Assembly (NCBI GenBank): GCA_016213105.1
Contig: JACRBN010000024.1
Span: 1 to 64,000 of the forward strand
Direction: 5' to 3'
DNA from: Chloroflexota bacterium
Lineage (GTDB): Bacteria; Chloroflexota; Anaerolineae; Anaerolineales; Villigracilaceae
DNA length: 64,000 nt
Part shown: piece after piece, positions 1-64,000 of the stretch
Numbering within the stretch: the stretch's first letter is position 1
How the letters are laid out: each line of letters starts with the position of its first letter
Position numbers and translations under genes: made by a program
Notes under the pieces: generated by a model
Told to the model about the DNA's origin: nothing
Seen by the model: only the letters and a program-made list of their open reading frames with translations
Databases searched by the model: none

Positions 1-1
1 C

Positions 2-718
2 GAAGCCGAACGATTGGACATTTTCAAATTCACCAAAGAAAAGGTCAACGGGCGGGTGACGCTCATTGCGGGCACCAACTCTGGCGCCACGCGCGACGTT
101 GTCCGCTACTCACAGATCGCCGAGGGCATGGGCTACGACGCACTCATGGTCGCCGTCCCGCCGTATTCGCGCCCCAACCAGCGTGAACTGCTCGCACATT
201 ACGAAGCCGTCGCCAAAGCCGTCAAAATTCCCATCGTGCTCTACAACTTCCCATGGCGCGCGGGCACCGAAGTCAGCTACGAAGTGATGGACGGTCTCAC
301 CAAATACGATCACATCATCGGCATCAAAGAAGCCAGCGGCGACATGTCCCGCGTCTACGAGTTCCGCCTGCGTTACGGCGACCGCTATCAACTGATCTGC
401 GGCTCCGACGACCAGGCGCTCGACTATTTCCTGTGGGGCACCACCTCATGGATCGGCGGCGGCGCCTCCTGCGCTCCGCTCGAACATCACAACGTTCTCG
501 AAGCTGCCCTCGCCAACGACTTCGTCACCGCCCGCCAGCACATGGACAAACTCCTCCCGCTCCTCCGCAACATGGAAAGCGGCGGCTACACCCAAAAGGT
601 CAAAGTCGGCTGCGAACTGCGCGGCATCCCCGTCGGCAATCCGCGTCAACCCTTATTGCCATTGGCTGATGACGACCGCCTGGAATTCGAACGCATCTTC
701 AAAACGTTAAACGTTTAA
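2..718 (+). CDS. DapA/NanA-family lyase-deaminase, 5' end outside window
   Basis: The frame is open from the left edge; 238 residues are visible of a family normally near 290-300, so the first ~60 residues lie outside. Class I aldolase TIM-barrel (dihydrodipicolinate synthase / N-acetylneuraminate lyase) family: the YNFPWRAG segment with the catalytic Tyr and GIKEASGD with the Schiff-base Lys are both readable. The next two genes on the same strand encode a 4-hydroxyproline epimerase and an FAD amine oxidase. By knowledge of trans-4-hydroxy-L-proline catabolism, this is therefore more likely the pyrroline-4-hydroxy-2-carboxylate deaminase, which yields alpha-ketoglutarate semialdehyde, than a lysine-biosynthesis DapA. 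That assignment is inference from context. Confidence 0.85.
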   Translation, partial: EAERLDIFKFTKEKVNGRVTLIAGTNSGATRDVVRYSQIAEGMGYDALMVAVPPYSRPNQRELLAHYEAVAKAVKIPIVLYNFPWRAGTEVSYEVMDGLTKYDHIIGIKEASGDMSRVYEFRLRYGDRYQLICGSDDQALDYFLWGTTSWIGGGASCAPLEHHNVLEAALANDFVTARQHMDKLLPLLRNMESGGYTQKVKVGCELRGIPVGNPRQPLLPLADDDRLEFERIFKTLNV

Positions 719-748
719 CGTTCAACGTTGACCTTCGACCTTTGACCT
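704..748. repeat. dispersed repeat, AACGTT / GACCTTTGACC family
   Basis: The end of the DapA-family gene runs into a tract made of CGTTAAACG-TTTAACGTT-CAACG followed by TTGACCTTCGACC-TTTGACC. The same two modules recur at 1781-1832, inside the heparinase-like gene (3892-3921 and 4108-4138), and nowhere else I noticed, so this is a local repeat family. The last codons of the upstream gene (KTLNV) are written by the repeat. Confidence 0.7.
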
Positions 749-761
749 TGGACTCCCACCC

Positions 762-1784
762 ATGAAACGCATCCCTTATTTGGACTCCCACACTGGCGGC
801 GAACCCACGCGATTAATCACCTCGCTTCCCTTCGACCTCAGAACTGGTACCGTTGCTGACAAATTATCCACGCTGAAAAAGGATCACGACGACCTGCGCC
901 GCACCGTCCTGCTCGAACCCCGCGGCTCAGACGTGCTCGTCGGTGCGTACCTCGTCCCGCCCGCCGACCCGACCTGTCAGTTCGGAGTCATCTACTTCAA
1001 CAACGTCGGCTACCTCGGCATGTGCGGACACGGCACTATCGGATTAATTGCATCATTGGCATATCTTGGCAAAGTCCAACCTGGTGTGATTCGGGTGGAG
1101 ACTCCCGTTGGGGTGGTGGAGGCAACATTGCACCCATCGTCATTGCGAGGAGGGCTTCAGCCCGACGAAGCAATCTCATCCTCGAATGGGGAGATTGCTT
1201 CGGGCAAAGAGCGCCCTCGCAATGACGGAAATTATCCAAATCGTGTCTCCGTCCGCAACATCCCCGCCTACCGCCACTTGACTCATGTCCCTGTCACGGT
1301 TGACGACAAAACCATCCACGGCGACGTGGCTTGGGGCGGCAACTGGTTCTTCCTCTGCCACGACCATGGACTTGAAGTCAGTATGCAAAACCTAGAAGCG
1401 CTGACCGATTTCTCGTGGCGCATCCGCGAGCAATTCACCGCCAATGGAATCACAGGCGCGAACGGCGCGGAGATTGACCACGTTGAGTTGTTCGCCTCCA
1501 CACCTGAAGCGGACAGCAAAAGTTTTGTGCTTTGTCCAGGCAAAGCCTACGACCGTTCTCCTTGCGGAACAGGTACCAGCGCCAAGCTGGCCTGTCTGTA
1601 TGGCGACGGAAAATTGCGAGTCGGTCAAACTTGGAAACAGCAAAGCGTTGTCGGCAGCATCTTCGAAGGCAGCGTCCAACTCGACGGCGACAGGATTATC
1701 CCCACCATCACAGGCGAAGCCTGGGTTATGTCCGAAGGGACGATTCTAGTGGATGAACGCGATCCGTTCGCAAAAGGAATTTGA
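762..1784 (+). CDS. 4-hydroxyproline 2-epimerase (proline racemase family)
   Basis: 340 residues. Interconverts trans-4-hydroxy-L-proline and cis-4-hydroxy-D-proline using two cysteines. Cys88 in MCGHG and Cys268 in SPCGTGTSAK are both present, as is GGNWFF (around 192-197), typical of hydroxyproline epimerases rather than proline racemase. Family members are about 310 residues. The excess is a 30-codon in-frame palindromic repeat at residues ~126-155 (bases 1138-1227), in the loop between EATLH and VSVRN; removing it returns the normal length and puts the second Cys near 238, as in known epimerases. The flanking deaminase-like and FAD oxidase genes fit one catabolic operon. No clear Shine-Dalgarno is seen; a dispersed repeat occupies the leader. 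Confidence 0.88.
   Translation: MKRIPYLDSHTGGEPTRLITSLPFDLRTGTVADKLSTLKKDHDDLRRTVLLEPRGSDVLVGAYLVPPADPTCQFGVIYFNNVGYLGMCGHGTIGLIASLAYLGKVQPGVIRVETPVGVVEATLHPSSLRGGLQPDEAISSSNGEIASGKERPRNDGNYPNRVSVRNIPAYRHLTHVPVTVDDKTIHGDVAWGGNWFFLCHDHGLEVSMQNLEALTDFSWRIREQFTANGITGANGAEIDHVELFASTPEADSKSFVLCPGKAYDRSPCGTGTSAKLACLYGDGKLRVGQTWKQQSVVGSIFEGSVQLDGDRIIPTITGEAWVMSEGTILVDERDPFAKGI
1138..1227. repeat. 90-bp palindromic repeat inserted in frame in the epimerase gene
   Basis: Outer arms CGTCATTGCGAGG (1138-1150) and CCTCGCAATGACG (1215-1227) are perfect inverted repeats, and inner arms GAAGCAATCTC and GAGATTGCTTC are also perfect, so the RNA would fold into one long hairpin. The length is exactly 30 codons without a stop. 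Related copies lie at 55859-55951 and 61347-61440, with a partial one from 34788. Confidence 0.92.
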
Positions 1785-1832
1785 CCTTCAACCCTCGACC
1801 TTTGACTCTTCCTCGTCGAAGGTCAAAGGTCG
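1781..1832. repeat. dispersed repeat with inverted CGACCTTTGAC arms
   Basis: Tract of the GACCTT family between the epimerase and the amine oxidase. CGACCTTTGAC at 1796-1806 and GTCAAAGGTCG at 1822-1832 form a perfect 11-bp inverted repeat. It overlaps the epimerase stop and lies just upstream of the oxidase ribosome-binding site. Confidence 0.7.
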
Positions 1833-1851
1833 AAAGTCTTATGGAGACGAA

Positions 1852-3102
1852 ATGAATTCAAAACATGACGTATTGATCATCGGCGGCGGTTCGATTGGCT
1901 TGAACTGTGCCTATTACCTTCTCAAAGCGGGGCGGAGAGTCACCATCGTGGATGCAAAAGAGATCGGCGTGGGCAGCTCTGCGGGCAACGCGGGGCATAT
2001 TGTGCCGAGTCATATCATTCCGCTGGCCGCGCCTGGGATCGTGCCCACCGCCCTCAAGTGGATGCTTGATCCGCAGAATACGCCCTTTGGCATGAAGATC
2101 AGCCTGGAGCCGAGTTACATTTCCTGGCTGCTGCAATTCGTGTTTTCCTGCAACGACGCCAATGTCCAGCGCGGCATCCCGCCGTTGAACAGTCTCGGCC
2201 AGTTGAGCGCGCGTAACTTTGCGCAGATGATCGCCGAAGAGAATTTTGATTGTCACTACCGCGAGAAGGGACTGCTCTTCCTCTACAAATCCGCTGAGGC
2301 CTTTGCGGGCGGACGCCACGAAGCGGAGGAGATGAACCGACACGGCATCCCCACCGATGTGCTGGATCAATCCGCTGTCCATGTGCGTGAACCGATGGCG
2401 CGCGCCGACGTGCTGGGCGGAGTCCACTTCACGGGCGATTCCTTCCTCGACCCCGCGCGTTTCCTGCAACTGCTGAAGGAGCGCGTCCGCGCGATGGGAG
2501 CGGAGTTAATTGAGAATACCCCCGTCACAGGTTTCGACGTGACTGACGGAAATATCCGCGCGGTGAAGACGGGCGCGGGTGACTTCGAAGCGGACGAGGT
2601 CATCCTGGCTGCGGGGGCGTGGTCTTCCGCCGTGGCGCGTGACCTGCGCCTGAACGTCCCCGTCCTGCCCGCGCGTGGATTCAGCCTGACCATGTCCGCG
2701 ACGAAGCAGATGCCGAGCCAGGCATTGCTGCTGGGCGAACGCCGCGTAGCCGTCACGCCGATGGGCGACCTGCTGCGCTTCACGGGTCGACTCGAAGTGG
2801 GCCAGTTCGGCACCGAGCCTGATCCGCGCTGGATCCGTCAGATCGAATCCGCGGTGCGCGAGTACATCCAGCTGGATGAGAAACTGGATATCAAAGAGAC
2901 CTGGGCGGGACTGCGTCCCACGACGCCCGACGGGATGCCGATCATCGGCCGCTCACTGCGTTATCAGAACCTGATCCTTGCCACGGGTCACGCCATGCTG
3001 GGACTGTCGCTTGGGCCAGGCACGGGCCAACTCGTGGCGGAGCTGGTCACAGGGCGGAAGCCCGCCTTTGATCTGAGTCCGCTTAGGGCGGGGAGGTTTT
3101 AG
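1852..3102 (+). CDS. FAD-dependent D-amino-acid / hydroxyproline oxidase
   Basis: 416 residues of the DAO/DadA family. The N-terminal dinucleotide-binding motif IIGGGSIG is followed by NAYYLLKAG-like helix residues and VTIVDA; the C-terminal GLRPTTPDGMPIIG and ATGHAMLGLSLGPGTG segments are typical of D-amino-acid dehydrogenases. Start set at 1852 because GGAGA sits six bases upstream; an upstream ATG at 1753 in the same frame overlaps the epimerase and would translate repeat DNA. Likely oxidises cis-4-hydroxy-D-proline to the pyrroline that the first gene deaminates (inference from the three-gene order). Confidence 0.85.
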   Translation: MNSKHDVLIIGGGSIGLNCAYYLLKAGRRVTIVDAKEIGVGSSAGNAGHIVPSHIIPLAAPGIVPTALKWMLDPQNTPFGMKISLEPSYISWLLQFVFSCNDANVQRGIPPLNSLGQLSARNFAQMIAEENFDCHYREKGLLFLYKSAEAFAGGRHEAEEMNRHGIPTDVLDQSAVHVREPMARADVLGGVHFTGDSFLDPARFLQLLKERVRAMGAELIENTPVTGFDVTDGNIRAVKTGAGDFEADEVILAAGAWSSAVARDLRLNVPVLPARGFSLTMSATKQMPSQALLLGERRVAVTPMGDLLRFTGRLEVGQFGTEPDPRWIRQIESAVREYIQLDEKLDIKETWAGLRPTTPDGMPIIGRSLRYQNLILATGHAMLGLSLGPGTGQLVAELVTGRKPAFDLSPLRAGRF

Positions 3103-3166
3103 CGTCGCATCCTTCGCTCTGGCCGCCGTCCTCGGCGGATGTATTCGTAGGCAACAAATTGACCCG

Positions 3167-3216
3167 TAAAAAATGGGAAGCTGGGCTGTATAATCACAGC
3201 GCTGCTTCCCATTTTT
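3167..3216. other. inverted repeat upstream of Nudix gene
   Basis: AAAATGGGAAGC and GCTTCCCATTTT flank a segment containing TATAAT (3189-3194), with TTGACC at 3159-3164. It could end transcription of the oxidase or overlap the Nudix promoter; the 24-bp gap between the two hexamers is too long for a standard promoter, so I leave it open. Confidence 0.45.
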
Positions 3217-3234
3217 GATTGCCAGCGGAGAATT

Positions 3235-3771
3235 ATGACCATCACTCCATGGAAGATCCTCGAATCACAATATTTTCGCCCGCGTTTTCGCACGGACAAG
3301 GTCGAACTGCCGAACGGCAGGGTCTTCGAGCCGATTGTCTTCGAGTTCCGCTCGTGGGCCAATGTTCTGGCGCTGACGAAGGATCAGCAGGTGGTGCTCG
3401 TGCGGCAATATCGTCACGGCGTGCAGAAAGTGTTGTACGAATTCCCTGGCGGCGTGATCGAAGACGGCGAGCAGCCTGTGGAAGGAGTGCGGCGCGAGTT
3501 GCTGGAAGAAACGGGTTATGTTGCCGCCGAGTTCATTCAAGTCGGACAGCTTTATCCCAACCCCGCCATACAATCGAACAACCTGCATTTTTTTGTAGCG
3601 CTGGACGCGGAGAAGGTCGGCGGTCAGCACCTCGATGAGGCCGAGGACATCGAAGTCCACCTCGTTCAGTTGGATGAACTGATAGCCATGTCGCGCCGCG
3701 GGGAATTTCTGCACGCGCTGCAAGTGGCGGGCTTGTATCAGGCTTTGCTCTACCTGGATCGCATTTGCTGA
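3235..3771 (+). CDS. Nudix hydrolase, ADP-ribose pyrophosphatase type
   Basis: 178 residues, full length for ADP-ribose / nucleoside diphosphate-sugar pyrophosphatases. The Nudix box reads GGVIEDGEQPVEGVRREL then LEETGY, with the metal-binding REL-x-EE set intact; the preceding RQYRHGVQKVLYEFPGG resembles the ADP-ribose pyrophosphatase group. GGAG precedes the ATG. The stop overlaps the next start as TGATG, so the downstream polysaccharide lyase-like gene is probably translationally coupled. Confidence 0.85.
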   Translation: MTITPWKILESQYFRPRFRTDKVELPNGRVFEPIVFEFRSWANVLALTKDQQVVLVRQYRHGVQKVLYEFPGGVIEDGEQPVEGVRRELLEETGYVAAEFIQVGQLYPNPAIQSNNLHFFVALDAEKVGGQHLDEAEDIEVHLVQLDELIAMSRRGEFLHALQVAGLYQALLYLDRIC

Positions 3772-5705
3772 TGGCTGCGCGCCTCGCTGTCGCCCTGAAA
3801 TATCTGCGCCAATTCGGCCTGCGTCCGCTGGTCTTGTTGGCGTTGTACAAGTTCGGGCTGGCGACGGGGCATTACAGACGCGTGGAGCGCGCGTTGAACG
3901 TTGAACGTTTAACGTTCAACGCCCTTACCCCTCTCCCGCCCCGTGAACTGCTCGTTCAAACCCTCGGCGAGGATGGCAAGATAGCGCTTCTTCAAGAAGC
4001 CGATGAGATCGTTGCAGGCAAATCCCGCATATTCGGCGATGAGTTTGCCGAAATCAATCTCACACCCCCCCAGCCTCTTCAACACTGGACAGCTTACGAA
4101 ACGGGCAGGGTCGACCTTCGACCTTTGACCTTCGACCTGAAATATCTGTGGGAACCCGCCCGCTTCGGCTGGGCCTTCATTCTCGGGCGCGCGTATCATC
4201 TTACGCAAGACGCAAAATATGCCGAGGCCTTCTGGAAATACTTCGAGACCTTTACCTCATCCAACCCTGCCAACCTCGGCCCGCACTGGATGAATGGGCA
4301 GGAGGTGGCCGTCCGCTTGATGGCGCTGATTTGGGCGGCGCAGGTTTTTGATATACAGGATGCAAAACGCAAAACGCAACTTGTCACGTCCATCGTTCAG
4401 CACGCGGCGCGTATCCCGCCCACGCTGGTGTATGCGCGCTCGCAGAATAACAATCATCTCACCACCGAAGCGGCGGCGCTCTTCGTCGCGGGCCGAACCT
4501 TAAAGAATCGCAAATGGCGTGACCTGGGTTGGAAGTGGCTCAACTGGGCCTTCCAGCATCAGATCAGCGGCTATGGCGAGTACATTCAGCACTCGACCAA
4601 TTATCATCGCGTCATGCTGCAGGCCGCGCTTTTGGCGGAAGCGGTCAGGGATGAGGATTGGCCCAAGGCGACGGCGCAGGCCCTCGGTCGGGCGACGCAC
4701 TGGCTCTTCTCGATGCTGGACCCCGTCTCGGGGCGGACGCCGAATCTGGGTTCCAATGACGGAGCCTTGATCCTGCCCTTGAGCGTGACTCCGTTTAACG
4801 ACTTCCGCCCCACCGTGCAGGCCGCGGCGCGCGCCTTCCTCAAGACGCAGATGCCCGCAGGCGTTTGGGATGAGATGTCGCTGTGGATGGGACTCTCTCC
4901 CGTTCAAAAGATTTACACGCCCGAGCATTACACTGACCACCTGCGCGGGCCAAACTCGTGGGCCTATCTGCGCGCCTCGCGCTTTGCCTCGCGTCTCGCG
5001 CACATGGATCAACTCCACCTCGACCTGTGGTGGCGCGGATTGAACATCGCGCAGGATGCGGGCACCTATCTCTACAACGCTCCTGCCCCGTGGGACAATG
5101 CGCTGACAACGACGCGTGTACACAACACGGTAACGGTCAATGGCCGCGACCAGATGACGCGCGCGGGCCGCTTCATGGCGCTGGATTGGGCCAGCGCCTA
5201 TTCAAAGAATGAGATTGCCTCGAACGAGAACGTGCTGGGGCGGACGAAGGCGACCTTCAAGGGCTATCGCAGTGTCACCCACGAGCGCACCGTGACCGTC
5301 TTCCGCGATGAGCGCTGGATGGTGATGGATCAGTTCATTCCCACGCCTGCCTGCAACCTGCTGCATAACTATCGCATCCAGTGGCTGCTGCCCGATTGGA
5401 AATGGGAACTGGCGGAAATCCCTGACCTGTTGGAGTGCGTCGGCTATGACCTGCGCCTCCTGTCGCCGCACGGCTGGTTGACTGTGCGCATGTGGATCGA
5501 TTCTGCCTTCGCCACGCTTCATGCCGATAAATTCTCGACAGGTCTGGCGCGCGCGGGCGAACGTCTGTGGGGCAGCGCGGATGTGTCTGTGGTGGATGGC
5601 TGGGCCTCCAGCACGTATGGAAAAAAGGAACCCGCCCTGTCGTTTTCCATGACCGCGGCTTCCACTCATTTTGCGAGTTTCATGACGGAGTTCATCTTTC
5701 CATGA
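3771..5705 (+). CDS. heparinase II/III-like polysaccharide lyase family protein
   Basis: 644 residues. The N-terminal alpha-helical alginate-lyase-like part contains QNNNHLTTEAAAL and GEYIQHSTNYHR, and the C-terminal beta part has LDLWWRG, DAGTYLYN and RVHNTVTVNG, the hallmarks of the heparinase II/III family that cleaves uronate polysaccharides. No signal peptide is evident, so a role in processing an exopolysaccharide or its repeat units with the neighbouring glycosyltransferase is inference. Start at 3771 overlaps the upstream stop by one base. Three segments (around bases 3892-3921, 4108-4138 and 4358-4380) are written by short dispersed repeats in frame, an unusual trait shared with neighbouring genes. 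Confidence 0.82.
   Translation: MAARLAVALKYLRQFGLRPLVLLALYKFGLATGHYRRVERALNVERLTFNALTPLPPRELLVQTLGEDGKIALLQEADEIVAGKSRIFGDEFAEINLTPPQPLQHWTAYETGRVDLRPLTFDLKYLWEPARFGWAFILGRAYHLTQDAKYAEAFWKYFETFTSSNPANLGPHWMNGQEVAVRLMALIWAAQVFDIQDAKRKTQLVTSIVQHAARIPPTLVYARSQNNNHLTTEAAALFVAGRTLKNRKWRDLGWKWLNWAFQHQISGYGEYIQHSTNYHRVMLQAALLAEAVRDEDWPKATAQALGRATHWLFSMLDPVSGRTPNLGSNDGALILPLSVTPFNDFRPTVQAAARAFLKTQMPAGVWDEMSLWMGLSPVQKIYTPEHYTDHLRGPNSWAYLRASRFASRLAHMDQLHLDLWWRGLNIAQDAGTYLYNAPAPWDNALTTTRVHNTVTVNGRDQMTRAGRFMALDWASAYSKNEIASNENVLGRTKATFKGYRSVTHERTVTVFRDERWMVMDQFIPTPACNLLHNYRIQWLLPDWKWELAEIPDLLECVGYDLRLLSPHGWLTVRMWIDSAFATLHADKFSTGLARAGERLWGSADVSVVDGWASSTYGKKEPALSFSMTAASTHFASFMTEFIFP
3892..3921. repeat. AACGTT-family palindrome inside coding sequence
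   Basis: CGTTGAACG repeated, then TTTAA, then CGTTCAACG gives a near-perfect palindrome matching the repeat at 704-728. It codes for residues ALNVERLTFNA of the lyase-like protein without breaking the frame, and is followed by CCCCTCTCCCGCC, a half-copy of the palindrome at 6381-6406. Confidence 0.75.
4108..4138. repeat. GACCTTCGACCTTTGACC-family repeat inside coding sequence
   Basis: The tract matches the repeat modules at 731-748 and 1791-1806. It encodes VDLRPLTFDL in frame immediately before the conserved KYLWEPAR segment of the lyase family. Confidence 0.7.
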
Positions 5706-6154
5706 GAGTTCGCGCTGCCGCCCTTTTGATCGAAGACGACAAGCTTGCCGTGATGGAGCGTCACCGTGCAGGACGGCATTACTTCACCTTCCCAGGCGGC
5801 GGCGTGGACGCGGGCGAGACGGTCGAGCAGGCCGTCGTCCGCGAGGTGGAGGAGGAGTTGGGTCTGCGCGTCGCTGTGGAGCGCAAGGTCGCTGACGTTT
5901 GGTTCCACGGCAACCGCCAGGAATATTTTCTGGTGCAGAGAATTAGCGGCGAGTTCGGCACGGGCACGGGCGAGGAATACACCAGGGCCGCTCCCGATGA
6001 TCCGAACTTCGGCACCTACCTGCCCGTTTGGCTGTCCATCTTGGACGCACTCAACCAGCCCCTGCTGCCCATCGAGATGGTCTTGCTGTTGGTCAAATCC
6101 CACCCTGACGATTGGCCCGAGAAGCCAGTTATAATCTTCGAACAGGAAAGATAA
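5702..6154 (+). CDS. Nudix hydrolase, MutT type
   Basis: 150 residues. Nudix box GGGVDAGETVEQAVVREV then EEELGL at residues ~36-58, complete. Start 5702 gives an ATGA overlap with the lyase-like gene; longer upstream starts would lie inside that gene. Short MutT-like members act on nucleotide or nucleotide-sugar pyrophosphates; the substrate cannot be read from sequence. Second Nudix gene of the same cluster, so nucleotide-sugar housekeeping beside polysaccharide genes is plausible. Confidence 0.82.
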   Translation: MRVRAAALLIEDDKLAVMERHRAGRHYFTFPGGGVDAGETVEQAVVREVEEELGLRVAVERKVADVWFHGNRQEYFLVQRISGEFGTGTGEEYTRAAPDDPNFGTYLPVWLSILDALNQPLLPIEMVLLLVKSHPDDWPEKPVIIFEQER

Positions 6155-6156
6155 TT

Positions 6157-6228
6157 TGGAGTCCAAAGTCTCCAGACTTTGGATATGTTTCAAATAACCA
6201 AATCCAACGCCGGGAGACGTTGGACTCC
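6157..6228. repeat. compound palindromic repeat
   Basis: Outer arms GGAGTCCAA (6158-6166) and TTGGACTCC (6220-6228) enclose two inner hairpins: TCCAAAGTCT/AGACTTTGGA (6162-6171, 6174-6183) and TCCAACG/CGTTGGA (6203-6209, 6218-6224). It fills the gap between the Nudix and glycosyltransferase genes. Confidence 0.75.
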
Positions 6229-6237
6229 ACCGTCCTT

Positions 6238-7455
6238 ATGCATATCCTCATCATCCACCAGGCTTTTGCCTCCCTCAACGAACCAGGCGGAACGCGCCAT
6301 TACGAACTGGCGCAGGTTCTCATCGCGCGCGGACACCGCGTGACGGTGATCGCTTCGCCTGTCAGCTACCTTACTGGCTTCCCCTCTCCCGCCCGCGGGA
6401 GAGGGGCCAGGGGTGAGGGCGATATCACGATTTTGCGCGCTTCGGTCTATTCCGCCCATCACAAATCCTTCATTCATCGTGTGCTGGCGTTCTTCTCGTT
6501 CATGCTGTCCTCATTCTGGATCGGGCTGGGCGTCAAAAACGTGGACGTGGTCTGGGGCACCTCGCCGCCGATCTTCCAGGGCGTGACCGCGTTGATTCTG
6601 GCGCGGCTTAAGGGCGCGAAGTTCCTGTTCGAGGTGCGGGATTTGTGGCCGCGCTTTGCCATTGCCGTGGGCGTGCTGCGCAACTACTGGCTGATCCGCG
6701 CTTCGGAGTGGCTGGAGCGCATGCTCTATCGTTCCGCGGATCGGGTCATGGTCAACAGTCCCGCGTATGTCAGCTACGTGAAGGATCGCGGCGCGCGACT
6801 GGTGGAGTTGATCCCCAACGGCGCCGACCCGTCCATGTTCGATCCAGCCGATAATGGCGCAGACTTTCGCAGTGAGCATCACCTGGAGGATAATTTCGTG
6901 GCGATGTATGCGGGCGCACACGGCATGTCGAATGACCTCGAAGTCGTGCTCGAAGCCGCGCGTCAACTGGAGGATGTGCCCGAGGTCGAGGTTGTGTTCG
7001 TGGGGGACGGCAAGGAGAAGTCCGCGCTGATGGCGCGCGCGGCGGCGATGAGCCTGCCCAACGTGACCTTCCTTTCGTCCGTGCCGAAGACGGGCATGGC
7101 CGAGGCCCTGGCCGCGTCGGATGCCTGCATCGCCATCCTCAAGCCGCTCGAAGAATACAAGTGGACGTATCCCAACAAGGTCTTCGACTACATGGCGGCG
7201 GGACGTCCCGTGGCGCTCGCCATCGACGGCGTGATCCGCGAAGTGGTCGAAGCCGCGGACTGCGGCCTGTTCGCCGCGCCAGGGAATCCATCCGCGCTGG
7301 CGGAGGTCATTCGTCAACTCGCAGGCGACCGCGCGAAAAGCCGTGCGATGGGCTTGCGCGGAAGAAAATATCTCGAAGCGCATTTCAGCCGCGAGACGAT
7401 GGCCGGGAAGTTATTGAACATGCTGGAAGCGATGACCGCCGAAAGGAAGTCGTGA
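6238..7455 (+). CDS. GT4-family glycosyltransferase (WbuB-like)
   Basis: 405 residues, GT-B fold. The N-terminal part (IIHQAFASLNEPGGTRHYELAQ) is typical of WbuB/WcaI-type glycosyltransferases; the C-terminal donor domain contains NGADPSMFDP, DGKEKSALM and the acidic helix EYKWTYPNKVFDYMAAGRPV. Start 6238 follows the compound repeat; the upstream in-frame extension translates repeat DNA and is rejected. Residues ~48-61 (FPSPARGRGARGEG) are encoded by a GC-rich palindrome inserted in a surface loop. The stop overlaps the start of the acyltransferase gene (TGATG), so the two likely act on one sugar. Confidence 0.85.
   Translation: MHILIIHQAFASLNEPGGTRHYELAQVLIARGHRVTVIASPVSYLTGFPSPARGRGARGEGDITILRASVYSAHHKSFIHRVLAFFSFMLSSFWIGLGVKNVDVVWGTSPPIFQGVTALILARLKGAKFLFEVRDLWPRFAIAVGVLRNYWLIRASEWLERMLYRSADRVMVNSPAYVSYVKDRGARLVELIPNGADPSMFDPADNGADFRSEHHLEDNFVAMYAGAHGMSNDLEVVLEAARQLEDVPEVEVVFVGDGKEKSALMARAAAMSLPNVTFLSSVPKTGMAEALAASDACIAILKPLEEYKWTYPNKVFDYMAAGRPVALAIDGVIREVVEAADCGLFAAPGNPSALAEVIRQLAGDRAKSRAMGLRGRKYLEAHFSRETMAGKLLNMLEAMTAERKS
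6381..6406. repeat. CCCTCTCCCGC palindrome inserted in glycosyltransferase gene
   Basis: Perfect inverted repeat: CCCCTCTCCCGC, a CC spacer, then GCGGGAGAGGGG, followed by CCAGGGGTGAGGG. It keeps the reading frame. A half-copy occurs at 3928-3940 in the heparinase-like gene. Confidence 0.8.
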
Positions 7456-8117
7456 TGAACAAAGTTGTGATTATTGGCGCGTCGGAACACGGCAAGGTTG
7501 TGGCGGACGTGATCGAGCGCGAGGGCAAATACGCGCTCCTCGGCTGGATCGACTCGTACAAGCCTGCGGGCGGAGAATTCTTCGGCTATCCCATGCTGGG
7601 CGCGGAAGACATCCTGCTCGACTTGTGGCAGCGGAAAGAAATTGCGGGCGGCATCATCGCCATCGGCGACAACTGGACGCGCGGCCGCATGGCTGAAAAG
7701 ATTCGCTCGCTTGCATCCGACTTCACGTTCATCACAGCGGTACACCCTTCGGCGCAGGTTGGGCGTGGGGTGACGATTGGCCAGGGCACGGTGCTCATGG
7801 CGGGGACAGTCGTCAACAGCGACAGCCGCATCGGTGCGCATTGCATCCTCAACACCAAATCCTCGCTTGACCATGATTGCGTCATGGACGATTTCTCCAG
7901 CCTGGCGCCCGGCGTGACTGTGGGCGGCGTGGTGCGCATCGGCGCGTTCAGTGCAATCTCATTAGGCGCCAATATTATTCATGGAAAGAAAATTGGCGCG
8001 CACACGGTTATCGGCGCGGGGGCGCTGGTGCGGTCGGACATCCCCGATCACTGCGTGGCGTATGGGCTGCCCGCCAGGGTCCTGCGTCCACGGGCGGAGG
8101 GGGAGAAGTACCTGTAG
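7455..8117 (+). CDS. NeuD/PglD-type sugar O- or N-acyltransferase
   Basis: 220 residues. An N-terminal small Rossmann-like PglD_N domain (VVIIGASEHGKVVADVI) is followed from about residue 95 by left-handed beta-helix hexapeptide repeats (VHPSAQVGRGVTIG...). The candidate catalytic His is in SSLDHDC, and the C-terminal YGLPARV loop closes the acyl-CoA site. Translationally coupled to the glycosyltransferase. Likely acetylates an amino sugar destined for a surface glycan; the substrate is not determinable here. Confidence 0.83.
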   Translation: MNKVVIIGASEHGKVVADVIEREGKYALLGWIDSYKPAGGEFFGYPMLGAEDILLDLWQRKEIAGGIIAIGDNWTRGRMAEKIRSLASDFTFITAVHPSAQVGRGVTIGQGTVLMAGTVVNSDSRIGAHCILNTKSSLDHDCVMDDFSSLAPGVTVGGVVRIGAFSAISLGANIIHGKKIGAHTVIGAGALVRSDIPDHCVAYGLPARVLRPRAEGEKYL

Positions 8118-8263
8118 TTGAAGCCCGTATGCGCATTTTCGGCGCGTAGGCAGACGGTCTTCACCCAGGCATGTTACCAGGAACTATTTTTATTCCAGCT
8201 TCGTCCTGAAATCAAATCACAGCCACCAACGCCGAAAATCCACGGCTGTGAAGAGGAGAAAAA

Positions 8264-9208
8264 ATGAAGAGATCCTTGCCCCTGTTCATGTCCCTTGCGA
8301 CCATTGTCATGCTGTTGCTCAGCGCCTGTGGGTCTGCTGCTCCAACCGAAGCACTCGCCTTTGTGGAGGCGGCCGCCACTGACGCTCCTGCGGAGGTAAT
8401 GGCTGAACCCGCCGTTGTTCCCATGCCGACCATATCCCTATTTTCCCCCGACCAGGAAAACGTCAGCGCCGCCAACCCCAGCGCGGGTCGCATGATCATC
8501 AAGAACGCGGACCTGCTTCTGCAGGTCGAGGATACCGAAGTGGCCATCGACCGTACCACGCAATTGGTGGGTGACCTTGGCGGGTACATCATCAGCTCGC
8601 GGACGTGGTACAAGCCGTATCATGAGTTCAATCTCAAGTATGCCACCCTCACCATCGGCCTGCCTGTCGACCAGTTCGAGCGTGCGCTCAACCGCCTGCG
8701 CGGACTCGCGGTCGAGGTGCTGGATGAGACCGCCTCGGGCGAGGATGTCACCGACCAGTACGTCGACCTGCAATCGCAGGTGACCAATCTGGAAGCCACA
8801 CGCGACCGCATCAAAACCTTCCTTGACGAAGCCAAGACCGTGGATGAGGCTCTGCGCGTCAACCAGCAGCTTTCTGAAATCGAGGGCCAGATCGAGCAGA
8901 TCAAGGGGCAGATGAATTACCTCAAGGACCGCTCCGCCTATTCGACCATCACCGTCAACTTCGAGCCGGTTCTGCCCGAGATCATCTCCACGCCCACACC
9001 CACACCCACCCCGCGCCCCGAGCCTGATGTCTGGAACCCGGGCAAGACCTTCGGGAAGGCGTCAAAAAGCCTGACCAGCGCCTATCAGGGCATTATCGAT
9101 TTCCTGATCTGGCTTTTCGTGGTGATTGTTCCGATCATTGCTCCGCCCATCCTGCTCATCTGGGGTGCGGTGAAACTATTCAAGCGCAAGCCCGCCCAGC
9201 CCAAATAG
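8264..9208 (+). CDS. DUF4349 lipoprotein
   Basis: 314 residues. Signal peptide with lipobox LLLSAC-G (Cys around residue 21), an Ala/Pro linker, then a DUF4349 domain: paired beta segments (RMIIKNADLLLQVEDT...GGYIISS) around a long coiled coil (residues ~165-225, ATRDRIKTFLDEAKTVDEAL). A TPTPTPTPRP linker and a C-terminal membrane helix with KRK tail follow. Likely exported, tethered at both ends. GAGGAG precedes the ATG. Function of DUF4349 is unknown. Followed at once by a strong terminator. Confidence 0.85.
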   Translation: MKRSLPLFMSLATIVMLLLSACGSAAPTEALAFVEAAATDAPAEVMAEPAVVPMPTISLFSPDQENVSAANPSAGRMIIKNADLLLQVEDTEVAIDRTTQLVGDLGGYIISSRTWYKPYHEFNLKYATLTIGLPVDQFERALNRLRGLAVEVLDETASGEDVTDQYVDLQSQVTNLEATRDRIKTFLDEAKTVDEALRVNQQLSEIEGQIEQIKGQMNYLKDRSAYSTITVNFEPVLPEIISTPTPTPTPRPEPDVWNPGKTFGKASKSLTSAYQGIIDFLIWLFVVIVPIIAPPILLIWGAVKLFKRKPAQPK

Positions 9209-9215
9209 CCGAATC

Positions 9216-9250
9216 AAAGCCGCCCCTGTCCAATCGACAGGGGCGGCTTT
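9216..9250 (+). terminator. intrinsic terminator of the DUF4349 gene
   Basis: AAAGCCGCCCCTGTC (9216-9230) and GACAGGGGCGGCTTT (9236-9250) form a 15-bp stem with a 5-nt loop ending in T residues. Confidence 0.85.
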
Positions 9251-9310
9251 GATTACGGGAGTTGCGGCAGGTCAGGCCCCTCGCCTCGAAGTGGGCACCG
9301 CCCGTAAACG

Positions 9311-9342
9311 AAAAACAGAGCAGGTGATGAGCCTGCTCCGTT
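9311..9342 (-). terminator. intrinsic terminator of the cyclase gene
   Basis: On the minus strand GAGCAGG (from CCTGCTC 9332-9338) pairs with CCTGCTC (GAGCAGG 9318-9324), followed by TGTTTTTC. It lies just past the cyclase stop codon. Confidence 0.7.
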
Positions 9343-9346
9343 TCGT

Positions 9347-11140
9347 TCAGAGTTTCATCTTCCAGAGTCGCAAGGGTTCATCCAAGCCCTTGACCTCGGC
9401 CTGGAAAGGACTGAGGGCATTGGGAGCGATGTCCTGGTGGAGGAAGGCCGCCACATCCGGGTCGTGGCGGATGGCCTCGGAGAAGATGATCTCCCCTCCG
9501 CTGGAGAAATCCGGCAGGCGCGCGGCCAGGTTGACCGTGGAGCCGAAGTAATCCAACCGCTCGTTTAAGTTGACCACGATGCACGGGCCGACATGGATGC
9601 CCGCCTTGAGCCACAGGCGCGGCTCCCTGTCGGACAGTCTCATCTGTGCGATGCGGATGGCGCGCAGCGCCTGGGCGGGATGTCGGAACACAGCCATCAC
9701 AGAGTCGCCCATGGTCTTGATCAACGCGCCGCCTTCCCCGGCCACGGATTTTTCCAGCACGTCGAAATGTTCGCGCACGCGGCCAAACGCGGTCGCATCA
9801 CCGATCTGGCGGTAGAGCTTTGTCGACTCGCGCAGGTCGGTAAACATAAGGGTCACCGATCCCACTGAAATTTCCTCGCCGGGGCGCAGCACTTCGCTGG
9901 AGAACAGGTCGCGGAAGACTTGCAGGTTGGTCACGTCGGCGGCGGTGGAGGCCCGGTCGCTCCACTCAGTGCGGACCAGGTCGAAGGTGTGATGCTCCCC
10001 GGTATGATTGACTAACTTGAGGTACGGGGTCAGCGATATCGGGGTTTCCTCGCTCGGCCAGCCGCTGGAGGTCGCCTCGATCACAAGTGTGTCGGGGCCG
10101 TTCGGCGCGGCGATCAAGGCCTGCGAACCGCGCAGCCCATCGACCTTCAGGGTATATCTCCCTGCGTCCAGAACTGTTCGAAGCGGCAGTTCCTCGCCTG
10201 CGGGCACGATCATCGAAAGCACCACGTGCGGCTGGCGCTGCGGACTGCCTACGCAAAACTCCAGGGATTCGGAGACGGTGCGCACCGATGGGTTGGGGTG
10301 GAAGACCACCTCCACGTTGTGATCGAAGTTGGCGGTGAAATCGATGTTGCAGGTCTTGCAGTGCGAGTGGGCGTTGAGTTCGCTCAGGTGTCCATGTCCC
10401 TCGCTGGTGCCGCGGCATTCGGGGCAGAGCAGTTCCCAATGCATGTCCATCAGGCCGAGGCGCGTGGCGCGCAGGAACATCTCCAGGACGGGGCGGCGCT
10501 CCACGCCCCAGGAATCGGCCAGGGCATAGGGGCGGATGCGCTGGACGGAGATCTCATCAGCGCGTTCGAGGAATTCGGTCAGGCGGACGAGCAGGTCCGC
10601 GTTCGTGCCTTGCGCCATCAACAACTTTCCCTGAACCTCGAGCCTGGCGCGCGCGCCCGGGCTGAGATTCCGCCCCGATGACGGGACCAGCGTGCGGTCC
10701 CCGCGTGTAATGATTTCATCATAGCGATGATAGACCTGTTCGAACAGGCGTGCGCTGGCGAATCCAATCGCCAATGGGATGCCGAGCACCCCGAGCAGAT
10801 TCGCGGGACGCACCCAGGCCTGATAGACGAGGTGGGTGCCGTTCGGTTCACGCCGTTCGAGGCGGCAATCCACGCGCATCTCGGTCAACGGGCCTTTGCG
10901 GTAACGGCGCAGGATGCCGAAGCGGTGTGGATAGACCCACTCGAAGGGCTCCTCGTCCCACTCCACGGCGATGATGGAAAATTTGTAGCGCACGTGGCGC
11001 ACACCCTTTTCGATGCCGAGCAATTCCACAGGCGGGAGCAGGGTGTCGCGGTTGAAGCGGTTCGTATCTGAGACAAGCGGCCAGAGCGCCTCCGGCGGGG
11101 AATTGAGATCGTGGGTCCAGGTGTAGTGGAATTCGCGCAT
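9347..11140 (-). CDS. class III adenylate/guanylate cyclase with SRPBCC and zinc-ribbon regions
   Basis: 597 residues. Residues 1-150 look like an SRPBCC/START-type ligand-binding fold, 165-400 a DUF5939-type region with a zinc ribbon (Cys239, Cys242, Cys261, Cys264), and 425-597 a class III cyclase domain. Metal-binding Asp435 (LMFTDLREST) and Asp479 (KTMGDSVMAVF) are both present, so it should convert ATP or GTP to the cyclic nucleotide. No membrane segment, so probably cytosolic and tuned by a small hydrophobic ligand bound by the N-terminal domain (inference). Monocistronic, with its own terminator; a TAAAAT -10-like box sits about 15 nt before the ATG. Confidence 0.82.
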   Translation of the reverse strand: MREFHYTWTHDLNSPPEALWPLVSDTNRFNRDTLLPPVELLGIEKGVRHVRYKFSIIAVEWDEEPFEWVYPHRFGILRRYRKGPLTEMRVDCRLERREPNGTHLVYQAWVRPANLLGVLGIPLAIGFASARLFEQVYHRYDEIITRGDRTLVPSSGRNLSPGARARLEVQGKLLMAQGTNADLLVRLTEFLERADEISVQRIRPYALADSWGVERRPVLEMFLRATRLGLMDMHWELLCPECRGTSEGHGHLSELNAHSHCKTCNIDFTANFDHNVEVVFHPNPSVRTVSESLEFCVGSPQRQPHVVLSMIVPAGEELPLRTVLDAGRYTLKVDGLRGSQALIAAPNGPDTLVIEATSSGWPSEETPISLTPYLKLVNHTGEHHTFDLVRTEWSDRASTAADVTNLQVFRDLFSSEVLRPGEEISVGSVTLMFTDLRESTKLYRQIGDATAFGRVREHFDVLEKSVAGEGGALIKTMGDSVMAVFRHPAQALRAIRIAQMRLSDREPRLWLKAGIHVGPCIVVNLNERLDYFGSTVNLAARLPDFSSGGEIIFSEAIRHDPDVAAFLHQDIAPNALSPFQAEVKGLDEPLRLWKMKL

Positions 11141-11182
11141 GAAATGAATAGGAGTATTTTACTCGAATTAAAGAACTGTCGG

Positions 11183-11210
11183 TTGACTTTACATCACTAC
11201 ATTATATAAA
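11183..11210 (+). promoter_or_regulatory. predicted promoter of the PKD-like protein gene
   Basis: TTGACT (11183-11188), 16-bp spacer, TATAAA (11205-11210), about 35 nt upstream of the ATG with GGAGAT in between. Confidence 0.6.
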
Positions 11211-11245
11211 ATAGATATAGCCATAGCCCACGGGAGATTTAAATT

Positions 11246-11917
11246 ATGACCAAGGATGCTGCCAGCAAAAACGGACGAGGCAAGGGTCAAGCCACTTCCG
11301 CGAAGGAGACGCAAAAGCAGGATGCGAATGTTACCATCACCCTGATCATTCAAACAGCAGGGATTGTGATCGCCGTCATTGGGTGTCTTTCTGCCGTGAC
11401 CGTGGCCTTGCTGGACTCCCCGGTGGTCTCGCAACTCCTTCCACCCACCTCCACGATACCCCCCACGCTGACCCCGCCCGTTGACACCCCTCCCGATACT
11501 GCTGTCCCCTCGGCCACCCATACCTTCATGCCTTCTGCCGAGCCCACGTCAACGCCATACATCATCCCGACCCTGACTGCGACACTCACACCGAGCGATA
11601 CGCCTGTCCCGCCAAGGATGGTGGTCATTCCCTGGGCGAACAAATACGGCGGGCCTGTGCCTTTGAAAGTTCAATTCAGTGTGAGGGGCTCCTACGTGGA
11701 ATTGGCTGATGGGACGCGTTCCTATTGCGCGCCATCCACCTGTTCGTACACCTGGTCGGTCCTGTTTACCACCATGAACCAAATTGTCTCGACCCCCAAA
11801 CCCTGGCAGGAAACGTTTGCCTTTACCTTCAATAAAAAAGGACTGTATCACATCGAAGCGACCGTATGCCAGGGGGATATCTGCGGGAGCGCCCGCATTC
11901 AGGTGGAAGGCAGGTAG
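11246..11917 (+). CDS. membrane-anchored surface protein with Thr/Pro linker and PKD-like domain
   Basis: 223 residues. A short basic N-terminus is followed by one membrane helix (~34-56), a Thr/Pro/Ser-rich stalk (~68-118, many TPT units) and a C-terminal beta domain with PVPLKVQFSVRGSYV...SYTWSV...GLYHIEATVC. This resembles a PKD fold, with a possible disulphide between the CAPSTC and CQGDIC segments. Probably displayed outside the cell; no enzyme motif is present. GGAGAT gives the start. Confidence 0.7.
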   Translation: MTKDAASKNGRGKGQATSAKETQKQDANVTITLIIQTAGIVIAVIGCLSAVTVALLDSPVVSQLLPPTSTIPPTLTPPVDTPPDTAVPSATHTFMPSAEPTSTPYIIPTLTATLTPSDTPVPPRMVVIPWANKYGGPVPLKVQFSVRGSYVELADGTRSYCAPSTCSYTWSVLFTTMNQIVSTPKPWQETFAFTFNKKGLYHIEATVCQGDICGSARIQVEGR

Positions 11918-11933
11918 GCCGCGCAACATCGAA

Positions 11934-11963
11934 AAAGAGGCTCCCATAGGCGGGAGCCTCTTT
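11934..11963. terminator. bidirectional terminator between surface protein and pstB1
   Basis: AAAGAGGCTCCC (11934-11945) and GGGAGCCTCTTT (11952-11963), flanked by A residues on the left and T residues on the right, so it can act for both convergent genes. Confidence 0.85.
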
Positions 11964-11982
11964 CATTTTTCGTCTTTCCTGC

Positions 11983-12750
11983 CTATCCCATCCTGCCTGT
12001 GATATAGGCTTCGGTCAATTCCTGCTTGGGGCGGGTGAACATCTCGGTGGTGGGGGAGAACTCGACCAATTCGCCCAGCCAGAACAGACCTGTGTGATCC
12101 GAGACGCGCGCGGCTTGCTGCATGTTGTGCGTCACGATCACGATGGTGTACTTCTTCTTCAATTCGGCGATCAATTCCTCCACGCGCAGGGTGGCGATGG
12201 GGTCGAGCGCCGACGTGGACTCGTCCATCAGGATCACCTCGGGTTGGACCGCCACCACGCGCGCGATGCACAGGCGCTGCTGCTGGCCGAGCGAGAGTCC
12301 CATGGCGGATTCGTGCAGGCCGTCCTTCACCTCATCCCACAGCGCGGCCTGCGTCAGGCTGCGTTCGATAACCTCGTCCAGTTGACGTTTGGTGAGGCCC
12401 GCCTCCATCACACGCGGACCGAAGGCCACGTTATCGTAGATCGATTGCGGAAACGGGTTGGGCTTTTGGAACACCATGCCCACACGCTGGCGCAGGGTCA
12501 CCACATCCATGCCCGCGCCGTAGATGTCCGTGCCGTCGAGCAGAATCTTGCCTTCCACGCGTGTGCCATCGATGGTGTCGTTCATGCGATTCAGGCAGCG
12601 CAGGAAGGTGGATTTTCCGCAGCCGGAAGGTCCGATCAGCGCGGTTACTTTACGCGGCTCGATCTCCAGGCTGATATTCGATAAGGCCTTGGAGGGGCCG
12701 TAATAAAAATCGAGATTGTTAACGGAAAAGATGGAAGCAGGAGGGATCAT
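11983..12750 (-). CDS. pstB: phosphate ABC transporter ATPase PstB1
   Basis: 255 residues, full PstB length. Walker [11 protein letters not shown]-loop [10 protein letters not shown], and His switch VTHNMQQ are normal. Two deviations are visible: the ABC signature reads LSLGQQQR instead of LSGGQQQR, and the residue after the Walker B Glu is Ser ([11 protein letters not shown], not DEPTSALDP). Divergently transcribed from pstS1 and otherwise 50-60% like the PstB encoded at 24269. Powers high-affinity phosphate import with PstC/PstA. Because PstB2 downstream has a different lesion (Q-loop), the two could pair as an asymmetric ATPase (inference). Confidence 0.9.
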
Positions 12751-12756
12751 AAGTCC

Positions 12757-12797
12757 ATTTTAACATCATTGCGATTATAATTAACATAATGTTAATG
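12757..12797. promoter_or_regulatory. divergent pstB1/pstS1 promoter region
   Basis: ATTATAAT (12774-12781) provides a TATAAT -10 on both strands. TTAACAT occurs at 12760-12766 and 12781-12787, with an inverted TGTTAA following, reminiscent of the GTTAACC units in the Pho boxes nearby but without their clean 11-bp register. On the plus strand only seven bases separate TATAAT from the ATG at 12789, so pstS1 mRNA is probably leaderless. Confidence 0.6.
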
Positions 12798-13679
12798 AAA
12801 AAGTTTTTTCGCTACATCGTTTTTTTCATTGTCCTGGCCCTTTTCGGCGTTTCCTGCGCCTCGACCGATTCCTCCCAACCCTCCTCCCAAAATGCGACCG
12901 CATACATCGAGAATAAGGGCTCCGATACCATCGTCAACCTGGCGCTGGCCTGGGCCGAGCAGTATCAGACCGATCACCCCGAGGTGCGCATCTCGGTAAC
13001 GGGTGGCGGCTCGGGCACGGGCATCGCGGCGCTGGTCAACGGCACCGTCGACATCGCCAACGCCTCCCGCCAGATCAAGGAGGAGGAGATCGCCGAGGCC
13101 CAATCCAAGGGCATCGATCCCGTCGAGTTTGTCATCGCGCGCGACGCCATCGCGGTCATCGTCAATCCCGAGAATCCCGTCTCCGAACTGACCCTCCAGC
13201 AGATCTCCGACATCTACAGCGGCAGGATCACCAACTGGCTGGAGGTGGGCGGCGAGGATCGTCCCATCGTGCGGCTGTCGCGTGAAACCAACTCGGGCAC
13301 GCACGTCTACTTCCTCGAAACCGTCCTGCGCCTGGGCGACAAGGAGAGCAAGGCCCTCTTTTCGATGGACACGCTGCTCCTGCCCTCCTCGGAAGGCATC
13401 ATCTATGAAGTGCGCCAGAATCCGAACGCCATCGGCTACGACGGCCTGGGCTACGTTCCCGATGACCTGAAGATGATCGCGATTGCCAAAACGCCGGGTG
13501 AGCCGTACGTTCTGCCCTCGGCGGATACGGTCAACGACGGCAGCTATCCCATTGCACGCGATCTTTATATGTACACGGCGGGCCAGCCGACGGGTGTGAT
13601 CAAGGCCTACCTGGATTGGATCCTTTCCCCCGTGGCGCAAGCCATTGTGACTGAACTCGGTTTCGTGCCGATCAAATAA
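12789..13679 (+). CDS. pstS: phosphate-binding lipoprotein PstS1
   Basis: 296 residues. Signal peptide with FGVSC as a lipobox-like site (Cys around 23), then a type II periplasmic-binding domain: ENKGSDTIV, GGGSGTGI, DIANASRQIK and SRETNSGTHVYF supply the phosphate-coordinating Ser/Thr and Arg positions of the PstS family. Captures phosphate for the PstC1A1-PstB permease encoded downstream. ATG at 12789 is seven bases past TATAAT; an alternative ATG at 12795 would give MKKFFRY. No Shine-Dalgarno, consistent with leaderless initiation. Confidence 0.88.
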   Translation: MLMKKFFRYIVFFIVLALFGVSCASTDSSQPSSQNATAYIENKGSDTIVNLALAWAEQYQTDHPEVRISVTGGGSGTGIAALVNGTVDIANASRQIKEEEIAEAQSKGIDPVEFVIARDAIAVIVNPENPVSELTLQQISDIYSGRITNWLEVGGEDRPIVRLSRETNSGTHVYFLETVLRLGDKESKALFSMDTLLLPSSEGIIYEVRQNPNAIGYDGLGYVPDDLKMIAIAKTPGEPYVLPSADTVNDGSYPIARDLYMYTAGQPTGVIKAYLDWILSPVAQAIVTELGFVPIK

Positions 13680-13733
13680 ATTCTGCTTGCGCCGCCGTTC
13701 ACGGCGGCGCAGTGTTGTTTTGATAAGAGGCTT

Positions 13734-14630
13734 ATGGAAAAAACCCTTAACTGGCGAGAGTTTGTCATTACCCGTCTGGTGCGCGCCTCGGGCTATTCGG
13801 CGATTGTCTTCGTTGCCCTCATCTTTTTCTTCCTGCTGCGTGAAGGCCTGCCCACGTTCGCTGAAGTTCCGCTTTCCACCCTGTTCAGCCTGCGCTGGTA
13901 TCCGATCGAAGATTATTTCGGAATCCTGCCGCTGATCACAGGTTCGATCATGGTTACGCTCGGCGCGACGCTGGTGGCTGTCCCCTTTGGGATTGGGACG
14001 GCGATTTACATTTCCGAGATCGCTCCGCGTTGGATGCGTGAGATCCTCAAGCCGATGGTGGAATTGCTGGGCGGCCTGCCCTCGGTGGTGCTGGGATTTC
14101 TCGGCATCCTGATCCTGTCCCCGTTCCTGCGCACCTTCCTGGATCTGCCGACGGGCCTGACCGCCTTCACGGGTTCGCTGCTGCTGGGCGGGATCGCCGT
14201 CCCGACGGTGGTCTCCATCGCCGAGGACGCGCTCGACTCGGTCCCGCGTTCGTACCGCGAGGGAGCCTGGGCCTTGGGTGCCACCCGCTGGCAAACCATC
14301 TGGCGCGTGACGCTGCCTGCCGCCAGTTCCGGTGTGCTGACAGCGGTCATGCTCGGCGTTGGGCGCACCATCGGCGAAACTATGACGGTCATGATGGTCA
14401 CGGGCAATGCGCCTGTGCTGGCCATCACGCCTGGCAGTTTGTTCTCGCCCGTGCGCACCATGACCGCCACCATCGCCGCGGAAATGGGCGAGGTCGCCAA
14501 TGGCAGCGTTCATTATCACACGCTGTTCTTCATCGGCATGGTCTTGTTCATCATCTCGCTGATCGTGAATGTGGCCGCCTCCTCGGTCGTTTTCCGCTCC
14601 AAGAAGCGCGCGGAGAGGGTGCTGTCATGA
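13734..14630 (+). CDS. pstC: phosphate permease subunit PstC1
   Basis: 298 residues with six predicted membrane helices. The cytoplasmic EAA loop that docks on PstB is YREGAWALGATRWQTIWRVTLP. Lies 54 bp after pstS1 and overlaps pstA1 by four bases (ATGA). AGAGG precedes the start. Forms the transmembrane channel with PstA1. Confidence 0.9.
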   Translation: MEKTLNWREFVITRLVRASGYSAIVFVALIFFFLLREGLPTFAEVPLSTLFSLRWYPIEDYFGILPLITGSIMVTLGATLVAVPFGIGTAIYISEIAPRWMREILKPMVELLGGLPSVVLGFLGILILSPFLRTFLDLPTGLTAFTGSLLLGGIAVPTVVSIAEDALDSVPRSYREGAWALGATRWQTIWRVTLPAASSGVLTAVMLGVGRTIGETMTVMMVTGNAPVLAITPGSLFSPVRTMTATIAAEMGEVANGSVHYHTLFFIGMVLFIISLIVNVAASSVVFRSKKRAERVLS

Positions 14631-15490
14631 TGAAACACCTCCGCCTCAACCGCCACCTGACCGAGCGCCTCGGTTTTGTCGGCCTGACCCTGATGGCCCT
14701 TGTCACGGTCGCACCCATCGTGGCGGTGGTGATCTACATCCTCGCCCAGGGTGTGCCCGCCATCTCATGGGAATTCCTCACGGGCCTCCCGCGTGACGGG
14801 ATGCGCGCGGGCGGAATCCTGCCCGCCATCGTTGGCACCTTCTACCTGACGATTGGCACGGCAATCTTCTCGGTTCCGCTGGGGATCGCCGCCGCCATTT
14901 ACCTCTCCGAATACGCGCCCGAGAACTCGCTCACGCGCCTGATCCGCATCGCCATCATCAACCTGGCGGGTATCCCGTCCGTGGTGTATGGATTGTTCGG
15001 CATGGGCCTGTTCGTGCTCTTTCTTAAGTTCGGCACCAGCATCCTGGCCGCCTCGTTGACCCTCTCGATCATGACCCTGCCCGTCATCATCAGCACCGCC
15101 GAGGAGGCGCTGCGTGCCGTGCCGCAATCCTTCCGCACGGTCAGCATTTCACTGGGCGGCACGCGCTGGCAGGGGATTCAGCGCATTGTCCTGCCGCAGG
15201 CCCTGCCCGGCATTTTGACGGGCGTCATCCTCGGCCTGGAACGCGCCGCAGGCGAAACTGCGCCGATCCTGTTCACGGGGGCGGCCTTCTTCCTGCCGCG
15301 CCTGCCCAATTCGCCCTTCGACGCGACCATGGCCCTGCCGTATCACCTGTTCGTCATCTCCACGCAGGTGCCCGAGATGCCGCCCCAGATTCAATATGGC
15401 ACGGCGCTGGTGCTGATGGCTTTTGTGCTGGGCATGAACCTGATCGCCACCACCATCCGTTCCCGCGCGCGGGCGCGCCGCCAGTGGTAA
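14627..15490 (+). CDS. pstA: phosphate permease subunit PstA1
   Basis: 287 residues, six membrane helices, with EAA loop SFRTVSISLGGTRWQGIQRIVLPQ. The ERAAGETAPILFTGAAFF segment is characteristic of PstA. Start overlaps the pstC1 stop and the 3' end overlaps a possible GTG start of pstB2, so translation of pstC1-pstA1-pstB2 is tightly coupled. Confidence 0.9.
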   Translation: MMKHLRLNRHLTERLGFVGLTLMALVTVAPIVAVVIYILAQGVPAISWEFLTGLPRDGMRAGGILPAIVGTFYLTIGTAIFSVPLGIAAAIYLSEYAPENSLTRLIRIAIINLAGIPSVVYGLFGMGLFVLFLKFGTSILAASLTLSIMTLPVIISTAEEALRAVPQSFRTVSISLGGTRWQGIQRIVLPQALPGILTGVILGLERAAGETAPILFTGAAFFLPRLPNSPFDATMALPYHLFVISTQVPEMPPQIQYGTALVLMAFVLGMNLIATTIRSRARARRQW

Positions 15491-15495
15491 ACCCC

Positions 15496-16254
15496 ATGAC
15501 CGATAAAATCGTTATCGAAGCCCTGTCCCTGACCTACTCCGACGGTGTGGAGTCCCTGCGCAATATCAGCATGGGCGTCCGCGAGAATGCGGTGACCGTG
15601 TTGTTCGGCCCCGCAGGCGGAGGCAAATCCACACTGCTGCGCTGCCTCAACCGCCTCAATGACCTGACCGAGATTCGCGCCAGCGCGGGCCGCATCCTGA
15701 TCGACGGCGAAAACATCCTCGACCCGAAGACGGACGTGATCGCCCTGCGCCGCAAGGTCGGCATGGTCTTCGCGCGCCCCGTCGTGCTGCCGATGAGCAT
15801 CCGCCAGAACCTGACCTACGGCCTGGAACTGGCGGGCGAAAAACGCAAATCCCGCCTGGACGAGGCCGTCGAACGCAGCCTGAAACTGGCCGCCATCTGG
15901 GACGAGATCAAGGACCGTCTCGACGATCCCGCCATCGCGCTCTCGGGCGGACAGCAGCAGCGCGTCTGCCTAGCGCGCGTGCTGGCGCTCCAGCCTGAGA
16001 TCATCCTGTTGGACGAACCCACCAGCGGCCTCGACCCGATCTCGACAGGCAAGGTCGAAGCGGCGCTGCTGGAATTGAAGAAGGAGTACACCGTCATCCT
16101 GGTGCCGCACTCGGTCCAGCAGGCCGCGCGCGCCGCGGATTTCGCCGCCTTCTTCCTGCAAGGGGAACTGGTCGAATACGGCGAAGGCAAATCCATCTTC
16201 ACGATGCCGAAGGAAAAGCGGACGGAAGATTATGTGACAGGACGCTTTGGATAA
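15496..16254 (+). CDS. pstB: divergent PstB-type ATPase (PstB2)
   Basis: 252 residues. Walker A is GPAGGGKST, the signature LSGGQQQR is normal, Walker B is ILLDEPTSGLDP and the His switch is VPHSVQQ. The Q-loop glutamine is missing: the usual [10 protein letters not shown] is MVFARPVVLP. Sequence otherwise follows PstB, including the C-terminal EDYVTGRFG. It closes the pstS1C1A1 operon, while the more canonical pstB1 lies divergently. Either a regulatory or heterodimer partner of PstB1, or an enzyme with altered coupling (inference). Start 15496 (ATG) preferred over an in-frame GTG at 15484. Confidence 0.85.
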   Translation: MTDKIVIEALSLTYSDGVESLRNISMGVRENAVTVLFGPAGGGKSTLLRCLNRLNDLTEIRASAGRILIDGENILDPKTDVIALRRKVGMVFARPVVLPMSIRQNLTYGLELAGEKRKSRLDEAVERSLKLAAIWDEIKDRLDDPAIALSGGQQQRVCLARVLALQPEIILLDEPTSGLDPISTGKVEAALLELKKEYTVILVPHSVQQAARAADFAAFFLQGELVEYGEGKSIFTMPKEKRTEDYVTGRFG

Positions 16255-16259
16255 AAAGG

Positions 16260-16285
16260 ACAGCCACCAGTACGGTGGCTGTTTG
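16260..16285 (+). terminator. hairpin after pstB2
   Basis: ACAGCCACC (16260-16268) pairs with GGTGGCTGT (16274-16282) across a 5-nt loop, followed by TTGCTTT. The U-tract is imperfect; it abuts the Pho box of phoB. Confidence 0.65.
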
Positions 16286-16330
16286 CTTTAACTCACCCTT
16301 AACACCCCAAAAAATTGTTTATGGTATATT
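16286..16330 (+). promoter_or_regulatory. Pho box-like promoter of phoB
   Basis: 7-mers at an 11-bp period: CTTTAAC (16286), CCTTAAC (16297), CAAAAAA (16308), each separated by four bases, then TATATT (16325-16330) as -10. The start codon follows eight bases later, so phoB mRNA is predicted leaderless. Autoregulation by PhoB is implied by similarity to the other four boxes in this window. Confidence 0.6.
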
Positions 16331-16338
16331 GTTAACAA

Positions 16339-17049
16339 ATGACAGAAACCGTATTAGTAGTCGAAGATGAAACCGCCCTGCGTGAAACGCTGGCCTATAA
16401 CCTGAAAAAAGAGGGATACGAGGTGGAGGCCGTCGGCGATGGACGCGTCGCTTTGGAGTCCGCCCGCCGCATCAAACCCGACCTGATCGTGCTCGACCTG
16501 ATGCTGCCCGGCCTGGATGGCTTCGAGATTACCCGCATCCTGCGCAAGGAGATGAGCACGCCCATCCTGATGCTCACCGCCCGCGATGACGAGATCGACC
16601 GCGTGGTTGGCCTGGAGGTCGGCGCGGACGATTATCTGACCAAGCCCTTCTCGATGCGCGAGTTGATGGCGCGCGTCAAGGCGCAGTTGCGCCGCGCCCG
16701 CCTGATCGAGGACGAGTTCCAGAAGCGCGCCCCCGAAGTCCCCGCACACGATGTGCTGACCTTCGAGAACCTGTCCGTCAACCGCACGCGCCGCGAGGTG
16801 CTGCTCAACGATGCGCCCTTGCAGCTCAAACCGCAGGAATATCAGCTTTTGCTGTTCTTCGCCGAACACAGGGGACAAATGCTCTCACGCGAGTTCATTC
16901 TCGAACGCGTCTGGGGCTGGGACTTCATCGGCGACAGCCGCACCGTGGATGTGCATGTGCGCTGGCTGCGCCAGAAGATCGAGGCCGATGCGGGCAATCC
17001 CGTGCGCATCGTCACCGTGCGCGGCGGCGGCTATCGTTTCGAAGGCTGA
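16339..17049 (+). CDS. phoB: phosphate response regulator PhoB
   Basis: 236 residues. Receiver domain 1-120 with acidic pocket VEDE, phosphoacceptor Asp in [13 protein letters not shown], Thr in LMLTARDDE and Lys in TKPFSM. A C-terminal OmpR-type winged helix (~135-235) has [31 protein letters not shown] and [14 protein letters not shown]. Located between a pst operon and a PhoR-type kinase, so assignment to phosphate control rests on context as well as family. No ribosome-binding site; predicted leaderless. Confidence 0.88.
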
Positions 17050-17099
17050 TTCGATAGCAATCGCAAGCCCTTGAGAGTTCCGCGCGGGCAAAATAACGC

Positions 17100-17713
17100 A
17101 TGAAAACAAAACTGGAACGTTCCATCCGTGCTTTGATTCTGGCCCCGCTCGCGCCGCTGGCCCTCCTGTTGGTAGGCTGGTGGCTGGCCTATTTCCTCCT
17201 GCCCGCAGCATGGATTTTCGTGGGCGCATTGTGTGGCCTGTTGCTGGGCCTGTTGTTCGACATTCCCCTCCTGAAAAAATGGGTCAGCCGCGTGGATGCC
17301 CCTGGCTTTGCCTTCTGGGCGGCGGTCTTTCTTTTCTATTCGGTCGGCCTGTTTGGCTTCTTCATGGGTGTGCCCGTCTTCAATCTCGCGCTGGCCCTGC
17401 CTGCGGGATTTATCCTTGGCGGCAGGCTGGTTGCCCAACAGGCGGACGAATATCGCTTGCGTGTAGCCTCCCGCCGCACGTCGGTGTTTACCACGACTGT
17501 GCTGGCCTGCATCTGCGCCGCTTCGGCGGTCGTCGCGCTGGTGGACCCGTACACCGAAGCCAACCTGCAAGGCATGCTGGCCCTGCCCTTCGATGTGACG
17601 CGCGGCATGGTCATTGGCCTGATCCTCGTGGGTGGCACCTCCCTGCTGTTTTTCAATTGGTGGCTGACCACCGCTTCCGTTCACTTTACCTACAGATTCC
17701 TCAAACCCCAAGT

Positions 17714-17717
<4 letters not shown>
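17100..17717 (+). CDS. polytopic membrane protein between phoB and phoR
   Basis: 205 residues with about six hydrophobic segments (~12-34, 36-54, 68-88, 90-108, 126-146, 165-190) and short loops; I recognise no family. The stop overlaps the phoR start (ATGA), and phoB is 50 bp upstream, so it belongs to the two-component operon. A role in passing a phosphate or Pst signal to PhoR is a guess from position: the PhoR here has only one short membrane anchor and no sensory loop. Confidence 0.75.
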
Positions 17718-18931
<1,214 letters not shown>

Positions 18932-18938
18932 CAAAATT

Positions 18939-18993
18939 GTTTACGATTTGATAACTGATTCTTAAGTCCGTTGCAACCATTTGGGGGTAAGAT
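18939..18993 (+). promoter_or_regulatory. Pho box-like promoter of the 30-residue membrane peptide gene
   Basis: GTTTACG (18939), GATAACT (18950), CTTAAGT (18961) and TGCAACC (18972) spaced at exactly 11 bp, then TAAGAT (18988-18993) as a weak -10. The expected start of transcription is right at the AAGGAG that serves the small gene. Confidence 0.55.
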
Positions 18994-19012
18994 GGGGCGC
19001 AAGGAGAATTAT

Positions 19013-19105
19013 ATGTACCTACTTGTGCTGTTCCTGGCCCTGATCGTTGTCGTTGCGGTGGATGCGAAGAACAAACGCCGCAAGTACTTGCGCACCCAAA
19101 AATAA
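19013..19105 (+). CDS. small single-helix membrane protein, 30 residues
   Basis: Starts at ATG 19013 with AAGGAG seven bases upstream and ends at TAA 19103. A hydrophobic stretch of about 15 residues (LLVLFLALIVVVAV) is followed by a strongly basic tail (KNKRRKYLRTQK), so the tail should face the cytoplasm. It has its own Pho box-like promoter and its own strong terminator, which argues that this is a real gene. Function unknown; possibly a regulator of a membrane phosphate protein (inference). Confidence 0.7.
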   Translation: MYLLVLFLALIVVVAVDAKNKRRKYLRTQK

Positions 19106-19121
19106 GTTCACGCCCCCATCG

Positions 19122-19147
19122 GCCCCGGAGACTCCGGGGCTTTTTTA
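19122..19147 (+). terminator. terminator of the 30-residue peptide gene
   Basis: GCCCCGG (19122-19128), loop AGACT, CCGGGGC (19134-19140), then TTTTTT. Confidence 0.85.
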
Positions 19148-19155
19148 TCGCAAAG

Positions 19156-19210
19156 CTTTACGGGTTGTTAACCTGTCCTTCCCTTCCCATTAAACCCGCC
19201 TTGTTATCAT
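19156..19210 (+). promoter_or_regulatory. Pho box-like promoter of surE
   Basis: CTTTACG (19156), GTTAACC (19167), CTTCCCT (19178) and ATTAAAC (19189) at 11-bp period with four-base spacers, then TATCAT (19205-19210). This register is identical to the boxes at 20269 and 20727. Confidence 0.65.
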
Positions 19211-19218
19211 CACGGGGT

Positions 19219-20058
19219 ATGGAAAAGAAAATGAAACACATTCTCGTAACAAATGATGACGGTGTGCAGGCGCCCGGTTTGCTGGCGCTGGCACAGGAAA
19301 TGCGCAAGCTGGGCAAGGTCAGCATTCTGGCCCCCGACCGCAACTGGTCGGGCAGCGGGCACGTCAAAACGCTGGACCGCGCCCTGCGCGTCAAGGAATT
19401 CCGCCTGGCGGATGGCTCCCAGGCCTTTGCGGGCGACGGCGCTCCCTCGGACTGCGTGGCGCTGGCCATGCTGGGTTATTTCAAGGAACCGATCGACCTG
19501 GTGGTTTCGGGCATCAACGTGGGCGCGAACCTCGGCCACGATGTGACCTATTCGGGCACGGTGACGGCCGCCATGGAAGCGGTCATCATGGGCGTGCCCG
19601 GGGTGGCGGTCTCGCTCGAAACGCTGGAAGGCCACGTCGGTGAAATGGACTACGTCCCGGCCGCCCATGCCGCGGGGCGGGTCGTGCGCCAGGTGATCGA
19701 GAACGGCCTGCCGCAGGAGATCCTGCTCAACGTCAACGTGCCGTTCCTGCCCGAGGACAAGATCCGCGGCGTCATGCTGACCCGTCAGGGACTGCGCGTG
19801 TATCACAGCCGCCTCGACGAGCGCGTCGACCCGCGCAATCGCCCCTACTATTGGATTGGCGGCGACGCCCCGACCGGCGTCCCCGAACGCGGCACCGACG
19901 TGGGCGCGCTGGCCGAAGGTTTCGTCTCGGTCACACCCCTGCAACTGGATCTGACCGCCTATCGCGCCCTGACCGACCTCAACACCTGGTCCTGGGACGC
20001 CCCCTCCTCCTCTTTGGAATCCACGCTGTTGGATCTCGAACACACCGAACAACGCTGA
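19219..20058 (+). CDS. surE: 5'-nucleotidase / survival protein SurE
   Basis: 279 residues from ATG 19219, eight bases past the -10 (leaderless); ATG 19231 would give the more family-like MKHILVTNDDG start, 275 residues. Metal ligands: the Asp pair in TNDDG, Ser in WSGSGH and Asn in VSGINVGANLG; the GTV-TAAMEA helix follows. SurE removes phosphate from nucleoside monophosphates and short polyphosphates. The Pho box-like promoter and its place inside the phosphate cluster indicate a phosphate-salvage role here. Confidence 0.9.
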   Translation: MEKKMKHILVTNDDGVQAPGLLALAQEMRKLGKVSILAPDRNWSGSGHVKTLDRALRVKEFRLADGSQAFAGDGAPSDCVALAMLGYFKEPIDLVVSGINVGANLGHDVTYSGTVTAAMEAVIMGVPGVAVSLETLEGHVGEMDYVPAAHAAGRVVRQVIENGLPQEILLNVNVPFLPEDKIRGVMLTRQGLRVYHSRLDERVDPRNRPYYWIGGDAPTGVPERGTDVGALAEGFVSVTPLQLDLTAYRALTDLNTWSWDAPSSSLESTLLDLEHTEQR

Positions 20059-20107
20059 CAGCGACCTGGTTTCTTCTCCCTTTCTTCGTCTCCCTGGTAA
20101 GGAGACA

Positions 20108-20139
20108 CTGTCCGCCATGGGCTTGGCGGACAGTTTTTT
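20108..20139 (+). terminator. terminator of surE
   Basis: CTGTCCGCCA (20108-20117) and TGGCGGACAG (20124-20133) around a 6-nt loop, then TTTTTT. Nearly identical to the terminator at 20662-20695. Confidence 0.9.
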
Positions 20140-20167
20140 AACCAGCTCTCTACCGTACAAACCCCGC

Positions 20168-20242
20168 GGGGACGCAGATGAACGCTGAAAAACGCAGACT
20201 TTTTTTTCTTGTTTTATCAGCGCCAATCAGCGTTTTCAGCGG
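20168..20242. repeat. dispersed GACGCAGATGAACGCTGAAAA-type repeat
   Basis: GACGCAGATGAACGCTGAAA on the left and GCGTTTTCAGCGG on the right form an imperfect long hairpin around a T-rich centre. It resembles a repeat type I know from other bacterial genomes. It has no reading frame of its own. Confidence 0.6.
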
Positions 20243-20268
20243 CCCGATTGAACAATGTACGGTGGGGA

Positions 20269-20321
20269 ATTTACCAGGCGTTAACCGCTCCTTGCACGGT
20301 TATTATGGTCGGTTTGATAAG
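20269..20321 (+). promoter_or_regulatory. Pho box-like promoter of the 67-residue membrane protein gene
   Basis: ATTTACC (20269), GTTAACC (20280), CTTGCAC (20291), ATTATGG (20302) with four-base spacers, then GATAAG (20316-20321) as -10. Confidence 0.62.
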
Positions 20322-20417
20322 ATGCTTTTGGAAGAAAAATATAGACCGGGATTTCCGGGCCATCCGAGTGAATGAGCAGGGGCAGGGTAATCCCAGTGGT
20401 TGAATAGGAGAGTTTCC

Positions 20418-20621
20418 ATGATGTGGCAGATTTGCGCAGGGTTGTATCTGGTGCTGGTAATTCCAATAGGGATGATTTTGTGGACTGCGTTGGTGGCGGC
20501 AAAACGGCATGATACCCAATATCCAGGCCATTACGCAGACGCGGCGGATGAAGCGCCCAAAAATCCACCTGGAGGGGAAAAGATTCACTTTCGCAATCCA
20601 GTTCACTCCGTTGATATTTGA
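20418..20621 (+). CDS. small membrane protein, 67 residues
   Basis: ATG 20418 (or the next codon, ATG 20421) with GGAGAG 5-8 bases upstream. One membrane helix (~6-30, CAGLYLVLVIPIGMILWTALV) followed by a hydrophilic 38-residue tail rich in Asp, Pro and Glu. Preceded by a Pho box-like promoter and followed by a terminator, so it forms its own phosphate-responsive unit between surE and pstS2. No family recognised. Confidence 0.65.
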   Translation: MMWQICAGLYLVLVIPIGMILWTALVAAKRHDTQYPGHYADAADEAPKNPPGGEKIHFRNPVHSVDI

Positions 20622-20661
20622 GCATGCCTGGATAAATTTTCTCCAAATCCACCACGGGGAA

Positions 20662-20695
20662 CTGTCCGCCATTGGGCCTGGCGGACAGTTTTTTT
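20662..20695 (+). terminator. terminator of the 67-residue protein gene
   Basis: CTGTCCGCCA (20662-20671), 7-nt loop, TGGCGGACAG (20679-20688), then seven T. Confidence 0.9.
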
Positions 20696-20726
20696 AAGCG
20701 GGGCTGGCTGCTGGTATGCCCGACTT

Positions 20727-20779
20727 GTTTACCAGATGTTAACCCATCCTTCGCCCGCCCTTAAAGGCTGATTGATAAT
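20727..20779 (+). promoter_or_regulatory. Pho box-like promoter of pstS2
   Basis: GTTTACC (20727), GTTAACC (20738), CTTCGCC (20749) and CTTAAAG (20760) in 11-bp register, then GATAAT (20774-20779). This is the clearest of the five boxes and precedes a gene that is phosphate-regulated in most bacteria. Confidence 0.7.
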
Positions 20780-20815
20780 ATCTGCAATGTAGAAAAAACA
20801 AAGGAGAAAATAGAA

Positions 20816-21892
20816 ATGACCCGTTTTGTTCGTCCCGTTTTATTTTTGATGGTGGCCCTGAGCCTCGTGCTGGCCGCCTGCGGCGCCCCCGCCACCACCG
20901 CAGCCCCCGCGCCGACCAAGGCTGCCCCCACCCAGGCCGTTGAACCGACCCAGGCCGCCGAACCGACAGAGGCTCCCGCCGAGGACCCGATGGCGATGTA
21001 CGCTCCCGATGCCGTTGAAGGCGACGTGGTCACCGCCGGCTCCTCGACCGTGTTCCCGCTCTCCGAGCGCATGGCTGAACTCTTCCAACAGGAAGGCTTC
21101 GCCGGCAACGTGACCGTCGACAGCATCGGCTCGGGCGCTGGCTTCGAGCGCTTCTGCAAGACCGGTGAAACCGATGTTGCCAATGCCTCCCGCCCCATCA
21201 AGGACAGCGAAGTGGAAGCCTGCGCCGCGATCGGCCGCACTCCCATCGAGTTCCGCGTGGGCACCGATGCCCTGGCCGTGGTGATGAGCACGGAAAACGA
21301 TTTTGTCACCAGCCTGACCAAGGAACAGCTCGGCAAGATCTTCACCGGCGAACTCACCACCTGGGATCAGGTTGACCCCTCCTTCCCCGCCGAGGCCATC
21401 GAAGTCTATTCCCCCGGCGCGGACTCTGGCACGTTCGATTACATGATCGAGGCCGTGGTTGCCAAGGTTCTGCCCAAGGTCGATGAAAAGGATGACCTCA
21501 AGGGCGCTGAAGAGAAACTGCTGGGTCTCGAAGGCGCGCAGTTCTCTGAAGATGACAACGTCCTCGTTCAGGGCGTGGAAGGCAGCCCCTACGCGATTGG
21601 TTACTTCGGCTTCGCCTACTTCACCGAGAACCAGGGTGGTCTGAAGGCCATCTCCATCGACGGTGTCGAGCCCAACCAGGCTTCCGTGGATGCCGCTGAG
21701 TATCCCCTGGCCCGCCCGCTGTTCATTTACTCGGATGCGACGATCCTCGCCGAGAAACCCCAGGTTGCGGCTTTCATCTACTTTTACCTGAGCAACGTCA
21801 ACGACAACATCGTGGATGTCGGTTACTTCCCCGCTCCCGCGGATGCCCTCCAGGGCGCCATGGATGCGCTGAAGGCCGCGCTCGGAATGTAA
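20816..21892 (+). CDS. pstS: phosphate-binding lipoprotein PstS2
   Basis: 358 residues. Lipobox VLAAC-G (Cys around 21), then an Ala/Pro/Thr linker with APTKAAPTQ and EPTQAAEPTEAP units (to ~60), then the phosphate-binding domain: TAGSSTVFPLSERM, DSIGSGAGFERF, DVANASRPIKDSE and SPGADSGTFDYM carry the Ser/Thr/Arg/Asp ligands of classic PstS. AAGGAG precedes the ATG. Distinct from PstS1 in length, linker and sequence, so the two transporters may differ in affinity. Confidence 0.92.
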   Translation: MTRFVRPVLFLMVALSLVLAACGAPATTAAPAPTKAAPTQAVEPTQAAEPTEAPAEDPMAMYAPDAVEGDVVTAGSSTVFPLSERMAELFQQEGFAGNVTVDSIGSGAGFERFCKTGETDVANASRPIKDSEVEACAAIGRTPIEFRVGTDALAVVMSTENDFVTSLTKEQLGKIFTGELTTWDQVDPSFPAEAIEVYSPGADSGTFDYMIEAVVAKVLPKVDEKDDLKGAEEKLLGLEGAQFSEDDNVLVQGVEGSPYAIGYFGFAYFTENQGGLKAISIDGVEPNQASVDAAEYPLARPLFIYSDATILAEKPQVAAFIYFYLSNVNDNIVDVGYFPAPADALQGAMDALKAALGM

Positions 21893-21912
21893 CTCAGGAT
21901 AATTAGTTTGCT

Positions 21913-21940
21913 GGGCTGGTCCCCACCCGGGGATCAGCCC
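21913..21940 (+). other. pstS2-pstC2 intercistronic hairpin
   Basis: GGGCTGGTCCCC (21913-21924), loop ACCC, GGGGATCAGCCC (21929-21940): 12-bp stem with one G-U pair and no U-tract. More likely an mRNA-stabilising or partial-termination hairpin giving excess PstS over PstCAB than a full terminator (inference). Confidence 0.6.
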
Positions 21941-22059
21941 ATTTCCACTATCCGTGCAAAAATGGATTTGTCGTTATCGAGCTGGCATGGCTGGCAGGAA
22001 CGCAATCGTTTCCTGCTGGCATGATTTTCATAACCCTGGCGCGATAAAAGAGAGCATGC

Positions 22060-23010
22060 ATGAAAGAAGAAACCCTTAAATTAAAGGCAGTGGAAGCCAA
22101 AAGCTTTCGTCAGTTCGACCTGAAGAAAAAATTCAGGATCAGCGAGAGCGTCATCCAGGCCCTGCTGTTCCTGGCCGGCATCCTGTCCGTCTTCACCACG
22201 ATTGCCATCGTGTACGAGTTGGGCAAGGAAGCCCTGTTGTTCTTTACTAACCCGGACGTCACCCTCTTCAAATTCCTCGGGACCACGAAGTGGCAGCCGG
22301 GGATTGGGCAGTACGGGATCTGGGCGTTGGTCTCGGCCACGCTCCTGACCAGCGTCATCGCCATGCTCATCTCAATTCCCCTGGGCCTGGCCTCAGCGAT
22401 CTACCTGAGCGAGTACGCATCCTACAGGATGCGTTCCATTCTCAAACCCATCCTCGAAATTTTGGCGGGCATCCCGACCGTGGTGTACGGATACTTTGCC
22501 CTGCTTTTCGTTACCCCCATTTTGAAAACTTTTTTTGGCGATTATATCCAGGTCTACAACATGCTTTCGGCGGGATTGGTGATGGGCATCATGATCCTGC
22601 CGTTGATTTCCTCCATGAGCGAGGATGCCCTGAGCGCCGTGCCGCGTGCCCTGCGCGAAGGCGCATACGCCATGGGCGCCACCAAACTCGAAACCAGCAT
22701 ACAGATCGTCCTGCCTGCCGCCCTCTCGGGCATTGGAGCGGCGGTCATCATTGGGGTATCCCGCGCGGTGGGCGAGACCATGATCGTGGCGGTCGCTTCG
22801 GGTTCAGGCCCCAATTTTTCCTTCAACCCGCTTGAAGCCGCCGAAACCATGACCGGTCACATCGCCCGCATCAGCGGCGGCGACCTGTCCTATAATTCCA
22901 TCGATTACACCAGCCTGTTCGCCATTGCCTTGATGCTATTCCTCGTGACCCTGGTCTTGAATCTCATCAGCCAATGGGTGGTCAATCGCTTTAGGGAGCA
23001 GTACGAATGA
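22060..23010 (+). CDS. pstC: phosphate permease subunit PstC2
   Basis: 316 residues, six membrane helices with a longer cytoplasmic N-terminus than PstC1. EAA loop ALREGAYAMGATKLETSIQIVLP. The ISRAVGETMIVAVASGSGP-type segment is typical of PstC. Overlaps pstA2 by four bases. Confidence 0.9.
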   Translation: MKEETLKLKAVEAKSFRQFDLKKKFRISESVIQALLFLAGILSVFTTIAIVYELGKEALLFFTNPDVTLFKFLGTTKWQPGIGQYGIWALVSATLLTSVIAMLISIPLGLASAIYLSEYASYRMRSILKPILEILAGIPTVVYGYFALLFVTPILKTFFGDYIQVYNMLSAGLVMGIMILPLISSMSEDALSAVPRALREGAYAMGATKLETSIQIVLPAALSGIGAAVIIGVSRAVGETMIVAVASGSGPNFSFNPLEAAETMTGHIARISGGDLSYNSIDYTSLFAIALMLFLVTLVLNLISQWVVNRFREQYE

Positions 23011-24245
23011 GCAGTCATCGCGACAATTACCCCGAAGGGGCGGCCTTTTACTCCGTACTGCGCAACCGTTATCGTAAGGCGGCCATCTGGCAGTTCCTGT
23101 TCCTTTCAGCCCTGTTGATTGCCATTATTGCGCTTACCGCCCTGATCTACAATGTGGTGGATGGGGCCTTTGGCTATATTGCCTACGAATACAAGGCTGC
23201 GCCGACCCAATTTACAGCCACACCGGTATCCGAATTGACGAAGGAAGAACTGCTCGTCATCCTCAAGGAAAACCTTTCCTCGGGCGCATACAATAAACTG
23301 GACAAGGAAACGCCGATGGAGAAGCGCTCGCAGGCCGACCTGTTGAGCCTGTTCCTCGAACGCCTGGTGCGCATCGATACCAAGGACACCTGGAGTATGA
23401 CCGACTCCCTGCTGCGCGGCGCTGAGATCCGCGCGGAGGTCGCAGAGAAATACCCGGACGCGATCCTCGAACTTCGTTCGTGGATCACCCCCCAGTTCCT
23501 GGTCACGCCCATGTCTTCGCGGGCTGAGTTTGCGGGCGTCCGCACTGCCATTCTGGGCTCCCTGTGGCTGGTGGGCATTGCGCTCCTGTTTGCCCTGCCG
23601 GTTGGCACCGGCGCGGCGGTCTACCTCCAGGAATATGCGCCCAGGAACTGGTTGACGAAAACCATCCAGACCAATATCAATAACCTGGCGGGCGTGCCCA
23701 GCATTGTGTACGGGATGCTCGGGCTGGCCCTCTTTGTCCGCGTGCTGGAGCCGTTCACCAGCGGAAGCATGTTTGGCGTGACCGACTCGAACGGGCGCAC
23801 CGTGCTGGCCGCAGGCCTGACGATGGGAATCCTCGTCCTGCCGCTGATCATCATCAACGCGCAGGAGGCCATCAAGGCCGTGCCCGAATCCCTGCGGCAG
23901 GCGGCCTTTGGCGTGGGCGCGACGCGCTGGCAGACGATCTGGCATCACGTCCTGCCCAACGCGCTGCCTGGCATTCTGACCGGGACCATTCTGGCCCTGT
24001 CCCGCGCGCTGGGGGAAACGGCCCCGCTCATCGTGGTAGGCGCCTCCACCTTCATCAGCCTGGACCCGGACGGTCCGTTCTCGAAATTCACCGCCCTGCC
24101 CATCCAGATCTACCAGTGGACGACCCGCGCCCAATCCGAATTTCATGCCATCGCCGCGGGCGCCATCCTGGTCCTGCTTGCGCTTCTCCTGACTTTGAAC
24201 GCCACTGCGATCCTGCTTCGCAACCGTTTCCAGAGAAGATGGTAA
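23007..24245 (+). CDS. pstA: phosphate permease subunit PstA2 with large extracytoplasmic insert
   Basis: 412 residues, about 120 more than PstA1. After the first membrane helix (~33-55) there is a hydrophilic, charged segment of roughly 120 residues (KEELLVILKENLSS...), probably outside the membrane, before the usual permease core with EAA loop SLRQAAFGVGATRWQTIWHHVLP and ALGETAPLIVVGA. Such long PstA forms exist in other phyla; the role of the insert is unknown. Confidence 0.88.
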   Translation: MSSHRDNYPEGAAFYSVLRNRYRKAAIWQFLFLSALLIAIIALTALIYNVVDGAFGYIAYEYKAAPTQFTATPVSELTKEELLVILKENLSSGAYNKLDKETPMEKRSQADLLSLFLERLVRIDTKDTWSMTDSLLRGAEIRAEVAEKYPDAILELRSWITPQFLVTPMSSRAEFAGVRTAILGSLWLVGIALLFALPVGTGAAVYLQEYAPRNWLTKTIQTNINNLAGVPSIVYGMLGLALFVRVLEPFTSGSMFGVTDSNGRTVLAAGLTMGILVLPLIIINAQEAIKAVPESLRQAAFGVGATRWQTIWHHVLPNALPGILTGTILALSRALGETAPLIVVGASTFISLDPDGPFSKFTALPIQIYQWTTRAQSEFHAIAAGAILVLLALLLTLNATAILLRNRFQRRW

Positions 24246-24268
24246 CCCCCAACTTGTGGAAGTGAATC

Positions 24269-25039
24269 ATGGAAAATCATTACGCAATCGAAACGAACGA
24301 ACTCTCCATTCATTACGGCAACTTCACGGCTGTGAAGGACGTCAGCATGAAGGTTGAGAGACAGAAGATCACCGCCATCATCGGCCCTTCCGGCTGCGGC
24401 AAATCCACGCTGCTGCGGGCCTTCAACCGCATGAACGATTTCGTGCCTGGCTGCCACGCCAGCGGGGAACTGCTGTTGCAGGGACAGAACCTCTACGGCA
24501 AGGAAATCGACCCCGTGGAGGTGCGCCGCAAGATCGGCATGGTCTTCCAGAAGCCGAACCCCTTTCCCAAGTCCATCTACGAGAATATCGCCTGGGGCGC
24601 CCGCATCAACGGTTTCAAAGGCAAGATGGATGAACTGGTGGAACAATCCCTGCGCAGCGCGGCCTTGTGGGACGAAGTGAAGGATAAACTTCAGGAAAGC
24701 GCCTATGCGCTTTCGGGCGGCCAGCAGCAGCGTTTGTGCATCGCGCGCACCATTGCCATCCAGCCCGAGATCATTTTGATGGACGAACCCGCCTCGGCGC
24801 TCGATCCCATCTCGACCCTGCGCATCGAAGAGTTGATGCAGGAGTTGAAGAAGAACTACACCATCATCATCGTCACGCACAACATGCAGCAGGCGGCGCG
24901 CGCCTCCGATTACACCGCCATGATGATGATCGACGAGCGCCGCGCGGGCGGCGTGATCGAGTTCGACGGGACCACCCGTATCTTCACCAATCCTAAGGAT
25001 AAGCGCACCGAAGATTACGTGACCGGGCGTTTTGGATAG
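24269..25039 (+). CDS. pstB: phosphate ABC transporter ATPase PstB3
   Basis: 256 residues with all canonical motifs: Walker [11 protein letters not shown]-loop [10 protein letters not shown], signature LSGGQQQR, Walker [13 protein letters not shown], His switch VTHNMQQ. A nine-residue insertion (IDERRAGGV) occurs before the C-terminal EDYVTGRFG. The reference copy against which the altered PstB1 and PstB2 are judged. Confidence 0.92.
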
Positions 25040-25113
25040 GCAGCGAACAAATAAGCCGTCCATGCTTTGCCGGCACGCTTGAATGCTGTGCACATTTCGA
25101 AAGGTAAAATGCC

Positions 25114-25554
25114 ATGAGTAAACCAAAAGTGCTCTTTCTTTGCACAGGCAACTCAGCCCGCAGCCAGATGGCGGAAGGCTGGCTGCGTTCGCTGGCGGGC
25201 GAATATTTTGAGGTCTTCAGCGCCGGTGTCGAACCCAAAGGCAGCATCCTTCCCGAGGTTCAGGAAGCCATGCTCGAAGCCCGCATCGACATCTCCCAGC
25301 AGTGGTCGAAGTCTGTAAGGGAATACCTGGGCAAGGTCAATTTCGCGCATGTGATTACCGTTTGCGCGGATGCCGAACAGAATTGCCCAGCAATTTTTTT
25401 GACCATGGGACAACACGAACACTGGCCCTTCGATGACCCTGCCAAATTCGATGGTGATGCCGCCTCCCGCCTTGCCGCCACCCGCCTGGTGCGCGACGAA
25501 ATCGAGGTGCGTTTGCGGAAATGGCTGGCGGGTCAGGGGATTACGCCAGAATAA
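25114..25554 (+). CDS. arsC: arsenate reductase, low-molecular-weight phosphatase type
   Basis: 146 residues. The P-loop CTGNSARS (CX5R, Cys around 11) plus the Cys pair in VCADAEQNC match thioredoxin-coupled ArsC rather than a tyrosine phosphatase, which lacks the pair. Reduces arsenate to arsenite. It sits between pstB3 and phoU, sensible because phosphate-starved cells with induced Pst import more arsenate. No Ars repressor or efflux gene is in the window. Confidence 0.85.
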   Translation: MSKPKVLFLCTGNSARSQMAEGWLRSLAGEYFEVFSAGVEPKGSILPEVQEAMLEARIDISQQWSKSVREYLGKVNFAHVITVCADAEQNCPAIFLTMGQHEHWPFDDPAKFDGDAASRLAATRLVRDEIEVRLRKWLAGQGITPE

Positions 25555-25597
25555 TAGTACAATCGGGGTGTAACGCCTGATTGGAAAAGAGGAATTT

Positions 25598-26287
25598 ATG
25601 CTTCGGAAAACGTTCGAAACTGAATTACAGCAGGTGAAGGACGATGTGTTGATGTTGGGCAGCATGGCTGAGCAGGCCATCCTGAACTCCGTTCAAGCGC
25701 TCAAGAAACGGGATATCAAGGCGTCGCAAACGATCCTGGAAGATGACCGCGCAATCAACCAGAAGCGCTTCGACATCGAAAGCCAGTTGATGATCTTGAT
25801 CGCCACCCAGCAGCCGATGGCCCACGATCTGCGCCTGCTGGCCTCCACCATGGAGATCATCTCCGAGCTGGAGCGCATGGGTGACTATGCCAAGGGCATC
25901 GCCAACATCAACATCCGCATGGGCGACCAGCCCCTGCTCAAGCCGTTGATCGACATCCCGCGCATGGCCCAGAAGGATGTGGACATGCTGCACCGCGCCC
26001 TGACCGCCTTCGTCAACGAGGATGTGGAGGCCGCCCGCGCCATTCCCCAGGAGGATGACGAGGTGGATATGCTGTACCTCCAGGTCTATCGCGAGTTGAT
26101 GACCTTCGTCATCCAGGACCCGAAATCCATCGAACGCGCCAACTGGCTGTTGTGGGTGGCGCACAACCTGGAGCGCGTGGCCGACCGCGTGACCAATATC
26201 TGCGAGCGCACCATCTTCATTGCCACGGGCGAGATGACCGAGATCAAATCCACGGACGATGAATTTTGGAAGGATCAGAAAAAGTAG
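25598..26287 (+). CDS. phoU: phosphate uptake regulator PhoU
   Basis: 229 residues, two PhoU three-helix repeats. Each has the acidic metal-binding pattern: ELERMGDYAKGIANI (first) and NLERVADRVTNICE (second). Couples Pst to PhoR, holding the kinase in its phosphatase state when phosphate is sufficient. Last gene of the second pst cluster. Confidence 0.92.
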   Translation: MLRKTFETELQQVKDDVLMLGSMAEQAILNSVQALKKRDIKASQTILEDDRAINQKRFDIESQLMILIATQQPMAHDLRLLASTMEIISELERMGDYAKGIANINIRMGDQPLLKPLIDIPRMAQKDVDMLHRALTAFVNEDVEAARAIPQEDDEVDMLYLQVYRELMTFVIQDPKSIERANWLLWVAHNLERVADRVTNICERTIFIATGEMTEIKSTDDEFWKDQKK

Positions 26288-26324
26288 AAACGGACAGGGC
26301 TGGCAACATCATTGTCGGCAAAAA

Positions 26325-26352
26325 AAGCGGCGGGCCATTTGGCCCGCCGCTT
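26325..26352. terminator. bidirectional terminator between phoU and nicotinate operon
   Basis: AAGCGGCGGGCC (26325-26336), loop ATTT, GGCCCGCCGCTT (26341-26352). An A-run to the left gives a strong U-tract for the minus-strand operon. Confidence 0.85.
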
Positions 26353-26356
26353 GCGT

Positions 26357-27700
26357 TTACCATACCCGTTCCAGGTTTGGATTTTCACAGGGCCTGCGCC
26401 CGATCTTGGCCATATCCCGCCATTCGCCGTGGAGCTTGATGCGCACCACATCGGCGGTGAAGTCGGTGACGGTGGGGCCGCTGTTGTTGAACAGGTACGA
26501 GCCGACCGCGTAGATGTCGGCGGGCACGCCCAGTTTTTCGAACTTGCGGATCTTCTCGGGATTGAATCCGCCCGAGACAACGATCTTCACGCTGCGGCAG
26601 TAGTCCCTGGCGGTCTCCCGCCAGGAGGAGGGCAGGTCCCAACGCTCCCAGGCGGAATCCAGCGCCTGGCGCACGTTGAACACCAGGCGCGGAGTTACGC
26701 CCAGGTCCAGGGCGGGGTCGCCCAGCGGCAGGACTGACACGTCGCGCAGGCTTCCGCTCGTATCCAGGCGCAGGCCGTAGAGGATGTACTTTGCCGCCTC
26801 CTCCTTCTGGCCCGCATCCATCAACTCGCGGTAGCGCATGAAGAGCGCATCCAGCACGCGCAGGGCATCGCGCACGCTGTCGTTGTTGAAGTCGACCAGC
26901 GCAATGCGCGGAATGGAGGCGGGCAGCACGCGCGAAAAGGCCATCATGGCATCGGCCGTGTCACCCAGGAAGGAGGCGATGGCCGCGTGCGCCACCGTCC
27001 CGCCGCCCGCGCCGCCCCACCAGTCGCCTTGCGCGTCGGTCGAGACGAAGGGACCCAGGTCGCGCGCGTGGTCACGGTTGAAGCGCTGGACGGCGAGGCT
27101 GTAGGCGTAGCCGTCGGCGGCCTGGGCTTCGTGCAGGTCGAAGCGGGCGGGGAAGAACAGCACGGGCTTGCCGCGCGCCGCCACCATCGTTTCGTACACG
27201 TTGGTCGCCACGCGGCTGGAGCGAGTGAGAACGCCCAGGGTGGGCGTTTCCAGCAGGGCGAAGTCGCGGTAGCGGCCGCGCACCCTGAGCACAGGCTGAA
27301 CGTTGAGCGGGTTGCCGTCCGAGCGGACGAAGTCGCCGTCGTGGACGGCCCACACTTCGAGGCGGTCGGAGGTGTCCACGAATCGGTCGCCGTCGAAGCA
27401 GCCCGTGCAATGACGGAGCATGGCCAGGGCCTTGTCCACGCCGACCACGATGGAGTCGCCGACGCGGCGCGTGAACCACTGCATCTCCACCTCGATGTCG
27501 CCGACGGCGATGCCTTCGGGCGACAGGCCTTCGGGCAGGTTGGGGTATTGTCCGCTGTAGATGTAGCCTTCCGCCGAAAGGGCGGTCAGCATGTGGTTGA
27601 TGTTCTCGAAGTATTTGTCGGAATACCAACCCTGGCGCATTCTTTCGATGTCGAGCTTGAAGGTGTCGTTGGTCAGACGTTTGCCGTCGAAAATGGACAT
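26357..27700 (-). CDS. pncB: nicotinate phosphoribosyltransferase family protein
   Basis: 447 residues of the type II phosphoribosyltransferase family. N-terminal TNDTFKLDIERMRQGWYSDKYF and later LLETPTLGVLTRSSRVAT, FPARFDLHE, the glycine-rich phosphate-binding VVSGGFNPEKI and VGSYLFNNSGPTVTDFTADVVRI match the nicotinate phosphoribosyltransferase-like group. Makes nicotinate mononucleotide from nicotinate and PRPP. Four bp after kptA and downstream of a nicotinamidase-like gene, so NAD salvage is supported by context. Confidence 0.85.
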   Translation of the reverse strand: MSIFDGKRLTNDTFKLDIERMRQGWYSDKYFENINHMLTALSAEGYIYSGQYPNLPEGLSPEGIAVGDIEVEMQWFTRRVGDSIVVGVDKALAMLRHCTGCFDGDRFVDTSDRLEVWAVHDGDFVRSDGNPLNVQPVLRVRGRYRDFALLETPTLGVLTRSSRVATNVYETMVAARGKPVLFFPARFDLHEAQAADGYAYSLAVQRFNRDHARDLGPFVSTDAQGDWWGGAGGGTVAHAAIASFLGDTADAMMAFSRVLPASIPRIALVDFNNDSVRDALRVLDALFMRYRELMDAGQKEEAAKYILYGLRLDTSGSLRDVSVLPLGDPALDLGVTPRLVFNVRQALDSAWERWDLPSSWRETARDYCRSVKIVVSGGFNPEKIRKFEKLGVPADIYAVGSYLFNNSGPTVTDFTADVVRIKLHGEWRDMAKIGRRPCENPNLERVW

Positions 27701-27703
27701 GGA

Positions 27704-28255
27704 TCAGGCCTCGGGGAAATCTATGAAAGTGACAGAGATGGACTTTGCCAGGTAGTGTTCGGCTTCTGGACAATAAAACTCGATGCCGCTGCGATGCGCC
27801 TCGCCCGCGCGGATGACCAGCAGGACCGTCTCGTCCGCCCGTCGCTGGGCGACGTTCATGGCCCGCTCCGTGTTGGCCGAAAGATGAACGTACTGGCGCT
27901 TCATCGAGCGCAGGCCCTCGCGGCGGATGGCTTTGGCGGCCTGGGCGTTGGTGCCGTGATACAGCACCTCGGGCGGCGTCACGGGTTCGTACAGGATGGG
28001 GTTGACGCGGCTGTGACCGTACAACGCGCGGATGCGGCCATCGGCCACCTCGAAGCGTTTCTTGCCGTCCGCGCTTTTGTTGACGATGGTGTCCCAGTCT
28101 GCATCCGTGTACTGGTCATGGGAGCGGCTTTGCACGAGGACGCGCAGCGCGGCGTAATCGGTGAAGCCGCGCTCGTCCAACTCCACGCCGAAATCCCTGG
28201 CGCGGTGCCGCAGGATGGTCGAGACAAACTTGGACAGTCGCGTGAGGTCGGTCAT
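27704..28255 (-). CDS. kptA: RNA 2'-phosphotransferase KptA/Tpt1
   Basis: 183 residues, full length. Family signatures: LSKFVSTILRHRARDFGVELDERG, VADGRIRALYGHS, LYHGTNAQAAKAI and YVHLSANTERAMNV, which include the His/Arg residues that hold the RNA 2'-phosphate and NAD. The enzyme transfers a 2'-phosphate from RNA to NAD, releasing nicotinamide and ADP-ribose 1'',2''-cyclic phosphate. Overlaps the upstream hydrolase gene by four bases. Placed between nicotinamide- and nicotinate-consuming genes, its by-product would feed directly into the operon. Confidence 0.92.
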   Translation of the reverse strand: MTDLTRLSKFVSTILRHRARDFGVELDERGFTDYAALRVLVQSRSHDQYTDADWDTIVNKSADGKKRFEVADGRIRALYGHSRVNPILYEPVTPPEVLYHGTNAQAAKAIRREGLRSMKRQYVHLSANTERAMNVAQRRADETVLLVIRAGEAHRSGIEFYCPEAEHYLAKSISVTFIDFPEA

Positions 28256-29280
28256 GGGGTGGGGAAATCCTTCCAGGTCTCGATGGGATCGGTGGATTTG
28301 ACGATGTGCATGCCCGCCTCGGCGAATTCGGCATAGGCCTGGTCGGCGGCGTGGGTGAAATCCGCGCCAGGGACGACCACGGGCGAGGTGCAGTCTTCGA
28401 GCAGGTAGATTTTCCTGGCGAGCGACGCATCCATGTGGCGGATGTCTTGCAGCAGGTCGGCCAGCGTCCAGGCCACACAGTGGCTTTTGGCCTGTCCCGC
28501 CACGATGAGCGCATCCATTTCCTGGAGGGTGTCCACGTATTTGGGATTGCGCTGTTCGAGGGTTTCGCCCATCGGGCCGGTCTGCACCTCGGGGCCGATG
28601 GCGGAATAATTCTCGGTGAAGGGGTGGTCACCCTTGACCTCGAAGCGGGTCTGCGCCGTGCGGGCGATGGAGTGGAAGAAGATCGCCTCCTCCACCGAGG
28701 AGACCAGGGCGTGCCCCACGCCGCCCAGCATGGCATGATACGGCCAGATGGTCAGCGCATATTTTCCGCTGGACTCCAGTTGCGTCACGTAATGCAGCAG
28801 CATCTCCTGCCCGTATTCGGGCGAGACATCCAGCGGGCCTGCCAGCGCGGGATTGAATCTCCATTTGCCCGAGCGCACGTCCGCGGCGTCGATCTGCGAG
28901 TAGGGGGCGGGATGCGCGCCGTTCGCGTCCACGAGGAAGATGGCGTGGAAGATCTGGATGGACATGTGGGTGTCGAGCGTGGCGGTGATCTGGGAGATGT
29001 TCCCCAGGTTGCGATAGATAAATTCGCACAGGCGCACGGTATCGTCCACGGCGGCGCGCCCGCTGCGGCCCGCCACGAACAACTCGAAATCGGGCAGACA
29101 GAAAGTATTCTGGGTATCCACCAGTAGCAGCCAGATGCGGCTCCTGTCGGCGGCGACGGATTTCAAACCATGCTTCTCGTTCCAGGCCAGGGCCTGGGAG
29201 GCGCGCTTTTCATAGGGGACGCGCCAGACCTGGTCTGCGTTCCGTGGGTCGAAGAAAGTGGGGAGGGGCAATTGTCTCAT
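28252..29280 (-). CDS. isochorismatase-fold hydrolase, nicotinamidase-like
   Basis: 342 residues, longer than PncA (about 180-215) through N- and C-terminal extensions. Cysteine-hydrolase triad positions are visible: Asp55 in LLVDTQNTF, Lys in FEVKGDHPF, Cys in AGQAKSHCVAWTLADL; LDTHMSIQIFH resembles the PncA metal site. Nicotinamide deamidation is inferred from the partner genes. Preceded by AAAGGA and by a perfect palindrome that overlaps its leader. Confidence 0.78.
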   Translation of the reverse strand: MRQLPLPTFFDPRNADQVWRVPYEKRASQALAWNEKHGLKSVAADRSRIWLLLVDTQNTFCLPDFELFVAGRSGRAAVDDTVRLCEFIYRNLGNISQITATLDTHMSIQIFHAIFLVDANGAHPAPYSQIDAADVRSGKWRFNPALAGPLDVSPEYGQEMLLHYVTQLESSGKYALTIWPYHAMLGGVGHALVSSVEEAIFFHSIARTAQTRFEVKGDHPFTENYSAIGPEVQTGPMGETLEQRNPKYVDTLQEMDALIVAGQAKSHCVAWTLADLLQDIRHMDASLARKIYLLEDCTSPVVVPGADFTHAADQAYAEFAEAGMHIVKSTDPIETWKDFPTP

Positions 29281-29288
29281 GGGAATCC

Positions 29289-29311
29289 TTTAGTGTATTT
29301 TTTACACTAAA
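29289..29311 (-). promoter_or_regulatory. palindromic operator of the nicotinamide / KptA operon
   Basis: TTTAGTGTA (29289-29297) and TACACTAAA (29303-29311), perfect 9-bp half-sites with a 5-bp spacer, 9 bp upstream of the first start codon. NAD-biosynthesis repressors such as NrtR and NiaR use palindromes of this size; no regulator gene is nearby to name it. Confidence 0.72.
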
Positions 29312-29502
29312 TTGGGCTGTAAATGAAAGCGGGTTGTCCCGCTGTTCCTCCCATTTTACCGCCTTGGATGGGTTTGTCAAGAAAAATGGCTTCCAGCGTC
29401 GCCAACACCAAAGGCGGGAAAATCACCTTATGGTGGGATAGACGATTTGGTATAAAATCTTATACTTGGCACATCAAATTTAACGAACAAGGAGAGTGAG
29501 AG

Positions 29503-30159
29503 ATGAAAAAAATATTATTGGCAATTGCGGTGTTGGTGCTGGCCAGCCTGGCTTGCAGCGCCATCAGTGGTCTCGGGAATCCGACCCCCGCCGCTCAAAA
29601 CCCGGTGGCCAGAGTTCAGTACCAGGATGATTTCTCGAATGCCGACAGCGGCTGGCCGGCCACGGCCGACTCGGAAAAGTCGGCCAGTTACGACAACGGG
29701 CAGTACCTGCTCCAGGCTTTTACCGCCAACCAGGACGTCTGGGCGCACCCGGGCGAGTCCTTCGGCGATGTCCGCATCGAGGTGGATGCCAGCAAGTCCA
29801 TTGGCCCCGATGACAACAGCTTTGGCGTTGTCTGCCGCTTCGTGGATGACGATAATTTCTACTTCTTTATCATTTCCAGCGACGGATACCAGGTGATTGG
29901 TAAATATCTGGCTGGACAGTTGAGCTACCTGACCTCCGACAAGATGCAGCCCAGTTCGGAGATCATCACAGGCGGAGCCGCCAACCACATCCGCGCGGAT
30001 TGTGTCGGTTCCACGCTGACCCTGTACGTCAACAACCAGCAGGTCTCCACCGTCACGGATAATAGCTTCGCCACGGGCGACGTCGGCCTGATCGTGGGCA
30101 CCTTCGATGAGCCGAACGTCGGCATCCTGTTCGATAATCTGATTATCTACGAGCCATAA
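29503..30159 (+). CDS. lipoprotein with concanavalin/LamG-like beta-sandwich domain
   Basis: 218 residues. Lipobox LASLAC (Cys18), short linker, then DDFSNADSGWPA...YDNGQYLLQ, SFGVVCRFVDDDNFYFFIISSDG and VGLIVGTFDEPNVGILFDNLIIYEP. This all-beta pattern is seen in extracellular LamG / 3-keto-disaccharide hydrolase-like domains that often bind carbohydrate. Own promoter region with GGTATAAAATC about 50 nt upstream, AAGGAG at the start, and a terminator after it. Confidence 0.75.
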   Translation: MKKILLAIAVLVLASLACSAISGLGNPTPAAQNPVARVQYQDDFSNADSGWPATADSEKSASYDNGQYLLQAFTANQDVWAHPGESFGDVRIEVDASKSIGPDDNSFGVVCRFVDDDNFYFFIISSDGYQVIGKYLAGQLSYLTSDKMQPSSEIITGGAANHIRADCVGSTLTLYVNNQQVSTVTDNSFATGDVGLIVGTFDEPNVGILFDNLIIYEP

Positions 30160-30170
30160 GCAGATGACGA

Positions 30171-30204
30171 AAACAGCCCGACGGGATGTCTCGTCGGGCT
30201 GTTT
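30171..30204. terminator. bidirectional terminator, lipoprotein / FTR1
   Basis: AAACAGCCCGACG (30171-30183), 8-nt loop, CGTCGGGCTGTTT (30192-30204). Confidence 0.85.
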
Positions 30205-30218
30205 GATTCTGGCTCAGA

Positions 30219-31049
30219 CTACGCCTGGGGCTGGGTCGCAGTTCCCTCGGACTTTTTCCGCCCCCCGCGCAGGGTCAGCGCGACAGTCAGCATATAGCCG
30301 AAGTAGGCGATCATCTCGGTCAACGCGGGGGTGGGATTGTATCCAAACAGGGCCTTCATGAATTGCCCCAGGATCGACTCCGCGGGCAGAAAGGCATTGG
30401 CATCCCAGACGTGTTCAACCACGGCGGGAATGAGGTTGACTTCGTTGAACTCATGTACCCCGTGCGCCACCAGTCCCGCCGCGAAGAGGATCAGCAGGAT
30501 GCCTGTCGCCTGGAAGAAGCGGCGCAAGTCCAGGCGGACGATGGCCGCGAAGATCGACCAGCCCAGCAGGACGGCCGTGCCCAATCCCAGCGCCGCGCCG
30601 ATGGCGGTTTGCAGAACGTCGGTCGCGAAGATGGAGGCCGTCAGGAAGAGGGCGAGCTCGACGCCCTCGCGGACGACGGCCACAAAGGCCAGCCAGAAGA
30701 TGGCGCGTCGGCCCGTGGAGGCGGCGGCCTTGCTGACACCCTCCTCCAATTCGGCCTTGAGCGTGCGCGCCTGCTGACTCATCCAGAAGATCATCCAGGT
30801 CAGGATGCCCGCCGCAAGCAGCATGGTCGCGCCCTCATAAATTTTCTCTGCGGAGCCTTCCAACTCCAGGCCGAAGAGAGTCAATAAAACAGCAGCCAGG
30901 ATGCTGACCACGGCGGCGCTTAACACACCCCACCACAGGGCGGGGGCCAGGTCAGTGCGGTGGATTTTGCGCAGGGCGCCGATGACAATGCCGATGATCA
31001 GGGCGGCTTCGATGCCTTCGCGCAGGGACAGTAAATAAGAGGGAAGCAT
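30219..31049 (-). CDS. FTR1/EfeU family iron permease
   Basis: 276 residues, seven predicted membrane helices. Two iron-binding REGxE motifs: LREGIEAAL at residues 9-17 and VVREGVELAL midway. Imports ferric iron, usually with a partner ferroxidase that is not in the window. GAGGTG precedes ATG 31049; a longer frame to 31082 lacks a ribosome-binding site. The upstream region has AT-rich palindromes that may bind a metal regulator. Confidence 0.87.
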   Translation of the reverse strand: MLPSYLLSLREGIEAALIIGIVIGALRKIHRTDLAPALWWGVLSAAVVSILAAVLLTLFGLELEGSAEKIYEGATMLLAAGILTWMIFWMSQQARTLKAELEEGVSKAAASTGRRAIFWLAFVAVVREGVELALFLTASIFATDVLQTAIGAALGLGTAVLLGWSIFAAIVRLDLRRFFQATGILLILFAAGLVAHGVHEFNEVNLIPAVVEHVWDANAFLPAESILGQFMKALFGYNPTPALTEMIAYFGYMLTVALTLRGGRKKSEGTATQPQA

Positions 31050-31129
31050 GTACACCTCGTGGGGTAGGATAAGGAAAATCAATCTAAATCAGACTGAATT
31101 TATCTAAATTCTATCATCGAGGTACGGGG

Positions 31130-31170
31130 TTGACAAGATATTTATCAATTTTTTGATAAATATTTATCAT
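31130..31170. promoter_or_regulatory. promoter with GATAAATATTTATC palindrome
   Basis: TTGACA (31130-31135) is followed by GATATTTATC and the perfect palindrome GATAAATATTTATC (31155-31168), giving two overlapping operator-like sites between the divergent FTR1 gene and the XRE remnant. The regulator is not identified. Confidence 0.55.
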
Positions 31171-31184
31171 CATGGATTTGGGAC

Positions 31185-31304
31185 GGGGTGTCAATCAAGG
31201 AAGGCGAAATGAGCAACCGCAAGGCCAGCGCGGACACCCTGTCCGCGCTGGCGAAGGCGTTGAAAGTTTCGCTGGAAGAGGTGATTGCGAGGGAAGCAGA
31301 ATGA
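31185..31304 (+). pseudogene. remnant of an XRE-family HTH regulator
   Basis: Only the C-terminal third of a Cro/CI-type helix-turn-helix is readable: GEMSNRKASADTL then SALAKALKVSLEEVIA and a stop at 31302. The preceding frame (DGVSIKEG) lacks the first helices and has no fitting start; ATG 31209 would give a 31-residue peptide. The gene's terminator and upstream operator-like palindromes are still intact, so the coding part was lost by deletion. Confidence 0.65.
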
Positions 31305-31305
31305 C

Positions 31306-31331
31306 AAAAGGCGGCCGTCAGGCCGCCTTTT
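31306..31331 (+). terminator. terminator after XRE remnant
   Basis: AAAAGGCGGCC (31306-31316), loop GTCA, GGCCGCCTTTT (31321-31331). Works in both directions by sequence. Confidence 0.8.
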
Positions 31332-31363
31332 GGTTTGAAGCACGCTTGCTTGTGATCCAGATT

Positions 31364-31765
31364 TTACTTTTCCCAATTTTCATCGTACCAGGTTTTGAAC
31401 TCGGAAAAAGTAGCCAGTCCTTGCTGTTCGAGCCAGCGGATTCCAGAAAAGTTGCCATTAGCTGAAGCCATATCGTTGTCAATATCGTCTTGACCACAAC
31501 GACCTGCCACCCAATCCAGCCATTCAACGGGAATTGGAGAGTATTTTCGGAAATACTCGCTGAGTTGTTCCAGGCTCATTCCCTCCATCCATTTGTCCCA
31601 AGCAATCATATAAGCTTCCCCGTACCCCATCCGCCAGCCAATGGAATATCGCGGTATTTCAGGGTGTCGCTGCCAGGGAGGAAGTAAATCACCGTGCGGC
31701 GTCAATTCCTTCGCGACTAGTTCGCTTATCCATTGTTCGTGTTTTTGGTGTTGGGCCTCATCCAT
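31364..31765 (-). CDS. hypothetical protein, 133 residues
   Basis: Soluble, acidic and Trp-rich (HEQWISELV, PPWQRHPEIPRYSIGWRMGYGEAYMIAWDKWMEGM, KTWYDENWEK with interruptions), no membrane helix or signal. I recognise no family. It lies between the XRE remnant and a remnant of the DnaC-type gene, in a small accessory patch with an HEPN/MNT pair, and may be part of that patch. Confidence 0.6.
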   Translation of the reverse strand: MDEAQHQKHEQWISELVAKELTPHGDLLPPWQRHPEIPRYSIGWRMGYGEAYMIAWDKWMEGMSLEQLSEYFRKYSPIPVEWLDWVAGRCGQDDIDNDMASANGNFSGIRWLEQQGLATFSEFKTWYDENWEK

Positions 31766-31769
31766 AATC

Positions 31770-31880
31770 CTACTTCTTCCTACGCCCCGCCGCCTTCCCC
31801 TTCGTCATCCTGCGATAGGGTGGCATATCGAGGGTCCACAGCCACACGGAACTGGCGCAGGAGTTGAGCAGGTTGCCCGC
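31770..31880 (-). pseudogene. remnant of the 3' end of the neighbouring DnaC-like gene
   Basis: Read on the minus strand, this ends in LDMPPYRRMTKGKAAGRRKK-stop, matching the last 20 residues of the protein encoded at 32717-34228 at 18 positions. It is preceded by CASSVW, matching that protein's GASSVW at residues 427-432. About 50 residues between these parts are deleted. The DNA at 31766-31825 and 32706-32770 is alignable with few mismatches. Confidence 0.75.
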
Positions 31881-32264
31881 TTAAAATGCCTGCGTGAGAT
31901 ACTTCTCTGCGGCCTTCAAGAATTTTTTCGACCAGTTTATGATTTCCTGGGCTTCGCCTTCTTCTATCTCACCGATCATGCCATAATCCCCGATATTTCG
32001 CTTATCTTGCGCCTCGATCAGCAGACGGTGAAATTCTGGATCAAGCAGTTTTGTCCTGGCGAACTCTTTTCCGTACGCGGCAATGACCGCCGAATGGCTG
32101 GAGAAACTCAACTCCCTGGAAAGCAACAACGCCTGCGCCACGTAAAACATGGAGTAGTAGGCGCGTGAAGCGGCGAAATTGGCAAAATCGTCGCGCAATA
32201 AATTGGCGGCGGCTTTTTGACTCAACCTTGCCCGTTCGAGTAATTCCTTGATCTCGGGCGTCAT
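31881..32264 (-). CDS. HEPN-domain protein
   Basis: 127 residues, all-helical HEPN family (PF05168-like): LSQKAAANLLRDDFANFAASRAYYSMFYVAQALLLS is the usual first half. The catalytic R-x4-6-H motif of RNase-active HEPN toxins is not obvious; KRNIGDYG occupies that region. Overlaps the nucleotidyltransferase gene by four bases, the typical order of HEPN/MNT modules. Toxin activity is uncertain. Confidence 0.78.
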   Translation of the reverse strand: MTPEIKELLERARLSQKAAANLLRDDFANFAASRAYYSMFYVAQALLLSRELSFSSHSAVIAAYGKEFARTKLLDPEFHRLLIEAQDKRNIGDYGMIGEIEEGEAQEIINWSKKFLKAAEKYLTQAF

Positions 32265-32584
32265 ATTGCAATCCCCTCGCGGCGGACATTCATTAGGAAG
32301 GGCATTTTACTTTGCTCATATTGTTGGTTCGTTACGAATGCCCTTGAAATTACCACATTGTTGTCCAGGGATAATTTCGCCACCGCTCTTGATGTCTTTT
32401 TTAACATTTCCCCGTGTTTGAAATCGTCTTTGAGAACAACCAAGACATCGATGTCCGAATCGTCCCGCGCGTCGCCGCGCGCCTGGGAACCGTAGAGAAT
32501 GATCTTCTCCACGCGTTCGCCCAGTGTGTCAGTTAGTTCTTTCTGCAAGGCGCGCAAGATTCGACGCAGTCGTTTCTGTTCCAT
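32261..32584 (-). CDS. MNT-type nucleotidyltransferase
   Basis: 107 residues. Minimal nucleotidyltransferase fold with YGSQARGDARDDSDIDVLVVL, i.e. GSxxRG and the two catalytic Asp (DID). In HEPN/MNT pairs this protein can AMPylate and silence the HEPN partner. First gene of the pair, adjacent to a truncated copy of DnaC-like sequence. Confidence 0.82.
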   Translation of the reverse strand: MEQKRLRRILRALQKELTDTLGERVEKIILYGSQARGDARDDSDIDVLVVLKDDFKHGEMLKKTSRAVAKLSLDNNVVISRAFVTNQQYEQSKMPFLMNVRREGIAI

Positions 32585-32716
32585 GCTTTTATTTTACTCT
32601 TTTTTCAACTCGATTTTCCCCGCCTTGCACAGGGACTCCACGGGACTCGAAGCGGAACCAATTTCAAGGGCGGAAAAAAGAGGGTTACCATTCTGCGGCC
32701 TGCGCTTTACCGCATC

Positions 32717-34228
32717 CTACTTTTTCCTATGCCCCGCCGCCTTCCCCTTCGTCATCCTGCGATAGGGCGGCATATCAATCACATGCACCTGACTCTTGGC
32801 CGCGTCGAGGATCTTGTTCCATAGGCCGGGATAATTGACCGCGAACGCGTCCGGCTTGAGCGTGGAGGTGATGACGGTTGGCAGGTGGGCGTAGTAGCGG
32901 TGGTTGAGCACCTGATAGAGTTTATCCTCGGCCCACACGGAGCTGGCGCCGCTTTCCTTCAGGTCGTCGAGGATCAGCAGGGGGGTGGATTTGATCTCGT
33001 GGAAACGGCGGTCAAACGAAACATCCGATTTGGGGCTGAAGGTCTGGCGCAGGTAGTCGAGCAGGTCGCCCACCTCGACCAAAATGGCTTGTCCGCCCAG
33101 GTCGATGCGGTAGTTGCCGATGGATGCCGCCAGGTGCGTCTTCCCGCAGAAGGATCCGCCCAACAGCACCATCCAGCCTTCGGGTTCCTCGGCAAACGCC
33201 ACCGCGGCATGGACGGCCTTGCGCAGGGTCTTCAAATCCTCCTGTGTCACTTTGACGCGCTGGATTTCCTTTTCCTTGTACTTGTTGCCGAACTTGTCCT
33301 GCTTCTCGGCCACGACGGTGGTCACGTTCTCCTTGCCGAGTTCATCCTCGCGCGTCTCGACAGACTTGAAGGTCATGGCCTTCATCTCGGGCAGCGACAG
33401 CATCGAGATGCCCGGGTTGCTCGTCTCGGTGGGGCGGCGGAAGTCGGGCGCCGTGATGCGGATGTGCTTGACGAATTCCTCATCCTGCAAGCGCGAGCGG
33501 ATGCGGCTCTCGATCTCGTCCAGCATCAGGTTGGTGGTGATGACCGTCGGCAGCTTGTTGATGTAGCGATAATTCATGATTTGGAACAGCTTTTCCTGCG
33601 CCCAGCCCGTGGCGTTCTGGGTGCCGAAATCATCCAGCACGAGCAAATCCGCGTTGCGCACTTCCTCGAAGCGCGCCTCGAAGGTGGTCTCGGGATCATT
33701 GTAGGAAAAACGCAAGGTGTCGAGCAGGTCGGGCACGGTGATGAAGAGTGTGGGGCGGCCCATCGAAACCGCAAAATTGGCAATAGCCGCCGCGATATGC
33801 GTCTTGCCGCAGCCGTATCCGCCCTCCATCAACAGCCAGCCCTGCGGCGCGCGTGCAAAATCCTCTGTGATCTCGCGGGTGGCCTGCAGGTTATGCACAT
33901 CTTGCGGCGTCATGAACCTGGCGTTCTTGTTGCCGCGCGTCTCGAAATTTTCGAAGGTCAGGTGGCTCAGGCGGTCGAGGCGGCTCAACTCGAACAGGCG
34001 CTGACGCGCCCCATCGGCCACGTCCGCGCTGCGGCACAGGCAAGACTCCAGCCGCCCGAAGCGCGGGTCGCCCACGGGCACATCGTAGCGCACATAGCCC
34101 GCACCCCCACAGTGCGGACAGTTCGGGTCACCGAGTGTCGTCCTCGCCGCCTCCGAGGTATTCGGCAAACTCTCCTTCGGTGTATCGCCCGACATTCTTG
34201 CCAGCGTTTTGCTGATCTTTTCTTTCAT
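32717..34228 (-). CDS. DnaC/DnaI-like helicase loader with two tandem AAA+ domains
   Basis: 503 residues, about twice the usual loader length. Zinc-binding N-terminus (Cys37, Cys40, Cys63, Cys65), first ATPase (Walker A GGYGCGKT 136-143, Walker B LLVLDD 195-200, arginine-rich SRIRSRL ~241-247), a charged linker (~285-330), then a second ATPase (Walker A GGSFCGKT 357-364, Walker B LLILDD 417-422). Both P-loops look intact; the second domain lacks the SRIRSRL-like sensor. Gene order dnaB-dnaD-this gene makes helicase loading the likely role. Start 34228 (after AAAGGGAA) makes a 101-nt overlap with dnaD; ATG 34195 is an alternative. Confidence 0.85.
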   Translation of the reverse strand: MKEKISKTLARMSGDTPKESLPNTSEAARTTLGDPNCPHCGGAGYVRYDVPVGDPRFGRLESCLCRSADVADGARQRLFELSRLDRLSHLTFENFETRGNKNARFMTPQDVHNLQATREITEDFARAPQGWLLMEGGYGCGKTHIAAAIANFAVSMGRPTLFITVPDLLDTLRFSYNDPETTFEARFEEVRNADLLVLDDFGTQNATGWAQEKLFQIMNYRYINKLPTVITTNLMLDEIESRIRSRLQDEEFVKHIRITAPDFRRPTETSNPGISMLSLPEMKAMTFKSVETREDELGKENVTTVVAEKQDKFGNKYKEKEIQRVKVTQEDLKTLRKAVHAAVAFAEEPEGWMVLLGGSFCGKTHLAASIGNYRIDLGGQAILVEVGDLLDYLRQTFSPKSDVSFDRRFHEIKSTPLLILDDLKESGASSVWAEDKLYQVLNHRYYAHLPTVITSTLKPDAFAVNYPGLWNKILDAAKSQVHVIDMPPYRRMTKGKAAGHRKK

Positions 34229-34775
34229 CTTTCCCTTTATCCTTCCACCGTCTTAAAATCGCGTCGATATATTTCCAGTTCCGCACGTTGCGCGCCACCG
34301 CGATCTCGAAGGCCTCCGCGAACCAGGGCTGGGGATACTCGCCCTCGGCCTCGCGCAGCATGTCCGCGATCAGCGGGGTCAACGCACCAATATTTTCCTC
34401 GTACAGCTTGAACACATTCGGATGTTCCACGGGCGGCATGTGATGGACATCCGCCGGGTCGATCCTGCCGCTTTGGATGGCTTCCGCTGCCATGCGTCCG
34501 CGTGGACTGTTGAGCAGGATGAAGGTCCCGTCCCCGGTCTGGACCTTGAGCAGGCTCCCGCGCGAGACGGCCTTGTCCACGCCCGAAGCGAATCCACCGA
34601 ACTCCTCTACCCGCAAAAAGCGGAGTTGTCCCTCCTGGTGCTCGATCCGCCACAACGCGTGCAGGGTGGCCTTCAACTCGTCCGCATCCTCGATCTCCGC
34701 CAGTAGTTCGCGGAACAAAGTATCTGGCATGGACGTGAAGGTTTCCGTGGAGTTAAAGCCGTTGAAGGTTTTCAT
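34128..34775 (-). CDS. DnaD-like replication initiation protein
   Basis: 215 residues. N-terminal winged-helix-like part, then a DnaD/DnaB_2 domain at ~115-180: VFKLYEENIGALTPLIADML...WFAEAFEIAVARNVRNWKYIDAILRRWKDKG, with the family's YxxxIxxxW pattern. In low-GC Gram-positives DnaD bridges the initiator and the helicase loader; here it is encoded beside loader and helicase. A basic, charged C-terminal tail overlaps the loader gene. ATG 34775 chosen; a TTG at 34784 is also in frame. Confidence 0.82.
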   Translation of the reverse strand: MKTFNGFNSTETFTSMPDTLFRELLAEIEDADELKATLHALWRIEHQEGQLRFLRVEEFGGFASGVDKAVSRGSLLKVQTGDGTFILLNSPRGRMAAEAIQSGRIDPADVHHMPPVEHPNVFKLYEENIGALTPLIADMLREAEGEYPQPWFAEAFEIAVARNVRNWKYIDAILRRWKDKGKDERKDQQNAGKNVGRYTEGEFAEYLGGGEDDTR

Positions 34776-34787
34776 ATTATGCAAATG

Positions 34788-34850
34788 TCATTGCGAGGGC
34801 TGTAGTCGGGTAACACTCTTTGCGCATCGAGACCGGCCCGAAGCAGCGAC
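34788..34850. repeat. partial GTCATTGCGAG repeat
   Basis: GTCATTGCGAGG (34788-34799) begins a degenerate copy of the palindromic element found at 1138, 55859 and 61347; the right half is unrecognisable beyond CCCGAAGCA. It fills the gap between dnaB and dnaD. Confidence 0.5.
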
Positions 34851-34857
34851 ATGGTTC

Positions 34858-36249
34858 TTACGTATCGAACGTCACATGCTTCGTAGCCGCGTTCTCGAAC
34901 TTGGCCAGCGCGCCGCGGAAGATCATCTCCACGCTGCCGACCGGTCCGTTACGATGCTTCGCCACGATGATCTCGGCCACATTCTGCTTGGTCGTGTCCT
35001 TCTCGTACTGGTCGGGACGATAAATGAACATCACGATGTCGGCGTCCTGCTCTAATGATCCCGATTCCCTCAGATCCGACAGCACCGGCCGCTTGTCCGA
35101 GCGTTGCTCGACGGCGCGGCTCAACTGGGCGGCGGTCAGCACCGGCACGTTCAACTCGCGCGCCAGGATCTTGAGGTTGCGCGAGATGTACGAGACTTCC
35201 TGCACACGGTTATCGTTGCGGGTGTCACCCCCCATCAACTGGAGGTAGTCGATGATGACCAGGTCGAGGCCGTATTCCATGTGCAGGCGGCGACATTTGG
35301 TGCGCAGCGCCAGCGGGGTGATGGCGGGCGTATCGTCGAGGAAGAGCTTGGTATCGGAGAAAACCTCGATGGCATGGGTGAAGAGCGGCCACTCGGCCTC
35401 GGTCAACTTGCCCGAGCGCAGACGCTGTGAGTCGATGCCCGTTTCCTGGGCGATGAGACGCTGCACCACCTGCTCGTTGGACATTTCCAGCGAGAAGATG
35501 GCCACGTGCTTCTTGTGCGTCAGGGAGGCGTTCTTGGCGATGGAGAGCAGAAAGCCCGTCTTACCCTGACCAGGGCGGCCCGCGATGATGATCAGGTCCG
35601 ACTGGTTCAGGCCGTTCAGCAGGCGGTCGAGGTCGATGAAGCCTGTCGGCACGCCCATGATGTCTTCGGGGCGTTTGGCCAGATCGTCGATGCGGTCGTA
35701 GAAATCGCTCAGGACTTCGCGGATGGGCTGGATGTCGTGCTTGAGCCGCCGCTCGCTGACGTTGAAGATGGCCTTCTCGGCCTCATCCATGACCGTGTCC
35801 ACCGCGGATTTTTCATCGTATGCCAGGGATGCGATCTGATTGGCCGCGTTGATCATCTTGCGGCGGATGGAGTGCCCCTCCACGATGCGGCCGTAGGATT
35901 CAGCGTTGAGCGAGGATGGCACCTGGTTGACCAGCGAGGTCAGGTAGGCGGGGCCGCCGATCTCGGCCAGTTGATTGACGCGGTCAAGTTCCTCGCTGAC
36001 GGTCAGCAGGTCGACGGGGATGCGCTGTTCGTGCAGGCGTGTAAACGCGTCCCAAATCCATTTGTGGCGGTGGATGTAAAAATCCTCCGCGATGAGGAAT
36101 TGGGCGACGTCGTAATATACCTCGGGGTTAATCAGCACCGCCCCGACAACGGCTTCTTCGGCTTCCCGACTATGCGGTATGCTCGGTGCGGCAGGGGCGG
36201 CGGCTTTTTCATCCCCGTAGGGGGCTTCCGGGGGAAAGAGGTCAGTCAT
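34858..36249 (-). CDS. dnaB: replicative DNA helicase DnaB
   Basis: 463 residues. N-terminal primase-binding domain (PHSREAEEAVVGAVLINPEVY) and RecA-like domain with Walker A GRPGQGKT, LSLEMSNEQVVQRL, Walker B LVIIDYLQLM and the arginine finger region LRESGSLEQDADIVMF. Unwinds DNA at the fork. Nine bp after the DUF151 gene and upstream of dnaD and the loader gene on the same strand. Confidence 0.95.
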   Translation of the reverse strand: MTDLFPPEAPYGDEKAAAPAAPSIPHSREAEEAVVGAVLINPEVYYDVAQFLIAEDFYIHRHKWIWDAFTRLHEQRIPVDLLTVSEELDRVNQLAEIGGPAYLTSLVNQVPSSLNAESYGRIVEGHSIRRKMINAANQIASLAYDEKSAVDTVMDEAEKAIFNVSERRLKHDIQPIREVLSDFYDRIDDLAKRPEDIMGVPTGFIDLDRLLNGLNQSDLIIIAGRPGQGKTGFLLSIAKNASLTHKKHVAIFSLEMSNEQVVQRLIAQETGIDSQRLRSGKLTEAEWPLFTHAIEVFSDTKLFLDDTPAITPLALRTKCRRLHMEYGLDLVIIDYLQLMGGDTRNDNRVQEVSYISRNLKILARELNVPVLTAAQLSRAVEQRSDKRPVLSDLRESGSLEQDADIVMFIYRPDQYEKDTTKQNVAEIIVAKHRNGPVGSVEMIFRGALAKFENAATKHVTFDT

Positions 36250-36258
36250 GGGATGGGG

Positions 36259-36837
36259 TCAGTTCTTGGTCGGAGGTGGCGGAGCGTCTGGTTTGTCCTT
36301 GTCATCCAATTTATCGAGATCCAGTTTATCGAGGAAGTCTTCGAAAATGGACAGGCGGTCGCCCGAGATCTCAGGGGCGGGACCCTTGGACTTGGACTCG
36401 GCGGGAGGCGGGACGCTGGGCATATCCTGTTCGGGGATGATGCCGGCCGAATCCATGACGCTCGGGTGGACGAGGATTGGAACGTGGGTGCGCACGGCCA
36501 GGGCAATGGCATCAGACGGGCGCGAGTCGATGTTGGTCTCAATGCCGTTGACCTCGGCGACGATATTTCCGTAGAAGATATCGTTCTGCAGGTTGATGAT
36601 CTCGATGCGCTTGACGCGCGCATTGAACGCGACAAAAATGTTCCTGAGCAGATCATGGGTAAGCGGGCGGCTCATCTCGATTTCCTGCAAGGCAACAGTA
36701 ATGGCCTCGGCCTCGTACGGCCCAACCCAGATGGGCAGATAGCGATCTGCTCCCTGTTGTCTCAGCACAACCACGCGTTGTGGCGACATCAGGCTGACGC
36801 GGACACTATCAATAACGACTTCTATCATATCTGACAT
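36259..36837 (-). CDS. DUF151 bifunctional-nuclease domain protein
   Basis: 192 residues. Residues 1-135 are a DUF151 domain (VVVLRQQGADRYLPIWVGPYEAEAI, SRPLTHDLL, IDSRPSDAIALAVRTHVPI); the tail is Pro/Asp/Lys-rich and low-complexity. Homologues have DNase/RNase activity; role in vivo unclear. GGAG six bases before ATG 36837. First gene of the dnaB transcript. Confidence 0.87.
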   Translation of the reverse strand: MSDMIEVVIDSVRVSLMSPQRVVVLRQQGADRYLPIWVGPYEAEAITVALQEIEMSRPLTHDLLRNIFVAFNARVKRIEIINLQNDIFYGNIVAEVNGIETNIDSRPSDAIALAVRTHVPILVHPSVMDSAGIIPEQDMPSVPPPAESKSKGPAPEISGDRLSIFEDFLDKLDLDKLDDKDKPDAPPPPTKN

Positions 36838-36921
36838 GGCTACTCCAAGTATCTTATTTTAGCATATTGCCGGGGGAATAAAGTCACAACCTGCCTCGCA
36901 GAAATTGGTGGCAAATTGCGT

Positions 36922-36950
36922 TTGCAAAATTTCGATAATGCGACTATAAT
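36922..36950 (+). promoter_or_regulatory. promoter of tRNA-Pro
   Basis: TTGCAA (36922-36927), 17-bp spacer, TATAAT (36945-36950), 14 nt before the mature tRNA. Confidence 0.7.
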
Positions 36951-36964
36951 GCCCTTCGCTCAAT

Positions 36965-37040
<76 letters not shown>

Positions 37041-37046
37041 AGCCAC

Positions 37047-37076
37047 AAAGCCACCATCTTAGGATGGTGGCTTTTG
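37047..37076 (+). terminator. terminator of tRNA-Pro
   Basis: AAAGCCACCATC (37047-37058), loop TTAG, GATGGTGGCTTT (37063-37074), then T residues. Confidence 0.85.
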
Positions 37077-37151
37077 TTTAACGATCATCTTGCTCGAATC
37101 GCTGTTGTAGTGCAAATTGGCAAATTGCGCTACGGGCTGTCAAATCCCCGA

Positions 37152-37160
37152 TGTTATAAT
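37152..37160 (+). promoter_or_regulatory. extended -10 promoter of the mannosyltransferase gene
   Basis: TGTTATAAT, with TATAAT at 37155-37160 and only seven bases to the ATG at 37168: predicted leaderless transcript. Confidence 0.6.
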
Positions 37161-37167
37161 TTTTGCA

Positions 37168-38370
37168 ATGTCCACCGTGCAGAACCTTCCCGCTCGCGTC
37201 AAACAATTATTCGACATTCCCAATGCTTCGCCGCGCTGGTTTTGGAATTTGATCCTGCTGCCGTTCCTGGTCACGCGCGCAGTATGGGTGTTGGTGGGCT
37301 ATTTCGCCTACGGCAATTATGTTACGAATCCCAATTACACCAAATACTTCGAGCGCGGATTTTTTCTCACGAAATATTTCCTGCTCGATATGTTTGCGCG
37401 CTGGGACTCGGCCTGGTATATGTCCATTATTCAGGGTGGCTACCAACCTTCCGCCGACCTGACCCAGTCCTACAGCAACATGGCCTTCTTCCCGCTGTAT
37501 CCCTATCTGGTCAAAAGCCTGGGCTGGCTGGGATTGGACCTGCCAAACGCTTATTACATTTTGGTGGGATTGATCCTTTCGAATATTTTGTTCCTGGCGG
37601 CGATGGCTTTGTTGTACCGCCTCATCTTCGTCGATTTGAATTTCAGCGAGCCGACCGCCCGTCGCACGTTGGGCCTGCTGTTCGTCTTCCCGTCCGCCTT
37701 CTTCTTTTCGAGTTTCTATACCGAAAGCCTGTTCCTCTTCCTGGCCGTGCTGGGATTCACCTTCGCCATGCGCGGAAACTGGCTGGGCGTGGGCATTGTC
37801 GCCGCCCTGGGCGTGTTGACCCGCTCCCAGGGCGCGGCGCTCGTCGTTGGCCTGGCCTGGCTGTACATGGAGCAGCGCAAATGGAACTGGCGGGAGATCC
37901 GTCCCTCGGTGGGCTGGTTCGCGCTGGCTCCGCTGGCGTTGCTGGCGCATTTTTATTCCCTGTACCTCAAATCGGGGCGTGTCTTCGCAATGTTCGAAGC
38001 CATGTCGGCCTGGGGCCGCATCAGCGCGGACAACGTCAACGATCCCTTCCGCAATTTATATGCTCCCCACCTCGACGTGTTCAAGATCGATCTGGTGATC
38101 TTCCTGGTTTTCCTGTTGTGCAGTCTGTACCTGCTGTGGAAGTGGCCGACCAAAGCCTATGGTGTCGCCGCCCTGTTGTTGTGTTTCCTGCCTGTGTACA
38201 CGGGATTGCTGGTTTCGGTCTCGCGTTACATGCTTATCATTTTCCCGGTCTTCATCCTGCTGGGGGAGAAACTGGAAAACCGCAACGCCTATGATGCCCT
38301 GCGGGCCGTCTTCTTTGCCCTGCAGGTGATCTACTTTGCGGGCTGGGTCAATTTCTACTGGATCGCCTGA
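37168..38370 (+). CDS. GT-C glycosyltransferase, PIG-V/Gpi18-like mannosyltransferase
   Basis: 400 residues, about ten membrane helices. The first extracytoplasmic loop has FARWDSAWYMSIIQGGY, the Asp-containing signature of PIG-V-like GT-C enzymes that use polyprenyl-phosphate sugars; NMAFFPLYPYLVK and SSFYTESLFLFL are also typical. Likely adds mannose to a lipid or protein acceptor outside the membrane. ATG 37168 lies seven bases after TATAAT. Stop overlaps the next start (TGATG). Confidence 0.8.
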   Translation: MSTVQNLPARVKQLFDIPNASPRWFWNLILLPFLVTRAVWVLVGYFAYGNYVTNPNYTKYFERGFFLTKYFLLDMFARWDSAWYMSIIQGGYQPSADLTQSYSNMAFFPLYPYLVKSLGWLGLDLPNAYYILVGLILSNILFLAAMALLYRLIFVDLNFSEPTARRTLGLLFVFPSAFFFSSFYTESLFLFLAVLGFTFAMRGNWLGVGIVAALGVLTRSQGAALVVGLAWLYMEQRKWNWREIRPSVGWFALAPLALLAHFYSLYLKSGRVFAMFEAMSAWGRISADNVNDPFRNLYAPHLDVFKIDLVIFLVFLLCSLYLLWKWPTKAYGVAALLLCFLPVYTGLLVSVSRYMLIIFPVFILLGEKLENRNAYDALRAVFFALQVIYFAGWVNFYWIA

Positions 38371-38720
38371 TGGACATGCAGCCGCAGCCCCCGCTCAACA
38401 CGCGGGCCGTCCTGAGTTTCCTGCTGGCCGTGCTGACGGCGATCTCTTTCTGCATTGGCGTCGCGCCCATTCCGCTGACTGCCTTGGTGTGCTACCCCGC
38501 CGCCACCCTGCTGGGACTGGCCTCCCTGTGGATGGGTTCCTCTGCTCTGCGGGAAGTCCGCCAGAAGAGCGAACGCGGACGCCGCCTGGCCCAGGTCGGC
38601 ATGTGGAGCGGGGGATTGGTCATGCTGGCGGTGCTGGTTTTTGTTGTCATCTCGGCCATGTTGTTCCCTTATTTGCTCGATTACCTGCGCCAGGTCTGGG
38701 AGCAGGTACGGGCTTCCTAG
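38370..38720 (+). CDS. DUF4190-like small membrane protein
   Basis: 116 residues, three hydrophobic segments (~12-33, 37-56, 78-104) with a basic loop ALREVRQKSERGRRLAQ between the last two, as in DUF4190 proteins. Translationally coupled to the mannosyltransferase. Function unknown. Confidence 0.7.
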   Translation: MDMQPQPPLNTRAVLSFLLAVLTAISFCIGVAPIPLTALVCYPAATLLGLASLWMGSSALREVRQKSERGRRLAQVGMWSGGLVMLAVLVFVVISAMLFPYLLDYLRQVWEQVRAS

Positions 38721-38738
38721 CCCAGCCTGATCTCTTCC

Positions 38739-38767
38739 TTGCGCATCCACCCTGCATCGGGTATCCT
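38739..38767 (+). promoter_or_regulatory. promoter of tRNA-Sec
   Basis: TTGCGC (38739-38744), 17-bp spacer, TATCCT (38762-38767), seven nt before the tRNA. Confidence 0.5.
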
Positions 38768-38774
38768 TGACCGC

Positions 38775-38868
38775 GGGAGTGGTTAGGTCCCGGTGGGTCT
38801 CCTGGTCTTCAAAACCTGTGGCGGGTCGCGTTGCGGGCCGCGGTGGGTTCGACTCCCATCCACTCCCG
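38775..38868 (+). tRNA. selC: selenocysteine tRNA (anticodon TCA)
   Basis: Long acceptor GGGAGTGG/CCACTCCC (8 bp), extra-long variable arm (GGCGGGTCGCG...CGCGG region), anticodon loop CTTCAAA with TCA, T-loop GGTTCGACTCC as in known SelC, discriminator G. All are tRNA-Sec traits, which implies that the organism makes selenoproteins. CCA not encoded (GCCT follows). Confidence 0.93.
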
Positions 38869-38882
38869 CCTATGTTTGAGCG

Positions 38883-38927
38883 GTGGACAATGAACAATAT
38901 TGGGTTTATTGTCCACATTCTTTGTTT
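38883..38927 (+). terminator. terminator after tRNA-Sec
   Basis: GTGGACAAT (38883-38891) pairs with ATTGTCCAC (38908-38916), followed by the U-rich ATTCTTTGTTTTTA. Confidence 0.65.
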
Positions 38928-38941
38928 TTACAAGGTGTTGC

Positions 38942-40222
38942 ATGTCCTACCCCGAAACTGAAATCCTTACTTCCCTTGTCTCGCGCATCTTCCGCATTGA
39001 CGATGTGACCGCGGGCGACCCGCGCCAGTACATCGTCCGTTATCGCGGACAACTCCTGGTGGACGATTCCGCCCAGGCGTATGACCAACTGTCGGCCGCG
39101 TTGTATCCGTATGGCATTACCCCGCTCTTCCGCATCGAGGATGGGCAGCATGTGATCATGCTCATTCCGCGCCTGGCCGACCCGAAACCCGCCAACATCG
39201 CCGTGAACCTGGCGCTGTTCCTCCTGACCGTGCTGACCGTGTTGTGGACTGGTTCGCTGATGGCCGGCGCCGAACCCCTCGTATCGAGCACTGCTGGTTT
39301 TGGCGAACAGGTGCTGGCCTGGTTCCAGGCGTTGCTGCAAGGCTGGCCCTTTGCCTTGAGTCTGTTGAGCATCCTCCTCTTTCACGAGTTCGGGCATTAT
39401 CTCGTCAGCCGCTATCACAAGACGCCCGCCACGCTGCCGTATTTCATCCCATTGCCGCCGCAGTTGAGTCCGCTGGGAACGCTGGGGGCGGCGATCTTCA
39501 TGCAGGGTGTCCCGAAGAACAAGCGCATCCTGTTCGACATCGGCATCGCAGGCCCGCTGGCGGGCTTGATCGTGGCCATCCCTGTTCTCTGGCTGGGACT
39601 CTCCCTTTCGCACGTGGATGTGGTGAACGATACGCTTTATCCAGCCCCGCAGGCCAATGAGAGCGCACTTTGCTTTGATGCGAACTTTTTGGAAGACGGC
39701 TCCTACACCTGCGGCAGCGACGGCTTTCTCGAAGGTAACTCCCTGCTGTACCTCGGCATGAAATATCTCCGCTTCGGGCAGCTCCTGCCGGCGCCTGCGG
39801 ATTATCACGGCCAGGCTCCCATCCTGTACTGGCTGAGATACTTCTTCACGGGCGGCCCTGTCCCCTTGGGCGGCATGGATGTGATGATCGATCCCGTGGC
39901 CTTTGCGGGGTGGGCGGGCCTGCTTGTTACCGCCCTGAATTTGCTGCCCGTGGGCACCCTGGACGGCGGGCACGTCGTTTATGGCTTGTTCGGCGAGAAA
40001 GCCAGACAGGCGTATCCCTTCATCCTCGGCCTGCTGGCCCTGTTGGGCATATTCTGGATGGGCTGGTGGCTGTGGGCGGCGATCCTGCTCTGGCTGGGCA
40101 GGGTGCAGGCCCAGCCGCTCGACCAGATCACCACGCTCGACCCTCCGCGCCGCATATTGGCCGTGGTCATGCTTGTTATCTTCGTGCTGGTCTTCAGCCC
40201 CGTTCCCGCCATGTCCTTCTAA
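38942..40222 (+). CDS. site-2 protease-like M50 metallopeptidase
   Basis: 426 residues with about seven membrane helices. Zinc site HEFGH (LLFHEFGHYLVSRYH) near residue 150 and the third ligand in NLLPVGTLDGGHV. N-terminal ~85 residues form a soluble domain as in EGY1-like site-2 proteases. Intramembrane cleavage of a membrane protein, often an anti-sigma factor; an anti-sigma factor is encoded 4 kb downstream, but linkage is unproven. AAGGTG precedes ATG 38942. Confidence 0.85.
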   Translation: MSYPETEILTSLVSRIFRIDDVTAGDPRQYIVRYRGQLLVDDSAQAYDQLSAALYPYGITPLFRIEDGQHVIMLIPRLADPKPANIAVNLALFLLTVLTVLWTGSLMAGAEPLVSSTAGFGEQVLAWFQALLQGWPFALSLLSILLFHEFGHYLVSRYHKTPATLPYFIPLPPQLSPLGTLGAAIFMQGVPKNKRILFDIGIAGPLAGLIVAIPVLWLGLSLSHVDVVNDTLYPAPQANESALCFDANFLEDGSYTCGSDGFLEGNSLLYLGMKYLRFGQLLPAPADYHGQAPILYWLRYFFTGGPVPLGGMDVMIDPVAFAGWAGLLVTALNLLPVGTLDGGHVVYGLFGEKARQAYPFILGLLALLGIFWMGWWLWAAILLWLGRVQAQPLDQITTLDPPRRILAVVMLVIFVLVFSPVPAMSF

Positions 40223-40240
40223 CCCCGACGATCCGACTCA

Positions 40241-41614
40241 ATGAAGCGTACATTCCGCCTTTTCACCCTTCTGGCTTTCCTCCTGACAGCCTGCGCTGCC
40301 CCAACGCCCCCGCCGGTCACGCCGACTTTTACCAGCACGCCCCGTCCCATCCCCCCCACGTTGACGCCCACGCCCGATGGCATTCAGATCCAGGTGGACA
40401 ACCTGCGCGGACTGACCCTGCGCGTGGCGCATCCCTGGTTCGGCACCGACGCCAGCCTGTTCGAGTCGATGGTCGGGCAATTCAACAGTTCCAATCCGTG
40501 GGGCATTGATGTGGTGGCCACGGGCAACGTCAATTACAGCATTCTGTACGATAACGTCACCACCTCCCTGGCAACCTCCGAGGCGCCGCATGTGGCGGTG
40601 GCCCTACCCGAACAGGCCCGCCTGTGGGATACCGAGCGCTTTGTGGTTGATCTGTCGCCCTACGTGACCGATCCCAACTATGGCTGGAGTTGGGCCGAAA
40701 GCGATGATTTCCCGGCCGTGTTCTGGGCGCAGGATGCGGATGGCGAGCGACGCCTGGCCCTGCCCTTTCAGCGTTCGGCCCGCTTCCTGCTCTGGAACCA
40801 GACCTGGGCGGCCGAATTGGGCTTCGACGCCCTCCCAGCCTCCCCCGATGACTTCCGCCAGCAGGCCTGTCGCGCCCAACAATCCATGACCGCCGACAGC
40901 CTGCCCGAAAACGACTCCCTCGGCGGCTGGGTCGTGGACACCGACGCGATGACGGCCCTGGCCTGGATGCAGGTCTTCGGCGGCGGCGTGCTGGAGGGGA
41001 ACGATTACCGTTTCATGACCCGGAACAACATCGACGCTTTCACCTTTGCCCGCAAATTGCAGGAGGACGGCTGCGCCTGGATGCCCTCACCCGACACCGA
41101 TCCGCTGGCTGCCTTTGCGGCGCGGAACGCCCTGTTCGTCACGGCCGACCTGGCCGAGTTCCCGTCCGTGACGCGCGCGTTTGGCGCGGCGGGCAACACC
41201 GACACCTGGCAACCGCTGGCCTTCCCCGGCGACGATCCCGCCCTGCCCATCTACGGCTCCTCGCTGGTCATGTTCAGGTCGGGCGCGGAGGAGCAGCTGG
41301 CGGCCTGGCTCTTCATGGATTGGCTTGTCTCAGTGGAGAACGACGCCCGCGCCGCCAAAACGACCGGCCTCTTTCCCCTGCGCGCCTCGACCATGACCCA
41401 GCTTGCCGATTACCAGGCCAGCCACCCGCAATGGACCCAGGCCGTGGAGTTGATCTCCGAAGGCAGTCTCCAGCCTCAAATGGGATCGTGGCGGCTGGTG
41501 CGTGTGATGTTGGGCGACGGCTTCACGCATATGTTCCGTGTCAGCCTGCCCAGTGGACAGGTGGCAACAATCCTCTCGCAAATGGAAGCCACCTCACGCG
41601 AATTGAGTCAGTGA
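40241..41614 (+). CDS. extracellular solute-binding lipoprotein (ABC sugar type)
   Basis: 457 residues. Lipobox LLTAC-A (Cys18), Thr/Pro linker (~20-48), then a family 1 solute-binding fold: TLRVAHPWFGTDASLFESMVGQFNSSN, LPFQRSARFLLWNQTWAAELGF, PIYGSSLVMFRSGAEEQLAAWLFMDWL. No permease or ATPase gene is adjacent, so it is an orphan binding protein or serves a transporter elsewhere. Confidence 0.83.
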   Translation: MKRTFRLFTLLAFLLTACAAPTPPPVTPTFTSTPRPIPPTLTPTPDGIQIQVDNLRGLTLRVAHPWFGTDASLFESMVGQFNSSNPWGIDVVATGNVNYSILYDNVTTSLATSEAPHVAVALPEQARLWDTERFVVDLSPYVTDPNYGWSWAESDDFPAVFWAQDADGERRLALPFQRSARFLLWNQTWAAELGFDALPASPDDFRQQACRAQQSMTADSLPENDSLGGWVVDTDAMTALAWMQVFGGGVLEGNDYRFMTRNNIDAFTFARKLQEDGCAWMPSPDTDPLAAFAARNALFVTADLAEFPSVTRAFGAAGNTDTWQPLAFPGDDPALPIYGSSLVMFRSGAEEQLAAWLFMDWLVSVENDARAAKTTGLFPLRASTMTQLADYQASHPQWTQAVELISEGSLQPQMGSWRLVRVMLGDGFTHMFRVSLPSGQVATILSQMEATSRELSQ

Positions 41615-41621
41615 GGTTCCG

Positions 41622-42812
41622 TTGAAAAAATCAGTACTATGGTTGATCGTGGTCGTTCTGGCAGGGGTGATCGGCCTGGCCGTTTATCCGTACTTTGCGA
41701 ACGTTGAATTGCCCGACGGAAATTTCTCCGCCTTCGGGTCCGAGACCGTGCGCGCGCGCGTGGTGCAAATCATCGAGGAGGGTGAGATCGACCTCGGCGG
41801 GTTGGTCCAGCCGTACCAGGTCGCGCGCGTGGAGATTTCGGAGGGGGAGTACCAGGGTGTCCCGATGGAGATCGACTACGGCAAACGCCAGATCCGCAGC
41901 GATGATTACCGCCTGGACGTGGGCGACCGCGTGCTGGTAACCATCAGCAAGACACCCGACAACGTGGTCAACGCCTATTTTGTGGATTTCGAGCGCTCGA
42001 CATCCATGCTCTGGCTGGCAGGCATTTTTGGGGTTGCCATCCTGGTCATCAGCGGCTGGAAGGGACTGCGCGCCCTGCTGAGCATGGTCTTCAGCCTGGC
42101 GGTCATTATCGGCTATATCATCCCGCACATCCTGGCAGGCGAGGACCCGCTCACGGTCAGCATCATCGGCTCGGCCATCCTGCTGGGCGTGACCCTGTAC
42201 CTGACCTACGGCTGGACGCTCAAGACGCACGCGGCGGTCCTGTCCATGATCGTGGTGCTGCTGCTGACGGGCGGATTGTCCGTCCTGTTCGTGATCGTCA
42301 CGCGCCTGAACGGCACGGGTGACGAGAACACGATGTTCCTGATGCAAAGCCTGCAAACTCCGCTCAACATGCGTGGGTTGCTTCTGGGCGGCATGATCAT
42401 CGGCGCGCTGGGCGTGCTGGATGACCTGGTCACCACCCAGGCGGCGGCGGTTTTCGAACTGCACCACGCCAACCCGAATTTCGGCTTCGTTGGCCTGTAT
42501 CGTTCGGCCATGCGCATTGGGCAGGATCACGTAGCGGCCACGGTCAACACGCTGGTGCTGGCCTACGCGGGCGCTTCTCTGCCGATGCTGCTGATGTTCT
42601 CGCTCGGGCGCGGAAGCTACGCCTACCTGGTCAATTTCTCGGTGGTGGCCGAGGAGATCGTTCGCACCCTGGTCGGGTCGCTGGGACTGGTCGCGGCGGT
42701 GCCGCTCACCACGGCGGTGGCCATCGGTTTTGCCTTCTACGCCGACCGGCTCGGGGGGCTGAGGCAGTTCCTCGGTCCCGAGGACGCCGAGGGCGGGCAC
42801 CATCACCATTAA
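41622..42812 (+). CDS. YibE/F-like multipass membrane protein
   Basis: 396 residues. One N-terminal helix, an extracytoplasmic beta domain (~30-125), then about seven helices with GVLDDLVTTQAAAVFELH and YRSAMRIGQDHVAATVNTLVLAYAGASLPMLL, the YibE/F family core. TTG start at 41622 with GAGG upstream. Ends in a natural GGHHHH tail. Function of the family is unknown. Confidence 0.82.
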   Translation: MKKSVLWLIVVVLAGVIGLAVYPYFANVELPDGNFSAFGSETVRARVVQIIEEGEIDLGGLVQPYQVARVEISEGEYQGVPMEIDYGKRQIRSDDYRLDVGDRVLVTISKTPDNVVNAYFVDFERSTSMLWLAGIFGVAILVISGWKGLRALLSMVFSLAVIIGYIIPHILAGEDPLTVSIIGSAILLGVTLYLTYGWTLKTHAAVLSMIVVLLLTGGLSVLFVIVTRLNGTGDENTMFLMQSLQTPLNMRGLLLGGMIIGALGVLDDLVTTQAAAVFELHHANPNFGFVGLYRSAMRIGQDHVAATVNTLVLAYAGASLPMLLMFSLGRGSYAYLVNFSVVAEEIVRTLVGSLGLVAAVPLTTAVAIGFAFYADRLGGLRQFLGPEDAEGGHHHH

Positions 42813-42832
42813 AGACACGCAGCGGCGCTGTG

Positions 42833-42876
42833 TGTCATCCTGAGCAAAGCGAAGGGTCTCCACTGCAAGAGACCTT
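42833..42876. repeat. GTCATCCTGAGC-type repeat
   Basis: TGTCATCCTGAGCAAAGCGA then AGGGTCTC, followed after 8 nt by GAGACC, forming a small hairpin. This resembles another short repeat type common in bacterial genomes. It lies between the YibE/F and sigma factor genes. Confidence 0.5.
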
Positions 42877-42978
42877 TCGGTTGCAAAACCACCCAAAATC
42901 CGGCAAGATTCCCCATCCAATTCTGCAACCATCCTCGTTTCGTTGCGTAAAAGTAGGTAGATAGTACAAGGAGCGCGC

Positions 42979-43581
42979 GTGAACGACGACTTGACCTGGG
43001 TCATCCAGGCGCAGCAAGGCAGCGACGAAGCCTTTACCTATATTGTCGAAACGTATCAGACACCCGTCTACAACCTGTGTTATCGCATGTTGGGCGAGCC
43101 TGAAGCCGCGGAAGACGCCGCGCAGGAGACTTTTCTGCGTGTCTTTCAGCACATCCACCGCTACGACCAGAAAAGGCCGTTTGCGACCTGGCTGCTATCC
43201 ATTGCCGCGCACTACTGCATCGACCGCCTGCGCCGCCGCAAACTGGCGATCTTTTCCATCGACGAAGCCGACGAGGGCGAGGCGGGCTACGAATTGCCCG
43301 ATCCCGCCGCCGTGATCCCCGAGTCCGCCTCCATCAAAAAAGAGGAGCGCGACCAGATGCAGGGATTGCTGCGCCACCTCGACGCCACCGACCGGGCCGC
43401 CATCGTCATGCGCTACTGGCATGAACAATCGGAGGCCGAAATCGCCGAAGCGCTCCATCTTACCGTCAGCGCGGTCAAGAGCCGCCTGCACCGCGCCCGC
43501 CGTGAACTGGCTGGCCTATGGCAGGGCAACGCTCCCAAACCGCGCTCCCAAAGGAGACCCCATGAATCACCAGCCTTTTGA
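42979..43581 (+). CDS. ECF RNA polymerase sigma factor
   Basis: 200 residues. Region 2 (DEAFTYIVETYQTPVYNLCYRMLGEPEAAEDAAQETFLRVFQ, with breaks) and region 4 (LDATDRAAIVMRYWHEQSEAEIAEALHLTVSAVKSRLHRAR). GTG start at 42979 with AAGGAG upstream. Overlaps the anti-sigma gene by 20 nt. Probably directs the operon it heads, which ends in a bactofilin-like envelope protein. Confidence 0.9.
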   Translation: MNDDLTWVIQAQQGSDEAFTYIVETYQTPVYNLCYRMLGEPEAAEDAAQETFLRVFQHIHRYDQKRPFATWLLSIAAHYCIDRLRRRKLAIFSIDEADEGEAGYELPDPAAVIPESASIKKEERDQMQGLLRHLDATDRAAIVMRYWHEQSEAEIAEALHLTVSAVKSRLHRARRELAGLWQGNAPKPRSQRRPHESPAF

Positions 43582-44092
43582 ATCCTGGCTGTTGGACGAC
43601 CTGCCCCTGGCGCCCGAACAAAAACGCGAGTTGACTTCCCACTTGCGGACTTGTTCGCACTGCACCGCCCTGGCCGAGACCGGGCTGGCCCTGCGGACTC
43701 CCCGCATGGTCTCGCCCGCCCCCGGCTTCGCGCAGCGCTTCCAGGCGCGGCTGGCCGCCCAACGCATCGCCGAACGCCGCAAACGTTTTTGGGGCATCGT
43801 CATCTTCTCCCTGGTGGGGATGGGCGCACTGGTCCTGCTGACCTTCCCCCTGTTGAGAGGCCTGGCTGCCTCACCCGCCGAGTGGATCAACGTCGTGCTG
43901 GGCTACCTTCTGTTCATCTTTTCCTCCGTCCAGGCGTTGACGGAAGTCGGTTCAGTCTTTTTACGTGTCGTGCCTGGTTTTGTGCCGCCCTTCGTGTGGA
44001 TGGTGCTGGCTTCGGCCCTGGCGGGCATGAGTCTATTGTGGACGGTTTCGATCTGGCGGATCACCCGCGTCCCGCAAGGAGTTCAATCATGA
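43562..44092 (+). CDS. anti-sigma factor with zinc-finger domain
   Basis: 176 residues. N-terminal HxxxCxxC zinc motif (SHLRTCSHC) of the zf-HC2 anti-sigma group, a basic linker, and two membrane helices (~76-96, ~113-135) plus a third near the end. Binds the co-encoded sigma factor at the membrane. Start 43562 with GGAGACC. Overlaps both neighbours. Confidence 0.85.
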   Translation: MNHQPFESWLLDDLPLAPEQKRELTSHLRTCSHCTALAETGLALRTPRMVSPAPGFAQRFQARLAAQRIAERRKRFWGIVIFSLVGMGALVLLTFPLLRGLAASPAEWINVVLGYLLFIFSSVQALTEVGSVFLRVVPGFVPPFVWMVLASALAGMSLLWTVSIWRITRVPQGVQS

Positions 44093-45180
44093 AAACAACC
44101 TACAAGTTACTGACCATCCTGCTCTTCCTGGCGATGCTGCTGGCGCCTGTCACCTCCGCTTCGGCGCAGGGACTCTCGGTCGGGCTGCGCGAAGGCCGCG
44201 TGATCTTCGGCGATAATTACGTGCTCTCTGCGGGCGAAACCCTGGATGGCGACTTGGTCGTCTTTGGCGGCAACGTCACCATCGAGGAGGGCGCCGCCGT
44301 GAAGGGCAGCATGGCCCTGTTTGGCGGCAACGCCTCCGTGGCGGAGGGCGCCAAAATCAACGGCGACGTTGCCATGTTCGGCGGCAGCCTGCAGATCGAT
44401 GGCAAGGTCAACGGGGACGTGGCCATGCTGGGCGGCGACGCCTCGCTGGGCGAAACGGCCGTGATCAACGGCGACGTCAGTATGGTCGGCGGCAACATGG
44501 AGCGCGCCGAGGGCGCCGAGATCACAGGCGACATCGTGAACGAGGTCGGATCGCCGACCGTTGTAATCCCATCTCTGCCGCTCAATGCCACCCCGCCCGA
44601 GGGCGCCGATCCCAACCTCAAGATCAACATCGATCCGTTCTGGAATTTCTTCGGCAACCTGGGTGAGGCCGTGGGTACGGCCATCATCCTGGCGGGCATC
44701 GCCATGCTGGCCTCCCTGTTCCTCCAGCCGCAGATGGAACGCGTGAGCGGCGTGGTCATCTCCCAGCCCCTGGTGGCGGGCGGCTTCGGCCTGTTGACCG
44801 TGGTGCTGGCCCCGTTTGCCCTGGTCATCCTGGCGGTTACCATCATCCTCTCGCCTGTGGCCTTCCTGGGTGTGGTGGTGCTGGCCCTGGCCTGGTTGTT
44901 CGGCATGATCGCCCTGGGACAGGAGGTTGGCGAGCGTTTGACCCAATCCTTCCACCTGACCTGGAGCGCCCCCCTGGTGGCAGGCGCAGGCACGCTGGTG
45001 CTCATGCTGGCCACGAACCTGCTGGGACTGGTGCCCTGCTTCGGCTGGCTGGCGCCCTTCCTGCTCGGGCTGGTGGGCATCGGCGGCGTGGCTGTGGCCC
45101 TGCTCAACACACGCAAGCTCCAACCCGCGGCCGCGACGGTCGTCCCGCTGGACAACGAACCTCTGCCTCCCGTCAGCTAA
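44089..45180 (+). CDS. exported bactofilin-like repeat protein with membrane domain
   Basis: 363 residues. Signal peptide (TSASAQG cleavage around residue 26), then about six copies of a ~18-residue beta-helix unit built on GDVAMFGG / GDVAMLGG / GDVSMVGG (residues ~50-155), then four membrane helices (~195-330). The repeat resembles the polymer-forming bactofilin/DUF342 pattern. ATGA overlap with the anti-sigma gene and AAGGAG upstream. Likely the envelope-stress effector of this sigma operon (inference). Confidence 0.8.
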   Translation: MKTTYKLLTILLFLAMLLAPVTSASAQGLSVGLREGRVIFGDNYVLSAGETLDGDLVVFGGNVTIEEGAAVKGSMALFGGNASVAEGAKINGDVAMFGGSLQIDGKVNGDVAMLGGDASLGETAVINGDVSMVGGNMERAEGAEITGDIVNEVGSPTVVIPSLPLNATPPEGADPNLKINIDPFWNFFGNLGEAVGTAIILAGIAMLASLFLQPQMERVSGVVISQPLVAGGFGLLTVVLAPFALVILAVTIILSPVAFLGVVVLALAWLFGMIALGQEVGERLTQSFHLTWSAPLVAGAGTLVLMLATNLLGLVPCFGWLAPFLLGLVGIGGVAVALLNTRKLQPAAATVVPLDNEPLPPVS

Positions 45181-45196
45181 GTTATCGGTAAAAATG

Positions 45197-45233
45197 ACAG
45201 CCCGCCGGGAGTCAACTCCCTGCGGGCTGTTTT
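45197..45233 (+). terminator. terminator of the sigma operon
   Basis: ACAGCCCGC...GGGAG and CTCCC..GCGGGCTGT (45197-45230) around loop TCAA, then TTTTG. Confidence 0.8.
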
Positions 45234-45279
45234 GTTGAGTGGTGGGGATGCGACTTTCAAAATTCCCCGCTCGTACGTG

Positions 45280-45307
45280 TTGACACAATAACCCTTTGCG
45301 GTATAAT
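45280..45307 (+). promoter_or_regulatory. consensus promoter of tRNA-Lys
   Basis: TTGACA (45280-45285), 16-bp spacer, TATAAT (45302-45307). Confidence 0.85.
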
Positions 45308-45323
45308 ACTGCCCGCACGTTTT

Positions 45324-45395
45324 GGCCGACTAGCTCAATGGCAGAGCAACTGACTCTTAATCAGTGGGTTCAGGGTTCAAGTCCCTGGTCGGTCA
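45324..45395 (+). tRNA. tRNA-Lys (anticodon CTT)
   Basis: Acceptor GGCCGAC/GTCGGTC, D-arm with TAGCTCAATGGCAGAGCA, anticodon stem ACTGA/TCAGT with loop CTCTTAA giving CTT, T-arm CAGGG-TTCAAGT-CCCTG, discriminator A. CCA not encoded. Confidence 0.93.
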
Positions 45396-45541
45396 CAAGA
45401 ACAGCCTCCGTCAACCCGGGGGCTGTTTTCGTGCAGGGGCCTGTCATATCAATGGTCACATATCCTTCCAAAAGGACGCAATTTGTGGCCGCGCTGGGTA
45501 TAATTGGCCGATACCAAAAAAGGAGTGCAAGCACAGATAAT

Positions 45542-46381
45542 ATGACCAATTCGTTGATCTCTGCTCCAGATATTTACGACAGTTCGCGTCGTGGAAATGC
45601 AATTATCGAAGAATTGCGCGGTGTGTACCAATATCGAGATTTGATCCTTCAGCTTGTTCGCCGCGATATCGTTGCCCGCTACAAACGCTCCGCTTTGGGT
45701 GTGGCCTGGACCATGCTCCAGCCGCTGGGCATGATGATCATCATGACGCTGGTCTTTTCGAACCTGTTTCACCGCGTGGAGGGCTATTCCGCCTACTTGT
45801 TAAGCGGGTTGATTTCCTGGACCTTCTTCTCCCAGGCTACCACCGCAGCCATCCACCAGATGGTGTGGGGCGCGGCCCTGATGAATCGCATTTACATGCC
45901 GCGCACCTCCTTCTCCATCTCCGCCATTGGAACGGGGCTGGTCAACCTGTTAATTTCCCTGGTCCCGCTGGTGGTGGTGATCCTGATGAATCACATTCCG
46001 CTCACCTGGAATGTGCTCTTCCTGCCGGTGTCCATGCTGCTGCTGGCGGCGTTTTCCCTTGGGATTGGCCTGATCTTTTCCACCATGGCGGTTTCCTTTC
46101 CCGATGTGTCCGAGATGTACCAGATCATCCTGACGGCCTGGATGTACTTCACGCCCATCTTCTACCCGGAGGACATCATCTCGGATGCGACGATGCGCGC
46201 CTGGGTCTTCGGCCTGAACCCAATGTATTACCTGGTGAAGCTGTTTCGGGCGCCGATCTATGAAGGGAAATTGCCGGACGCGCATACATTATTGATCGCG
46301 GCCGCCATTTCCCTGGTGACGCTGACCGTCGGCTGGGTCTTCTTTTGCAGCCGGGCGGATCGCTTTGCCTACAAGGCCTAA
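45542..46381 (+). CDS. Wzm-type polysaccharide ABC transporter permease
   Basis: 279 residues. N-terminal RDLILQLVRRDIVARYKRSALGVAWTMLQPLGMMIIMTLVFS is the classic O-antigen / teichoic acid exporter permease motif; six membrane helices; C-terminal GLNPMYYLVKLFRAPIYEG. Partner of the ATPase gene 11 bp downstream. TATAAT at 45499-45504 is a likely promoter; an upstream in-frame extension across this promoter is rejected. Confidence 0.88.
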   Translation: MTNSLISAPDIYDSSRRGNAIIEELRGVYQYRDLILQLVRRDIVARYKRSALGVAWTMLQPLGMMIIMTLVFSNLFHRVEGYSAYLLSGLISWTFFSQATTAAIHQMVWGAALMNRIYMPRTSFSISAIGTGLVNLLISLVPLVVVILMNHIPLTWNVLFLPVSMLLLAAFSLGIGLIFSTMAVSFPDVSEMYQIILTAWMYFTPIFYPEDIISDATMRAWVFGLNPMYYLVKLFRAPIYEGKLPDAHTLLIAAAISLVTLTVGWVFFCSRADRFAYKA

Positions 46382-46392
46382 GGCGGGTTGAC

Positions 46393-47142
46393 ATGGATAT
46401 GTATCAGGACCTGGTCGTTTCCCTTAAGGATGTCACCGTAAGGTACAGAGCGCCCGAGGTGCGCATCCGCACCTTCAAGGAATACATGATCCGTATTCTC
46501 AAGCGCGAGGTCAGCTTCAAGGAATTCACCGCGCTGGACGGGATCGATATCGAAGTCAAAAAAGGCGAGACGCTTGGCATCATCGGCCGCAACGGAGCGG
46601 GCAAGAGCACGATGCTGAAGGTTGTTTCGCGCGTGCTGGTGCCCACGAATGGCCGTGTATGGATCCGGGGCAGGGTATCCCCCCTGCTCGAACTGGGGGC
46701 GGGATTTCACCCGGAATTAACCGGTCGCGAGAATGTCTATCTCAACGCCACGCTGCTGGGACATCCGATGGCCGAAGTGCAGGCGCGCATGGAGGAGATC
46801 GTCGACTTTGCCGAAATCGGCGCCTTTATCGAGGCGCCCCTGCGTACCTATTCCAGCGGCATGGTGGCCCGCCTGGGGTTTGCCGTGGCCACCGCGTGGG
46901 AGCCCGAGATCCTGATCCTCGACGAGATTCTTTCCGTGGGGGACGAGGCCTTCCGCCAGAAATGCCAGGTGCGTATGCAAGATTACCGCGCTTCGGGTAC
47001 CACCACCTTCCTGGTCAGCCACAGCATGGATACGGTCGTGTCCATGTGCTCGCGGGTGATGTGGCTCGATCACGGCAAGGTGCAGGCGGTTGGAGAACCG
47101 AAACAGATTATTGCCATGTATCGAAAGGGGAAGGTCAAGTAG
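46393..47142 (+). CDS. Wzt-type polysaccharide ABC transporter ATPase
   Basis: 249 residues. Walker A GRNGAGKST, signature YSSGMVARLGF (typical of exporters of this class), Walker B LILDEILSVGDEAF, His switch VSHSMDTV. It lacks the C-terminal carbohydrate-binding domain that some Wzt proteins have. Directly followed (0 bp) by rmlC, so the exported glycan probably contains rhamnose. Confidence 0.88.
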   Translation: MDMYQDLVVSLKDVTVRYRAPEVRIRTFKEYMIRILKREVSFKEFTALDGIDIEVKKGETLGIIGRNGAGKSTMLKVVSRVLVPTNGRVWIRGRVSPLLELGAGFHPELTGRENVYLNATLLGHPMAEVQARMEEIVDFAEIGAFIEAPLRTYSSGMVARLGFAVATAWEPEILILDEILSVGDEAFRQKCQVRMQDYRASGTTTFLVSHSMDTVVSMCSRVMWLDHGKVQAVGEPKQIIAMYRKGKVK

Positions 47143-47691
47143 ATGGAATTCACCCCGCTGGAAATCAGGGATGTAATCCTCGTCACCCCAAAGGTTTTCG
47201 AAGACGAGCGCGGCTTCTTTTTGGAGAGTTTCCGCGAAGATCGTTTTGCCGCCACCGGAATCACGGCAAAATTCGTGCAGGACAATCACTCGGCTTCGGC
47301 GCGCGGCGTCCTGCGCGGATTGCATTACCAGGTCCAGCAGGCGCAGGGCAAGCTGGTGCGCTGTGTGGCGGGCGAGATCTATGATGTTGCCGTGGATCTG
47401 CGCCGCAGTTCGCCCACCTTCGGCCGCTGGGTTGCCGTAACGCTCTCCGCCCGCAACAAGCAAATGTTGTGGATCCCGCCTGGCTTCGCGCACGGAGTGT
47501 ACGTGCTGAGCGAGCGGGCTGAACTGCTCTACAAAACCAGCGATTACTATGCCCCGCAGCACGAACGCAGCCTGCTGTGGAACGATCCCGCCCTGGCCAT
47601 TCCCTGGCCGCTGGTCGATGGGGCGGCGCCCACCCTTTCGAAAAAAGATGCGGATGGCCTTCCACTTTCCCGGGCCGAGACGTACGAGTAA
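47143..47691 (+). CDS. rmlC: dTDP-4-dehydrorhamnose 3,5-epimerase RmlC
   Basis: 182 residues, full length. Cupin fold with FEDERGFFLESF, NHSASARGVLRGLHYQ (catalytic His), GEIYDVAVDLRRSSPTFGRW and IPPGFAHGVYVLSE. Third step of dTDP-L-rhamnose synthesis. Start is contiguous with the wzt stop. Confidence 0.95.
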   Translation: MEFTPLEIRDVILVTPKVFEDERGFFLESFREDRFAATGITAKFVQDNHSASARGVLRGLHYQVQQAQGKLVRCVAGEIYDVAVDLRRSSPTFGRWVAVTLSARNKQMLWIPPGFAHGVYVLSERAELLYKTSDYYAPQHERSLLWNDPALAIPWPLVDGAAPTLSKKDADGLPLSRAETYE

Positions 47692-47703
47692 TTTTTTTGG
47701 ATT

Positions 47704-47745
47704 GCGGATTTCAGTCCGCGAAACAAAATGCGGACTGAAATCCGC
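47704..47745. repeat. 16-bp-arm inverted repeat upstream of rmlB
   Basis: GCGGATTTCAGTCCGC (47704-47719) and GCGGACTGAAATCCGC (47730-47745), perfect, 10-nt loop. No U-tract, so it is a repeat or mRNA hairpin rather than a terminator. It splits rmlC from rmlBAD. Confidence 0.8.
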
Positions 47746-47769
47746 GTTCCGCAAATCGAGGAGAGATTT

Positions 47770-48855
47770 ATGAAGCATGTGTTGGTCACGGGGGGAGCCG
47801 GGTTCATCGGTTCCAATTTTGTGCGTTATCTTCTTCAGGCCGAGCCTGACGTGCAGGTCGTCAACCTGGACGCGTTGACCTATGCGGGCAGCCTGGAAAA
47901 TCTCAAGGATCTGCCTGGCGAGGGTCGTTACACTTTTGTTCAAGGCGATATCTGCGACCGGGAACTCGTCCCGCAGCTCCTGCGCCAATACCAGATCGAT
48001 ACCATCATCCACTTTGCGGCGGAGACGCATGTGGACCGCTCCATCCTTGGCCCCGAACCCTTTATCCAGGCCAACGTGTTTGGCACCTTCAACCTGCTGG
48101 AGTCGGCCCGCAAGTTCTGGCTGGAGGAAGCCGTGCTGCCGAAGGATCAGGTGCGCTTCCATCACGTCTCCACCGACGAGGTCTACGGCACACTGAGCCC
48201 GAACGACCCCGCCTTCTCCGAAACCACGCCCTACGCGCCCAATTCGCCCTATGCCGCCTCGAAGGCCTCCAGCGACCACATCGCGCGCTCGTACGCCCAC
48301 ACCTATGGGCTGCCCGTCACGATCTCGAACTGCTCCAACAACTACGGACCGTATCAATTCCCCGAGAAGCTCATCCCGTTGATGATCCTGAACGCGCAGA
48401 CGGGCAGGCCGCTGCCGGTCTACGGGGACGGCCAGCAGATCCGCGACTGGCTGTACGTGGAGGATCACTGTGAAGCCATCCACCTGATCGTGACGAAAGG
48501 CCAGCCTGGCGAGACCTACAATATCGGCGGGGGCAACCAGCCCGCCAATCTGACCATCGTCGAGACCATCTGTGACATGCTGGACGAGTTCCAGCCCGCC
48601 TCCGAGAACATTCCCCACACCAGACTGATCAAGTACGTGACCGACCGCCCCGGGCATGACCGCCGTTACGCTATGAACATCGACAAGATCAATCGTGACC
48701 TGGGCTGGGCGCCGCGTCATTCCCTGAGCGACGGCCTGCGCGCGACGGTCGAGTGGTACCTGTCCAATTCCGCCTGGATGGATGCGATCCAGAAACAGCG
48801 CGACTACCAGAAATGGGTCGATCAAAACTATCAAAAACGGGAGAAGGAAGCATGA
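47770..48855 (+). CDS. rmlB: dTDP-glucose 4,6-dehydratase RmlB
   Basis: 361 residues. Rossmann [29 protein letters not shown], catalytic [10 protein letters not shown] (YxxxK) and [21 protein letters not shown] before ATG 47770. Second step of dTDP-rhamnose synthesis. ATGA overlap with rmlA. Confidence 0.95.
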
Positions 48856-49724
48856 AGGGAATTATCCTGGCTGGCGGGCGCGGCACGCGCCTGAATCCAC
48901 TCACGCTCGTCATGAGCAAGCAACTCCTGCCGGTGTACGACAAGCCGATGGTGTACTACCCGCTGTCCATGCTCATGCTGGCGGGCATCCGCGAGATTTT
49001 GGTCATCAGCACGCCCGAGGACCTGCCCAACTTCCAGCGCCTGCTGGGGGACGGGAGTCAGTGGGGGCTGAGTCTCAGCTATGTCGAGCAGGATCAGCCG
49101 CGGGGGCTGGCGGACGCCTTCCGCGTCGGCGCGGATTTCATCGGCGGCGATTCCTCCTGTCTCATCCTGGGCGATAACATCTTCTTCGGGCACGGCCTGC
49201 CCGAAATGCTGCGCCGCGCCGCGGCTCTCAAGGAGGGTGCGTTGATCTTCGCCTACGCGGTGCGCGACCCCGAACGCTACGGCGTGGTGGATTTCGACGC
49301 GAACGGCCTGGTCATGAGCCTCGAAGAGAAGCCCGCCAAACCGAAATCGAATTTCGCCGTGCCTGGCATTTACTTCTATGACCCCAAGGTGGTCGAACTG
49401 GCGGCGGGGATGCAGCCATCCAAACGCGGCGAGTTGGAGATCACCGACCTCAACCGCCTGTACCTCGAACGTGGAAAGTTGCGCGTAGAAACGCTTGGGC
49501 GCGGTGTGGCCTGGCTGGACGCGGGCACGCACGAGTCGCTGCTGCAATCGGCGGGCTTCGTGCAGGCCGTGCAGGAACGCCAGGGCCTGATGATCTCCTG
49601 TCCCGAGGAAATCGCCTATCGCATGGGTTACATCAGCGAGGCGCAGTTGCAGACGCTGGTGGCTGGCATGGCCAATAACGGCTACACCGACTACCTGCGC
49701 CGCCTGTTGGAGAAACGCTCTTGA
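48852..49724 (+). CDS. rmlA: glucose-1-phosphate thymidylyltransferase RmlA
   Basis: 290 residues. Nucleotide-binding [48 protein letters not shown] and [18 protein letters not shown]. First step of the pathway. Overlaps rmlB and rmlD by four bases each. Confidence 0.95.
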
Positions 49725-50602
49725 AAATCGCCCTGTTCGGCGGCAAATACGGGCAGCTTGGCTGGGAACTGCGCCGCACGCTTGCGCCCCTGGGCGAGGT
49801 GATCGCGGTCGACCGCGACGACCTGGACCTGCGGGATGCCTCCGCGCTCGAAGGTTTCCTGCGCGAACAGGCCCCGCGCCTGATCGTCAACGCCTCGGCC
49901 TACACCGCCGTCGACCGCGCCGAACAGGAGCAGGAACTGGCCTTTGCGATCAACGAGCGCGCCCCGCGCGTGATGGCCGAGGTTGCGCGCTCGCTGGGCG
50001 CGGGCCTGATCCATTACTCCACCGATTACGTTTTCGACGGCAATATGGGCCGTCCCTATGTTGAGAGCGACGCCACGAATCCGCTCAACGTGTATGGTCA
50101 AAGCAAGCTGGCAGGGGAGCGCGCCATTCAGGAGACTGGGGCAAACCACCTCATCTTCCGCACGGCCTGGGTTTTCAGCATGCGCGGCGAGAGTTTCATC
50201 GCCAAACTGCTGGAATGGTCGCGCCAGAAACCCGAGTTGCGCGTGGTCGACGACCAGGTCAGCAACCCCACCTGGGCGCGGATGCTGGCCGAGGCAACCG
50301 CCCTGCTGCTGGCAGGCGGCGGGGAGGATATGCCCGCCTACATCGAGGAAAAATGCGGCATTTATCATCTGGCAGGTTGGGGATATACCTCCCGCTTCGA
50401 GTGGGCCAAACAGATCCTCGCCAACGACCCCAGGCGGACCGAACAGCGGGTCCAGGCCATCCAGCCGGCGCGCACCGACGAGTTTCCCACCCCCGCCACG
50501 CGTCCGCTCTTCTCAGCCCTGGATTGCTCGCGCTTCGAGCATAACTTCGGCCTGCGTCTCCCGCCCTGGGAGGAAGCCCTCCAGCGCTGCATGGAAGGTT
50601 GA
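49721..50602 (+). CDS. rmlD: dTDP-4-dehydrorhamnose reductase RmlD
   Basis: 293 residues. [11 protein letters not shown] nucleotide loop, [21 protein letters not shown] and [10 protein letters not shown] with the YxxxK pair. TTG start within TTGA overlapping the rmlA stop. Final step to dTDP-L-rhamnose, completing rmlCBAD. Confidence 0.93.
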
Positions 50603-50620
50603 GGCGTCATCCCTTAAAAT

Positions 50621-50659
50621 AAAAAGCTGGAGTGACCATCGGGTCCACTCCAGCTTTTT
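50621..50659 (+). terminator. terminator of the rhamnose operon
   Basis: AAAAAGCTGGAGTG (50621-50634) and CACTCCAGCTTTTT (50646-50659). Confidence 0.9.
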
Positions 50660-50670
50660 GATAAAAGAAC

Positions 50671-50850
50671 CCCGCACATGCCGTGTGTTGCGAAGTTTTG
50701 AACCTGCTTTTGGCAGGTTGGGCTCCGACCCAGAAACGCCGCCTTGGCTCAGGCCTATCGCGTTATTTCTGTAAGATAAGAGCCCCTTACAAGGATGTTG
50801 GCTCAAAACCGCGAGTGCAGCATCACGTACACAGCAGGGTGCCTGCTTTA
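50671..50850 (+). ncRNA. ssrS: 6S-like regulatory RNA
   Basis: About 180 nt with rod-like pairing: GCAC..TGC..TGTGT near 50674-50689 pairs with ACACA-GCA..GTGC near 50830-50842, and GCGAAGTTTTGA (50690 on) pairs with TCAAAACCGC (50803 on). An inner hairpin AACCTGC/GCAGGTT and an open purine/pyrimidine bubble follow. This closing stem plus central bubble is the 6S RNA plan, and GCGAAGTTTTGAACC resembles 6S RNAs I know. GATAAA at 50660-50665 could be the -10; AGCAGG-GTG-CCTGCTTTA ends it. No protein frame explains the block. Confidence 0.55.
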
Positions 50851-50951
50851 TACCATACTCTCAAGGGCGCGGGTAGAGAAACATGAGAGCATTGAAATTG
50901 CCCCCGTTTTATGCTACCCTTTTGACAACCAACGACACAAAGGAGAAGTGC

Positions 50952-51953
50952 ATGGCAACTGTACCAGGTATTGACGTCTCATATTGGGATTCTGGGATCG
51001 ACTGGCCGAAGGTGCGCGCCACCGGGCAGCGTTACGTCTTTGTCAAAGCCACCGAGGGAGTCGCCTACTCGGACCCGACCTTCCCCGGGAATTGGTCGGG
51101 CGCCAGGACGGCGGGCCTGCTGCGGGGCGCTTATTGTTTCTTCCACCCCAATCTGGACCCCGTGAAACAGGCCGAACTTTTTATCAAGGCCATCAAAGCC
51201 ACCAAGGACAACGGCGAATTGCCGCATGTGCTCGACCTGGAGGCGCACGATAACCAGCCGAAGCTGAAGATCATCGCGCGCGCCAAGGCCTGGCTGGATG
51301 CGGTCGAGGCGGAGTTCGGCAGGAAGCCGATCATCTACTCGGGCCAATATTTTTTGCAGGACCATTTCTCGGAATTGGGCGGCGGGCCGCCATCCTGGGC
51401 CAAGGATTATCCGCTCTGGCTGGCGCAGTATCCCACCCAGTACTCGCCCGGCATGACGCCTTTCCTGCCCAAAGGCTGGTTCAAGTGGACCCTCTGGCAG
51501 TACAGCGACAAGGGCGTGGTCAATGGCATCAACGCCGCCGTGGATATGAATCTGTTCAACGGCACGCTGGAGGAATTGTATGCCTTCGCGGGCGCGCAGC
51601 CCGTGGCAGAGGATAAGCCCAAGACTCACAAGATCGCGGCGGGCGATACCTTCGAGAACATCGCGTCCAAGTACGGCGTAACTGTCCGCGAGTTGGTGAT
51701 GGCCAACCTGCAGCTGCTCAAGGTTGGCGAGACGTTGAATGTGCCCTCGCCAGTGGCGATTCCCAGCGAAAGCGGAAACAACTCCGAGGGCGAAAATAAG
51801 GAAGTGCCCGCCAAAACGTATACCATCCAGCCTGGCGATACGCTTTCCTTCGTCGCCATCAAGTTCGCGGTCACGGTGGCCGCCATCGCCTCCCTGAACA
51901 ACATCAAGGATATCAACAGGGTCAAGGTGGGGCAGGTGTTGCAGATCCCGTAG
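50952..51953 (+). CDS. GH25 lysozyme with two LysM domains
   Basis: 333 residues. GH25 muramidase domain 1-215: GIDVSYWDSGIDWPKV, VKATEG, and the catalytic pair in VLDLEAHD (Asp95, Glu97); WTLWQYSDKG closes the barrel. Two LysM modules (~225-270 and ~292-333) bind peptidoglycan. No signal peptide is seen, which is odd for a wall hydrolase. AGGAG before ATG 50952. Confidence 0.88.
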   Translation: MATVPGIDVSYWDSGIDWPKVRATGQRYVFVKATEGVAYSDPTFPGNWSGARTAGLLRGAYCFFHPNLDPVKQAELFIKAIKATKDNGELPHVLDLEAHDNQPKLKIIARAKAWLDAVEAEFGRKPIIYSGQYFLQDHFSELGGGPPSWAKDYPLWLAQYPTQYSPGMTPFLPKGWFKWTLWQYSDKGVVNGINAAVDMNLFNGTLEELYAFAGAQPVAEDKPKTHKIAAGDTFENIASKYGVTVRELVMANLQLLKVGETLNVPSPVAIPSESGNNSEGENKEVPAKTYTIQPGDTLSFVAIKFAVTVAAIASLNNIKDINRVKVGQVLQIP

Positions 51954-51957
51954 AATC

Positions 51958-51997
51958 AAAAAGACCCTCAGGGTTTTCAAAACCCTGAGGGTCTTTT
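51958..51997. terminator. bidirectional terminator, lysozyme / asnS
   Basis: AAAGACCCTCAGGGTTTT and AAAACCCTGAGGGTCTTT form a stem of about 18 bp with A- and T-runs on either side. Confidence 0.92.
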
Positions 51998-52001
51998 TGT
52001 T

Positions 52002-53345
52002 TTAAGGATAAACCCGCTTGATCGTGCGCGGGAAGGCAATCGCCTCACGGATGTGTTCGGTGCCGCAGATCCAGGTGGTGACACGCTCGGTGCCCATGCC
52101 GAATCCGCTGTGGGGCACGGAGCCGAATTTGCGCAGTTCCAGATACCACTTGAAGGCCTCCTCGGGCAGGCCCTGGTCGTGGATGCGTTTCAGCAGCAGG
52201 TCTGGGTCGCTGATGCGCTCGGAGCCGCCGCAGATCTCGCCGTAGCCTTCGGGGGCCAGCAGGTCCACGGATTTGCAGACCTCGGGGCGGCCTGGCCACG
52301 GTTCCATGTAGAAGGCCTTGACGGCGGTCGGGTAGCCGTAGACGAAGACGGGCTTGTCGAATTGCTGGGTGATGACGGTCTCGTGCGGCGCGCCGAAGTC
52401 GATGCCCCAGTCGAATTTGAGCAGGGCCTTCTTCTCGGGGTCGGTTTCCTTCTCGTACATGTCCTGGAGTATTTTGGCGGCGTCATCGTAGGAGATGCGC
52501 GGGAAGGGTGCCTTGATGTTTTCCAGCTTCGAGATGTCGCGGCCCAACGACTTGAGTTCGGGCAGGCGCTCGCGCAGTACGCGCTGGACGATGTGGGTCA
52601 GCATCTGCTCTTCGATTTCCATGAGCTGATCAAGGTCGCAGAAGGCGATCTCGGGTTCGAGCATCCAGAACTCGGTCAAGTGGCGACGGGTCTTGGATTT
52701 CTCCGCGCGGAAGGTGGGGCCGTAGCAGTAGACCTTGCCGAAGGCGAAGATGTTGGCTTCGTTGTAAAGCTGTCCCGTCTGCGCGAGATAGGCCTTGCCT
52801 TCATCGAAGTATTCGGTCTCGAAGAGGGTGGTGGTGCCTTCGGCGGCGGCGGGCGTCAGGATGGGCGTGCTCATTTCAGCAAAACCGTTGGTGTCGAGCC
52901 ACTCGCGTGTGGCTGCCATGACCGTGGCGCGGATGCGCAGGATGGCCCACTGGCTCTGCATACGAATCCACAGATGGCGATTGTCGAGCGCGAAGTCGGG
53001 GCCGTGGTCCTTGAGCGCCATCGGGTAGTCGGCTTCGGCGGTTTGCACAACCTTCAAATCCTTGATGCCGAGTTCGAAGCCACCAGGGATGCCAGGCGCG
53101 CGTTTGTCCTCGCGTACCGCGCCCGTGATGATGACCGACGATTCCTGCGACAGGCGCATGATCTGGTCGAAGAGTTCGGGGGCGAGGTCGCCTTTGAAGG
53201 CCACGCACTGCACGAAGCCCGAGCCGTCGCGCACGAGCAGGAAGCACAGCTTGCCCTTGTCGGTGCGGTTATAGACCCAGCCCTGGACGGTGACTTCCTG
53301 GCCCGCGTATTTCGAGATGTCTGAGACGCGAATGATTTCTGGCAT
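52002..53345 (-). CDS. asnS: asparaginyl-tRNA synthetase
   Basis: 447 residues. N-terminal OB-fold anticodon domain (VTVQGWVYNRTDKGKLCFLLVRDG), then class II core with RATVMAATREWLDTNGF, FRAEKSKTRRHLTEFWMLEPEIAF (motif 2) and GFGMGTERVTTWICG (motif 3). Charges tRNA-Asn directly. Since a non-discriminating AspRS and GatCAB are encoded 7 kb away, the cell seems to have both routes to Asn-tRNA. AAGGAG before the ATG. Confidence 0.93.
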   Translation of the reverse strand: MPEIIRVSDISKYAGQEVTVQGWVYNRTDKGKLCFLLVRDGSGFVQCVAFKGDLAPELFDQIMRLSQESSVIITGAVREDKRAPGIPGGFELGIKDLKVVQTAEADYPMALKDHGPDFALDNRHLWIRMQSQWAILRIRATVMAATREWLDTNGFAEMSTPILTPAAAEGTTTLFETEYFDEGKAYLAQTGQLYNEANIFAFGKVYCYGPTFRAEKSKTRRHLTEFWMLEPEIAFCDLDQLMEIEEQMLTHIVQRVLRERLPELKSLGRDISKLENIKAPFPRISYDDAAKILQDMYEKETDPEKKALLKFDWGIDFGAPHETVITQQFDKPVFVYGYPTAVKAFYMEPWPGRPEVCKSVDLLAPEGYGEICGGSERISDPDLLLKRIHDQGLPEEAFKWYLELRKFGSVPHSGFGMGTERVTTWICGTEHIREAIAFPRTIKRVYP

Positions 53346-53370
53346 AAAGTTCTCCTTGATATTTCGGTGA

Positions 53371-53736
53371 TTATCTATTTCGTAATGATGTCATTCGGAT
53401 GCGTTGATCTTCAACCACTGAGAAATGCCCCGCCCAATCTTTTCGACTGGCAAGCGCTTGCACCGCAACCTGGGCGATATATGTCGAGGATACGGGCGTA
53501 ATGCGGAACAAAATGATGCCACAATCGGCTGGAAGTTTGGAGCGAAATGCAAGCTCACCAAAATCCTTGTCAAACGTGATGAGAATTCGTTTTTCTTCCT
53601 GGGCGCGGATTAAAACTTTGTCGTCAGCGCTTCCGCGCGCATCTTCGCGAATCCAAGCAACATCATGTCCGTTTGTGCGCAAGGCCTGCACTGCGTCCAG
53701 CGGAAAGTTCTCGTTGGCTAGAAGCCTCATTTTCAC
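53371..53736 (-). CDS. DUF5615 PIN-like toxin-type protein
   Basis: 121 residues. RLLANENFPLDAVQALRTNGHDVAWI and ILITFDKDFGELAF are hallmarks of the DUF5615 Mut7-C/PIN-like family. Overlaps the DUF433 gene by four bases; such pairs are predicted toxin-antitoxin modules. Lies just upstream of asnS on the same strand. Confidence 0.82.
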   Translation of the reverse strand: MKMRLLANENFPLDAVQALRTNGHDVAWIREDARGSADDKVLIRAQEEKRILITFDKDFGELAFRSKLPADCGIILFRITPVSSTYIAQVAVQALASRKDWAGHFSVVEDQRIRMTSLRNR

Positions 53737-53972
53737 GCCTGCGAAAGCTGAAAGGGATAAATTTTTTCGGCCTTGAGCAGGCTGGTAGCATACTTGAGAC
53801 AGGCTGAAATATCCTCATTTGAGATCCCTGGGTAATTTCTTAGGATCTCGCTTTCGGGCCAGCCCTGCGCAAGCAGTTCAACAATGAATTCCACGGCAAG
53901 GCGTGTTCCTTTGATTATGGGTTTTCCAACCAGTATTTTTGGGTCAATCACAATTCGATCCTGCCAGTCCAT
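53733..53972 (-). CDS. DUF433 antitoxin-type protein
   Basis: 79 residues. IDPKILVGKPIIKGTRLAVEFIVELLAQGWPESEILRNYPGI is the DUF433 helix-turn-helix core. Promoter: minus-strand TGCTACAAT (extended -10) about 35 nt before the ATG, with AAAGGAG. Expected antitoxin and autorepressor of the pair. Confidence 0.82.
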   Translation of the reverse strand: MDWQDRIVIDPKILVGKPIIKGTRLAVEFIVELLAQGWPESEILRNYPGISNEDISACLKYATSLLKAEKIYPFQLSQA

Positions 53973-54027
53973 GTCAAACTCCTTTCGCTAAAACCTCACA
54001 CAGCGATTGTAGCACGGCAGAAAATTT

Positions 54028-54072
54028 TTCGAAACTCGATGTTCGAGCACTTCTCGAACATCGAGTTTCGAA
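54028..54072. repeat. 20-bp-arm inverted repeat after aspS1
   Basis: Perfect arms TTCGAAACTC-GATGTTCGAG (54028-54047) and CTCGAACATC-GAGTTTCGAA (54053-54072), loop CACTT. It follows the aspS1 stop but lacks a proper U-tract on that strand. Confidence 0.75.
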
Positions 54073-54077
54073 TATCG

Positions 54078-55841
54078 TTATTCCGCTATTTTAATATGCA
54101 ATTCCTTCAACTGCTTCGGCTCCACCGTGGACGGCGCATCGGCCATCACGTCGCGGCCGCTTTGGTTCTTGGGGAAGGCTATCACTTCGCGGATGTTTGG
54201 CTCGTCGGCCAGCAGCATCACGAGGCGGTCGATGCCAGGCGCCATGCCGCCGTGCGGGGGCGCGCCGTACTCGAACGCCTCCAGCAGGTGGCCGAACTTG
54301 GCCTGGATGTCTTCATCCTTCAGGCCGAGCAGTTGGAAGATTTTGGTCTGGATGTCGCGGCGGTGGATGCGGATCGAGCCCGAGGCCATCTCGTAGCCGT
54401 TGCAGACCATGTCGTACGCATCCGAGAGGATTGAGCCAGGGTCGGTGTCGAACTTGGACAAGTCATCAAGCTGCGGCATGGTGAACGGATGATGCTCGGC
54501 GTCCCAGCGCTGATCCTCTTCGTTCCAGGCGAACATCGGGAAGTCGACCACCCAGGCAAAGGCCATGGTGTCCTTGTCGGCCAGGCCGAGCTTGTCGCGG
54601 AAGATGAGGCGTAATCCGCCGAGCACCTTGTTGACGATGGCGCGGGCATCGGCGGCGAACAGGATCAGGTCACCGTCCTTGATGTTCAGGCGGGACTTGA
54701 GCGCCGCCACCTCGTCGGCGGTGACGAACTTGCCCGCAGTTCCCTTCACGCCTTCAGCGGTTACCGCTACCGTGGCCAGTCCCTTGGCCCCGAGCGACCT
54801 GGCCACCTCGGTCAACGCGTCGACTTCCTTGCGGGAGTAGTCTGCGCAGCCCGAGGCAACGATACACTTGATCACGCCTTTGGCTTCCAGCGCGCCCTGG
54901 AAGACGCGGAATTCGCTTTTGGCGAAGATATCGCTCACGTCGACCAGTTCCATGCCGAAGCGCAGGTCAGGCTTATCCGAGCCGTATTTCTCGACCACCT
55001 CGTGATGCGAGAATTTCGGCCACGGCGACGAGAGCAGCTTCTTGTGCGGAGCAACGGCGGGCAGCATCTCGGTGTAAAGCTGCTCGACCAGAACCAGCAC
55101 ATCGTCGCGGTGGACGAAGGACATCTCCAAATCGAGTTGGGTAAACTCGGGCTGACGGTCGCCGCGCAGGTCTTCGTCGCGGAAGCAGCGCGCGATCTGG
55201 AAGTAGCGATCCAGGCCCGCCACCATCAGCAACTGCTTGAGCTGCTGCGGCGACTGGGGCAGGGCGTAGAAGTGGCCTGGATGGATGCGGGACGGCACGA
55301 GATAGTCGCGCGCGCCCTCGGGCGTGGCCTTGAACAGGATCGGCGTTTCCACTTCGATGAAGCCTTGTTTGTCCATGAAGTCGCGCATGAACTTGGTGAC
55401 GCGGTGGCGCAGCACCATGTTGCGGCTCATGCGCTCGCGGCGCAGGTCGAGGTAGCGATACTTGAGGCGGATGTCCTCGTTCTCATCCTCGTCGCGGCTG
55501 ACCACAATGGGCGGAGTCTTGGCCAGATTCAGCACGGTCACCTTGCATGCTTCGAGTTCAATCTCGCCCGTGGACATCTTGGGGTTGAACTGGTCGCTGG
55601 GGCGCATCTTGACCACGCCTTCGATTTGCAGCACCCACTCCGCCTTGGCTGATTCAATGGCGTGGTGCGCCTCTGGAAAATCCGTCGGGCTGGTGGTGAT
55701 TTGCGTGATGCCGTAACGGTCGCGCAGAACGAGGAAGACCACTCCGCCAAATGTGCGGAAGTTGTGTACCCAGCCCGCCAGGGTCACGGTCTGACCCGCA
55801 TGGGCGGCGCGCAATTCACCGCAAGTGTGAGTTTTATACAT
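54078..55841 (-). CDS. aspS: aspartyl-tRNA synthetase 1 (probably discriminating)
   Basis: 587 residues, bacterial type with inserted GAD domain (~290-410). Class II motifs: [18 protein letters not shown] (motif 2) and [13 protein letters not shown] (motif 3). In the anticodon-binding domain residue 31 is Phe (RTFGG) and residue 83 is Asp (RPSDQ), not the His31/Gly83 pair of non-discriminating enzymes, so it likely charges only tRNA-Asp (inference). Start 55841 has GGAGGC upstream; the in-frame extension to 55967 translates a repeat. Preceded by a leader-peptide attenuator. Confidence 0.93.
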
Positions 55842-55858
55842 AATGCCTCCAGTGTTGA

Positions 55859-55951
55859 CGTCATTGCGAGCGAGTGTAACGAGCGCGGCAATCTCATGTT
55901 TATTGGTTACTTGAGATTGCCACGTCGCTGCTTCGCAGCTCCTCGCAATGA
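55859..55951. repeat. GTCATTGCGAG palindromic repeat between attenuator and aspS1
   Basis: CGTCATTGCGAG on the left and CTCGCAATGAC on the right, with inner GGCAATCTCA / TGAGATTGCC arms. Same family and same relative place as the copy before aspS2. Confidence 0.85.
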
Positions 55952-55960
55952 CATGTGCAA

Positions 55961-56001
55961 TATACAAAATAAATCGCCCTTCGCATTTTGCGTTGGGCGA
56001 T
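55961..56001 (-). terminator. attenuator terminator of aspS1
   Basis: On the minus strand ATCGCCC-AA-CGC, loop AAAAT, GCG-AA-GGGCGAT, then TTATTTTG. The 5' arm TCGCCCAAC (plus 55992-56000) can instead pair over nine bases with GTTGGGCGA in the leader frame (plus 56038-56046), destroying the terminator. Confidence 0.8.
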
Positions 56002-56022
56002 TGGGGTTCCGAAATTTATTCG

Positions 56023-56103
56023 TCAACCAGCCAGGCTTCGCCCAACGATACGGCGGTCGTCATTATCGTCGTTGTTGTTGGCGAAGGGCAGTTGAGATTT
56101 CAT
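56023..56103 (-). CDS. aspS1 leader peptide, 26 residues, Asn/Asp-rich
   Basis: ATG at 56103, TGA at 56025-56023. Residues 9-16 are N-N-N-D-D-N-D-D; the tail ends VGRSLAG. The codon run lies between two RNA segments that can pair (CTTCGCC at plus 56080-56086 and GGCGAAG next to the antiterminator), as in trp-type leaders. Only seven bases separate TATAAT from the ATG, so no Shine-Dalgarno exists and initiation would be leaderless. The same design, with similar tail, precedes aspS2. Confidence 0.82.
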   Translation of the reverse strand: MKSQLPFANNNDDNDDRRIVGRSLAG

Positions 56104-56110
56104 GGCGGCA

Positions 56111-56118
56111 ATTATAGC
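56111..56118 (-). promoter_or_regulatory. extended -10 promoter of the aspS1 leader
   Basis: Minus-strand TGCTATAAT with TATAAT at plus 56111-56116; no good -35. It lies about 25 nt after the gatB stop, giving aspS1 its own transcript. Confidence 0.75.
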
Positions 56119-56141
56119 ATGGACGAGAGAGGACGGAAGCG

Positions 56142-57599
56142 TTACTTTTTCAACTTCTCGAACTCATCCAACAACAACTGCTTCACGGCCTGCGAATTGG
56201 CCTTGCCCTTGGTGGCTCGGGCGATCTGTCCAATGAACCATTGCAACAGGGTCTCCCTGCCGCCCAGGTAGCTGGTGACTTCCTTGGGATTGTCGGCGAT
56301 GAGCTTGATGACCATCTCCTTGAGGACGCCTTCATCGGAGATTTGTCCCAGCCCCTGCGCCTCGACGATTTCCTTCGGCGCGCGGCCGCTCTGGAACATC
56401 TCGACCAGCACGGACTTGGCGGTGTTGCCGTTGATGGTCTTGTCGAAGGCCAGATCGATCAGTTGAGCTAGGTGCACGGCGGGGACGGGGATCGCGTCCA
56501 CGCTCAGGCCGAGTTCGTTGACCTGGCGCAGGAGGGCGCCTGTCAGCCAGTTGCAGACGGTCTGGGCGCTGTCCCGCGTCTGCTTGACGACTGTCTCGAA
56601 GTAGTCGGCCAGGGAACGCTCGGAGGCCAGCAGGGCGGCGTCCTGGGGTTTGAGTCCATACTCGCGGAGGAAGCGCTCGGTCTTGGCATCGGGCAGTTCG
56701 GGCAGGTGGGCGTGGAAACTGTCAATGTAGGCTTGACTCAATTCCAACGGAGGCAGGTCAGGCTCGGGGAAGTAGCGGTAGTCGTGGGCGTGTTCCTTGC
56801 TGCGCTGGGACACCGTCACGCCGCGGGCTTCATCCCAGCCCAGAGTCTCCTGAACGATCTGGCCCCCATTTTCATAGACTTTGATCTGGCGCTCGACTTC
56901 GTAGGTGGAGGCGCGGGTCAGGGCGCGGAAGCTGTTGAGGTTCTTGATCTCGGTGCGCGTGCGGAACTCGTCGCTGCCCACGGGGCGGACGGAGACGTTG
57001 GCCTCGAAGCGCAGGATGCCCTTCTCCATGTCGCCCGCGTTGACGCCCAGATAACGCAGGATGGCGCGGATTTTGGTGGCGTAGGCCAGCGCGGACTCGA
57101 CGCTACGAAAGTCTGGCTCGGTGACGATCTCCAGCAGCGGCACGCCCGCGCGGTTGTAGTCGATCAGCGCGTGGTCGCCGCGGTGGAAGGTCTTGGCGGT
57201 GTCCTCTTCGAGATGGGCGCGGCGGATGATGATGCGCTGTGTGCCCTTGCCCGAATCAGCGGGGACATCCAGCCAGCCTTCGGATGCGATGGGCAGGTCA
57301 TACTGCGAGATCTGATAACCCTTCGGCAGGTCGGGGTAAAAATAATTCTTGCGCGCAAAGGTGTTGTGTGGGTTGATCGTGCAGTTGAGCGCCAACCCGA
57401 CCAGGATGGCCTGCTCGACGGCTTTGGCATTGATGACGGGCATCGCGCCTGGCAGCGCTGTGCAGACGGGGCAGATGTTGGTGTTGGCTTCAGGCGCGGA
57501 CGAGTAGTCGGCGGAGCAGCCGCAGAACATCTTGGAGGCAGTCTGCAGCTCGGCGTGGATTTCAAGCCCGATCACGGTTTCGTATTTGATTGAGGTCAT
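56142..57599 (-). CDS. gatB: Asp-tRNA(Asn)/Glu-tRNA(Gln) amidotransferase subunit GatB
   Basis: 485 residues. [28 protein letters not shown] start, [19 protein letters not shown] and [16 protein letters not shown] are family hallmarks; zinc Cys set CGC...CPVC present; C-terminal YqeY-like domain. Phosphorylates and amidates mischarged tRNA together with GatA and GatC. Last gene of the aspS2-gatC-gatA-gatB operon. Confidence 0.95.
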
Positions 57600-57614
57600 G
57601 GTTGATACCTTCTT

Positions 57615-57698
57615 TTCACCACAGAGAACACGGAGTTCACAGAGTTTTTAAAGGGTTTTCTCTGTGCTCTCTGTGCTCTCTGTGCGCTCCGTGGTGAA
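57615..57698. repeat. TTCACCACAGAG palindromic repeat between gatA and gatB
   Basis: TTCACCACAGAG at the left and CTCCGTGGTGAA at the right with tandem CTCTGTG units inside. Second copy at 59492-59564. Confidence 0.8.
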
Positions 57699-57704
57699 TC
57701 GCAT

Positions 57705-59168
57705 TTATCCAATCGGCGGCAATTGCTTGTGCCAGTCGGTGACCTGCTGGTAGGCATGCCCGATCTGGAACAGCGTCTCTTCGTTGAAGTGTTTGCCCAT
57801 CAACTGCATCCCGACAGGCATGCCCTGCGAGAATCCGCAAGGGACGGCCAGCGACGGAATCCCCGCGGGGTTGGTGGCGGTGACGTAAATATCCGAGAGA
57901 TACATCTCCAGCGGGTCGGCGGTCTTCTCGCCAAGTTTGAATGCCGTGGTCGGACAGGTCGGCGCGATCAGCGCATCGACTTGCTCGAAGGCCTGCTCGA
58001 AGTCCTGCCGTAGCAGGGTGCGGACTTTCTGCGCCTTGAGGTAATACGCATCGTAATAGCCCGCCGAAAGCGTGTACGCGCCCAGCATGATGCGCCGCTT
58101 GACCTCGTCGCCGAAGCCCGCACGGCGGGTTTGCAGGTATACATCGATCACATCCTCGGCACCATCGCGCACCGACAGGCCGAAGCGTGTCCCGTCGAAG
58201 CGCGCCAGGTTGGCGCTGGCCTCCGCGAACAGAATCAGGTAATAGACGGGCAGGCCGTACTTTGTGTGCGGCAGCGACACTTCCTGGATTTCCATCCCAA
58301 GTGCCTCGAACTGCTCAATGGCCTTGTGAATGGCGCTTTCCACGCCCGCTTCCATGCCCGCCACGAAATATTCCTTCGGGATGCCCAGCTTCATACCCTT
58401 GACCGACTTGCCCAGCGACTGGCTGTACTGCGGGACGGGGATTGCCGCCGACGTGCTGTCGCGTCCGTCCACGCCCGCAATGGCTTCCGTGACCGTGGCG
58501 ACGTCGTACACCTCGCGCGCCATTGGCCCAATCGAATCGAACGACGAGACCAGCGCGATCAGTCCATAACGGGAGACGCGTCCGTAGGTTGGCTTGAGAC
58601 CCGTGATGTTGCAGAAGCCCGCGGGCATGCGCACGGAGCCGCCCGTGTCCTCGCCAATGGAGAACAGTCCCATCCCCGCGGCTGCCGCAGCCGCTGAGCC
58701 GCCGCTGGAGCCGCCAGGAACACGGGACAAATCCCACGGGTTGCGGGTGGGGAAGTAGGCCGAGTTCTCGCACGACGAACCCATGCCGAACTCGTCCATG
58801 TTGTGTTTGCCGAGCAGCACTGCGCCCGCATCGGATAATTTCTCGATCACGGTGGCGTTGTACTGCGGGACATAATTTTCCAAAATCTTCGACGAGCAGG
58901 TCGTGCGCACGCCCTTCGTGGACAGGCAGTCCTTTACGCCGAACGGGATACCTATCAACGGGGTGACGTTATCGCCGTGAGCCAGCCGCTCATCCGCTTG
59001 GTGCGCCTGTTCCAGCGCCAACTCGTCCGTGACGGTCATGTACGCTTGGATTTGCGGATCGATCTTGTGGATACGATCCAGCATGGCCTGGGTCAACTCC
59101 ACGCTGCTGACCTGTTTGCTGCGCAGCATCTCCTGCGCCGAGCGCAAGGTTAAAGAATTCAAGTCCAT
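57705..59168 (-). CDS. gatA: amidotransferase subunit GatA
   Basis: 487 residues. Amidase-signature enzyme with catalytic Lys in GVKDCL, cis-Ser in GGSSGGSAAA and nucleophile Ser in TGGSVRMPAGF. Releases ammonia from Gln or Asn and channels it to GatB. Starts next to the gatC stop (0 bp). Confidence 0.95.
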   Translation of the reverse strand: MDLNSLTLRSAQEMLRSKQVSSVELTQAMLDRIHKIDPQIQAYMTVTDELALEQAHQADERLAHGDNVTPLIGIPFGVKDCLSTKGVRTTCSSKILENYVPQYNATVIEKLSDAGAVLLGKHNMDEFGMGSSCENSAYFPTRNPWDLSRVPGGSSGGSAAAAAAGMGLFSIGEDTGGSVRMPAGFCNITGLKPTYGRVSRYGLIALVSSFDSIGPMAREVYDVATVTEAIAGVDGRDSTSAAIPVPQYSQSLGKSVKGMKLGIPKEYFVAGMEAGVESAIHKAIEQFEALGMEIQEVSLPHTKYGLPVYYLILFAEASANLARFDGTRFGLSVRDGAEDVIDVYLQTRRAGFGDEVKRRIMLGAYTLSAGYYDAYYLKAQKVRTLLRQDFEQAFEQVDALIAPTCPTTAFKLGEKTADPLEMYLSDIYVTATNPAGIPSLAVPCGFSQGMPVGMQLMGKHFNEETLFQIGHAYQQVTDWHKQLPPIG

Positions 59169-59477
59169 TTATTCCTCCCCCAGCACGGTCGAGACCTTGA
59201 CGTAGCCGTCTTCGCTTTCGGGCGCGTTTTTCAGAAATTCCTCGCGTGACATCGAAGGCTGGGCCACGTCCTCGCGCAGCACCATGCTGGCGTGGATGAC
59301 CTGCGTGGCAGGCGGCGTGTCGCTCGTGTCCACTTCATTGAGCAGGTTGAAATAATCGATGATGGCCGAGAACTGCTGGCTGAAGCCCTGCGCCTCTTCG
59401 TCCGTGATGCCGAGGCGTACGAGATAAGCCACATGCTTCACCATGTCTGCGTCGATTTGAAAAGAGTGTTCGGTCAT
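59169..59477 (-). CDS. gatC: amidotransferase subunit GatC
   Basis: 102 residues. VKHVAYLVRLGITDEEAQGFSQQFSAIIDYFNLLNEVDT is the GatC core; it wraps around GatA. AAAAGGA before ATG. Second gene of the operon, after aspS2 and a palindromic repeat. Confidence 0.92.
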   Translation of the reverse strand: MTEHSFQIDADMVKHVAYLVRLGITDEEAQGFSQQFSAIIDYFNLLNEVDTSDTPPATQVIHASMVLREDVAQPSMSREEFLKNAPESEDGYVKVSTVLGEE

Positions 59478-59491
59478 ATCTGCATCCTTTT

Positions 59492-59564
59492 TTCACCACA
59501 GAGATCACGGAGGGCACAGAGATTCTTTAAGAGTCTCCGTGTTCTCTGTGCTCTCCGTGGTGAA
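59492..59564. repeat. TTCACCACAGAG palindromic repeat between aspS2 and gatC
   Basis: TTCACCACAGAG ... CTCCGTGGTGAA, homologous to 57615-57698, forming a long imperfect hairpin inside the operon mRNA. Confidence 0.8.
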
Positions 59565-59566
59565 TT

Positions 59567-61330
59567 TTATTTTTTCAATTTCAATTCCTTCAACTGCTCA
59601 TCCTCAGCATACGACGGCGCATCGGCCATCACATCCCGCCCCGACGAGTTCTTTGGAAAGGCAATCACCTCGCGGATGTTCGGCTCGTCGGTCAGCAGCA
59701 TGATCAGACGGTCGATGCCAGGCGCCATGCCGCCATGTGGCGGCGCGCCGTACTCGAAGGCCTCCAGCATGTGCCCGAACTTGTACTGTGCCTCTTCTTC
59801 CTCTATGCCCAGCAATTCAAACACCTTCGACTGGATCTCGCGCCGATGGATGCGGATCGACCCCGACGCCATCTCGTAGCCGTTGCAGACCATGTCATAG
59901 GCGTCCGACAGGATCGAGCCAGGGTCGCTCTCGAACTTGTCCAGGTCGCTCAGGCGCGGCATGGTGAACATATGGTGCGCCGCATTCCATTTCTTTTCCT
60001 CGTCGCTCCACTCGAACATCGGGAAGTCGATCACCCACGCGAAGGCCATCGTGTCCTTGTCTACCAGTCCCAGCGCATCGCGGAAACTCAGCCGCAGCGC
60101 GCCCAGCACTTTGTGGACGACCCTGGCCTCCTCCGCCACGAACAGGATCAGGTCGCCGACGCCCGCGCCCGTCATAGCCTGGACTTGGGCCAGCTCCTCC
60201 TCACGGATGGACTTACTCCCGCTGCCCTTTGGGCCTTGGGCTGTCACCGCCAAAGTGACCAGAGTCCCCGCCCCGAGCTCTTTGGCCGTTAACGTCAGCG
60301 CTTCGAGTTGGCCCCGCGAATATTCCGCGCAGCCTGGCGCCACGATGCACTTGATCACGCCGTTCTTCTTCGCCAGCGCGGACTTGAAGACCGAGAACTC
60401 CGTCCTCGCGAAAGCCGCGCTGACGTCGGTCAACTCCATGCCGAAGCGCAGGTCGGGCTTGTCCGAGCCGAAGCGCGAGACGGCTTCCTCATAGGTCAGA
60501 CGCGGCCAGGGAGACTGGAGCAGCCGCTTCTCGGGAGCAATCTGGGGAATTATCGTCGTGAATAACTTTTCGACCAAATCCAGCACATCGTCGCGTTCGA
60601 CGAAGGCCATCTCGATGTCCAGTTGCGTGAACTCGGGCTGACGGTCGCCGCGCTGGTCTTCATCGCGGAAGCAGCGCGCGATCTGAAAATAACGCTCGAT
60701 CCCGCCGACCATCAACAACTGCTTCAACTGCTGCGGCGACTGCGGCAGCGCGTAAAACTGCCCAGGGTACACACGCGACGGCACGAGGTAGTCGCGCGCG
60801 CCCTCGGGCGTGGTCTTGAACAGAATCGGCGTCTCGATTTCGAGGAAGCCAAGCTGACTCAAATAGTTACGCATGAACAAGACCACCTCATGCCGCAGGG
60901 TGAGATTCTTGAGCATCTTGGCGCGGCGCAAATCGAGATAGCGATATTTTAGCCGCAGATTCTCATCCGTGCCATTTTGGCCGTTGTTGACCGAGAAGGG
61001 CAGGGCCTTGGACGGGTTGAGCACCTCCGCCTCGCGCACGGCGATCTCGATATCGCCGTTGGACATTTTGGCATTCTCCATGCCCGCGGGCCGATGCTCG
61101 ACCACGCCCGTGACCTGTACCACCCATTCCTGGCGCGCCTCGTCCAGCACCTCGTGGGCGCGCGGCGTGACATCGGGTGCGGCCACGAGTTGCACCACCC
61201 CGAAGCGGTCGCGCAAGTCGACGAAGTGTACGCCGCCGTGGTCGCGGTAGCGATGTACCCAACCTGCCAGCGTCACCGTCTGGCCGATCATCGTGGATGT
61301 GACTTCCCCGCATGTGTGAGTCTTGTACAT
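59567..61330 (-). CDS. aspS: aspartyl-tRNA synthetase 2 (non-discriminating signature)
   Basis: 587 residues, bacterial type with GAD insert. Motif 2 [18 protein letters not shown] and motif 3 [13 protein letters not shown]. Residue 31 is His (RDHGG) and residue 83 is Gly (PAGMEN), exactly the pair that marks non-discriminating AspRS such as that of Pseudomonas aeruginosa. It should therefore charge both tRNA-Asp and tRNA-Asn with Asp, and GatCAB, encoded next, would convert Asp-tRNA-Asn to Asn-tRNA-Asn. GGAGG precedes the ATG. Controlled by an upstream Asn/Asp leader peptide. Confidence 0.94.
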
Positions 61331-61346
61331 ACCTGCCTCCAGTTTT

Positions 61347-61440
61347 CGTCATTGCGAGGGTGCGAAGCACCCGAAGCAATCTCATACAACCACGAACAGG
61401 GGATTGCTTCGTCGGCCCTGCGGGCCTTCTCGCAATGACG
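61347..61440. repeat. GTCATTGCGAG palindromic repeat between attenuator and aspS2
   Basis: CGTCATTGCGAGG (61347-61359) and CTCGCAATGACG (to 61440), with inner GAAGCAATC / GATTGCTTC arms; 94 bp. Confidence 0.88.
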
Positions 61441-61447
61441 AGGTAAT

Positions 61448-61479
61448 AAAAAACCGCCCAGCGGATGTCCGTTGGGCGG
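61448..61479 (-). terminator. attenuator terminator of the aspS2-gatCAB operon
   Basis: Minus strand CCGCCCAACGGA, loop CA, TCCGCTGGGCGG (11 of 12 pairs), then TTTTTT. Its 5' arm CGCCCAAC (plus 61471-61478) is complementary to GTTGGGCG in the leader frame (plus 61523-61530), forming the alternative antiterminator. Confidence 0.88.
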
Positions 61480-61506
61480 TCGGTTTGACGTGTGTGTAAC
61501 TCTCTG

Positions 61507-61593
61507 TCAACCAGATGTGCTTCGCCCAACGGCCGCGCTGCGGTCGTCATTATTGTTGTTATTATTCAGGGCGAAAAGAAATTCTAGTTTCAT
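61507..61593 (-). CDS. aspS2 leader peptide, 28 residues, six Asn then two Asp
   Basis: ATG at 61593, TGA at 61509-61507. Residues 10-17 are N x6, D x2; the tail is VGRSTSG. TTCGCCC (codons 7-9) and GGGCGAA (codons 23-25) bracket the run and can pair. A ribosome stalled on Asn/Asp codons would cover the first segment and free the second to form the antiterminator, while one reaching the stop would mask the second and let the terminator form. The ATG is 10 nt past TATAAT, so initiation is almost leaderless. Confidence 0.85.
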   Translation of the reverse strand: MKLEFLFALNNNNNNDDRSAAVGRSTSG

Positions 61594-61603
61594 ATTGGAC
61601 GGC

Positions 61604-61612
61604 ATTATAGCA
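61604..61612 (-). promoter_or_regulatory. extended -10 promoter of the aspS2 leader
   Basis: Minus-strand TGCTATAAT with TATAAT at plus 61604-61609, identical in its nine bases to the aspS1 promoter; no recognisable -35. Confidence 0.78.
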
Positions 61613-61651
61613 CAGTTGTGTTTTTTTATTCTTGCTGAATTTTTGCGGACA

Positions 61652-61712
61652 GGGGCGGATTACAAATCCGCCCCGAGCTGCCCTGCCTCCGCTGGAATTG
61701 CAACTCCAGCGG
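61652..61712. repeat. double hairpin after the zinc-ribbon gene
   Basis: GGGGCGGATT/AATCCGCCCC (61652-61661, 61665-61674) and CCGCTGGA/TCCAGCGG (61689-61696, 61705-61712). Looks like a dispersed repeat; may also end the zinc-ribbon transcript. Confidence 0.65.
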
Positions 61713-61726
61713 GAGCATGTACGCGA

Positions 61727-62275
61727 TCAAATCTTATACGGATCATCCGATTGCAGGAAGGCAAATAGCATGGCCTGGTGCGGATTCTTTCGAATCCACT
61801 CGCGGATCTCCCGCACCTTTTGATAATCCGCCTCGCCAAGTTTTTCCCTGTACAGGGTATCGAGCTTCTGGTGCGACTCGATGGACTTGAGCTTATCCTG
61901 CCACGGTTTGGTGAAGAACTCGTTGATACGGGTGTGCAATCCGCGGGCGGACAGCGCATCCCACTCCTGGTGGTCGAACCAGATGCCGTTGCAGTTGGAA
62001 CAGCGATCCACGATCAGCGTATGGCCTGGCAGCACGTCGAAGCGCAGCATGAAGTAGCCGCAGTTCGGACAGGTCTTGGCAATTGGCACATCCAGGTTGA
62101 GCGACGGTGTGGCTTCGATCTCCGGGACGGCTTGTTGGGGCTGGTTCTTCAGCCAGCGCAGATACTCGTTCGACATGAGCCAGGTGCCCGAACACGTTTC
62201 GCAGTGATAGGCGGGCAGGCCGTTTTCGAGTTCGATGGGGAGCAGGGTTTGGGTTTTGCAGACGGGACAGTTCAT
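61727..62275 (-). CDS. zinc-ribbon (zf-TFIIB-like) protein
   Basis: 182 residues. Two zinc knuckle pairs: CPVC...CETC (residues 3-26) and CPNC...CSNC (~63-90), the second followed by GIWFDHQEW typical of zf-TFIIB proteins. The C-terminal helical part (~110-182) is basic and charged. Possibly nucleic-acid binding; no defined role. GAGGG five bases before ATG 62275; the longer frame to 62380 has no such site. Confidence 0.75.
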   Translation of the reverse strand: MNCPVCKTQTLLPIELENGLPAYHCETCSGTWLMSNEYLRWLKNQPQQAVPEIEATPSLNLDVPIAKTCPNCGYFMLRFDVLPGHTLIVDRCSNCNGIWFDHQEWDALSARGLHTRINEFFTKPWQDKLKSIESHQKLDTLYREKLGEADYQKVREIREWIRKNPHQAMLFAFLQSDDPYKI

Positions 62276-62373
62276 CGTTTCCCTCGCTGGGTCGGAGTGG
62301 ATGGACATGATTATACCCGCATCGTTTTCCTGTTGCTTGGTGAATTCCTGCACACAAGGTTTTCGGAACTTTC

Positions 62374-62402
62374 TTGTCATCTCCTGTGTTTAAGTCTATA
62401 CT
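62374..62402 (+). promoter_or_regulatory. promoter of the CBS-domain gene
   Basis: TTGTCA (62374-62379), 17-bp spacer, TATACT (62397-62402). Confidence 0.75.
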
Positions 62403-62429
62403 TTACAAAATTCAACAAAGGAGTTGCGT

Positions 62430-62864
62430 ATGTCCACCGTGAGAGACATGATCCGTAAGAAGGGCAGAGAGGTCTTTTCGATCTCCCCCGATGCGACTGT
62501 GTTCGATGCACTGAAACTGATGTCTGAGGATAATTCGGGTGCGCTGATGGTCATACAGGCTGGGAAGGTGGAGGGCATCCTTTCCGAACGCGACTGCATC
62601 CGCAAAGTGGATTTGATGGGGCGCACCTCGCGCGAAACGAAAGTCAGCGAGATCATGACCAGCAAGGTCATTTATGTGGAAGCCGATCAGCCGCTCGAAG
62701 AGTGCATGGCGCTGATGATCGACAAGGGTATTCGCCACCTGCCCGTTTTCGACAAGGGCGAGTTGATCGGCATCATCTCGGTTCGCGACGTGCTCAAGGA
62801 AGTGGTCGATGTGCAGAAATTCCTGATCTCGCAGTTGGAACATTACATCACCGGCGGCGGATAA
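62430..62864 (+). CDS. tandem CBS-domain protein
   Basis: 144 residues, one CBS pair: DATVFDALKLMSEDNSGALMVI...GILSERD and VEADQPLEECMALMIDKGIRHLPVFDKGELIGIISVRDVL. Binds adenosyl ligands and acts as an energy or redox sensor in other proteins; here stand-alone. AAAGGAG before ATG 62430. Confidence 0.88.
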   Translation: MSTVRDMIRKKGREVFSISPDATVFDALKLMSEDNSGALMVIQAGKVEGILSERDCIRKVDLMGRTSRETKVSEIMTSKVIYVEADQPLEECMALMIDKGIRHLPVFDKGELIGIISVRDVLKEVVDVQKFLISQLEHYITGGG

Positions 62865-62876
62865 CAGGTGAAATCA

Positions 62877-62908
62877 TCAGGGCGGGGAGGCATCCCCGCC
62901 CTGAATTT
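62877..62908 (+). terminator. terminator of the CBS gene
   Basis: TCAGGGCGGGGA (62877-62888), loop GGCA, TCCCCGCCCTGA (62893-62904), then ATTTTC. Confidence 0.8.
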
Positions 62909-62922
62909 TCAAGGAGGCGAGC

Positions 62923-64000
62923 ATGGAAGAATTGGGCATTTCCGACATTCGTTCCCAATTGCAATCCGGCGAGTTGACCGTGCGTCAACTCGTCGATTCG
63001 TATGTCGGGCGCATCGAGACGCATGACCAGCACGGTCCCAAGGTCAATTCGATCATCGAATTGAATCCGCAGGCGCATGAACTGGCTGATGAGCTGGATG
63101 CCGAACTACGCGTGGGCAAACTGCGCGGTCCCCTGCACGGCGTTCCCCTCCTGCTCAAGGACAATATCGACACCGCCGACCGGATGCAGACCACGGCGGG
63201 GTCGCTGGCCCTGGAGGGACACCACGCCAGCCGCGATGCCGGCCTGGTGGAGAAACTCCGCGCGGCGGGGGCGCTCCTCCTCGGCAAGACCAACCTGAGC
63301 GAATGGGCCAACTTCCGCGGGAAGCGCTCGATCAGCGGCTGGTCCTCGCGCGGCGGCCTGACCCGCAACCCGTACGCGCTGGATCGCTCCGCCTGCGGGT
63401 CATCCTCGGGGTCGGGCGCGGCGGTGGCGGCCAATTTCTGCGCTGCGGCGGTGGGCACCGAAACCGATGGCTCGATCATCTGTCCCGCGCAGACCAACGG
63501 CATCGTGGGCATCAAACCCACTCTGGGCCTGATCAGCCGTTCGGGCATCATCCCGATTGCCCACAGTCAGGATACGGCTGGCCCGATGGCGCGCACGGTG
63601 GCAGATGCGGCCATCCTGCTCGGGGCGCTGGCGGGGCCTGACAAACGGGACCCAGCCACACGGTCCAGTGCAAAAAGGGGGCTGACGGATTATTCCCTAT
63701 TGCTTGATCCCAATGGCCTCAGGGGGGCGCGCATTGGCGTGGCGCGCAGTCTGTTCGGCAGCGACAAACGCTTCCTCGACATTATGGACTCCAGCCTGGA
63801 TGCGATGAAGCAGGCGGGCGCAGTCCTGATCGATGTGGAATTGAAGTCCAGCGATGCGTTTGGCAAATCCGAGCTGGAGGTTCTGCTGTTCGAGTTCAAG
63901 GCTGACCTTAACGCGTACCTTTCCACTTGTAAGGATGTGGCCGTGCGTTCGATGCTGGATGTGATCCAATTCAACGAGGAACATCGCGGGCGGGTCATGC
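62923..64000 (+). CDS. amidase-signature hydrolase, 3' end outside window
   Basis: 359 residues visible, open at the right edge. Starts at ATG 62923 with AAGGAGG. Amidase signature family: catalytic Lys in LLKDNIDTA, Ser-rich ACGSSSGSGAAVAAN and nucleophile Ser in TDGSIICPA, then NGIVGIKPTLGLISRSGIIPI and DTAGPMARTV. Related to GatA but with no GatB/C partner here and with the amidase-type CGSSSGSG loop, so probably a free amide hydrolase; substrate unknown. Confidence 0.85.
   Translation, partial: MEELGISDIRSQLQSGELTVRQLVDSYVGRIETHDQHGPKVNSIIELNPQAHELADELDAELRVGKLRGPLHGVPLLLKDNIDTADRMQTTAGSLALEGHHASRDAGLVEKLRAAGALLLGKTNLSEWANFRGKRSISGWSSRGGLTRNPYALDRSACGSSSGSGAAVAANFCAAAVGTETDGSIICPAQTNGIVGIKPTLGLISRSGIIPIAHSQDTAGPMARTVADAAILLGALAGPDKRDPATRSSAKRGLTDYSLLLDPNGLRGARIGVARSLFGSDKRFLDIMDSSLDAMKQAGAVLIDVELKSSDAFGKSELEVLLFEFKADLNAYLSTCKDVAVRSMLDVIQFNEEHRGRVM

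Follow-up and report, generated by a model that had tools for sequence, protein, structure and literature searches.

An Asn/Asp leader peptide ahead of aspartyl-tRNA synthetase genes in Chloroflexota, very probably a trp-type attenuator

The question of a mixed Asn/Asp codon run

Why should a short reading frame that consists in large part of asparagine and aspartate codons precede a gene for aspartyl-tRNA synthetase? Attenuation of synthetase genes by leader peptides is known, for example for pheST. The case considered here is from an uncultured Chloroflexota bacterium (GTDB Anaerolineae; Anaerolineales; Villigracilaceae; assembly GCA_016213105.1, contig JACRBN010000024.1), of which positions 1-64,000, the window, were analysed. 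An earlier note, made from the sequence alone, had described an extended -10 promoter, a 28-codon frame with six consecutive Asn codons and two Asp codons, three mutually complementary segments and a 12-bp terminator with six U ahead of aspS2. All of these are present (Table 1), but a second helix, P1, had been missed, and a second leader in the same window, ahead of aspS1, was not reported. The note had also proposed that shortage of Asn-tRNA or Asp-tRNA drives trp-type attenuation, which largely holds on the comparative evidence below, the effect on expression being inferred.

The leader is very likely a ribosome-mediated (trp-type) transcription attenuator that senses Asn-tRNA and Asp-tRNA. 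This reading rests on the identity of the codons, covarying alternative helices, a fixed stop, codon content that follows the regulated gene, and diverged leaders of the same layout. Codon identity, the alternative helices with their conservation, the gene association and the geometry of the leader are shown; it is inferred where transcription starts, that the leader is translated, that uncharged tRNA stalls the ribosome, and how expression is affected.

Two leaders in one window

The paralogous leader (56119-55964, minus strand) lies between gatB and aspS1, 5.5 kb from the aspS2 leader, and has the same layout. Three marks of trp-type attenuation are found: a short ORF in which codons for the regulated amino acid form a run, 2:3 and 3:4 helices that are mutually exclusive and conserved, and an intrinsic terminator with a U tract before the structural gene. 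In the aspS2 leader the 3:4 terminator comprises 12 bp, as 9+3 with one mismatch (-21.8 kcal/mol by folding), and its U tract ends about 117 nt from the start of aspS2. The folding of this leader is better than that of shuffled sequences (z = -3.4), with 3 of 200 shuffles equally good. The pattern as a whole exceeds chance, because there is a second copy in the window and there are about 100 copies in relatives.

Table 1. Leader features and associated genes of the window
Feature	Position	Strand	Remarks
aspS2 leader, extended -10 promoter	61604..61612	-	TGCTATAAT; predicted start ~61597
aspS2 leader ORF, near-leaderless	61507..61593	-	28 codons, MKLEFLFALNNNNNNDDRSAAVGRSTSG; ATG at 61593; TGA stop ends 61507
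aspS2 leader, regulatory codon run	61543..61566	-	6 Asn + 2 Asp
aspS2 leader, segment 1	61570..61575	-	TTCGCC (Phe-Ala codons ahead of run); complementary to segment 2
aspS2 leader, helix P1	61529..61547	-	between Asp codons and 5' end of segment 2
aspS2 leader, segment 2	61521..61532	-	CCGTTGGGCGAA; antiterminator partner of segment 3
aspS2 leader, segment 3	61469..61479	-	CCGCCCAACGG; common to antiterminator and terminator
aspS2 leader, segment 4	61454..61464	-	CCGCTGGGCGG; terminator 3' arm
aspS2 leader, U tract	61448..61453	-	six T; intrinsic terminator
aspS2, aspartyl-tRNA synthetase	59567..61330	-	TIGR00459, 737.6 bits
gatC	59169..59477	-	TIGR00135
gatA	57705..59168	-	TIGR00132
gatB	56142..57599	-	TIGR00133
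aspS1 leader, extended -10 promoter	56111..56119	-	TGCTATAAT
aspS1 leader ORF	56023..56103	-	26 codons, MKSQLPFANNNDDNDDRRIVGRSLAG
aspS1 leader, P1	56060-56045		
aspS1 leader, segment 2	56047-56036		
aspS1 leader, segment 3	56000-55991		
aspS1 leader, segment 4	55984-55974		
aspS1 leader, U tract	55973-55964		
aspS1, aspartyl-tRNA synthetase	54078..55841	-	TIGR00459, 741.8 bits
asnS, asparaginyl-tRNA synthetase	52002..53345	-	downstream of aspS1; TIGR00457, 449.5 bits

The ATG of the aspS2 leader lies 10 nt past the -10 hexamer, which leaves a 5' UTR of a few nucleotides without a Shine-Dalgarno sequence; no evident -35 box was found in this promoter. An in-frame ATG farther upstream, at 61605, overlaps the -10 box, making the 28-codon start the likelier one. 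Such spacing is common among the collected leaders: TGCTATAAT stands a short distance ahead of the ATG in 94 of 103 copies, and the ATG follows the hexamer by 6-10 nt in 77 copies and by about 20 nt in 16. In this genome 31 sites fit the pattern TGNTATAAT-N4-16-ATG vs 6 for a reversed control pattern, and many of these sites begin ordinary long genes, so that near-leaderless starts are probably normal and common in this genome, as far as can be inferred from a sequence pattern. Among these sites an amino-acid run is found only in the two leaders.

Distribution and putatively regulated genes

A DNA search recovered the leader in 12 of 61 relatives. A covariance model, R1, built from 15 leaders, has matches in 111 of 152 genomes from the GTDB family of this bacterium. 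The earlier note had named a covariance search among relatives as a check of its proposal, and both the peptide and the pairing are indeed present in close relatives; in some family members the leader is degenerate or absent. Outside that family R1 found no copies among 396 genomes of the class, a null that limits sequence similarity only; diverged leaders were found by layout (see below).

The collected set comprises 103 distinct leader copies, which are followed by aspS in 96 cases and by asnA (asparagine synthetase) in 7. Where the sequence after aspS extends far enough, gatC is present in 40 cases and asnS in 33, the two sets overlapping. Only 7 of the 152 family genomes contain asnA, and a further leader copy ahead of this gene is found in the same 7 and nowhere else. 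The genome studied here and that of a congener (G001) each have two leader copies because each has two aspS genes. In the window the aspS2 leader is followed by aspS2, gatC, gatA and gatB, in that order. The regulon of aspS2-gatCAB proposed in the earlier note is thus too small, as it must be extended by aspS1 with asnS and, in relatives, by asnA. The route to Asn-tRNA through gatCAB that the note implied also needs amendment: both AsnRS and a GatCAB-linked AspRS are encoded by this genome, and gatCAB is therefore not the sole route.

Codon identity in the run

In the run of the 96 aspS leaders, Asn codons (AAT 366, AAC 181) far outnumber the Lys codons that share their first two bases (AAA 2, AAG 3), and Asp codons (GAT 162, GAC 109) likewise outnumber those of Glu (GAA 1, GAG 1). 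Both T and C are in use at the third position. What is conserved in the run is codon identity and not base composition.

An Asp codon is found in the run of all 96 aspS leaders vs 3 of the 7 asnA leaders (Fisher p = 8e-6, uncorrected for phylogeny). Four of the asnA leaders have no Asp, two have a single Asp, ahead of the Asn run in one and at the end of that run in the other, and one is mixed. The codon content of the run thus tends to match what the regulated gene makes.

Alternative helices and the position of the stop

P1 covaries, 102 leaders giving 67 double-change cells where shuffles give 31 +/- 5; one P1 pair is A-U in 61, C-G in 16 and G-C in 14. The antiterminator 2:3 is paired in 97.9% of cells, with compensatory exchanges present, and the terminator 3:4 in 99.3%, with U-A, A-U and C-G exchanges. 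The GGGCG/CGCCC core of these two helices is nearly invariant and accordingly provides little covariation information. Segment 1 reads TTCGCC or TTTGCC in 79 of the 83 leaders that have Phe-Ala, and the U tract is conserved in an alignment of 106 matches.

Thirteen leaders, belonging to two genera or more (g17 and g9), read segment 2 in another frame and there encode YRWAKPC instead of VGRSFAG. A compensating stop stands at one and the same position in all 13 and in none of 87 in-frame leaders. Since these leaders keep segment 2 and all stop in the same place, it is very likely that the RNA of segment 2 is conserved for pairing and the stop position for translation, an inference from sequence comparison.

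Ribosome position and folding competition

A simple occlusion model was used, in which the ribosome covers up to 12 nt past the first base of the A site. When a run codon occupies the A site, the mean probability of 2:3 in the nascent RNA is 0.98; with the ribosome at the stop codon, 2:3 falls to 0.000 and 3:4 reaches 1.00. In 94 of 100 leaders the run stops 1-2 codons short of the switch point. The model thus predicts, in silico only, that segment 2 becomes free when the ribosome stalls on a run codon and is blocked once the ribosome has reached the stop.

With the ribosome stalled, the complete terminator still prevails over 2:3 at equilibrium (mean P 0.66 vs 0.34), and timing during transcription must therefore decide. 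Co-transcriptional timing is generally assumed to decide in other attenuators as well. In ribosome-free nascent RNA the model gives a P(2:3) of 0.01 for the aspS1 leader and 0.99 for the aspS2 leader, from which it is possible that an untranslated aspS2 transcript reads through. Termination of the untranslated RNA by way of a 1:2 helix, as expected of a trp-type attenuator, is thus predicted for the aspS1 leader but not for that of aspS2.

Leaders of the same layout in other families

In other families of the order, leaders unrelated in sequence but with the same layout lie upstream of aspS, for example MKIWRFGNPDNNNNNNAADDLHRAVC and MHANLLNNNNEDNNALFRAGLTLLGH. An automatic layout test, which ignores amino acids, was positive in 12 of 20 genomes from these families vs 0 of 1000 shuffles, and in 5 of 76 other class-level regions, a count that includes one Thermoflexales record twice. 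Asn makes up 15.1% and Asp 7.9% of the residues in the 12 layout-positive leaders. By this test most other families of the class have no leader at aspS, nor was one seen at aspS in the two bacterial-type cases examined in family f13 of the order. Several f13 genomes (loci L357-L364) have only a short synthetase-like match of about 445 aa in place of a bacterial-type AspRS, and no leader.

Four diverged leaders of different families (L228, L229, L333 and L341) carry an ILIVD/ILVVD-like motif ahead of the Asn/Asp codons, a hint, and no more, that the diverged leaders may have a common ancestor.

Proposed mechanism

RNA polymerase would start a few bases ahead of the leader ORF, and a ribosome would load directly at the near-leaderless ATG. 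When Asn-tRNA and Asp-tRNA are both charged, the ribosome would reach the stop and cover segment 2, 3:4 would form, and transcription would end ahead of aspS. A shortage of either one in charged form would make the ribosome stall in the run, leaving segment 1 and P1 unpaired and segment 2 free; segment 2 would then capture segment 3 once this is made, no terminator would form, and aspS and the downstream genes (gatCAB, asnS) would be transcribed. A device of this kind with an Asn-only run would govern asnA in relatives.

The mixed codons are probably best explained by joint control of the charging of Asp-tRNA and Asn-tRNA, because the regulon is larger than aspS2-gatCAB and includes aspS1 with asnS, and asnA in relatives. 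Dual codons would suit operons that provide Asp-tRNA as well as Asn-tRNA. A bolder reading, which we also regard as likely, is of an Asn/Asp regulon in much of one Chloroflexota order, controlled by near-leaderless dual-amino-acid attenuators with an Asn:Asp ratio tuned per operon: mixed for aspS with gatCAB or asnS, and mostly Asn-only for asnA. One RNA would then integrate the charging of two tRNAs.

Alternative explanations

Being rich in A and flanked by structured elements, the run could be merely an unstructured spacer, and any regulation could be exerted by a bound factor or by folding of the RNA, without codons being read. This is very unlikely: Lys and Glu codons are equally A-rich yet nearly absent (AAR 5 vs AAY 547; GAR 2 vs GAY 271), Asp codons are lost from the run ahead of asnA, and the reading frame and stop position are kept. 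That both codons of the run are of the NAY type raises the alternative that the leader senses queuosine status, as tRNAs that carry queuosine read the NAY codons of all four amino acids Asn, Asp, His and Tyr. Yet the run of the aspS leaders holds few codons for His (24) or Tyr (18) compared with those for Asn (547) and Asp (271), and only Asn/Asp genes are targets, so that this possibility is all but excluded.

A T-box riboswitch, or a similar RNA that binds uncharged tRNA directly, would have a precedent in the two-codon T-box of Clostridium acetobutylicum (Saad et al. 2013, described in PMC4052509), with the same target genes and a dual-tRNA logic. Against it, neither the T-box nor any other Rfam family is found at or near the gathering threshold, and the leader has a conserved reading frame, a promoter-proximal start and a fixed stop; we consider a T-box very improbable. 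Equally hard to sustain is a nascent-peptide arrest leader of the TnaC or erm type, in which the peptide and not a shortage of charged tRNA would stall the ribosome. A short conserved peptide does precede the attenuator, and Phe-Ala ahead of the run is common, but the run varies freely in length and order, there is no conserved arrest-site motif, the C-terminus is read in two unrelated frames, and the diverged families have only Asn/Asp richness in common. Attenuation by codon reading remains the preferred explanation.

Relation to known attenuators

No Rfam family matches the leader, and no description of an Asn/Asp leader before aspS, asnS, asnA or gatCAB was found in the literature searched, which excluded subscription papers. 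This is consistent with the statement in the earlier note that no aspS/gatCAB attenuator with mixed Asn and Asp codons was known. A Shewanella aspS prediction (PMC2659441) was considered as a precedent and rejected, as it concerns only an unspecified tRNA synthetase leader.

The E. coli trp, his and pheST attenuators resemble the Chloroflexota leader in that an ORF contains codons for the regulated amino acid, antiterminator and terminator exclude each other, and charged tRNA exerts the control, which for the Chloroflexota leader is inferred. The Chloroflexota leader differs in having two amino acids in one run, a near-leaderless start, a stop that lies beyond segment 2, and aspS-gatCAB, aspS with asnS, and asnA as targets; the ribosome-free readthrough that the model makes possible for the aspS2 leader would be a further difference from trp. 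The uORFC-8-2 motif upstream of cysS in Rhodobacterales, for which ribosome-mediated attenuation has been proposed (PMC8632094), is likewise a uORF with tandem cognate codons ahead of an aminoacyl-tRNA synthetase gene, but it reads one amino acid (Cys) in another phylum, and a sequence relation has not been shown. The two-codon T-box of the C. acetobutylicum transamidation operon also places genes of tRNA-dependent transamidation under two tRNA inputs, but binds tRNA-Asn and tRNA-Glu directly, without a leader peptide.

If the proposal is correct, Asp and Asn, with their charging/transamidation pathway, join the amino acids sensed by leader-peptide attenuation, and one leader reads two tRNAs. 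No described example of leader-peptide attenuation was found for this phylum. The near-leaderless start, if true, would mean attenuation without a Shine-Dalgarno site. The natural swaps (asnA vs aspS, two frames over one RNA, and the diverged leaders) offer a good test bed for the evolution of attenuator codons.

Neighboring genes and elements

The two synthetases of the window differ in the motif VHRYRDHGG, where AspS2 has His and AspS1 has Phe. His at that position of AspRS marks the non-discriminating bacterial enzyme. On this residue alone, with the activity untested, AspS2 may make Asp-tRNA-Asn for GatCAB. Co-transcription of aspS1 and asnS is possible but uncertain because a DUF433/DUF5615 pair (53371-53972, minus strand) and a perfect 20-bp hairpin (54028-54072) lie in between. 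Such pairs are toxin-antitoxin-like; the hairpin, 3' of aspS1, could be a terminator or a repeat.

REP/MITE-like palindromes (GTCATTGCGAG...CTCGCAATGAC) occupy 61345-61441 and 55850-55946, between each attenuator and its aspS. Used as a query, this region has more than 40 matching places genome-wide, and in relatives other repeats fill the same slot. A 6S RNA gene (RF00013; 50665-50843, minus strand) lies directly downstream of asnS and is also present at the aspS-asnS loci L157 and L141, suggesting a conserved neighborhood. Elsewhere in the window is a selenocysteine tRNA gene (38775-38867, plus strand; RF01852, 70.4 bits).
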